DNA from: an uncultured Rhizobiaceae group bacterium
GTDB lineage: Bacteria > Pseudomonadota > Alphaproteobacteria > Rhizobiales > Rhizobiaceae
Assembly: GCA_938030595.1 (NCBI GenBank)
Contig: CALHIB010000002.1
Coordinates: forward strand, 1 to 40,377
DNA length: 40,377 nucleotides
Reading direction: 5' to 3'
This document shows, in pieces, positions 1 to 40,377 of this stretch. The notes beneath the pieces are model-generated. The model had not been told where the DNA came from. It worked only from the letters and a program-made list of their open reading frames with translations, and ran no database searches. The translations under genes and the position numbers were made by a program. The stretch's first letter is position 1; each line of letters starts with the position of its first letter.

Positions 1-275
1 CTGATAGCGAAGCCATTCCAATTGCTTTTGATCTATTGGAGCATGAAGGTCTGTGTATGGGCGGCTCTACAGGTATTAATGTTGCGGGTGCTATTCGCAT
101 GGCCAAGGAACTTGGACCAGGCCATACAATCGTAACAGTGCTTTGTGACTTCGGTAGCCGCTACCAGTCTAAAATGTTCAACCCGGCGTTCTTGCGTTCA
201 AAAGACCTTGATGTTCCAGCCTGGCTTGAAGATGATACCAAGTTTGATCTACCCATTGTTGATTACAAAGAGTAA
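1..275 (+). CDS. PLP-dependent cysteine synthase family protein, C-terminal part (5' truncated by window edge)
   Basis: Open frame from position 3 reads DSEAIPIAFDLLEHEGLCMGGSTGINVAGAIRMAKELGPGHTIVTVLCDFGSRYQSK...; the GSTGIN and DxGxRYxSK pattern fits the cysteine synthase C-terminus. Confidence 0.85.
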   Translation, partial: DSEAIPIAFDLLEHEGLCMGGSTGINVAGAIRMAKELGPGHTIVTVLCDFGSRYQSKMFNPAFLRSKDLDVPAWLEDDTKFDLPIVDYKE

Positions 276-277
276 TA

Positions 278-1018
278 ATGGCTTTTGTAACAAAGCCTGC
301 TTTTCTTGATGATGCCTATCTTACAGCCTGCGAAAGCAAAGTGGTGTATATCAACGAGCAAGGTGGTATTATTCTGGATCAAACTAATTTTTATGCAGCC
401 AGTGGCGGGCAACCAGGAGACACGGGCAAACTTGAACGCGCTGATGGCTCAACCATTAAAGTTGCTACAACCATCAATGGAGCCACAAAGCAAGAAATCA
501 TATTAATTCCTGAGGAAAACCAACAAGCACCTCAAGTAGGTGAAACCTTGGTCGGTCATATAGATTGGGAACGACGTTATAAATTGATGCAAATGCATAC
601 TGCATGTCATTTATTAAGCGTAGTATGCCCCTACCCTATAACAGGCGCAGCAGTGAACCTGGATGACAGCCGAGTGGACTTTGATTTGAGGGATACCTTT
701 GTTGGCAAAGAAGAAACAACCGAAAAGCTGATGCAACTGGTTTCTGAAAATCATCCAGTGTATACAAAATGGATTAGCGAAGAAGAGCTTGATGATGATC
801 CCTCTATTATTAAATCCAAAAACGTGAAGCCACCAAAAGGCTTAGGTAAAATCCGTCTTGTGTGCATAGGCGAGAATGCAGGCATTGATAGCCAACCATG
901 CGGCGGAACACATGTGACGGAGACTGGTGAAATTGGTTCAATCCATATTGGAAAAATCGAGAAAAAGGGAAAAGAGAACAGGCGTTTTCGAATCCGTTTT
1001 GGTGATCCAATTCAATAA
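278..1018 (+). CDS. Alanyl-tRNA editing protein (AlaX-like)
   Basis: TNFYAASGGQPGDTG, HTACHLLS and QPCGGTHVTETGEIG match the AlaRS editing-domain HxxxH and CxxxH signatures; starts 3 nt after the upstream stop. Confidence 0.88.
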   Translation: MAFVTKPAFLDDAYLTACESKVVYINEQGGIILDQTNFYAASGGQPGDTGKLERADGSTIKVATTINGATKQEIILIPEENQQAPQVGETLVGHIDWERRYKLMQMHTACHLLSVVCPYPITGAAVNLDDSRVDFDLRDTFVGKEETTEKLMQLVSENHPVYTKWISEEELDDDPSIIKSKNVKPPKGLGKIRLVCIGENAGIDSQPCGGTHVTETGEIGSIHIGKIEKKGKENRRFRIRFGDPIQ

Positions 1019-1124
1019 TCATGAGTTAGTTTACACCCATAATCATTAGGCCTTGCTACATAATTATCATTGCTCATATACTTGATAGACACTTTTTATA
1101 AATTTAAAATTATTAGGCTTTAAA

Positions 1125-1973
1125 ATGAATTCACAAAATTTTATTTCACAACGTGATGCTTTAAACTGCCTCGATAAGGAAGATGTCAGTTTCGTAGATG
1201 GTTCTTGGTATTTACCCGCACAAAATCGCAATGCAAAAGAAGAATATAAAACTGCCCGCATTCCAGGGGCGGTATTTTTTGATATTGATGCAATTGCAGA
1301 CCCTGATACAGACCTTCCCCATATGTTGCCCCATCATGAAGTATTTGCAGAAGTAGCAAATGTTTTAGGTTTGTCGCATGACAGATTAATTATTTTGTAT
1401 GATGGCCCCGGTTTGTTTTCTGTCCCACGTGTTTGGTGGACATTAAAAACAATGGGAGCTCAAAATGTCAAAATCCTAGAGGGTGGATTTGATAGCTGGA
1501 AAATCGAAAGCTTACCTATTGAAAATGGTCCACCAAAAAAACCAAGACCAAGTATTTTCCAGCCTCACTTTGCTCATAACAAAATAGCGAGCAAAAAAGA
1601 CCTTGAATATAACATCGAACGTGGCAGAGCTGTTGTTCTTGATGCAAGGCCAAATGCAAGATTTAAAGGAGAAGCACCAGAACCAAGAGCTGGATTACGC
1701 AGCGGACACATTCCAAAATCAATCTCATTACCAGCAAGTGAATTAATTGTGGATGGAAAACTACGAGATACACAAGAATTGCAAAAGATTTTTCATGACT
1801 TGCTAATCTATCCGGACACAGAAGTCATCACATCTTGCGGTTCAGGTGTTACCGCCGCTATATTGACTTTAGCATTGCATGAAGCTGGAAGAGAAAATAC
1901 TAAATTATATGACGGTTCATGGGCAGAATGGGGGCTACCAGAGGGGCCAGAAATAAGCACTAATGACGAATGA
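1125..1973 (+). CDS. sseA: 3-mercaptopyruvate sulfurtransferase (two rhodanese domains)
   Basis: Tandem rhodanese domains with C-terminal catalytic loop SCGSGVTAA, typical of SseA. Confidence 0.88.
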   Translation: MNSQNFISQRDALNCLDKEDVSFVDGSWYLPAQNRNAKEEYKTARIPGAVFFDIDAIADPDTDLPHMLPHHEVFAEVANVLGLSHDRLIILYDGPGLFSVPRVWWTLKTMGAQNVKILEGGFDSWKIESLPIENGPPKKPRPSIFQPHFAHNKIASKKDLEYNIERGRAVVLDARPNARFKGEAPEPRAGLRSGHIPKSISLPASELIVDGKLRDTQELQKIFHDLLIYPDTEVITSCGSGVTAAILTLALHEAGRENTKLYDGSWAEWGLPEGPEISTNDE

Positions 1974-2514
1974 TAATAAAAAGCAATTGAGAAAAAAGGG
2001 AAAATTAAAAACCCATGTGACTTTTTTGGAGATGTATCATTTACCACTGCGCCATATACCCGTCCCAACAAAGCCAACGATAGCACTTATTCGTGCTGAA
2101 AATATCCCTTCCCGGTTTTACAGATACATCTACGAAATGGTTGGAAAACAACACCATTGGGAAGAACGCAGAAACCTGATAGATGCAAAACTCTATGCAC
2201 TTGTTAATCATGAAAATACTGAAATTAGTATTCTTTATGCCGATGGCTGCCCCGCTGGTTTTTTTGAACTTAATACAGAAAACCACCCCGAGAGCATTGA
2301 AATATTGTATTTTGGCTTAGGCAAAGACTATCAGGGTTTAGGGTTAGGAAAATGGTTTGCCTACGCCGCAATAAGCGCTGCATGGGCACATAAACCTGAA
2401 AAAATAACAATCCAGACGAATACCCTTGACCATCCTGCAGCTTTGCAACTTTACCAAAGACTGGGATTTTCACCTGTTGCAACAGCCGATGTGGAAATTG
2501 AGGAATGGAAATAA
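1963..2514 (+). CDS. GNAT family N-acetyltransferase
   Basis: IEILYFGLGKDYQGLGLGKWF (acetyl-CoA loop) and LDHPAALQLYQRLGFSPV; overlaps the sseA 3' end. Confidence 0.85.
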   Translation: MTNDNKKQLRKKGKLKTHVTFLEMYHLPLRHIPVPTKPTIALIRAENIPSRFYRYIYEMVGKQHHWEERRNLIDAKLYALVNHENTEISILYADGCPAGFFELNTENHPESIEILYFGLGKDYQGLGLGKWFAYAAISAAWAHKPEKITIQTNTLDHPAALQLYQRLGFSPVATADVEIEEWK

Positions 2515-2547
2515 AAAAACTCCCTTGTTAATACAACAAGGGATTTA
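2515..2547 (-). terminator. Rho-independent terminator, probably for ald
   Basis: Inverted repeat TCCCTTGTT(2521-2529)/AACAAGGGA(2535-2543); on the minus strand followed by GTTTTTTT, downstream of the ald stop. Confidence 0.75.
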
Positions 2548-2611
2548 GTTAAAACTCATCCATATATGCCTGAATGAAAACCCGCTTCTGCGACAGGTTA
2601 TGATTTTTATT

Positions 2612-3727
2612 TTAAAGCTTTAATGCATCCAACGGCTCAACCATTTCAATACCCAATGCATCTGATACCGCCTGATTAGTAATCTTGCCTTTATGAACAT
2701 TAAGTCCGTTTTGGAGGTGCACATTTTCTGCAATAGCATCAAGACCTTTAGATGCTAACGCTAAACCAAATGGTAAAGTAGCGTTATTAAGTGCATGTGA
2801 AGAAGTTAGCGGAACCGCACCTGGCATATTCGCTACACAGTAATGAACGACATTATCAACAACATAAGTAGGATCGGAATGCGTTGTTGCTTTTGAAGTT
2901 TCAAAACAGCCGCCTTGGTCGATTGCTACGTCAACCAGAACGGAGCCAGGCTTCATGCGAGACAACATTTCACGGCTTACAAGCTTTGGCGCAGCAGCAC
3001 CTGGAATAAGAACAGCACCAATCACTGCATCAGCAGCCAGGCATTCTTCTTCGACAGCTTCTGCCGTTGAATAACGTGTCTTTGCGGTATTACCAAAAAG
3101 ATCGTCCAATTCACGCATACGAGGTAAAGAGCGATCAAGTATAGTGACATCAGCACCAAGACCAACTGCCATTTTGGCTGCATGCGTACCCACAACACCG
3201 CCACCAATCACAACAACTTTAGCTGGCAATACACCGGGCACACCACCCATCAAACGCCCCAAACCGCCATTAGGCTTTTGAAGTGCCGTAGCAGCGCACT
3301 GAATTGCAAGACGCCCTGCAACTTCACTCATAGGTGCCAGTAGCGGCAGGCCACCCTCATCATCAGTTACAGTCTCATAGGCAACTGCGGTACAACCAGA
3401 CTCAATCAGGCCTTTTGTTTGAGCAGGATCCGGCGCTAAATGTAGATATGTGTAAAGAATTTGATCTTCGCGAAGTTGAACCCATTCACTTGGCTGTGGT
3501 TCTTTAACTTTCACAACCATTTCTGCAATATCAAAAACTTCCTTAGCGGTGCCAAGTACCTTTGCTCCAGCCGCCTCATAAGCAGCGTCATCTGCCCCAA
3601 TGCCAGCGCCTGCATTGGTCTCGACATAGACTTCATGCCCGCGTGAAACATACTCCCTTGCAGAACCCGGTGTTACACCAACTCTGAATTCATTATCTTT
3701 AATTTCTTTAGGAACCCCAATGCGCAT
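2612..3727 (-). CDS. ald: Alanine dehydrogenase
   Basis: MRIGVPKEIKDNEFRVGVTPGS...YTYLHLAPD...VVIGGGVVGTHAAKMAVGLGADVTILDRS is characteristic of Ald; start set at MRIGVPKE. Confidence 0.95.
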   Translation of the reverse strand: MRIGVPKEIKDNEFRVGVTPGSAREYVSRGHEVYVETNAGAGIGADDAAYEAAGAKVLGTAKEVFDIAEMVVKVKEPQPSEWVQLREDQILYTYLHLAPDPAQTKGLIESGCTAVAYETVTDDEGGLPLLAPMSEVAGRLAIQCAATALQKPNGGLGRLMGGVPGVLPAKVVVIGGGVVGTHAAKMAVGLGADVTILDRSLPRMRELDDLFGNTAKTRYSTAEAVEEECLAADAVIGAVLIPGAAAPKLVSREMLSRMKPGSVLVDVAIDQGGCFETSKATTHSDPTYVVDNVVHYCVANMPGAVPLTSSHALNNATLPFGLALASKGLDAIAENVHLQNGLNVHKGKITNQAVSDALGIEMVEPLDALKL

Positions 3728-3776
3728 AGTTATCTCCAATTCAATGCACGATTAAACCATCTAAAGCTTATTACCA

Positions 3777-3788
3777 ATATCGCGATAT
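3777..3788. promoter_or_regulatory. 12-bp perfect palindrome ATATCGCGATAT in the divergent ald/lrp intergenic region (candidate operator)
   Basis: Direct reading of the sequence; placed between divergent ald and an Lrp-family regulator. Confidence 0.4.
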
Positions 3789-3853
3789 GTCCTTGCAAAA
3801 TAACACTTTAAAATATGCAGTATTAGTGATTTATTGCGTGATGAATTAAAATA

Positions 3854-4348
3854 ATGGATTTAATTGCAAATATGAAGCTTGATAAGATTGATACTTCGAT
3901 TCTGATTGCCCTACAGGAAAACGCTCGCATCCCAAATGTTGAGCTCGCTAATCGTGTTGGCCTATCACCATCAGCATGCTCCAGGCGTGTCGAACATCTG
4001 GAGCGTTCAGGTACCATCGAAAGTTATCAAGCCGTTATATCCAACAAAGCATTAGGTCAAAGCATCACTGCCATTGTTCATATCACACTAGACAGGCAGT
4101 CTGGTGCGGACTACGAAGAATTTGAAATTGCGGTTGGAAACTGCCCCTATATCGTTGCTTGCTTCCTTATGTCTGGAGAACATGATTACGTAATTCGCGT
4201 AAATGCAAACGATATGGAACATTTTGAATATATTCATAAAAACTGGTTATCAACCTTACCAGGAATATTACGCATTAATTCTAGTTTTGCGATGAGAACT
4301 GTTGTAAACCGTGCCAATATTGACGTTACGGTAATGGAAAATCGATGA
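3854..4348 (+). CDS. Lrp/AsnC family transcriptional regulator
   Basis: LDKIDTSILIALQENARIPNVELANRVGLSPSACSRRVEHLERSGTIESYQAVI HTH plus RAM domain; true start may be 3872 (MKLDKID). Confidence 0.92.
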   Translation: MDLIANMKLDKIDTSILIALQENARIPNVELANRVGLSPSACSRRVEHLERSGTIESYQAVISNKALGQSITAIVHITLDRQSGADYEEFEIAVGNCPYIVACFLMSGEHDYVIRVNANDMEHFEYIHKNWLSTLPGILRINSSFAMRTVVNRANIDVTVMENR

Positions 4349-5358
4349 AGAAGTTTGTTAAATATACACTTGGAATTTTTGTATTGGCGGCAATTGTCTT
4401 TGCTCTTGGTCCCAGACCAACTACAAATGCAGAAATAACATTTAAGGCTTCATCCATCGCAGATAATCTCGATCTTTATTTGGAAGGTACTGAGAGTAAG
4501 ATTTCTGATCTTGTTGAAGGTGCGGAAAAAGAAATAGTTTGGGCTGACCCAACTGCCCAAACACAAACCGATATCTCGCTCGTATATATTCATGGATTTT
4601 CCGCAACAAAGCATGAGACGCGTCCAGTAACAGATAAAATTGCTGATGTTCTCGGTGCCAATATATATTATGCGCGCCTGAAAGGTCATGGTCGAAGTGG
4701 TGACGCTATGGCGGAAGCAACCCTTCAAGGATGGGCAAATGATTTTGCCGAAGCAATTGCGATTGGGGAAAAACTCGGCAAAAAAATCATAATACTCTCT
4801 GCTTCAACAGGTAGCACATTAGCAACTTGGGGACTCACCAAGCCAGAACTCTCCAAAAATGTTGCAGGTATTGTGATGATCTCACCTAATTTTGAGCTTC
4901 AAGGCATATCAACAGAGCTTGCCAACATTCCTTGGGCAGAAACAATTCTGCCTGCAATTGCAGGAAAACAACGCTCTTGGGAACCCCTTAACGATCAACA
5001 CGGCAAATGGTGGACTACAAGTTATCCAAGCAAGGCAATTTTCCCCATGACTGCTTTGCTGAAAGTGCTAAAATCAATTGATAAATCAAAAATCAAAACA
5101 CCCGCATTCTTTATTTACGCACCAGAAGACAAAGTCATCGTCGCATCTGAAGCTGAAAAAGTTGCTGCGGAATGGGGCGGCGCAACGAAAATACTTAAAA
5201 TAGAAGAAACCTCTGATCCATACAAACACGTCATTGCAGGTGACATATTAAGCCCTGAAAATACAAACCGTGTAACCTATGAAATCATTGCCTGGTTAGT
5301 GCAAAATGAAGAACTTAAACTACCAGAGTTATTCAGAGGAACAGGCAATAGTTTTTAA
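4345..5358 (+). CDS. Alpha/beta hydrolase with N-terminal membrane anchor or signal
   Basis: ISLVYIHGFSATKHETRP (oxyanion region), ILSASTGSTLATW (nucleophile elbow), FIYAPEDKVI, HVIAGD; ATGA overlap with the lrp-like gene. Confidence 0.8.
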   Translation: MKKFVKYTLGIFVLAAIVFALGPRPTTNAEITFKASSIADNLDLYLEGTESKISDLVEGAEKEIVWADPTAQTQTDISLVYIHGFSATKHETRPVTDKIADVLGANIYYARLKGHGRSGDAMAEATLQGWANDFAEAIAIGEKLGKKIIILSASTGSTLATWGLTKPELSKNVAGIVMISPNFELQGISTELANIPWAETILPAIAGKQRSWEPLNDQHGKWWTTSYPSKAIFPMTALLKVLKSIDKSKIKTPAFFIYAPEDKVIVASEAEKVAAEWGGATKILKIEETSDPYKHVIAGDILSPENTNRVTYEIIAWLVQNEELKLPELFRGTGNSF

Positions 5359-6530
5359 GGCTTTGCATCTTTTGCAAACGAATAAGAAAAGACCGCCAAA
5401 GCAACCAATATAGAATAAAAAACAAACAGTGCTTCGTATTGCACTGTAGGATTGCCTTCAACCGCATAAGCTTCGACCACAGGGCCACTCATCCACTGAA
5501 ACAAACCTGCACCGCCGATGGAGCAGAAATTTAGCAAAGTCACCCCACGACCAGTTAAATGCGCGGGAACAAAGGCCTTTCCATGAGCCATTTGTACGGC
5601 ATAGCTGGCGCCAAAAAAACCAATTACAACAAATGCTATGATTGCCCAAAATGGATTTGTCGGCAAAGCAACAGCCATAAGTATACAGGTTACCAAAACA
5701 ATCAGGTTTCCAACCATCACAATCCATTTTCTAGTGTTAAACATGCGGTCCAATGGGCCAAAAAACAATGTACCGAGTGCAATTGCGATCGACATATAAA
5801 GCGTCGCTCTGCCGATCTCTAAAGTATTATAATCAAACATTTCTTCAAAAAATGGACCAACCCAAGAACCACGCAGCCCAGCTGCTACCATATACCCACA
5901 AAGAATAATTGGGAAAATCGGCCATAGGGCACGTATTTTCAAAAGAGAAAGATAACCACCACCCTGCTCTGTCGTTTCAACTTTTTCAGGGTCTTGCAAG
6001 GTAGCAAAGATACTAACCCCAATCACCAATACACCAACACCAACAATCATTGCAGTATTACGCCAGCCCCAAATTTCTATGGCTGCAGCAAGGGGTTCTG
6101 AACTGCCGATATTACCAAGCGTTCCGACCGCAATAAAAACTGAAGTCAAAGTCGCAAGTTTAGCTGCATCATAATTTCGCACAAATATATAAAACGGCGC
6201 CATTAAGGCTGGTGAACACCCTGCCCCTATGAGGCCTGTTGCTATGATTAACATCAAAGGTGAACTGGCATAGGCAAACAGGAACATCCCGCCACCGGCA
6301 AAGATGGTGAATATATACCCTGCGGTTCTTTTGGGACCAATGGTATCCAATAAAATACCAACCGGGAATTGAAACAGAGCAAAAGCCAGGAACCATGCAC
6401 CAGACGCATATGCCAACTCAACCGACGTCATACCAAGTTCTGATGTCAAAACAGGCTTGAGGACAGCTAAAAATGCGCGTGAAAACTGGCTAAATACATA
6501 AGCCAAGGCCATTACCATAATACCGCGCAT
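5355..6530 (-). CDS. MFS transporter
   Basis: 12-TM-like hydrophobic protein: YVFSQFSRAFLAVLKPVL..., FALFQFPVGILLDTIGPKRT; convergent 4-nt overlap with the hydrolase. Confidence 0.88.
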   Translation of the reverse strand: MRGIMVMALAYVFSQFSRAFLAVLKPVLTSELGMTSVELAYASGAWFLAFALFQFPVGILLDTIGPKRTAGYIFTIFAGGGMFLFAYASSPLMLIIATGLIGAGCSPALMAPFYIFVRNYDAAKLATLTSVFIAVGTLGNIGSSEPLAAAIEIWGWRNTAMIVGVGVLVIGVSIFATLQDPEKVETTEQGGGYLSLLKIRALWPIFPIILCGYMVAAGLRGSWVGPFFEEMFDYNTLEIGRATLYMSIAIALGTLFFGPLDRMFNTRKWIVMVGNLIVLVTCILMAVALPTNPFWAIIAFVVIGFFGASYAVQMAHGKAFVPAHLTGRGVTLLNFCSIGGAGLFQWMSGPVVEAYAVEGNPTVQYEALFVFYSILVALAVFSYSFAKDAKP

Positions 6531-6675
6531 AAAAATTCCCCATTATTATTTTTAAATGCCTACGCCTGAGATTGAATAAACACAAGCAAAATGGTGAACA
6601 CAGCGTTTCCCATTCAAAACTTTCTTTCCAGAACAAAGGTCGTATATTTATGGCAACACAATATTGAGAGACACC

Positions 6676-7605
6676 ATGCTAAAAGAAATTAAAGGCCTGC
6701 ATCACGTAACGTCTATGGCAAGTGATGCAAATCAAAACAATCATTATTTTACAAAACTCTTAGGACTAAGACGCATCAAGAAAACAGTTAACTTCGATGC
6801 TCCCGATGTTTATCATCTATACTATGGAGATGAGTTGGGTACTCCTGGATCAGTCATGACTTACTTCCCGTTTCCACATATGAAAAAAGGATTAGCAGGC
6901 ACCGGAGAAGTTGGTACAACAGCATTCGCTATTCCAAAAGGAGCCATTCCTTTTTGGGAAAAGCGTTTCAGCACCTCAACATACAGCACTATAAAATCAG
7001 TGCAAAGGTTTGGTGAAAATCAACTTGAGATTTTAGGTCCTGACGGTGACCAATTTGCCTTGGTGGAAACAGAAGACACAAGGAAACCTTGGATTGCAGA
7101 CGACATCCCGCAAGAGGCAGCGATTAGAGGGTTTCATTCAGCCTCAATGCGCTTGCAGGACGATAGAGCAATGCTCGAACTTCTCAAGTTCATGAATTAC
7201 CAAATTATCGATACGAAAGACGGCATTACCAGAATGATGATTGAAAACGGTAATGAGGCAAACATTATTGATCTGGAAATAATGCCTGCTGCAAAACAAG
7301 CACAACAAGGCGCAGGCTCCGTTCATCACATTGCCTTTGCCGTTGAAAACCGTGAAGCCCAATTAAATGTTCGAAAAGCACTTATGGATACAGGCTATCA
7401 CGTTACGCCAGTTATTGACCGGGATTATTTCTGGGCGATTTATTTTCGCTCACCAGGTGGTGTTTTGTTTGAAATAGCAACCAATGAACCTGGCTTCGAA
7501 AGAGATGAATACGCAGCACATTTAGGCGAGTCTTTAAAACTACCTTCCCAACATGAACATTTGCGAGAAACTCTGGAAAAGCATTTACAACCGCTTGAAG
7601 ACTAA
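6676..7605 (+). CDS. Ring-cleaving dioxygenase, glyoxalase/VOC superfamily (MhqO/LinE-like)
   Basis: MLKEIKGLHHVTSMASDANQNNHYFTKLLGLRRIKKTVNFDAPDVYHLYYGDELGTPGSVMTYFPF and SVHHIAFAV...FEIATNEPGF. Confidence 0.88.
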   Translation: MLKEIKGLHHVTSMASDANQNNHYFTKLLGLRRIKKTVNFDAPDVYHLYYGDELGTPGSVMTYFPFPHMKKGLAGTGEVGTTAFAIPKGAIPFWEKRFSTSTYSTIKSVQRFGENQLEILGPDGDQFALVETEDTRKPWIADDIPQEAAIRGFHSASMRLQDDRAMLELLKFMNYQIIDTKDGITRMMIENGNEANIIDLEIMPAAKQAQQGAGSVHHIAFAVENREAQLNVRKALMDTGYHVTPVIDRDYFWAIYFRSPGGVLFEIATNEPGFERDEYAAHLGESLKLPSQHEHLRETLEKHLQPLED

Positions 7606-7620
7606 GCTAGCGTAATTTCT

Positions 7621-8292
7621 ATGAAAGTTTCTGAAGCTATAAATAATCGTATCTCTGTGAGGGCGTTTACAGATAAACCAGTCAGTCTTGAAACAATAAA
7701 ATCTGTTTTGGAAAAAGCCGCCAGATCCCCATCGGGTAGCAATCTACAGCCTTGGCGGATGGTGATTTTAACACCGCAGAAACTGGTTGACCTCAAAGCA
7801 CTAATGGAAAAGCGTTTGGCTGGAGAGGCAAATCCAAATGGGGACGCCTTGGAATATAATATCCATCCAGAGAACCTGAAAGAACCCTATAGAACGTCTC
7901 GCTATGAAGTAGGCGAGGATATGTATGCGCTACTTGGTATCAGTAGAGACGAAAAACCAAAGCGGCGAGAATGGTTTGCGAATAATTTTAGATTTTTTGG
8001 CGCACCTGCTGCGGTATTTTGTTTTGTTGATCGCACCATGGGCCCGCCACAATGGTCAGATCTTGGCATGTACCTTCAATCTGTCATGTTGTTATTTCAA
8101 GAAGAAGGCATAGACACATGTCCGCAGGAGTGTTGGGCAATGTATCCCAAAACCATCCATGAATTTTGTGAAATGCCAGATGAGCAAATGCTTTTTTGCG
8201 GAATGGCAATTGGCTTTAGGGATGAAAAACATCCTGTCAACAAACTCAGAACAAAGCGACTAAAAACCAACGAATGGCTTAAGGTACTCTAA
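7621..8292 (+). CDS. Nitroreductase family protein
   Basis: INNRISVRAFTDKPVSLETIKSVLEKAARSPSGSNLQPWRMVILT; GMAIGFRDEKHPVNKLRTKR C-terminus. Confidence 0.9.
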   Translation: MKVSEAINNRISVRAFTDKPVSLETIKSVLEKAARSPSGSNLQPWRMVILTPQKLVDLKALMEKRLAGEANPNGDALEYNIHPENLKEPYRTSRYEVGEDMYALLGISRDEKPKRREWFANNFRFFGAPAAVFCFVDRTMGPPQWSDLGMYLQSVMLLFQEEGIDTCPQECWAMYPKTIHEFCEMPDEQMLFCGMAIGFRDEKHPVNKLRTKRLKTNEWLKVL

Positions 8293-8705
8293 CCAAAAGT
8301 ATTGCCTACTTCACTGGGTGTTATTCGTATCAACCTAGACGTTTTTACTGCTGCATTACGATGTTTAACAGCGAGCTGATATTCTTCATCTTTAACCATT
8401 TCGATAAAAGCATCAGAATTTGGGTATTCTGCTATAAACGCTATATCCCAGCTTTCATCATAAGGCCCAATCAAGGTTAGGTCAAACTTGCCTGACCAAA
8501 CAATTCGCCCGCCTACCCTTTGGAATATTGGACCACTTTTGCGCCCGTAGGCCGCGTAAGCTTCCTGACCTGAAACCATGGTGCCATCATCATATGTAAC
8601 GATCTCATGTAATTTTACCAAATTGAGCATATGAATTGCAGTATCAGATTTATTCTCTGCAAAAGCCTTAAACGCTTCGCGCTCAGGATTGATGTATTTA
8701 GGCAT
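8289..8705 (-). CDS. DUF1330 domain-containing protein
   Basis: IHMLNLVKLHE, GGRIVWSGKFDLTLIGP, WDIAFIAEYPNSDAFIEMVKDEEYQLAVKHRNAAVKTSRLI pattern. Confidence 0.75.
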   Translation of the reverse strand: MPKYINPEREAFKAFAENKSDTAIHMLNLVKLHEIVTYDDGTMVSGQEAYAAYGRKSGPIFQRVGGRIVWSGKFDLTLIGPYDESWDIAFIAEYPNSDAFIEMVKDEEYQLAVKHRNAAVKTSRLIRITPSEVGNTFG

Positions 8706-8708
8706 TAA

Positions 8709-9236
8709 TTAGTTTCCAGTTGGAGTAAATTCCACATAACCAGTATCTTTATAATCACCTGCGGCATTGTCAAACTTTTGAAACGTCGAATTAAAACCAC
8801 CTGCTGGGTTACTGACAACAATTTGACGCATGCGACTTAAATTGCCCGTATCATTGTTCACAAAAGACGTAGATATTACGAGAGTTCCATTATCGTAATT
8901 GCTTGTTTCCTTTGTGACTTTAGAGTTCTTAAAAGGCGACAAGAAAGAACCAACAACCTGTCCATCAACAACAGAAAGCTTACCTTGAACCTCAGCCTTG
9001 CCTTGTGTCGTAGCGCAAACACCGACAATGCTAAGAATATTCTCTTCAGTACTAAAATTGTTATCAAGCTTACAACTGACACGTTCTTGTTGATTGCTAA
9101 GCTCCATTATCGCTTCACCACGACCTCGATACTCGCCATTCAATGTTTCAAGAAACTTAGCAGGTGTTTCTTCTGCATACGTGTTTCCACCAACAAGCGC
9201 GCTGGATAATGCAAATAATGCTATAATTTTTCTCAA
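8709..9236 (-). CDS. Small secreted protein, paralog of the 36774-37307 product; partner of the MMPL exporter
   Basis: Signal peptide (M/L)RKIIALFALSSALVGGNTYA; FLETLNGEYRGRGE...ERVSCKL...GVCA. TTG at 9236 chosen because the signal peptide begins there; the provided ORF extends to 9278. Confidence 0.7.
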   Translation of the reverse strand: MRKIIALFALSSALVGGNTYAEETPAKFLETLNGEYRGRGEAIMELSNQQERVSCKLDNNFSTEENILSIVGVCATTQGKAEVQGKLSVVDGQVVGSFLSPFKNSKVTKETSNYDNGTLVISTSFVNNDTGNLSRMRQIVVSNPAGGFNSTFQKFDNAAGDYKDTGYVEFTPTGN

Positions 9237-9246
9237 GGTAAAACTT

Positions 9247-11523
9247 TCATTCTTTTGTATTTTTGGTAGTAAAAACACGGCTTAGTGTCAGAATATTGGC
9301 AGGCAATATTGTAAGGTTCGTAAATAGGGCAATTACCAAAATTGCAATAATCAATGTTCCTATAATCGATAAAATCGGCAAAGCACTTGTTAATATGACC
9401 GCAGTAGATGCGCAGATAATCAAGGTACTTGCACCTAATGCTGGTGCCACTTCTAATATAGCGTCCCTTAACGCAGTCTGAACGTCCTTGCCTGTATTCT
9501 TTTCATTATTGTAAACATTGATTACATGCACTGCATTATCAATTGCGATACCAAATGCAAGCGTGAGAGCTACAACTTCTGTCACATTTATATTACCACC
9601 ACGCATGTAAATGATAAGCTCGGTCAATAAAATCGGGAATAGATTTGGTATCGCTGCAACAGCTGCAAAGAACATAGAACGCGTTGCAAGTCCGATCAGC
9701 AAAATACCAACCAAAACCGCGACCAACAAACTTGTACGAAGATCATTAATAATTGTCGTAAACTCCGTTGCCAGTAACACTGGAAACCCGGTAATAATGA
9801 TTTCATCAGCATAACCAAGCTTGCTTAAAGATTTTTCTATACGCTCGACCAAGACACTGGTTTCGGTGATTGATTGGCTTGATGGCGTTCTGAGAGAAAC
9901 GAGCATTCGGTTACCATCTTTGGAAATATATCCCTGCCGTGTAGTCTCAGGTGCTGTCTCCAGTTGAGAAGCAATCTTGGCAACAGTTTCATCTTCAAAA
10001 CTTTGCCATAAAGAATGAAGTGAAAATACTTTTGATGACTTGAAATCATCACTCAGAAGTTCTGTTACTTCGCCTAAGCGCTTTCTGTTAGTAGCCGAAG
10101 ACATTGCACCCTGCTCTACAACTGGAACAGAAAAGAAAATCAACGAACGTCCACCAAAAACTTCATTCGAAATTTTCTCAGCCTTAAGCGACTGGCTATC
10201 TGATGGGAGATAATCTGTAATACGGTAATCCGGCTGCAATGCTGCATGAACATAAAACAATGCAATAACGCTACCCAATGCAGCGAGACTTATCGCTAAA
10301 TGATTAGACTCATAAATTTTTTGCGAGAGACCACCAAAAGAAAACCCACCCTCTTTGTGTTGTTGTTGCTTGATTAATCCAACCTTCATAAGCCAAACAC
10401 CCAAGACCGGGACACCAACAATCACTGCCAAAAAGGCAAATATGACTAAAAATACACCAATCCATGCAAACTCAACTAAAGCCTCGCTAGAAGACAATGC
10501 AAAAGATGAAATAGCAAATGCTGTTGTTAGGGAAGTTAGTGCAGATGCAGGCCCAACTTTAAGAACCGCTTCCTTCAAATTAGCACGACGGCTATCAACG
10601 CCAGAACTCTCTGTCGAATTTAACTTGTTCCATCGATGATATAGCACAATCCCGTCTGCGTACGCCAAAACCAATGCTAGTGTAGGCAATATTGTGGTTA
10701 AATATGTTATTGGAATATTAAAAATACCAAACATACCAATTGACCAAATTGCCGTCAGCATTGGAGGAACAGCACATACAAAAGCAGCAATGATGCTCCT
10801 GAAGAACAACATCGCTATCAAAGCACCAAAAGCCAGTCCCATTAAAGTTAATCGAACTTGATCTTTGATTAGTGTATCAAGAATTGTAATGCCGATTGGT
10901 GTCAGGCCAGAATAATAAATCTCGAAGTCTTGAGGTGCATTTTCCTCTACGGATTTCTTTAAATTCGCAAACGCTTCAAAAGCTTTCTTGTCATTGCCTG
11001 CATTTATCCCCAAGTCCAATGCAACCAGCAATAACACACTATCTTGATCATCAGATATCAGGCTGGAAGCTTGAGGATAATCTCGAACCAAGCGCCCAAG
11101 CAAAGCCGTAGCCTCTGCATCATCTTTAATCTGGTTTGGAAAAAACTGCTTCAGCTCGCCCGTAATCGGATCAGGATCAGGGATAGAAAATAAAGACACC
11201 GCACTTGAAATGCCATCTGTAATAGCAAGCTCCAATTGCATAAAGCGTAAATCTTCAAGACCGGAAGCAGTGTTGATGCGTGGAGACTTGATAATAATAG
11301 CAACATCACGCGAAAAATTTCTGAAATCGCGTTTTTGTCGATCATAGTTTTTAAAGTTTTCCGATTGCTGCGGAACAACTGAAATCACATTACCGTTAAA
11401 CTTGACTGAAGGGATATATGAGGCAGCAACTACGGTAACAACAAGCAATACAATAGAGAATATCAATGGATATCTTAATGCAGCAACGCCAATGCGTTCC
11501 AGACCAAAGCCCAAACCTTTCAT
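9247..11523 (-). CDS. MMPL/RND family transporter
   Basis: MKGLGFGLERIGVAALRYPLIFSIVLL...; two large extracytoplasmic loops, two 6-TM blocks, LALAFGIAIDNAVHVINVYN; start chosen at MKGLGFG. Confidence 0.9.
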   Translation of the reverse strand: MKGLGFGLERIGVAALRYPLIFSIVLLVVTVVAASYIPSVKFNGNVISVVPQQSENFKNYDRQKRDFRNFSRDVAIIIKSPRINTASGLEDLRFMQLELAITDGISSAVSLFSIPDPDPITGELKQFFPNQIKDDAEATALLGRLVRDYPQASSLISDDQDSVLLLVALDLGINAGNDKKAFEAFANLKKSVEENAPQDFEIYYSGLTPIGITILDTLIKDQVRLTLMGLAFGALIAMLFFRSIIAAFVCAVPPMLTAIWSIGMFGIFNIPITYLTTILPTLALVLAYADGIVLYHRWNKLNSTESSGVDSRRANLKEAVLKVGPASALTSLTTAFAISSFALSSSEALVEFAWIGVFLVIFAFLAVIVGVPVLGVWLMKVGLIKQQQHKEGGFSFGGLSQKIYESNHLAISLAALGSVIALFYVHAALQPDYRITDYLPSDSQSLKAEKISNEVFGGRSLIFFSVPVVEQGAMSSATNRKRLGEVTELLSDDFKSSKVFSLHSLWQSFEDETVAKIASQLETAPETTRQGYISKDGNRMLVSLRTPSSQSITETSVLVERIEKSLSKLGYADEIIITGFPVLLATEFTTIINDLRTSLLVAVLVGILLIGLATRSMFFAAVAAIPNLFPILLTELIIYMRGGNINVTEVVALTLAFGIAIDNAVHVINVYNNEKNTGKDVQTALRDAILEVAPALGASTLIICASTAVILTSALPILSIIGTLIIAILVIALFTNLTILPANILTLSRVFTTKNTKE

Positions 11524-11740
11524 GATATTGCCCCTTTTATTTTCTTTGTACATATCGAACAACGGCCAAAAAAGCAAAATTGTTGCAAAAGATTCGTTAT
11601 AGCCAATAGCGCAATATCATATAACAACTCAATTCTAGCAAAAAGTTGAACTTGGCAATCATAATAACACTTGTATGAATGGTGAAGATGGTGGAAATTC
11701 AAATAGAATCTAAGCCCCAAAATAAACATCTTTACGAGCA

Positions 11741-13171
11741 ATGGCTTACTCACCAAATATAATGACAAAAAGGCAAGCTTGTTTTATGTTTTATTCATCA
11801 AAAGTAAAAAGTTCCAAATATAAAAAGCATAGTCTTGCCAGGGCTTTGATACTTATCTTCTCTATTTTTGCCCTTGTCGTTAATCCATTTATTGCAACAG
11901 CTCAGGCTCAACGCGCATTGCCTCTTGTCAGAGATGCTGAAATTGAAGGCCTAATACAAGATTACACCGCACCAATTTTCAAAGCAGCGGGCCTCAGACG
12001 CAGTGGTGTTGAGGTATTTCTCCTAAATAGAAATGACTTTAATGCTTTCGTTACAGGAACAAGAATGTTCATCAACACAGGCGCAATCATGCAAGCTGAA
12101 ACACCAAATGAAATTATCGGTGTATTTGCACATGAAACCGGACACATCGTTGGCGGGCATCTGGTCAGATTAAGAGACCGCCTGGAAAAAGCACAAATTC
12201 TTTCTGTATTGGGCTTATTGGCTGGCGCAGGCGCAGCCGCTGCAGGTTCCGCACAAGGAGGAGCAGCAATTATTGCTGGCACACAAGGCGTTGGTCAAAG
12301 AAGTTTATTGGCTTACCAAAGAGAAGACGAGCTTGCAGCCGATCGTGCAGGTGTCTCACTCTTAAACAAATCAGGCCAATCCAGCCGCGGCATGATTAAA
12401 ACCTTTAAACGGTTAGGACAAAACCCATTGTTTAGTTCTGGCAGGCTAGACCCATACGCAATCAGTCACCCTGTTCCACGAGAGCGCATTGCACTTCTAT
12501 CAAATGTTGCGAAGAAAAGTCCTCACTACAATAAGAAAGATAGCGATAACCTTCAACTTAGACACAACTTGGCTCGTGCGAAAATAGCAGCTTATGCTGG
12601 TGGCGCAGGCTTAGTACGAAATATTTTCAGAAAGAACCTTAATGGCACCGCTGGAACCTACGGCATAGCAATTTCACACTTCTTGAATGGCGTTCCAAGA
12701 CGTGGACTTCCTATGATTGATAAGCTTATCAAGAAAATGCCGAACTATCCTTACTTCCATGAGATGAAAGGTGAAATGCTTTTACGATCCGGAAAAGCAT
12801 CTAAAGCTGCAGTATCTTTTAAGAAGGCCGTAGATCTGGACAAGCGCCAAAATGGGTTACTAAGAATACAGTTGGGTCACGCACTCCTTGAAACCAATAG
12901 TAAGAAAAACCTCGCAGCAGCTATCAAAACGCTTAAACAAGGCATCGGCCGTGATCCGTATTCATCAGCAGGATATGGATACCTTGCCAGAGCGTATGGT
13001 GCAAATGGCCAACGTAATTTAGCCTTAGCATCAACAGCCGAAGCGCGATTTTTACAAGGCAATCTTCGTGATGCAAAACAATTTGCGCTGCGCGCACAAC
13101 CAAACTTGAAAAAAGGCTCACCACAGTGGATAAGACTGCAAGATATTATTGAATATGGACCAGGAAAATGA
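11741..13171 (+). CDS. M48 family metalloprotease with TPR repeats (BepA/YfgC-like)
   Basis: GVFAHETGHIVGGHLVRLRDR (HExxH), REDELAADRAGVSLL, then TPR-like C-terminus; N-terminal signal/anchor. Start uncertain (11741 or 11789). Confidence 0.9.
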   Translation: MAYSPNIMTKRQACFMFYSSKVKSSKYKKHSLARALILIFSIFALVVNPFIATAQAQRALPLVRDAEIEGLIQDYTAPIFKAAGLRRSGVEVFLLNRNDFNAFVTGTRMFINTGAIMQAETPNEIIGVFAHETGHIVGGHLVRLRDRLEKAQILSVLGLLAGAGAAAAGSAQGGAAIIAGTQGVGQRSLLAYQREDELAADRAGVSLLNKSGQSSRGMIKTFKRLGQNPLFSSGRLDPYAISHPVPRERIALLSNVAKKSPHYNKKDSDNLQLRHNLARAKIAAYAGGAGLVRNIFRKNLNGTAGTYGIAISHFLNGVPRRGLPMIDKLIKKMPNYPYFHEMKGEMLLRSGKASKAAVSFKKAVDLDKRQNGLLRIQLGHALLETNSKKNLAAAIKTLKQGIGRDPYSSAGYGYLARAYGANGQRNLALASTAEARFLQGNLRDAKQFALRAQPNLKKGSPQWIRLQDIIEYGPGK

Positions 13172-13911
13172 TCAAAACTTTTAACCTCATGAAATTTGCC
13201 ACGATATTATTTCTTGCGGTATGCGTCACAACCCCATTGCAAGCCCAACAAACGCTGGACAAATCTGAAGTTGGAAAAATCATACGAGAGTATCTTCTGG
13301 AAAATCCAGAACTGATGCTTGAAGTACAGCAAGCACTTGAAAAAAAACAACAACAAGAACTTTCCGTAAATCAGAGCAAAATTATTTCTGAACAAAAAGC
13401 AGAAATTTTTTCGGCCCCCTATCAAATCGAAATCGGTGACCCCAATGCTTCGATCACTATCGTCGAGTTCTTTGATTACAATTGTGGTTTTTGCCAAAGG
13501 GCGCTAACGGATATGCAGACGCTTCTGCAATCAAATCAAAATATAAAGTTTGTTATGAAGGAATTCCCGGTATTGGGAGAAGCATCATTTGAAGCAAGTC
13601 GCGTGAGCATGGCGTTCTCCAAATTATTACCAGAAAAACATGCCGATTATCACACAAAACTATTAGCATCCGAGGGACAAAAAGACGGCAACAAGGCAAT
13701 GCAATTGGCAGTTGAAATGGGCGCAAGCCAAATCGAAATTATGGTTGAAATGGAAGACCCTAAAATTATCGAGACAATTCAGTCTACCTACAGAATAGCA
13801 AATGAACTTGGCATTACAGGAACACCTTCATACATTGTTGGATCTGAAGTAGTTTTTGGCGCAGTTGGACATGACCAACTGGCAAATAAAATCAAAAGCC
13901 TTCAAAACTAG
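13168..13911 (+). CDS. DsbA family thiol:disulfide oxidoreductase
   Basis: VEFFDYNCGFCQRALTDM (CGFC), TGTPSYIVGSEVVFGA (cis-Pro); ATGA overlap with the M48 gene. Confidence 0.9.
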   Translation: MIKTFNLMKFATILFLAVCVTTPLQAQQTLDKSEVGKIIREYLLENPELMLEVQQALEKKQQQELSVNQSKIISEQKAEIFSAPYQIEIGDPNASITIVEFFDYNCGFCQRALTDMQTLLQSNQNIKFVMKEFPVLGEASFEASRVSMAFSKLLPEKHADYHTKLLASEGQKDGNKAMQLAVEMGASQIEIMVEMEDPKIIETIQSTYRIANELGITGTPSYIVGSEVVFGAVGHDQLANKIKSLQN

Positions 13912-14019
13912 TCACATCGCTATCCACAACCATAAGACGATGCTATCGAAGCCTTTTCACTATACGAATCTATGTGTATAAGCACTTGAGTAAAACATTT
14001 CCAACTTACGTTAAAGGGC

Positions 14020-14496
14020 ATGTCGAAGATCATGGCAGCTAAAAAAAATACTATCGATCAAGGCCTAATCAAGGACCTTGCAAATCTTTTAACTGAAACA
14101 GATCTTTCTGAGATTGAAGTTGAACAAGACGATTTTCGTGTTCGACTATCCAGACAATCATCTGTAGCGCCTGTGCAAGTGCATGCACCAGTAACTCAGG
14201 CAGCAGCCCCTGCACCACTTGCAGCTCCAGTAGAAGCAGCTGCGCCTGCTCCAGCTGCTGCATTGGGCAACGTCCCTTCACCAATGGTCGGAACGGCTTA
14301 TCTTGCCCCTGCCCCTGGCGCTGACCCATTTGTAAAAATTGGTGACAGTGTCAAAGAAGGTGAAACCGTAATCATTGTGGAAGCAATGAAAACAATGAAC
14401 CAAATTGCAGCGCCAAAAAGTGGCAAGATCACAGCTATATTGGTTGAAGATGGTCAGCCTGTCGAATTTGGCGAACAACTCCTGAACATTGAATAG
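14020..14496 (+). CDS. accB: Acetyl-CoA carboxylase biotin carboxyl carrier protein
   Basis: Ala/Pro-rich linker then [44 protein letters not shown] (biotinylation motif EAMKT); start may be 14032. Confidence 0.95.
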
Positions 14497-14507
14497 GAAA
14501 AGAGCCT

Positions 14508-15854
14508 ATGTTTAATAAGGTTCTCATTGCTAATCGAGGCGAAATTGCCTTGCGAATACTTCGCGCATGTAAGGAATTAGGTATACAAACTGTTGCTGTT
14601 CACTCAACAGCCGACGCAAATGCAATGCATGTAAAGCTTGCAGATGAAAGCGTTTGTATTGGCCCTCCTGCATCGCGTGATAGCTACCTAAACATCCACG
14701 AGATTATGGCGGCCTGTGAAATAACTGGTGCTGATGCAATTCACCCAGGTTATGGCTTCCTATCTGAAAATGCAAAATTTGCAGACGTTTTGGAAGCACA
14801 CAACATTACATTTATCGGCCCATCAGCCAACCATATTCGCGTAATGGGCGATAAAATTGAAGCCAAGAAAACAGCAAAAAATCTTGGCATTCCTGTTGTA
14901 CCTGGCTCTGATGGCGAAGTTCGTGAAAACGATGAAGCTATGCGTGTGGCAAGCGAAATTGGATACCCAGTTATTATTAAAGCTGCAGCAGGCGGCGGTG
15001 GCCGTGGTATGCGTGTAGTAAACAACGAAAAAGAAATGAAGCAAGCGCTTCAAACAACCAGAAGCGAAGCAGGTGCTGCTTTTGGCGATGATGCTGTTTA
15101 CATAGAAAAATTCCTAGGCAAGCCACGCCATATCGAAATTCAGGTTATGGGCGACGGTAAAGGTGGTGGTATTCATCTATGGGAGCGTGATTGTTCGCTC
15201 CAAAGACGCCACCAAAAGGTTTGGGAAGAAGCTGTATCCCCTGCTCTTGATGATGCTGCTCGTAAAAAAATTGGTGATATTTGTGCAAAAGCCATTCAGG
15301 GTCTTGGTTATTCAGGCGCAGGTACGATTGAGTTTTTATACGAAGATGGCGAATTCTACTTCATCGAAATGAATACGCGTCTTCAGGTAGAACATCCTGT
15401 AACCGAGATGATTACTCGTATTGACTTGGTGAATGAGCAATTGCGCGTTGCATCAGGGCAAGGCATGTCTGTGACACAAGACGATGTTCTTCTTACAGGT
15501 CATGCAATTGAATGTCGTATCAATGCTGAGCACCCCCGCACATTCGTACCATCACCGGGCGAGATCACGTATTACCATCCTCCAGGCGGCTTAGGTGTTC
15601 GTGTTGATTCAGGTGTCTATCAAGGATATAAAATCCCGCCTCATTATGACAGCTTGATTGGCAAGCTTATTGTTCATGCAAGAACACGTGAAGAATGCCT
15701 CATGCGCCTTAGAAGAGCGCTTGATGAATTTGTAATCGAAGGTGTTGAAACCACCCTCCCTCTTTTCCGTGATTTGGTCACTAACGATGACATGCAGACT
15801 GGCGATTACGATATTCACTGGTTAGAGAAATACTTGGCTGAACAAAACGTTTAG
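14508..15854 (+). CDS. accC: Acetyl-CoA carboxylase biotin carboxylase subunit
   Basis: [85 protein letters not shown]. Confidence 0.97.
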
Positions 15855-15865
15855 TAATTTACAAA

Positions 15866-16549
15866 ATGTCAGAAGAAGATGCACTTCTTGAAATAACACC
15901 GCAGGTACTCCTAAGAGCTTATGCCTGCGGTATATTTCCTATGGCAGAAACGGCACAAGATAACGAACTATTCTGGGTAGAACCAGACTTGCGTGGCATA
16001 TTACCGCTTGATCAATTTCATATCCCAAAGAGCCTTAAAAAGACCATGCGCAAAACCAATATGCGCGTGTTTATGGATAGAGACTTTGAAGGTGTTATAG
16101 AAGCCTGCTCACAAACCTCTGCAACACGCAAGGAAACATGGATCAATGCCAAAATTAAACAACTCTATTCTGAACTGCACGCAATGGGACACGCAAACAG
16201 CGTAGAGGTTTACGAAGGCGATGAACTGGTTGGCGGCTTGTACGGTGTTCGCTTGGGTCGTGCATTCTTTGGCGAAAGCATGTTTTCGCGAAAAACTGAC
16301 GCTTCCAAAATCGCTTTGGCGCACTTAGTCGCTCAAATGCAAAAAGCAGATTTTATCTTATTGGATACTCAATTTACAACTGCGCATCTGGAACGTTTTG
16401 GTGTCATAGAAATTCCGAAAAATGACTATCAATTTCTCTTGGAAGAAGCGCTCATTGGCGAAAGTGTGTTTGAATTAAAGAACTATCAATTGGACTCAGG
16501 CGGAGCAATGTCTGATTCTTGCTTACAATCATTGAGCCAAATATCGTAA
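15866..16549 (+). CDS. aat: Leucyl/phenylalanyl-tRNA--protein transferase
   Basis: [83 protein letters not shown]. Confidence 0.96.
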
Positions 16550-16917
16550 ATAGAGTGCTCGACTGCATTCAATCCAGGACTGTCGGCGAACATCCAACCT
16601 GTGAAAATACGGCGAATTTTTCTATCGAGCGTAATCTCATCTACTTCAAGAAAGCTGGTGGTCTTTGGCGTTTCCGTGATTGGTCTTGAATAGCAAACAC
16701 GAGGAGTTACCTGAAGCGCACCGAATTGAACAGTTTCACCAATATAAACATCAAACTTGATAATACGACCTGTAATTTTATCAATGCCAGAGAATTCAGC
16801 TACCGCATTTTCTATGCGAGTGCCTTCTTCTTGTGCGTCAACGCTGATTGATGGAGAAAACATTGCCATGACTACAAAAAACGACAAAGCAGATGCTTTT
16901 AAAAAATTAAACTTCAT
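16486..16917 (-). CDS. DUF2155 domain-containing secreted protein
   Basis: Signal peptide [20 protein letters not shown]...; [48 protein letters not shown]...[27 protein letters not shown]. Confidence 0.88.
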
Positions 16918-17058
16918 AAAAAGAGCCGCACACAAATAATTTTAATATATACAGCCAATAGCACGGGATTCGGGCATAGAAAAGACGTGTCGTTTGATGA
17001 GCAGTTTTTATTTGCAAATAACCGTATAAGAAAACAAAAAAAGCCCAAGAAAGAGCAC

Positions 17059-17682
17059 ATGAAATTCAAAAAATCCGATACCGATTCAATGCTGGAGTTA
17101 TTACGCTGGCGTCGAGATGTGCGGCATTTCAAATCAGATCCCTTACCGGATGATGTAATCAGCAACTTGATGCAGGCTATTTCACTTGCCCCTTCTGTAG
17201 GCAATAGCAGGCCTTGGCGGATTGTTCAAATTAAGTCAGAAACAATCAAGGAAAAAATCATTGCAAATCATGGTGAAGCGAACGCCAAGGCATCCCAAAA
17301 ATATCGGGATGAAGAGCGTGATGAATATCAATCTTTAAAGCTAGCAGGTCTACGAGAAGCACCTCTACAGCTTGCAATTTTTACAGACCTGGACCCAACT
17401 GCTGGTCGTGGACTTGGTCGACAGACAATGCCGGAGACCCTCACCTACTCTACAGTAATTGCCGTTCACCAACTTTGGTTGATAGCCAGAACCATGAATA
17501 TAGGCGTTGGATGGGTTTCAATTCTCAACGCCGAAAGTTTAAACGCTACGCTAGAAATTGACCCGAGCTGGAAACTGACAGCTTACTTATGCATTGGTTA
17601 TCCAGCTTACGATGATGATACACCAGAGCTACACAGAACGGGTTGGCAGGAAAATACTTCCAAAGAATGGTTGGAGAAATAA
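17059..17682 (+). CDS. bluB: 5,6-dimethylbenzimidazole synthase
   Basis: LLRWRRDVRHFKSDPLPDDVISNLMQAISLAPSVGNSRPWRIVQIKS, GLGRQTMPETLTYSTVIAVHQLWLIARTMNIGVGWVSIL: BluB-type nitroreductase fold. Confidence 0.9.
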   Translation: MKFKKSDTDSMLELLRWRRDVRHFKSDPLPDDVISNLMQAISLAPSVGNSRPWRIVQIKSETIKEKIIANHGEANAKASQKYRDEERDEYQSLKLAGLREAPLQLAIFTDLDPTAGRGLGRQTMPETLTYSTVIAVHQLWLIARTMNIGVGWVSILNAESLNATLEIDPSWKLTAYLCIGYPAYDDDTPELHRTGWQENTSKEWLEK

Positions 17683-17716
17683 AAAAACGCGCTGAACTGA
17701 AAACAATTAGCGCGTT
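17681..17716 (-). terminator. Rho-independent terminator for the NDUFA12-family gene
   Basis: AACGCGCT(17686-17693)/AGCGCGTT(17709-17716) perfect 8-bp stem; on the minus strand followed by a T-run. Confidence 0.75.
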
Positions 17717-17741
17717 ATAAAAATCTCATTAATTCCAGAAA

Positions 17742-18116
17742 CTATGGAGACCAAGCCTCATAATCCCCTGTCGCTTGTGGACGTTTGTCAGGATTATTCA
17801 AAGACCCTTTAGGAAAATAGGCACCCGAAGTACCTGTCATATTTTCCTGATGCTCTTTTTGCCATTCGCGAGGTTTATAGTCTTCTTTTGTTGGTGGTGT
17901 ATCAGTCCGATAGTGCATCCAGCCGTGCCAGCCTGATGGAATAGCACTTGCTTCTGCAATATCGACATATTGCACATAGCGCTTACCATCCTTGTTTTCA
18001 TAATAAACATTACCCATCTCATCTTCACCTACGCGTTTTGCAGTACGCCAAATATGAAAGCGGGTATTGATGGTTGAGCCATTCCACCATGTAAAAATTT
18101 GCTTGAGTGTTTTCAT
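17742..18116 (-). CDS. NADH:ubiquinone oxidoreductase subunit, NDUFA12 family
   Basis: MKTLKQIFTWWNGSTINTRFHIWRTAKRVGEDEMGNVYYENKDGKRYVQY...IPSGWHGWMHYRTDTPP. Confidence 0.93.
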   Translation of the reverse strand: MKTLKQIFTWWNGSTINTRFHIWRTAKRVGEDEMGNVYYENKDGKRYVQYVDIAEASAIPSGWHGWMHYRTDTPPTKEDYKPREWQKEHQENMTGTSGAYFPKGSLNNPDKRPQATGDYEAWSP

Positions 18117-18226
18117 GATTTTGCTGATCTCTCAAAGATAGTATTTAAGCCACTTATGGCGTTACATGGTTCAAATGTCCAGTACCTCAGTTAGATTGAT
18201 ACAATCAATTTGAACCCAAACCACCC

Positions 18227-19654
18227 TTATAATCCAAGAGATTTATAGCTATCAGCAACACGGCCAATCGCTATCATATAGGCAGCAGTACGCAAATCAA
18301 AGTCCTTGTCTGTTTTACGATGCTTATGCCATAGCGCGCGCATGTCACCATAAGCACCTCGCATAGTATCATCAAGACCAGAACGAACCAGTGTAAGTTC
18401 ATCAGCTCCCTTGATATAGCTTTCCTTGAATTTTTCGCTCAGTTTTTTGCCAGTAGCGCCTTCAATTTCTTCAATCAACATACGGTGGCGTGCTTCTTCT
18501 TCACGGCGTTGCATACGACCAAAGCGGATGTGGCTAAGGTTCTTCACCCACTCAAAATATGAAACGGTCACACCACCAGCGTTTGCATAAAGATCAGGAA
18601 TGATCACAACGCCCATTTTACGTAAAATCTCGTCAGCATTCGCAGTAATTGGACCATTAGCAGCTTCAATGATCACTTTTGCTTTTACATCCTTTGCGTT
18701 ATCGCGATTTATCACAGATTCAAGCGCTGCGGGGATAAGAATATCGCAATCTTCAGTCAGCATAGATGAGCCGTCTTTTGTATATTCTCCGCCCTTAAAT
18801 CCTTTAACACCATCATTAGAGGCAATATGCTCGCGCAATGCCTCAATATCCAAACCGTCTGGATTACTTACCGCACCATCACGCTCGATAACTGCAATAA
18901 TTTTTGCGCCATCTTCTTCGGATAAGAACTTTGCTGCGTGATATCCAACATTTCCAAGACCCTGCACAATAATACGTTGGTCGCCAAGTTCACCACTAAC
19001 GCCAGCAACTTCTTTGTCTTCTTCATAGCGAAAGAAATCACGCAAGGCGTATTGAACGCCACGTCCTGTTGCCTCAACACGACCACGAATACCACCAGCA
19101 TTTAAAGGTTTACCTGTCACACAAGCACGCGCATCAATATCTGTTGTATTCATGCGATGGTATTGATCTGCAATCCATGCCATCTCACGCTCGCCGGTTC
19201 CCATATCAGGAGCCGGTACATTCTGCGATGGATGGATCAAATCACGCTTAATCAATTCATAGGCAAACCGACGCGTAATCTGTTCCAGTTCTTGTTCATT
19301 CCAGTCTCTGGGATTGATACGAAGCCCACCTTTTGAACCGCCAAATGGCACTTCGACCAGTGCACATTTATAAGTCATCAAAGATGCAAGCGCTTCAACC
19401 TCGTCCTGGTGAACATTATCTGCATAGCGAATACCTCCTTTAACGGGTTCTGCATGTTCAGAGTGAACGGACCTATACCCTGTAAACGTATGAATATCGC
19501 CCCTGAGTTTAACGCCGAATCGCACGGTATAGGTAGAGTTAACAACTCGTATTTTCTCAATTAATCCATCAGACATATTCATATGCCCCACAGCTCGATC
19601 GAAGAGTTTACCAACATTCTCACTAAAACCGGCTCTGGTGATATCGTCTGACAT
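18227..19654 (-). CDS. Glu/Leu/Phe/Val (glutamate) dehydrogenase
   Basis: GGIRYADNVHQDEVEALASLMTYKCALVEVPFGGSKGGLRINPRDW; VPAPDMGTGEREMAWIADQY; IIVQGLGNVGYHAAKFL. Confidence 0.95.
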   Translation of the reverse strand: MSDDITRAGFSENVGKLFDRAVGHMNMSDGLIEKIRVVNSTYTVRFGVKLRGDIHTFTGYRSVHSEHAEPVKGGIRYADNVHQDEVEALASLMTYKCALVEVPFGGSKGGLRINPRDWNEQELEQITRRFAYELIKRDLIHPSQNVPAPDMGTGEREMAWIADQYHRMNTTDIDARACVTGKPLNAGGIRGRVEATGRGVQYALRDFFRYEEDKEVAGVSGELGDQRIIVQGLGNVGYHAAKFLSEEDGAKIIAVIERDGAVSNPDGLDIEALREHIASNDGVKGFKGGEYTKDGSSMLTEDCDILIPAALESVINRDNAKDVKAKVIIEAANGPITANADEILRKMGVVIIPDLYANAGGVTVSYFEWVKNLSHIRFGRMQRREEEARHRMLIEEIEGATGKKLSEKFKESYIKGADELTLVRSGLDDTMRGAYGDMRALWHKHRKTDKDFDLRTAAYMIAIGRVADSYKSLGL

Positions 19655-19911
19655 TTAAAATTCCTATCAATTTTTCTATAAACTCATCAATTTTTACAAA
19701 AAAGATCAAAGTTAAGAGTGAAATTACATTATTTTTTACAAAAACGCCGATTCAATACGGCATATTGAACTAAAGTATTGTTCAGATAGTTTTTTTAAAC
19801 AAGCCATCCAGTGGATAAAAAACCATAAAAAAGCAACCAATCATTTACGCTACGTAATTTGCAATGTATATTACCTGCATACTATCAAACGTACCACAAA
19901 GGGAGAATATT

Positions 19912-20253
19912 ATGGGGAAGCGTGACGATCTGATTGCCAAATATGCAGCAGACATGAAAGAAAAAATGGGTGAAACAGCAGACATGGATTTACTTACAAA
20001 AGTAACCATTGGATGCGGTCCAGCAATTTACAATGCCGACGCTTCGACTGTTTCAGGCAGCGACGAAGCGGAACTTGAAACTGTAAAAAACAATTTCCTG
20101 ATTAAGAAACTTGGTTGCAGCGCAAGCGATGATCTTGATGGCGCCATCAAATCTGTAATGGACAAATACGGTTCATCCAACCGCAACAAATACCGTGCAG
20201 TTGTATATTACATGCTTACAAAACACTTCGGCAAAGAATCAGTTTACGGCTAA
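19912..20253 (+). CDS. DUF2853 family protein
   Basis: MGKRDDLIAKYAADMKEKMGETADMDLLTKVTIGCGPAIYNADASTVSGSDEAELETVKNNFLIKKLG...; ATG preceded by a GGGAGA SD. Confidence 0.85.
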   Translation: MGKRDDLIAKYAADMKEKMGETADMDLLTKVTIGCGPAIYNADASTVSGSDEAELETVKNNFLIKKLGCSASDDLDGAIKSVMDKYGSSNRNKYRAVVYYMLTKHFGKESVYG

Positions 20254-20274
20254 GTCTATTTATATGAGAATTTT

Positions 20275-20302
20275 AAAGGCTCCAGTTCATGGAGCCTTTT
20301 TC
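20275..20302 (+). terminator. Rho-independent terminator for the DUF2853 gene
   Basis: AAAGGCTCCA(20275-20284) GTTCA TGGAGCCTTT(20290-20299) followed by T-run. Confidence 0.88.
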
Positions 20303-20304
20303 AT

Positions 20305-20826
20305 TTAGCGCTGATGAATCGGTTCATCATCATCGGCATATATGACTGGCTTTTCCATAATAATTGCCGGAATACCTGAACCATCTTCTCCGCAATCCTG
20401 CGTTTCGCCAGATTTTTTAAAACCAAATTTTTCATAAAACTTGATTGCTTTTGTATTTTTCTCTTCGACTTCAAGTTTAATAAACTCTGCATCAATAAAA
20501 GAATTTTCAATTTCTATCAGCAAGTGAAGTCCGGTCTTACCGCCATGAAAATCAGGATGGACATAAAGCTGATGCAAGTTGATAGTTTTATCTTTTTGCG
20601 TCGCATATGCCATGCCGCCAATAACGGTACCATTATCTGCAACCAGAAACTCTGATTGCGGTGCATGGCGCATATCACGCAAACGCTTCATTGAATGCCA
20701 GTTATCAGTGATTTCGATTACTTTTTCTTTGCCATAGATGTCGTCATACGTCGCATGCCATGTTTCGCGCAAAATCTCTTGCACCCTTGGAAGATCCTGC
20801 TCGGAAGCAGTACGGACAAAGAACAT
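20305..20826 (-). CDS. GNAT family N-acetyltransferase
   Basis: MFFVRTASEQDLPRVQEILRETWHATYDDIYG...LHQLYVHPDFHGGKTGLHLL...NTKAIKFYEKFGFKKSGE. Confidence 0.88.
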   Translation of the reverse strand: MFFVRTASEQDLPRVQEILRETWHATYDDIYGKEKVIEITDNWHSMKRLRDMRHAPQSEFLVADNGTVIGGMAYATQKDKTINLHQLYVHPDFHGGKTGLHLLIEIENSFIDAEFIKLEVEEKNTKAIKFYEKFGFKKSGETQDCGEDGSGIPAIIMEKPVIYADDDEPIHQR

Positions 20827-20829
20827 GAC

Positions 20830-21333
20830 TTATGAACGCTGTAAAATTTTTGTCATAACAATGGACGGAATGCCCTTCATGAAGCCCCAATCCGGCATTT
20901 CCGAAACAACACTAAAGCCATGACGCTCATAGAATTTTTGCGCACGTCCATTGCCCCTAATAAAACTTAGTGAAATGGATGGAAGTCCAATGTGTTTTAC
21001 AAAAACAGCTCGCATCAAGTCATCTGCGAGCCCAGTACCAAAAAACTTTGGGGCAACATGAATTTGATCGATCCAGGCTTTGCCCTTCTCGTCCAGAGAT
21101 GTCATGGCAACACCACATATGGAGCCTTCATCACATTCAGCAACGATTGTAGTGATATCTTCATCTATCGCTTGCTCGGCCTGTTTTTCAGCAGAAAACA
21201 TCGCTCTTGCAATAGGTTCTGCTTGAGCCTCACCCAAGACAGGTTTGTATGTAGATAGCCAAGACGTAGAGAGCATGGAACTTACGGCTTCAGCGTCTTC
21301 ACTACGCATGTCTCTGATATGTGAGACTGACAT
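20830..21333 (-). CDS. GNAT family N-acetyltransferase
   Basis: HIRDMRSEDAEAVSSMLSTSWLSTY...IDQIHVAPKFFGTGLADDLM...NGRAQKFYERHGFSVV; start overlaps gatB stop (TAATG). Confidence 0.88.
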   Translation of the reverse strand: MSVSHIRDMRSEDAEAVSSMLSTSWLSTYKPVLGEAQAEPIARAMFSAEKQAEQAIDEDITTIVAECDEGSICGVAMTSLDEKGKAWIDQIHVAPKFFGTGLADDLMRAVFVKHIGLPSISLSFIRGNGRAQKFYERHGFSVVSEMPDWGFMKGIPSIVMTKILQRS

Positions 21334-22835
21334 TATTCAACACCCAACTTTTGTTTTACAAGCGCCTGAACAGCTTGAGGGTTAGCCTTGCCGCCTGTTG
21401 ACTTCATGACTTGTCCAACAAACCAACCAGCCAATTGCGGTCGCTCTTTTGCTTTTTCAACTTGCTCAGGATTAGCAGCAATAATTTGATCTACTGCCGC
21501 TTCAATAGCGCCCGTATCTGTCACTTGTTTCATACCGCGATCTTCAACGATTTGTGCAGGATCGCCGCCCTCTTCCCAAACAATATCAAAAACATCTTTT
21601 GCGATTTGACCAGAAATTGTACCTTCCTTGATAAGATCAATAATACTACCAATCTGGTCTGGTGAGATCGGGCTTTCAGAGATATCCTTGTCATCTTCTT
21701 TCAGCTTACCCATCAGATTGTTGATCACCCAGTTCGCAGCAACTTTACCATCGCGGCCTTCGGCAACTTTCTCAAAAAAATCAGCATTGGCTTTTTCTGA
21801 AACAAGAACAGATGCATCATAGGCAGACAAACCCATTTCAGATACAAAACGAGCTTTCTTGGCGTCTGGTAATTCTGGTAAATTAGACTTAAGACTGTCG
21901 ACGTATGCTTGGCTAAATTCCAACGGCAAGAGATCCGGATCAGGGAAATAACGATAATCATGCGCATCCTCTTTTGAGCGCATAGAACGTGTTTCACCTT
22001 TTACAGGATCATATAATCTGGTTTCCTGATCAATTTCCCCACCATCTTCAAGAATAGCAATTTGGCGGCGTGATTCATATTCAATCGCTTGACCGATAAA
22101 GCGGATAGAGTTCATATTTTTGATCTCGCAGCGCGTACCAAACCCCTCACCTGGGCGGCGCACAGAAACGTTTACATCTGCACGCATGGAACCTTCAGAC
22201 ATATTGCCATCACAAGTACCCAAATATCTGAGAATAGAACGTAGCTTTGTAACGTAAGCTTTAGCTTCCTCAGAAGAGCGAATATCAGGCTTGGAAACAA
22301 TCTCCATAAGCGCCACGCCAGTACGGTTTAAATCAACAAAACTCATGGTTGGATGCTGATCATGCATGGACTTACCAGCATCTTGCTCCAAATGCAGACG
22401 CTCAACACCTATCTCGACATCTTCATATTCACCCTGTTTGTTTGGGCCAACCGAAATTGTAATGGTTCCCTCACCAACGATCGGGTCTTTGAATTGAGAT
22501 ATCTGATAGCCTTGAGGCAAATCAGGATAAAAGTAATTCTTGCGATCAAATACTGAACGCAGATTGATTTCAGCATTCAGTCCAAGACCGGTACGGATAG
22601 CCTGCGCAACACATTCTTCATTAATGACAGGCAACATACCAGGCATCGCTGCATCAACCAGAGAAACATTACTATTTGGCTCTGCACCAAATTCGGTAGA
22701 TGCACCAGAAAAAAGCTTCGCATGGGATGAAACCTGAGCATGGACTTCCAGCCCAATAATAACTTCCCAGTCATCCTTGCTTCCTGCTATAAATCGTTTC
22801 GGTTCGGCGGTTCGTGTGTCTACAAGTTCAGTCAT
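21333..22835 (-). CDS. gatB: Asp-tRNA(Asn)/Glu-tRNA(Gln) amidotransferase subunit B
   Basis: [24 protein letters not shown]...DFNRTG-like [22 protein letters not shown]...[13 protein letters not shown]-terminal tail domain. Confidence 0.97.
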
Positions 22836-22870
22836 TGATGCAATCTTTTATTTGGACGCTTATTTATTTT

Positions 22871-23245
22871 ATGTACTCAGAAGATACCTTCTTTCACCTA
22901 ACCGTTCAGGGCCGTATAGGACTGGTTATATTGTCACTATTTTTAGGCGCCATTACAATAGGTTTATACTGGAAAATCTCTAACAGATTTAGGATAGTAG
23001 TAAAGGTCTTGTGCGCAGTTGTTTTCATATGGGTGTTCATTTGGCTTTCACCACAAGCATACTATCTTTACTATATACAACTGATAGACGGCCTCCCCTT
23101 ACAAAATGTGATTCAATTTCCTCCATCTCCAATTGAAGTTTTTCAAACCATTACATTTTCGGGGCAAAGCAATCTATCTAACCATGGCAAGGGGTTAGTA
23201 TTCTGGGCAATGACACTGATTGCTTTAAAACAAGTCTCAAAATAA
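22871..23245 (+). CDS. Hypothetical membrane protein divergent from gatB
   Basis: Complete ORF with hydrophobic segments (GRIGLVILSLFLGAITIGLYW, VLCAVVFIWVFIWLSPQAYYLYYIQ); start ambiguous (ORF open from 22814, MYSED at 22871). Confidence 0.6.
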   Translation: MYSEDTFFHLTVQGRIGLVILSLFLGAITIGLYWKISNRFRIVVKVLCAVVFIWVFIWLSPQAYYLYYIQLIDGLPLQNVIQFPPSPIEVFQTITFSGQSNLSNHGKGLVFWAMTLIALKQVSK

Positions 23246-23364
23246 TTTAGGTGATAAGTTTAGCTTATTGATAACCATGACCTGCTAAAACATCACATCC
23301 TATCAAAAAATTAACTTCGTTAGCTCATTCTATTAGATATTTTAACATACTTAAGTGGGCGAGT

Positions 23365-24537
23365 ATGATTTTCAAATTAATAACACCAGCGATTGGTGTC
23401 ACTTTTGCATTATGTTTTTTAGCAATATATTTGTACGACAAGAGCAAAAAAGCACCGGCAATATTATCCCTTGCGTATGCATTTGGCGCCGCATCGCTAT
23501 TTGTTGATTTCTACAGAGATGCATTTGATCCTAGCTAAGGTGCAATTTTAGTCAATTCACTCTACACAACTACGTTATTCTTGACGACGACCAGCTTAGC
23601 CACACACTTCAGAAAAAAAACACCCGTCTTGCTCATGTCTACGATTGCAATTATCCAGGCAATCATTTTGATTTACTTCATATATTGGCAACCAGATATC
23701 GGCATTCGAACAATGATCGCAAATGCAAGCGCAGCAGCCTTGATGGCCTGCTCTCTTCTTGTCATTCCCTTTAAGGACAAAGAACTTGTAAATCGATTAC
23801 TATTTTGGGTTTCAGCAGCAACATCTATACAATTTTTGTTAAGGTCAGTTTTCGTTTTTTACATGGCGCAATATCAAGGTCTAGCCATGACTGATGCAAA
23901 TTATGCGCAATCAATCGTTACTGTGAGCTTGCATTTTTCAATCGCTGTACTGTCGCTAATAATGGGGGTTACTGCATGCATCGCATTTGGTCTGGACGCG
24001 ATTTCAGATATTAAAAAAATGGTAGATGTCGATGTTTTATCAGGCCTTCCAAACCAACATAAATTTGAGACTGAAGCGCATAAAATTCTGAAACTGGCTA
24101 AAGAAAAAAACTTGCCAGTGACTTTGATTCTAATGGACTTGGACAAGTATAAATCAGTCAACGATAAACATGGCCAAATCATATGTAATGAAATCATTCA
24201 CAATGCAGGAAAGAAAATTCGTGCTTTATGTAATCAAAATCATACAGCGGGAAGAATTGGCTTTGATAAATTCAGTATCTTACTTGATACAGCAGATATA
24301 AAACTTGGTCGTCTCATGGCAGAAAGCCTGCGCCAGGAAATGGAAAGCCAAACATTCACGACCAATAGAGAAACTATTTCTATAACCGCAAGTTTTGGCG
24401 TCGCAGAATTACGAGATAATGAAAATTACAATACAGTATTCTCTAGAGCCAATGAAGAATTAGACAAAGCAAAACAAATGAGCCGAAATCAAGTAAGACC
24501 TAAACGTGCAAACTATATCTTGCAATCTGTAATTTAA
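23365..24537 (+). pseudogene. Membrane protein with degenerate GGDEF domain, interrupted by in-frame TAA at 23536-23538
   Basis: MIFKLITPAIGVTFALCFLAIYLYDKSKKAPAILSLAYAFGAASLFVDFYRDAFDPS*GAILVNSLYTTTLFLTTTSLATHFRKK... stays in one frame across the stop. Downstream part has DVDVLSGLPNQHKFE, DLDKYKSVNDKHG and RIGFDKF in place of RxGGDEF. Confidence 0.72.
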
Positions 24538-24540
24538 AAC

Positions 24541-27018
24541 TTAGTAGAGGCCACCAGTACCACCGATAACAGCGCGTTGTGCTGCCGGGGAAACCGTTTT
24601 CTTGATTGCATCAGAAATTGCACCGCCTTCAAAACCAATGACAGAGTAACGATCTGGCGGAGCAGTACCAGGCTTAAACGCCTCCATAATCACACCATCA
24701 CGACCTGCTTTTGCCAGCAAACCGGTTTTGCGATTAATTGGGATTAATTTAATGCCACGCGGAACACGAAAATCAACTTTTGGTTTTTCTGATAATGCAT
24801 CCTTCATGAAGTTCGTGAAAATTGGGGCAGCAAGACCACCACCTGAATTTCCCTTGCCCATCGGTTTTGGTGTATCATATCCAATGTAAACACTGGTAAC
24901 CAAATCAGGTGTATAGCCCACAAACCAAGCATCTTTTTCCTCGTTCGTTGTCCCCGTTTTACCAGCAACTGGTACACCCAGTTCTTTAACTACTGGCGCA
25001 GTACCACGAGTTACAACACCTTCCATAATGGAAGTCATTTGATAAGCAGTCATGGGGTCAAGAACTTGTTCCCGATCATCTTCCAAAACAGGTTCTTGCT
25101 GACCATTCCAGGACTGGGCATTACAATCATTACAAACGCGTTGTTCATGTTTGAAAATAGTCTTTCCATAACGGTCTTGAATACGGTCAATCAGCGAAGG
25201 CTTGATAGCCTTACCACCGTTGGCAAGCACAGAATAAGCAGCAGCCATTCGCATAACAGTTGTCTCACCCGATCCTAATGACATGGAAAGTACGGGAAGC
25301 ATTTTATCATAAATACCAAATCGCTCGGCATATTGGGCGACCAACGGCATGCCCATATCCTTTGCAAGACGGACTGTCATTAGATTACGCGATTTTTCGA
25401 TTCCAAGACGTAACGTAGACGGACCGGCAAACTTGCCCCCATAGTTTTTAGGCTCCCAAACGCCGAGATCACCACCTTGGTCAACTTTGATTGGACCATC
25501 CAGAACAACTGACGATGGTGTATATCCATTATCAAGAGCTGCTGCATATACAAATGGCTTGAACGAGGAACCTGGCTGACGGAAAGCCTGTGTTGCACGG
25601 TTAAATTGAGAGTCGGCAAATGAAAACCCGCCCGCCATCGCCAATACACGTCCAGTATGCGGATCCATAGCAACCAATGCCCCGGAAACTTCCGGTTTTT
25701 GACGTAACTTAAATTGTTTTGTTGTGGCCAAGTCTTCTCCAATTGGCTCAACATAAATCACGTCCCCGACTTTTAGGACGCCATCAACACCCTTGGCTGT
25801 TCTGCGATCTTCACCAATACGCACACGTAAAGCCCACTTCATATCTTGCAGGGCAATCGTACCAATACGACGATCTTTCTTAAGCTTGCCAGAAGATTCG
25901 TTACCTGGCTTAATACCAATTGTTGCTGACGCTTTATCAACACCCAGTACGATTGCAAGCTTCCATTCTGGCACATCACTCAGAGCGTCGATATCTTTTA
26001 GGGCAATTGCCCAATCTTCGCCAGCTTCAACATTGTTAAGTGGGCCACGAAATCCGCGCTTTATGTCAAATTTAATCAAACCATTGTGCAAGGCCTTACG
26101 CGCTTTTCTCTGCATAACAGGATCAAGCGTTGTTCGGATTGAAAGGCCACCTTCATACAAGGCATCTTCACCATAACGATCAACAACTTCACGTCTTACT
26201 TCTTCTGAGAAATATTCAGATGAGGCAAGATAAGTTGAACCGCGACGCGGGTTCACATCAAGTCCCTTAGCTTTTGCTTCTTCGGCTTCTTCTCTTGTTG
26301 CATAGCCATTTTCAACCATACGATCCAAAACCCAATTGCGGCGCGTCAAGGCACGCTCAGTATCGCGATATGGGTGATAATTACTTGGCGCTTTTGGTAA
26401 TGCAGCCAAATATGCTGCCTGGTGAAGCTCTACTTCATGGACTGATTTGTTGAAATACGTTAGCGAAGCACCAGCCACACCGTAAGCACTAAGACCTAAA
26501 TAAATCTCATTCAAATACAATTCAAGAATTCTGTCTTTCGAATAAGCCGATTCAATACGCATTGAAAGAAGTGCTTCTTTGACTTTCCTGTCAATCGATC
26601 GCTCGTTTGATAGAAGGAAGTTCTTCGCAACCTGTTGAGTAATGGTTGAAGCACCGATAGCACGTCTTCCAGATCCATAATTCTTGATATTAGTGACAAT
26701 CGCTCTTGCGACGCCAGACGGATCAACACCACCATGCTTGTAAAAATTCTTGTCCTCTGCAGACAAAAAGGCTGCTTTGATAGTGTCAGGTATCGCCTGA
26801 ATAGGAAGATAAAGGCGGCGCTCACGGGCATATTCAGCCATCAAAGAACCATTACCAGAATGAATGCGCGTTGTAACTGGTGGTTCATACGCATTAAGAA
26901 CCTCATAGTCTGGCAGGTCTTTTGTCATATCGGTCAAATACCAAGCGATTCCCGCAACAACGAGGATCGCCAAAAGCATTCCCATACCAAACAAATATCC
27001 AAAAATTCTCAAGAGCAT
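24541..27018 (-). CDS. mrcA: Penicillin-binding protein 1A (bifunctional transglycosylase/transpeptidase)
   Basis: AFLSAEDKNFYKHGGVDPSGVARAI, GASTITQQVAKNF (GT51), RQPGSSFKPFVYAAAL (SxxK), VAGKTGTTNEEKDAWFVGYTPDLV (KTGT). Confidence 0.97.
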   Translation of the reverse strand: MLLRIFGYLFGMGMLLAILVVAGIAWYLTDMTKDLPDYEVLNAYEPPVTTRIHSGNGSLMAEYARERRLYLPIQAIPDTIKAAFLSAEDKNFYKHGGVDPSGVARAIVTNIKNYGSGRRAIGASTITQQVAKNFLLSNERSIDRKVKEALLSMRIESAYSKDRILELYLNEIYLGLSAYGVAGASLTYFNKSVHEVELHQAAYLAALPKAPSNYHPYRDTERALTRRNWVLDRMVENGYATREEAEEAKAKGLDVNPRRGSTYLASSEYFSEEVRREVVDRYGEDALYEGGLSIRTTLDPVMQRKARKALHNGLIKFDIKRGFRGPLNNVEAGEDWAIALKDIDALSDVPEWKLAIVLGVDKASATIGIKPGNESSGKLKKDRRIGTIALQDMKWALRVRIGEDRRTAKGVDGVLKVGDVIYVEPIGEDLATTKQFKLRQKPEVSGALVAMDPHTGRVLAMAGGFSFADSQFNRATQAFRQPGSSFKPFVYAAALDNGYTPSSVVLDGPIKVDQGGDLGVWEPKNYGGKFAGPSTLRLGIEKSRNLMTVRLAKDMGMPLVAQYAERFGIYDKMLPVLSMSLGSGETTVMRMAAAYSVLANGGKAIKPSLIDRIQDRYGKTIFKHEQRVCNDCNAQSWNGQQEPVLEDDREQVLDPMTAYQMTSIMEGVVTRGTAPVVKELGVPVAGKTGTTNEEKDAWFVGYTPDLVTSVYIGYDTPKPMGKGNSGGGLAAPIFTNFMKDALSEKPKVDFRVPRGIKLIPINRKTGLLAKAGRDGVIMEAFKPGTAPPDRYSVIGFEGGAISDAIKKTVSPAAQRAVIGGTGGLY

Positions 27019-27224
27019 ATATTTTATTCCATAATAACAACGTCTTACGACAAATTAATCACATTCATCAAAAACATCAGAGCAAGTGCAGCACTCATTG
27101 AGTGTCCGTCAAATACGGAGATAATATGATTATTATATATTCAATAGCACATATTTTATATTTTAAGCTATTTTGATAAGTAAAAATTTATCATGTTGCA
27201 GTTTTGCAACCGTGGTTACGATTA

Positions 27225-28430
27225 TCACAATCTGGATTTAAAAAACTCATAAACCGAACGAACCAAAGCTTCACTGGCTTTTCCGCGCCATTCGTCGCTC
27301 TGAAGAAGTTTTTCATCTTCTTGATTAGACAAATACCCCAATTCTATAAGAACGCTAGGAACCTCTGGTGCTTTTAAAACACCAAAAGCAGCTGAACGTT
27401 GCGGGTTTTTGATAAGTTTTATTTCAGACCCCAAATTTTTTACCAATATGGAAGAAAACCGTCTTGAGAAACGCTTTGTCTCACTGGTTGTCAGATCAAC
27501 TAAAATATCAACAACAGCTTCGACTTCTTCTTCGACTGCCAATCCACCAACAAGGTCAACACTATTTTCACTTTCGGCAAGCCGTTCAGATAATTTATCA
27601 GATGCTTTTTTCGATAATGTATAAATTGTAGATCCACGAACAAACCTCTGCTTGAGAGAATCTGCGTGAATGGAAATGAATAAATCGGCTTTCAACCTTC
27701 GCCCGAAATCCAGCCTTTCACGCAAAGAAACAAATTTGTCCTCGTCACGCGTCATCAAAACATCAAAAGGCCCGGCTTTCTCAAGCTTTTCTTTTACGAC
27801 TTTTGCAAATTCAAAAACAATGTTCTTTTCCTGAGCACCATTACGTCCAACAGCGCCACCGTCAATGCCACCATGGCCAGGGTCAAGAACAATCGTAAAC
27901 CTCCCTTCTTGCTTCTTCTTTTGAATTACGCGATCACCTTTAGCCGCTATATTACCACTGGACCCAAGCGTTAACTGTTGTTGCTGCAATAAATTCGCAA
28001 AGGTCTCCTCATCTGTTGAATCAAGATCCAGTAAAAACCTGAAGCTTTCCTCATCGAGCCGTTTCTTCAAGGAGGCCTTGATAATCTCAACAGGCGCAGC
28101 CAGAGACAAAACGATGCGAGATCGCCCTTTAGAAATTCGACCATATTGAACAGCTGAGATCAAACCTCTGGGCTCAAGTTTATTTTCTTCTCCAAGATTG
28201 AAGACAGCTTCATCCAAATCAATAATCAGTCGATTTGGCTTATCCATATAAAATGTCTTTACCGAAAGATTTTGATCAAAATCCAAAAAAAACCTGGTGC
28301 TTGCCGTGTCACCTGCAATATTTCCCGAAAATGCTACAGGCAATTTTGTTGTTTGAGCCTGAACCTGAAACGATCCGGCAAACACAAGAAAGGTGGTAAT
28401 AATTATTGAAATGGTGTGAATCAGGCGCAT
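27225..28430 (-). CDS. amiC: N-acetylmuramoyl-L-alanine amidase (AMIN + Amidase_3)
   Basis: Signal peptide; AMIN-like TRFFLDFDQNLSVKTFYMDKPNRLIIDL; catalytic FTIVLDPGHGGIDGGAVG, DLFISIHADS, VLIELGYLSNQEDEKLL. Confidence 0.94.
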   Translation of the reverse strand: MRLIHTISIIITTFLVFAGSFQVQAQTTKLPVAFSGNIAGDTASTRFFLDFDQNLSVKTFYMDKPNRLIIDLDEAVFNLGEENKLEPRGLISAVQYGRISKGRSRIVLSLAAPVEIIKASLKKRLDEESFRFLLDLDSTDEETFANLLQQQQLTLGSSGNIAAKGDRVIQKKKQEGRFTIVLDPGHGGIDGGAVGRNGAQEKNIVFEFAKVVKEKLEKAGPFDVLMTRDEDKFVSLRERLDFGRRLKADLFISIHADSLKQRFVRGSTIYTLSKKASDKLSERLAESENSVDLVGGLAVEEEVEAVVDILVDLTTSETKRFSRRFSSILVKNLGSEIKLIKNPQRSAAFGVLKAPEVPSVLIELGYLSNQEDEKLLQSDEWRGKASEALVRSVYEFFKSRL

Positions 28431-28993
28431 GACTTCTTTTACCAAAACAATATGAAAATAACATGGTAAAACAAATATCAGCTTCTTGGTAACGAATTTA
28501 CTTGTGATGATGCAAAACTTTGCTTATCTATTGAGTCATCAATGCTGACCAATGTAAAAATGCTTTTATTATTTCCATTAGGCCAGGCTGTCTCAATGCG
28601 GGGGCTAGACATTTGATAAAAAAGATTCGTGCGGTTTGACGACTACAATACTCTCAAACGGCTCTAATACAGCGTAATAGTCGTGGTTCAAACTTAACCA
28701 ACTATTGTCGCTTCACTGGCTGGCAATACTACCAGCCCCGATTAAACAGATGCGGAAGAAGAACGTGGCTAAAACAAAGAAAGATTATATTAAGGTTGAA
28801 GACGGTTCTCATGAACTTTTGTCACAATCTTCAAATCTTTCTAAGCTGACTTCATTCCATCACACATTACCAGACTTTTATCGTTTCAATCAGCGGCTTC
28901 GTATTCGAATCCAGAATGTCATGGATAGCCTGACAAGCTTCATGCAATCATTGCTTTTTGTTCCGGAGCAAAAGTCTGCGGAGATTAGAATAC

Positions 28994-31900
28994 ATGTCAA
29001 ACAAGATGCTGATAGACGCATCCCACCCGGAAGAAACCCGGGTTGCGGTGGTGCGCGGTAACAGAATTGAAGAATACGATTTTGAATCACAGGAGAAAAA
29101 ACAACTTAGAGGCAACATATATCTGGCAAAAGTGACAAGGGTAGAACCTTCACTTCAGGCTGCTTTTGTTGATTATGGCGGCAATCGTCATGGCTTCTTG
29201 GCTTTCTCTGAAATCCATCCAGACTATTATCAGATACCTGTAGCAGATCGCCAAGCTTTAATAGAGGCCGAAGCAGAAGATGCTCGCGCCTCACGCGAAG
29301 CTGAAGATGCAGAGGATAATGAAAGTATTGTTGAAGTTCTTGCTGATGATAATGATGACGCGAGTGAAGAAGAAACACCTAAGAAAAAATCACGCCGTCG
29401 CAGATCAAGAAAATCCAAAGCAGCTGATGAAAATGTTCCTGTAGAAGCTTCTGAAGAAAGTTCCGAACCAGAATCAGATGATCAAATATCAGCTGAAAAA
29501 GAAAACAATGAAGAAATCCCTCAAACAGAGAATGTAGACGCCTCTTCACCAAGTGAGGATGTACAAGAAGAAAAACCCAAAAGACGTTCTACACGCCGTA
29601 AAAAAGCACCTATTGCTCCAAAGGCAGAAGCGCCTGAGACAACACTCGGAGAAGCAGACAATGCTGATTCAGATGATGAAGTTAAAACAGAGCCAGCGCC
29701 TCGTCCAAAACGCAGAAATACACGCCGCAAGAAAGCAGTGACTGAAGAAGCATCATCGCAAACCAATGCCAATGATGGTGACGAAGATGATACACCAACA
29801 ACTATGGCAGCCATGGTTGAAATGGATTCAATTTCTGAACCTCTGCCTGAAGATGCAGATGAGCCTGAAAGCAATGACGAACCAAGCGAAACCGAAGAAG
29901 TAGCTGAAAAACCAAAACGCCGTTACACAAGAAGAAAAGCTGCTCCTAAAAAAGCTGAAAAAGAAGAAGAAGAGCCAAAGGTCGAAAGCGAAGACGAAGT
30001 AACTTCTGATAGTGAAACATCATCAGATGTTGTTGATGAGACTACAGAAGAAGCTCCAGCAAAACCAAAAAAACGTGCACCACGTAAAAACTCTCGTAAA
30101 AAGAAAGAAGTGGTAGCCGAAGAAGACGCTCAGGATACGGACGCCGATGATAACTCGGAAGAAGATGCTGTAGAATCTGTTGGCCAAGAAGATGCGCTTG
30201 AAGAAGTTCCTGCTTCCCCACGCCGTCAAAGACGTCACTATAAAATCCAAGAGGTTATCAAGCGTCGCCAAGTCTTGCTTGTTCAGGTTGCAAAAGAAGA
30301 ACGTGGCAACAAAGGCGCGGCTCTTACCACATATCTGTCACTTGCTGGTCGATATTCTGTCCTTATGCCTAATACTGCACGTGGTGGTGGTATTTCTCGT
30401 AAAATTACAAATGCTGCGGATCGCAAGCGTCTTAAAGCAGTTGCTACTGGGCTTGATGTACCACAAGGCATGGGCGTTATTTTACGTACAGCGGGAGCCT
30501 CTAGAACAAACGCAGAAATTGAACGCGACTTTGATTATTTGATGCGACTATGGGAACAGGTTCGCAATCTTACACTCTCATCATCAGCGCCATGTCTAGT
30601 GTATGAAGAAGGCAGCCTGATTAAGCGCTCTATCCGTGATCTTTACGACAAGGATACAGGTGAGGTTATCGTTGCGGGTGAAGATGGCTTTAAAGAAGCT
30701 AAAGACTTCATGACGATGCTCATGCCAACAGCGTCCAAAAAAGTAAAGCTGCATCGCGACAAACAGGCAATCTTTGCAAAATTTGGTGTTGAGACACAGC
30801 TGGACAAAATGGTGACGCCGCAAGTTACCTTAAAATCTGGTGGCTACCTGATTATCGACCAAACAGAAGCGCTAGTGGCGGTTGATGTGAACTCGGGCAG
30901 ATCAACGCGGGAACATTCGATTGAAAACACAGCCCTGCAAACAAACCTGGAAGCGGCAGAAGAAGTTGCGCGTCAACTTCGCCTTCGTGACCTTGCTGGT
31001 CTGATTGTTATCGATTTCATCGATATGGAAGAGAAAAGAAACAATCGCGCGGTTGAAAAGAAGCTCAAGGACTCGCTCAAGAACGATCGCGCCCGCATTC
31101 AGGTAGGACGAATTTCACATTTCGGTCTTATGGAGATGTCTCGCCAACGCATGAGAGCAAGTGTACTAGAAAGCACCATGGATGTTTGCTCGCTGTGTGC
31201 AGGCACAGGCCACGTACGGTCTGATTCAGCAATCGCACTACATGTTTTCCGTGCAATCGAAGAACATGTCTCAAAACATAATCGCTATGATGCTGTGATT
31301 AAAACTACTCCAGCCATCGCCATTCATTTGTTAAACCACAAGCGCGCTGCTTTGCTGGAGCTTGAAAATCGCTATGGTCTTGCTGTCCTGATTGAGGGTA
31401 GCACTGACATTAAAGGCCAGGAATTTGTTATCGAAAAAGGCGAATTGGCAAGTGGTGAAGTAAAATCAAACGCTGTTGGATATCAAAATTCTTCACCAGA
31501 TACTGATGATACTACAGATGCAGAAGAAACTGGTGAGAAGAACAATCGCGGAAGAAAACGCGGTCGTGGACGTCGCAATAATCAGAATGATGATAACCAA
31601 AGTGCTTCTGAAGAAGAAAATTCAGAACTGGAAAATGCTGCTTCTGAAGAAGACGATGACCAGCCTCGCAAAAAGCGTCGCAGAGGCAAACGCGGTGGCA
31701 AGCGTCGTACTAATGAAGAAACTACCGATGAAACCGCTGAAGTTTCCGCATCTGAAAATGAACCAGAGATGTCTTCTGCCCCTGCCAAGGCTGAAACTTC
31801 TTCCGAAACTGCAGAACCTGCACCTGTTGAGGAAGAGAAGCCAAAATCTCGTTCAACGACGAGACGAAAAGCTCCTATTGCAAAGCCTGTAGAAGCAGAA

Positions 31901-32146
31901 ACTGCACCAGAAGAAAGTTCACAAGCGAACGCCTCAGAAGCAACAAGTGAACAAGCTGAAAAGCCTAAACCGCGCAGAACAACGCGTCGTAAAAAGGCAG
32001 ATGAGGTAGAAACAGAAGAACCAGTTTCAGAAGCCTCAGCGCCTCCAGAGCCGGAAGCATCATCGTCCTCACAAGACACTGATGAAAAGCCCGAGGGTGA
32101 AAAGAAGAAAAAAGGCTGGTGGAACCGTGGCGGTGGTTTTTTCTAA
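28994..32146 (+). CDS. rne: Ribonuclease E/G family protein with large low-complexity S1 insertion and acidic/basic C-terminal tail
   Basis: MSNKMLIDASHPEETRVAVVRGNRIEEYDFES; QAAFVDYGGNRHGFLAFSEIHPDYY; VDVNSGRSTREHSIENTALQTNLEAAEEVARQLRLRDLAGLIVIDFIDM; CSLCAGTGHV Zn-link. ATG with GGAG SD. Confidence 0.95.
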   Translation: MSNKMLIDASHPEETRVAVVRGNRIEEYDFESQEKKQLRGNIYLAKVTRVEPSLQAAFVDYGGNRHGFLAFSEIHPDYYQIPVADRQALIEAEAEDARASREAEDAEDNESIVEVLADDNDDASEEETPKKKSRRRRSRKSKAADENVPVEASEESSEPESDDQISAEKENNEEIPQTENVDASSPSEDVQEEKPKRRSTRRKKAPIAPKAEAPETTLGEADNADSDDEVKTEPAPRPKRRNTRRKKAVTEEASSQTNANDGDEDDTPTTMAAMVEMDSISEPLPEDADEPESNDEPSETEEVAEKPKRRYTRRKAAPKKAEKEEEEPKVESEDEVTSDSETSSDVVDETTEEAPAKPKKRAPRKNSRKKKEVVAEEDAQDTDADDNSEEDAVESVGQEDALEEVPASPRRQRRHYKIQEVIKRRQVLLVQVAKEERGNKGAALTTYLSLAGRYSVLMPNTARGGGISRKITNAADRKRLKAVATGLDVPQGMGVILRTAGASRTNAEIERDFDYLMRLWEQVRNLTLSSSAPCLVYEEGSLIKRSIRDLYDKDTGEVIVAGEDGFKEAKDFMTMLMPTASKKVKLHRDKQAIFAKFGVETQLDKMVTPQVTLKSGGYLIIDQTEALVAVDVNSGRSTREHSIENTALQTNLEAAEEVARQLRLRDLAGLIVIDFIDMEEKRNNRAVEKKLKDSLKNDRARIQVGRISHFGLMEMSRQRMRASVLESTMDVCSLCAGTGHVRSDSAIALHVFRAIEEHVSKHNRYDAVIKTTPAIAIHLLNHKRAALLELENRYGLAVLIEGSTDIKGQEFVIEKGELASGEVKSNAVGYQNSSPDTDDTTDAEETGEKNNRGRKRGRGRRNNQNDDNQSASEEENSELENAASEEDDDQPRKKRRRGKRGGKRRTNEETTDETAEVSASENEPEMSSAPAKAETSSETAEPAPVEEEKPKSRSTTRRKAPIAKPVEAETAPEESSQANASEATSEQAEKPKPRRTTRRKKADEVETEEPVSEASAPPEPEASSSSQDTDEKPEGEKKKKGWWNRGGGFF

Positions 32147-32155
32147 AACACTGAC

Positions 32156-32860
32156 ATGAAGTTCTGCTCTACGTTAATCGAAACACGGCTAGTGAAGCGC
32201 TATAAGCGTTTCCTTGCCGATGTTGAGATGCCCTTAGGTGAAATAATCACTGTACACTGCGCAAACCCAGGCTCCATGCTTGGGCTTACGCAAGCAGGAA
32301 ACAAAGCTTGGATATCAGACAGTCAAAATCCAAAACGAAAACTCCGATACTCATTAGAAATAATCGAAACTGATGGGGTTATGGTCGGCATCAATACTTC
32401 GCACCCAAACAAGCTTGCAAAAGAAGCAATCGAAGCAAGTAGAATTCCCCTACTCTCTGGTTATTCAACCCTAAGAACAGAAGTGAAATACGGTGAAAAC
32501 TCTCGTATTGATATTCTATTGCAAGATGAAAAAAAACAAGACACTTACGTTGAAGTGAAAAATGTTCACTTTGTAAGAACGGCAGGTCTTCACGAATTTC
32601 CTGACAGCGTGACAGCGCGTGGCGCAAAACATCTTGATGAAATGGCACGCGAAGTTGAAAAGGGAAATCGTGCAGTCATGCTATATGTTATTCAGCGAAA
32701 TGATGGAGACTATTTCCAAATTGCAAAAGATCTGGACCCAAATTATTTTGAAGCCTTCAAACATGCAACGGCAAAGGGCGTGGAAGCTATAGCCATTCGT
32801 TGCGATGTAACGATAGATGGTATAGAAGCCATTGATATTTTGGAAATCAAAGATATCTAA
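32156..32860 (+). CDS. sfsA: DNA/RNA nuclease SfsA (sugar fermentation stimulation protein)
   Basis: LIETRLVKRYKRFLADVEMPLGEIITVHCANPGSMLGLTQAGNKAWISDSQNPKRKLRYSLEII...RIDILLQDE...YVEVKNVHF. Confidence 0.94.
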   Translation: MKFCSTLIETRLVKRYKRFLADVEMPLGEIITVHCANPGSMLGLTQAGNKAWISDSQNPKRKLRYSLEIIETDGVMVGINTSHPNKLAKEAIEASRIPLLSGYSTLRTEVKYGENSRIDILLQDEKKQDTYVEVKNVHFVRTAGLHEFPDSVTARGAKHLDEMAREVEKGNRAVMLYVIQRNDGDYFQIAKDLDPNYFEAFKHATAKGVEAIAIRCDVTIDGIEAIDILEIKDI

Positions 32861-32885
32861 TTGGAAAGAATTATCAGGGTTGAAA

Positions 32886-33710
32886 ATGACAGCTTATATT
32901 GAAGCAGCAAGCGCACCACTTAAAAACACAGGTGCAATCAAATTATATAATGATGCAGACTTTGATGGCATGCGAAAAGCCTCACAAGTAACTGCACAAT
33001 GTTTGGATGAGCTATCCCATTTCATTAAGCCCGGCGTCACCACCCAAGAAATAGATGATTTTGTAGAAGAATTTGGAAAAAAACATAACGCTTTCGCGGC
33101 AACACTGAACTATCGCGGCTTTACAAAATCGTGCTGCACCTCAATCAATCACGTTGTTTGCCACGGCATACCTAACGAAAAGCCATTGCGAGAAGGTGAG
33201 ATTGTCAATGTAGATGTCACCTATGTCATTGACGGATGGCACGGCGACTCCAGTCGTATGTATGCAGTAGGAGAAATCAAACGTGCAGCTGAACGTTTAA
33301 TCGAGGTAACCTATAACTCTCTCATGCTGGGTATTGAGGCTGCGAAGCCAGGAAACACTACGGGTCATATTGGTGAAGCCATACAAGAATATGCTGAGAC
33401 GCAACGTTGTTCAGTGGTGAGAGAATTTTGTGGTCACGGAGTTGGAAAGCTATTTCATGACGCGCCAAATGTACTCCATTACGGACGCGCTGGTGAAGGC
33501 ATAGAACTTCGCCCTGGAATGATTTTCACAATTGAACCGATGATAAATCTGGGGCGACCCAGCGTTAAGGTGCTCAACGACGGTTGGACAGCGGTCACAC
33601 GAGACCGTTCACTAACCGCCCAATATGAACACAGTATTGGCATTACAGAAAATGGTTGCGAGATATTTACGCAATCCCCTGCAGGCTATACACTTCCACC
33701 ATACGGTTGA
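32886..33710 (+). CDS. map: Type I methionyl aminopeptidase
   Basis: [78 protein letters not shown]. Confidence 0.95.
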
Positions 33711-33729
33711 TATAAACACCGGGGAGCGG

Positions 33730-34443
33730 ATGAAAAATAACAAAGACGGATTTGAAGAAGCAAGCCCTGTTGTTAATCATACGCACGGTCACAGAGCCCG
33801 TTTAAAAACCAGATTCATGAAGAGTGGCGCCAGTGCACTTGCAGAGTATGAGCTACTTGAACTTCTATTATTCAGATCAATTCCTCGCCGAGACACAAAA
33901 CCCTTAGCCAAGCAACTTATCAACGTATTTGGCTCATTTGCCGAAGTATTGGCAGCGCCACCCGAACGGCTCCAGGAAATTAAGGGCATAGGTGCATCTA
34001 CAATTACAGATTTTCAAATTGTAAAGGCTTCAGCAGAAGCACTGGTATCAGGTCAAGTGAGAGAAAAGCCCCTGCTCGGTTCGTGGTCTTCAGTCATAGA
34101 TTACTGTCGCACAGCCATGGCATTTGAAGAAAAAGAACAGTTTAGAATTCTATTCCTGGACAAGAGAAACAAACTGATAAAAGACGAAGTTCAACAAATT
34201 GGAACCGTTGATCATACCCCTGTTTATCCTAGAGAAGTTGTCAAACGTGCTTTGGAGCTTTCTGCAACAGCTATTATCCTCGTGCATAATCACCCATCAG
34301 GCGATCCTACCCCGTCACGCGCAGACATAGAAATGACGAAAACAATCAATGAGATTGCATCATCGCTTGGAATTACACTGCATGATCATATCATTATCGC
34401 AAAAGATGGCCATGCAAGCCTCAAGGGCTTAAAGCTTTTTTGA
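33730..34443 (+). CDS. radC: RadC family JAB-domain protein
   Basis: [70 protein letters not shown] at 33730 preceded by GGGGAG. Confidence 0.94.
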
Positions 34444-34469
34444 ACCTCTTTAGCACTCGAAATCGTATC

Positions 34470-34481
34470 TACTCTAGAGTA
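34470..34481. promoter_or_regulatory. 12-bp perfect palindrome TACTCTAGAGTA upstream of the second MMPL gene (candidate operator)
   Basis: Direct reading; lies 39-50 nt upstream of the 34520 start. Confidence 0.35.
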
Positions 34482-34519
34482 AAGCTAATGTAGGCAACAC
34501 CAACAGAGATTCGCACTTC

Positions 34520-36757
34520 ATGATAAACGGTTTTGGGCTTCACAAACTTGGATTAATGGCACTGCGCAATCCGGTTATTAGTACAATATTATTGGCAATG
34601 ATTTCATTTGCTGCAATTATTGGCATTAACAAATTGGAGTTTTCCGGTGAGAACATTGAAATTCTGCGCGATGGCTCACAAGAATTAGCAGATTATGATG
34701 AATTGTTAGGACAATTCAGAAATTTTAACAATGACGCTGTCGTTCTGATGCGGATAGACAATCTATCAACAGTCGAGGGCATCGAAACTTTCCGCGATCT
34801 AAATTTTGAATTTCAACTGGATGAACGGGTAGAAAGTATTTTATCCATCTTTTCATTGGTCAAGTACGGTGGCCCGGATGAAGGATGGCAGTCTGCCTTA
34901 CCTGCAGAATATGAATCTGACGCAGAAGTATTGGAATCTTTAAAGCAACTGGCAGCTGATATTCCCAGTTCCCAATCGCTATTTAGTCCAAATTTCGATT
35001 CCGCTGTTATGGTAGTTTATACAAAAGCAGAAGCAACCAAGGACAAAAACGTTCAGGAAACCATGGACGGCCTTACAGCACTTGCAAAAGAGTTCAATTC
35101 CGAAACCGTAAATGTAACGATAGCAGGCCAACCGGCCATTAGAGCAGATCTAATCCATTCAATTGTTGCAGATTTATTACTGCTTGCACCGTTGGCATTT
35201 TTATTCTGTGCCGTACTTGCCTTTATTCTTTTCCGTCAACCGATTGCAATGCTATTGTGCGCCTTGCCTTCTCTCCTATCAATAGGTTGGTTCCTGGGAT
35301 CGGCAGGACTCACAGGTACGAGCCTGAACTTTTTAACAAATATTCTACCTGCACTTCTGATTGTTATTGTATTCGCTGACACGCTTCATTTGTACTTGAA
35401 ATGGCAAAAGCTAAGTCAAAAAAATGAAGACTATGTCGCCACACTAAAACAAGCCATTGTTGAAGTGGGGCCAGCTTGCGCATTGTCATCGGTTACAACA
35501 GCTGCTGCACTTCTTTCACTCTGTTTAAGTGGTAACAATGGGCTTTATGAATTAGGCATTATTGGTGCAATAGCTGTTTTTGGCGGATTCATATCTGTCA
35601 TTGTTGCATTCCCATTAGGTGCTTATTGGGCAAGTAAATCAGGCTTCAAACCCAAGAAAAGCATCGCCAGCAAAGTAGGCATCATTGCTGGCCCTGCCAT
35701 GAAGTTATTAAACTATAGAAAATCAGTGCTTTTTGTTGGGCTACTACTCTGCATTGCAGGCCTATATGCACATACAGTCATTGATAGCAGATTTCGCCTA
35801 ATCGATTATTTGGGCAACCAGTCCGAGGTTAGCCAAAGCGAGAACTACATTGATTCAACCTATTATGGTTCCACCCCATTATTTGCAATCGTCGATATGG
35901 ATCAGACCATTGCTCTGGACGATCCAAAAAATGAAGGGCGAGTTTATGAGACTATTGAAGCGGTAAAAGATGTATTCCCTGCCGGTTCGTTTTATTCACT
36001 AGCAGATTTTGCGGACGAAATAAAAAAGGCTGGAGGCAAAATCGATGAAAAGCTGATTGATGAACTACCGCGTTTCCTCACAAGTCGGTTTATATCCGAA
36101 GACAAATCACAAGTATTGGTAACCATCTTCTCATCCGCAAACCTTTCTGAAAGCGAAATGCAAGAACGTCTTGCAAACATGGACACAGCCTTGGAAAAAC
36201 GTTCTTTATCAGAAGTCGTAAAAATCACTGGCTACCCCGTACTTTCAGGCGTAGTAGCTCCACGGTTAATGGATAATCTGCGCATAAGTCTGCTTGTTGC
36301 GGTCTTGCTATCTATCATCTTGATTGCGCTGTCAGCTGGCTCAATTAAACTGGGCTTGGCATGCTTGGTACCCAATATGTTACCTATTGTATGTGTAGAG
36401 CTAATTTTATATCTTTTAGGCATACCGCTAAACATGTCGATTGCAGTTGCCTTGACCGTTGCATTTGGCATCGCAGTTGATGACTCGATACACATGCTTA
36501 ACCAATACATGTTAAACAGACGAGACCACGATAACTTACCTGCGGTTGCAGGCGCAGTGAAGGAAGTAACCCCTGCTCTCTTTTCAACCACGTTAATTTT
36601 ATCTGGTGGTTTAATTATAATGTGCTTTAGTACATTACCAGCCATGGCAGTCTTTGCACTTGTTGTTATAATGACACTTGTTCTTGCTTTCCTGGCAGAC
36701 ATATTTCAGTTGCCGGCATATCTTGCTATACTCAATGATAAGCGGTCTGAAAAATAA
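34520..36757 (+). CDS. MMPL/RND family transporter (paralog of 9247-11523)
   Basis: MINGFGLHKLGLMALRNPVISTILLAMISF...GQFRNFNNDAVVLM; VALTVAFGIAVDDSIHMLNQYM; same two-domain architecture. Confidence 0.9.
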   Translation: MINGFGLHKLGLMALRNPVISTILLAMISFAAIIGINKLEFSGENIEILRDGSQELADYDELLGQFRNFNNDAVVLMRIDNLSTVEGIETFRDLNFEFQLDERVESILSIFSLVKYGGPDEGWQSALPAEYESDAEVLESLKQLAADIPSSQSLFSPNFDSAVMVVYTKAEATKDKNVQETMDGLTALAKEFNSETVNVTIAGQPAIRADLIHSIVADLLLLAPLAFLFCAVLAFILFRQPIAMLLCALPSLLSIGWFLGSAGLTGTSLNFLTNILPALLIVIVFADTLHLYLKWQKLSQKNEDYVATLKQAIVEVGPACALSSVTTAAALLSLCLSGNNGLYELGIIGAIAVFGGFISVIVAFPLGAYWASKSGFKPKKSIASKVGIIAGPAMKLLNYRKSVLFVGLLLCIAGLYAHTVIDSRFRLIDYLGNQSEVSQSENYIDSTYYGSTPLFAIVDMDQTIALDDPKNEGRVYETIEAVKDVFPAGSFYSLADFADEIKKAGGKIDEKLIDELPRFLTSRFISEDKSQVLVTIFSSANLSESEMQERLANMDTALEKRSLSEVVKITGYPVLSGVVAPRLMDNLRISLLVAVLLSIILIALSAGSIKLGLACLVPNMLPIVCVELILYLLGIPLNMSIAVALTVAFGIAVDDSIHMLNQYMLNRRDHDNLPAVAGAVKEVTPALFSTTLILSGGLIIMCFSTLPAMAVFALVVIMTLVLAFLADIFQLPAYLAILNDKRSEK

Positions 36758-36773
36758 TGGCATGGAGGATTTA

Positions 36774-37307
36774 ATGCTGAAAAAACTACTCGTAGTAAGC
36801 GCTTTGTCACTTGGCGTGTTAGCGGTTCCAACCACAAGCGTAGATGTAAATGCTTCACCTCAAATTTTTGAGAACATGACAGGTAGCTGGCGTGGCAAAG
36901 GTAAAGTAAAGTCTGGGCCAAAGGCTAAAAACGAGTCCATTAGATGCAAACTTAAAAGCAGACCGGATGGTTCTTCAAAGTTAAAAATGACAGGCAACTG
37001 TGCCGTCAGTGGCTTTGTATTCAGCCTAAATGGTTTTATACAGCAAAATGGTGGTAAGAATTCTTACACTGCCAATATGTTTCGCTCATTTGCTAATTTG
37101 AAGCAAAGTAATTTTAGCGGCAAAAGAAGCGGATCAAAGATCAATTTCAGTTTCAAGGCGCGTGACCGCATTGGCAAACAAGATGTCTCTGCAAGAATAA
37201 CAATGAACAGCAAGAGTGCAAAAGCTTTTGACGTTGCTATTAGTCGTACAGACCCAAAAAGTGGCAAGATTTTCAGCGTTGGGACAATTAGATTCTCAAA
37301 ACGATAA
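36774..37307 (+). CDS. Small secreted protein, paralog of the 8709-9236 product; partner of the second MMPL exporter
   Basis: Signal peptide MLKKLLVVSALSLGVLAVPTTSVDVNA; IFENMTGSWRGKGKVK...ESIRCKL...GNCA; GGAGG SD just upstream of ATG. Confidence 0.8.
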   Translation: MLKKLLVVSALSLGVLAVPTTSVDVNASPQIFENMTGSWRGKGKVKSGPKAKNESIRCKLKSRPDGSSKLKMTGNCAVSGFVFSLNGFIQQNGGKNSYTANMFRSFANLKQSNFSGKRSGSKINFSFKARDRIGKQDVSARITMNSKSAKAFDVAISRTDPKSGKIFSVGTIRFSKR

Positions 37308-37328
37308 TTACATTACAAATTAAGCAAT

Positions 37329-37365
37329 AAAAAAGCCGTCTTGTTTTTCAAGGCGGCTTTTTTAT
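37329..37365. terminator. Rho-independent terminator, likely bidirectional, between the convergent small secreted protein and L,D-transpeptidase genes
   Basis: AAGCCGTCTTG(37333-37343)/CAAGGCGGCTT(37349-37359) with A-run on one side and T-run on the other. Confidence 0.88.
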
Positions 37366-37383
37366 ATTCTCATTTCATAATAT

Positions 37384-39303
37384 TTAAGAGCTTATATTGA
37401 TTGACCTGGCTTTTTCAGTTGCCTTGAAAGCTTTAATCAAATGGGCATCTCTTGCGTACATATCGTTGAAATATTTGACCGTGCCATCTTCTTGCGGCCA
37501 AGCTGTGAAGTAAGAGATATAAACTGGAACTTTTACAGATAGTTTTTCAGTTTTATTTTTCCCAGGTTTAATTTTCGCAAAAATTTGACTTTTGCTTTTA
37601 CCAAGAACAGCTGCAGCCATTGCTTGTGGATCATGTAGTCTGACACAACCATGACTAAATGCCCTGTGCTCTCTTTTAAAGAGGCTTTTGGCAGGTGTGT
37701 CATGCATGTATATCGCATGTTTATTGGGGAACATGATTTTCAATGATCCCAAAGCATTTTTGGGGCCAGGTTTTTGACGTACACTGAACTGTGGGTTAGT
37801 ACCAATTTCACTCCAGTTGATATTTGAAGAACTTAACTTCTTGCCTCCCCATGACCTAAGCTCGTAACCACGTTGATCAAGATATCCTGGATTGGACAAA
37901 GACTTTGGCGCAAACTCATTGACTATGATTGAACGCGGCACACCCCAATACGGATTGAAAGTTACATGCTCAATCTCGTCATAAAAGAAATTTGTCTGGT
38001 TTGATTTCTTGCCAACAACAACACGCATCGACAAGGCTTCTTTGCCATTTTCTATGTATCGAGCGCGGTATTCAGGTTGGTTGATAAAAACATGTCTCTC
38101 ACCAAATTGATGTGGATGCCAGCGTAATCGCTCCATAGATAGTGCAATCTTCATCTCTTTATCAGCAGATGAAATACCAGCAAGCTTTGAAATTGTATTT
38201 CTTCCAATGATGCCGTCAGCACCAAGGCCAGCTTCTTTTTGATAGGCTTTCACCACCGCCACGAGTTCTTTTGAATAATCAAGATAGCCATAATACTCAT
38301 TCAAGACTTCTGAATGCGTCTCCAATAGAGCAGCAGAGCCACGCTTTTTAATTGCCATAATGACATTTGGCAGTTCAGCGTGAGACTGGCGAGGTTTAAT
38401 GAAGGTTTTTGGATTCAACTCAATCAGATCGTCTTCCGCATTTCGAAGTGCGGCAAGTTCACGCTTCAAAGCTACAAATTTTTTATTCGAAGGATGCAGA
38501 GTTTGCAGAGTGTGTTGCAAAATACTGCTATCCATAACCTCTTCCAAAACATCAGAAGATTGGCCGTAATGAACCGGAAAGTCATGATAGCCACTCAACC
38601 GATTTGGATTAATTGTTCCAAATTTGGCATCCATTGCGTATCGTAAAACGGCTGTAGTCAATGAAATTTCACGATCTATCTTTTCACGCGACAATGCTTT
38701 TTCATCCAGATCTATTGCCAATCTGGAGGCATCTACACTGTAATCACTTGGCCGCAGACCATATTCATTTGCTTGAGCGAGCACCTTAAAAGTCGATTTT
38801 GCCTTCTGGTTCCAGTTACCATCACTGTCTAGCCAATGATAATCTTGATTTTCTTTATAGAATTCAGAAACAGCTTCAGCCAGATGATTTTCAGCGCGCA
38901 AGTTCATTTTACCAGCATTGACTATATCAGCTGTAAGTGTCGTGATATTTACCTCATTTGCTTGATCAAGGTTATTGCCGGTTTCTGCCAAGGCAAAACT
39001 GACAGGTGCTGCAGCAAGAATAATTGGAGCGCGCTTCACAACGCGGTAGGTGTAATTTTTACTGGTTTGAACTTTCGCTAATTTTTTCTTCGGCTTGGGC
39101 TTGATTGATTGCGTAGTAAGATTTTGCTTATTTTGCTGATTTTGCAAAGCTTGCAATCTTTGTTTTTTTCTCAGCTTTCTCTCATGTGCTTTTTTGAAAA
39201 GAACTTCAAAAAGAGATTTTCTTTTCTGCGCAGCATCAGCAATAGCTGGTACGGATAAAACACTACCGGCAATTAAAGCAGATAAAAGCAAACGAGTATT
39301 CAT
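37384..39303 (-). CDS. L,D-transpeptidase family protein (YcbB/LdtD-like) with peptidoglycan-binding domain
   Basis: VVKAYQKEAGLGADGIIGRNTISKL (PG-binding); FNPYWGVPRSIIVNEFAP; HDTPAKSLFKREHRAFSHGCVRLHDP catalytic motif; start chosen at signal peptide MNTRLLLSALIAG. Confidence 0.93.
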   Translation of the reverse strand: MNTRLLLSALIAGSVLSVPAIADAAQKRKSLFEVLFKKAHERKLRKKQRLQALQNQQNKQNLTTQSIKPKPKKKLAKVQTSKNYTYRVVKRAPIILAAAPVSFALAETGNNLDQANEVNITTLTADIVNAGKMNLRAENHLAEAVSEFYKENQDYHWLDSDGNWNQKAKSTFKVLAQANEYGLRPSDYSVDASRLAIDLDEKALSREKIDREISLTTAVLRYAMDAKFGTINPNRLSGYHDFPVHYGQSSDVLEEVMDSSILQHTLQTLHPSNKKFVALKRELAALRNAEDDLIELNPKTFIKPRQSHAELPNVIMAIKKRGSAALLETHSEVLNEYYGYLDYSKELVAVVKAYQKEAGLGADGIIGRNTISKLAGISSADKEMKIALSMERLRWHPHQFGERHVFINQPEYRARYIENGKEALSMRVVVGKKSNQTNFFYDEIEHVTFNPYWGVPRSIIVNEFAPKSLSNPGYLDQRGYELRSWGGKKLSSSNINWSEIGTNPQFSVRQKPGPKNALGSLKIMFPNKHAIYMHDTPAKSLFKREHRAFSHGCVRLHDPQAMAAAVLGKSKSQIFAKIKPGKNKTEKLSVKVPVYISYFTAWPQEDGTVKYFNDMYARDAHLIKAFKATEKARSINISS

Positions 39304-39460
39304 AGAAATCTTCCTTGTAAAAGGGCGAAAGAGAAAATTACCTAACGTCATCATCTAGCATTGAAGTAATTGTCATTTCAAATCACAATTATTCTTAAAC
39401 CAAATATATTAATGAATGTGACACATATCACACAATACTATTTTACAAATATAGCCGCAT

Positions 39461-39490
39461 TAAAAAAAATGCCCGAACAAGCCGGGCATT
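39461..39490 (-). terminator. Rho-independent terminator for rpsD
   Basis: AATGCCCG(39468-39475)/CGGGCATT(39483-39490); minus strand followed by T-run. Confidence 0.88.
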
Positions 39491-39514
39491 AGAAATCTCA
39501 GATATTCGTCAAGC

Positions 39515-40132
39515 TTAGCGTGAGTAGAATTCAACCACCAGGTTTGGTTCCATAACAACTGGGTAAGGAACATCACCAAATGCTGGCTTACGAACGTATG
39601 TAGCCGTCATTTTGCTGTGATCTGCATCAATGTAATCAGGAACATCGCGCTCAGCCAATTGAATAGCTTCCAGTACAAAAGCGAGTTGCTTTGACTTTTC
39701 ACGAACTTCAATCACATCACCAACTTTACAACGGTATGATGAAATATCTACTTTAGAACCGTTTACTTTAACGTGACCGTGGTTGATGAACTGACGCGCA
39801 GCAAAAACTGTTGCAACGAATTTTGCACGATACACGATTGCATCAAGACGGCTTTCCAGAAGACCAATCAGGTTTTCAGATGTATCACCTTTTTGACGAA
39901 CAGCTTCACCATAGATTTTACGGAATTGTTTTTCAGAAATGTTACCGTAGTAACCTTTCAATTTTTGCTTCGCATGAAGCTGGATACCAAAATCAGATGG
40001 TTTACCTTTGCGACGCTGACCATGTTCACCTGGGCCGTACTCACGACGGTTCACAGGTGATTTTGGACGACCCCAAATATTTTCGCCTAGACGACGATCA
40101 ATTTTATATTTAGCAGAAATACGCTTGCTCAT
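39515..40132 (-). CDS. rpsD: 30S ribosomal protein S4
   Basis: [74 protein letters not shown]...[13 protein letters not shown]...[14 protein letters not shown]. Confidence 0.98.
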
Positions 40133-40162
40133 TACATTTCCTTACGTAATATCAAAGTATTG

Positions 40163-40187
40163 CATCCAAAACCTCATGTTTTGGATG
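40163..40187 (-). promoter_or_regulatory. Perfect hairpin in the rpsD 5' leader (candidate cis-regulatory RNA)
   Basis: CATCCAAAAC(40163-40172) CTCAT GTTTTGGATG(40178-40187): 10-bp perfect stem, no T-run, 31-55 nt upstream of the rpsD start. Confidence 0.45.
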
Positions 40188-40377
40188 AAGGAAACGTACC
40201 CTCCTCTGCAAGACCATTTAGCCCTACCGACAGAAAACCTCACTCACGTTTTGTGAAAGTAATCACGGGATACGTTAGTCGTTAAAAAATACGAATATCA
40301 AATAACTTGTGTGAAATAGTCTATTAGTCGGTATAAAGTCAAGGATTATATGCAATTTATGCAGGTTTTAAGCCAAA

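Follow-up and report, generated by a model that had tools for sequence, protein, structure and literature searches.

The window analysed here, a stretch of 40,377 nucleotides from contig 2 of an alphaproteobacterial genome recovered incompletely from a metagenome (2.16 Mb, 58.6% complete), carries two copies of a cassette that encodes an MMPL-type exporter followed by a small secreted protein (SM). We propose that the pair of copy 2, MMPL2 and SM2, is probably a proton-driven lipid export system with a calycin-like periplasmic carrier, and that exporter and carrier were duplicated as units. This reading draws on the linkage of the two genes, the MmpL3- and HpnN-like structures nearest to the exporter, the predicted calycin-like barrel of the small protein, the lipid-type genes beside related cassettes, the conserved candidate proton-relay residues and the precedent of the Ape lipid export system.

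Two homologous cassettes in the window

Both genes of copy 2 are intact, and the span of 34520-37307 assigned to them in the preliminary description, from the beginning of MMPL2 to the end of SM2, was correct (Table 1). The SM2 reading frame as listed begins with a TTG at 36678; translation likely begins at the ATG at 36774, since GGAGG lies just 5' of it and it follows the MMPL2 stop after an intergenic gap of 16 bp. In the reading that we favour, MMPL2 and SM2 quite likely share an operon, and the terminator-like hairpin is common to SM2 and the convergent L,D-transpeptidase gene. Neighbours of copy 2 in the window are radC and this L,D-transpeptidase gene, those of copy 1 are genes for a DUF1330 protein and an M48 peptidase; L,D-transpeptidase and DUF1330 were named by Pfam, whereas sfsA, map, radC, M48 and nitroreductase genes were named by eye throughout. 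The DUF1330 gene (8289-8705), which comes after copy 1 in 7 of the 10 copy 1 loci read, is a possible third operon member, in copy 1 only.

Table 1. Features of the two cassettes, with positions in the window
Feature	Position	Strand	Remarks
MMPL2, MMPL/HAE3-type RND exporter	34520..36757	+	745 aa, intact; Pfam MMPL E=1.3e-21
SM2, small secreted calycin-like protein (fold predicted)	36774..37307	+	177 aa, intact
SM2 Sec signal peptide, predicted, residues 1-27 (...VNA|SPQ)	36774..36854	+	hydrophobic stretch KD 2.5 at residue 6; low pLDDT 1-27
SM2 Cys58 codon	36945..36947	+	invariant in 24 cassette SMs; predicted strand 54-64
SM2 Cys76 codon	36999..37001	+	invariant; predicted strand 69-78
Terminator-like hairpin 3' of SM2	37327..37365		17-pair stem, T tail
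MMPL1, copy 1 exporter	9247..11523	-	758 aa from ATG; Pfam MMPL E=2.6e-20
SM1, copy 1 small secreted protein	8709..9236	-	175 aa; TTG start probable
DUF1330 protein, third gene, downstream in copy 1	8289..8705	-	PF07045 E=2.9e-9

Copy 2 had been described as a diverged relative of the copy 1 cassette, and alignments of both proteins bear this out beyond chance. MMPL1 and MMPL2 align end-to-end over ~740 aa with 30% identity (331 bits, E=9e-107). SM1 and SM2 are 19% identical (E=5e-6), and their Smith-Waterman score of 76 is 7.5 sd over that of shuffled sequences (mean 34, sd 5.6, maximum 58, n=500). Profiles built from separate clade alignments of the two small proteins matched strongly over 157 columns (probability 99.5, E=1e-22); the program reports single-pair E-values without database scaling, hence the reversed-profile controls matter, and these gave E 0.004-0.15. 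The homology of the small proteins thus passed the profile-profile check proposed for it, and by sequence comparison the homology of copies 1 and 2 is confirmed for exporters and small proteins alike. The motifs quoted for the cassettes occur in both copies, except that the F of the small-protein motif occupies different alignment columns, the F of copy 2 aligning with an L in copy 1. Invariant columns across 24 cassette SMs include G-x-x-x-G-x-G and both cysteines.

Linkage, joint inheritance and origin of the duplication

Linkage of exporter and SM is near-obligate in the family. A search of its 151 genomes with the exporter profile returned 34 places in 23 genomes, of which two contig-end fragments and one locus cut before the downstream gene (G110:C85) were left out; in 30 of the 31 testable places an SM gene lies directly 3' of the exporter gene. 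The lone exception (L169) scores lowest among the full-length exporters. All fetched loci together hold 50 cassettes, with the exporter-then-SM order in 49 of the 50. The SM profile matched in 221 of 398 genomes of the order, and outside it in one other genome of a class sample and, marginally, once in a phylum sample. Many SM-family genes are orphans with no exporter, which argues that the SM fold does not require a pump. One such orphan lies in the window's own genome (L148, G000:C75, 5255-5788), in the vicinity of genes that by eye resemble folP, folB and folK; its type recurs across the family, often near folate-synthesis-like genes (by eye). The SM-less MMPL gene in L169 (60-4569) has neighbours whose products, judged by eye, resemble an alkane hydroxylase/desaturase and a protein of the wax-ester-synthase type.

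The trees of exporters and SMs, for which matching topologies had been named as the mark of co-evolving pairs, were built from 50 pairs in quick IQ-TREE runs, and their topologies agree. They have 23 of 47 splits in common, whereas 2000 label permutations gave no more than 3, and both contain a copy 1 clade (9 rows) and a copy 2 clade (12 rows) with support of 98-100. Exporter and SM distances correlate at 0.62 overall (permuted maximum 0.20), at 0.86 within copy 1 and at 0.83 within copy 2. No partner swap was seen in the two trees in any genome with both copies. The exporter tree joins copy 1, copy 2 and one long-branch row with support of 98; the SM tree does not resolve a clade of copies 1 and 2, and such a clade is not rejected (AU p=0.27). 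Further cassette lineages are present across the order. Since matching trees are expected from tight linkage alone, they speak for the pair being inherited together but are not in themselves evidence of physical specificity; a dedicated carrier for each exporter would fit them.

The original geometry of the duplication is apparently preserved in the related genome G001. On its contig C29 (L175, 3072-11441) nitroreductase, DUF1330, SM1 and MMPL1 genes run leftward, and after MMPL1 sfsA, map, radC and the N-terminus of MMPL2 run rightward; the remainder of MMPL2 and SM2 lies on contig C161, the contig ends overlapping by 129 identical bases. Copies 1 and 2 of G001 accordingly flank sfsA-map-radC in divergent orientation. 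In three genomes (G114, G065, G144) copy 1 is likewise the neighbour of map and radC, and of sfsA if that gene is there, and copy 2 adjoins these genes in G010, L007, L008 and the window; in the window and in G010, copy 1 is found ~20 kb away beside an M48 peptidase gene. Given the divergent arrangement in G001, which is apparently ancestral for the duplicates, the data are most simply explained if the two cassettes, as is probable, began as divergent neighbours around sfsA-map-radC and were separated later. This geometry and the concordant trees support the original suggestion of an ancient duplication kept as a unit, and we consider it well supported that copies 1 and 2 are ancient duplicates, each passed on as a unit.

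The exporter and its small partner

MMPL2 fits the MMPL pattern of two domains in a 12-TM RND architecture, the Pfam MMPL match falling into two stretches above the cut-off. Judged by its profile scores, it counts as a family relative but not as a strict match to the HAE3 subfamily, since the full-length match to TIGR00921 (E=1e-46) scores 159 bits, under the curated cut-off of 352 bits. The acidic residues D287 and D654 are kept in 46 and 47 of 50 homologues, respectively, and H658 in 49 of 50; these are candidate proton-relay residues in a region that would correspond to TM4 and TM10 of RND proteins. By sequence profile, the solved structures nearest to the exporter are MmpL3 (2e-21), MmpL4, HpnN, MmpL5, Dispatched and NPC1, with drug-efflux pumps far behind. 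An AF2 model of MMPL2 from 5 sequences reached a pLDDT of 53 and was kept out of the fold search. A tripartite drug-efflux RND system was considered and rejected, as neither a membrane-fusion protein nor an outer-membrane channel is encoded among the window neighbours of either copy.

Neither SM1 nor SM2 matched a named family in Pfam or NCBIfam, a search of PDB sequences with the SM profile gave nothing credible, and three cassette SMs show weak DUF1579 matches (best E=1e-4). The AF2 model of SM2, built from a 5-sequence alignment, is a ten-strand barrel with pLDDT mostly 70-90 after residue 27. Foldseek comparison of this model with the PDB returned nitrobindins, Rv2717c and Rv0813 with E values of ~1e-4, and nitrobindin 3wjf gave TM 0.63/0.71 (E 8e-5); the predicted fold is thus closest to nitrobindin-type calycins. 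Histidine is absent from SM1 and SM2, and the only two cysteines of SM2, Cys58 and Cys76, likely form a disulfide across a hairpin. A LolA or LolA-like profile matched neither SM1, SM2 nor any of the 24 cassette SMs, and a role of SM as a LolA replacement was discarded because canonical LolA is encoded elsewhere in 9 of 9 genomes tested. Mature SM2 carries a net charge of +24 and the periplasmic parts of MMPL2 one of -33; copy 2 SMs average +20 and their exporters, the most acidic, average -26. Charge complementarity of partners as a general feature was rejected, there being no correlation over the 50 pairs (r=-0.03).

The tight linkage of exporter and SM would also suit a structural partner, and we weighed whether SM, instead of carrying cargo, acts as an accessory adaptor in the assembly or stability of the exporter. 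The mycobacterial MmpL4/5-MmpS4/5 systems likewise combine an MMPL exporter with a small, beta-fold, disulfide-holding operon partner, and MmpS4 contacts all MmpL4 protomers (PMC12803245). MmpS4, however, consists of a TM helix anchor and a beta sandwich with a conserved disulfide (PMC12803245), whereas the N-terminus of SM2 looks like a cleavable signal peptide and its model predicts a closed barrel of the kind that binds ligands. Of the marks of an MmpS adaptor, gene adjacency alone agrees, and SM2 as predicted has neither the N-terminal TM anchor nor the 8-strand beta sandwich; we consider the adaptor role rather unlikely.

Proposed mechanism and possible cargo

In the lipid export that we favour, MMPL2 would use the proton gradient to lift a hydrophobic, lipid-like molecule out of the inner membrane and present it at its periplasmic side. 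SM2 would leave the cytoplasm via Sec, probably with one disulfide, fold as a calycin-like barrel, receive the molecule and ferry it across the periplasm to the outer membrane or surface. We infer that the cargo is a lipid and that it is handed over from MMPL2 to SM2; the pairs may be specific, and copies 1 and 2 presumably handle different cargoes.

Several observations count against this reading: no cargo gene adjoins either window copy, the type III polyketide synthase link described below occurs in a single genome, partners show no charge complementarity, orphan SM-family genes are common, and the SM2 model was built from 5 sequences. Cassettes of other families, in apparent operons and each in one lineage, offer clues. 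A four-gene run (L114, 4729-9098) encodes a type III polyketide synthase, an ICMT-like methyltransferase, MMPL and SM, and is a candidate operon for phenolic-lipid synthesis and export; a second run (L115, 5125-9623) encodes KAS III, an outer-membrane barrel protein, MMPL and SM. Furthermore, a fatty-acid desaturase gene lies directly beside three cassettes of one genus (L117, L119, L127), and a gene for a START-like protein directly beside another (L140). These neighbours suggest lipids derived from polyketides or fatty acids. A general association with type III polyketide synthases was rejected, the enzyme being encoded in 116 of 398 genomes of the order and beside a cassette in 1.

The same neighbours, being lipid-synthesis and not resistance genes, count against the idea that the unit pumps out toxic hydrophobic compounds and uses SM as a scavenger or sensor in the periplasm. 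Such a pump would fit the match of the exporter to the HAE3 (hydrophobe/amphiphile efflux) profile, but the nearest structures are transporters of envelope lipids and sterols, and we hold this function to be improbable. Nor do we give much credence to SM being the exported cargo protein itself. Dispatched-type RND proteins release lipid-modified proteins, and the adjacency of the SM gene, the secretion of its product and its fast evolution would suit such a role; SM2, however, has its own Sec-type signal peptide, without a lipobox cysteine, and orphan members exist without any pump, so that this reading is very improbable. Least credible is an HpnN-like function in moving hopanoids, and identity with the HpnN transporter was rejected: despite the weak HpnN similarity of the exporter, MMPL2 scores 63.8 and 7.3 bits against the HpnN equivalogs, far under their cut-offs of 751.85 and 1100, and squalene-hopene cyclase was found in none of 9 genomes with a cassette (among them 6 that are >=90% complete and <=5% contaminated).

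Relation to known systems and significance

The nearest functional precedent for the proposed lipid export, by analogy and with an unrelated carrier, is the aryl polyene lipid export system of E. coli, in which the RND exporter ApeM works with the LolA-like ApeL and the LolB-like ApeN (PMC8253772). There, too, an RND-family exporter is paired with a small chaperone in the periplasm, and the two have been proposed to bring lipid to the outer membrane, but ApeL is LolA-like, whereas SM appears to be a calycin-like barrel without a LolA match, and the cassette has no LolB-like partner. The sterol transporters BstA-BstB-BstC of Methylococcus (PMC10942540) also combine an MMPL/RND inner-membrane protein with periplasmic and outer-membrane lipid binders; they differ in having three components with other periplasmic folds, and MMPL2 scores 32.5 bits against BstA, for a cut-off of 1400 bits. 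The predicted ten-stranded barrel of SM2 resembles nitrobindin and Rv2717c-type calycins, from which it differs in being secreted, in its two cysteines and in the lack of the haem-ligand histidine; moreover, the SM proteins have no Pfam nitrobindin match.

For Rhizobiales, the literature searched contained no description of a small periplasmic protein that partners an MMPL exporter. New here is an MMPL exporter with a partner that is calycin-like by prediction and lacks a family name, a class of partner not found in that literature. Little is known of how MMPL-type RND lipid exporters move cargo through the periplasm of Gram-negative bacteria, and the cassette offers a compact system of two genes that hardly ever occur apart and are spread across one bacterial order. 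Since paralogous pairs occur within one genome, carrier binding, hand-over and partner specificity become directly testable. Tentatively, and short of regarding it as established, the cassettes may represent a Hyphomicrobiales module for lipid export across the envelope, in which an MMPL exporter is served by a dedicated calycin-like carrier in the periplasm and which was duplicated and specialised for different lipids.
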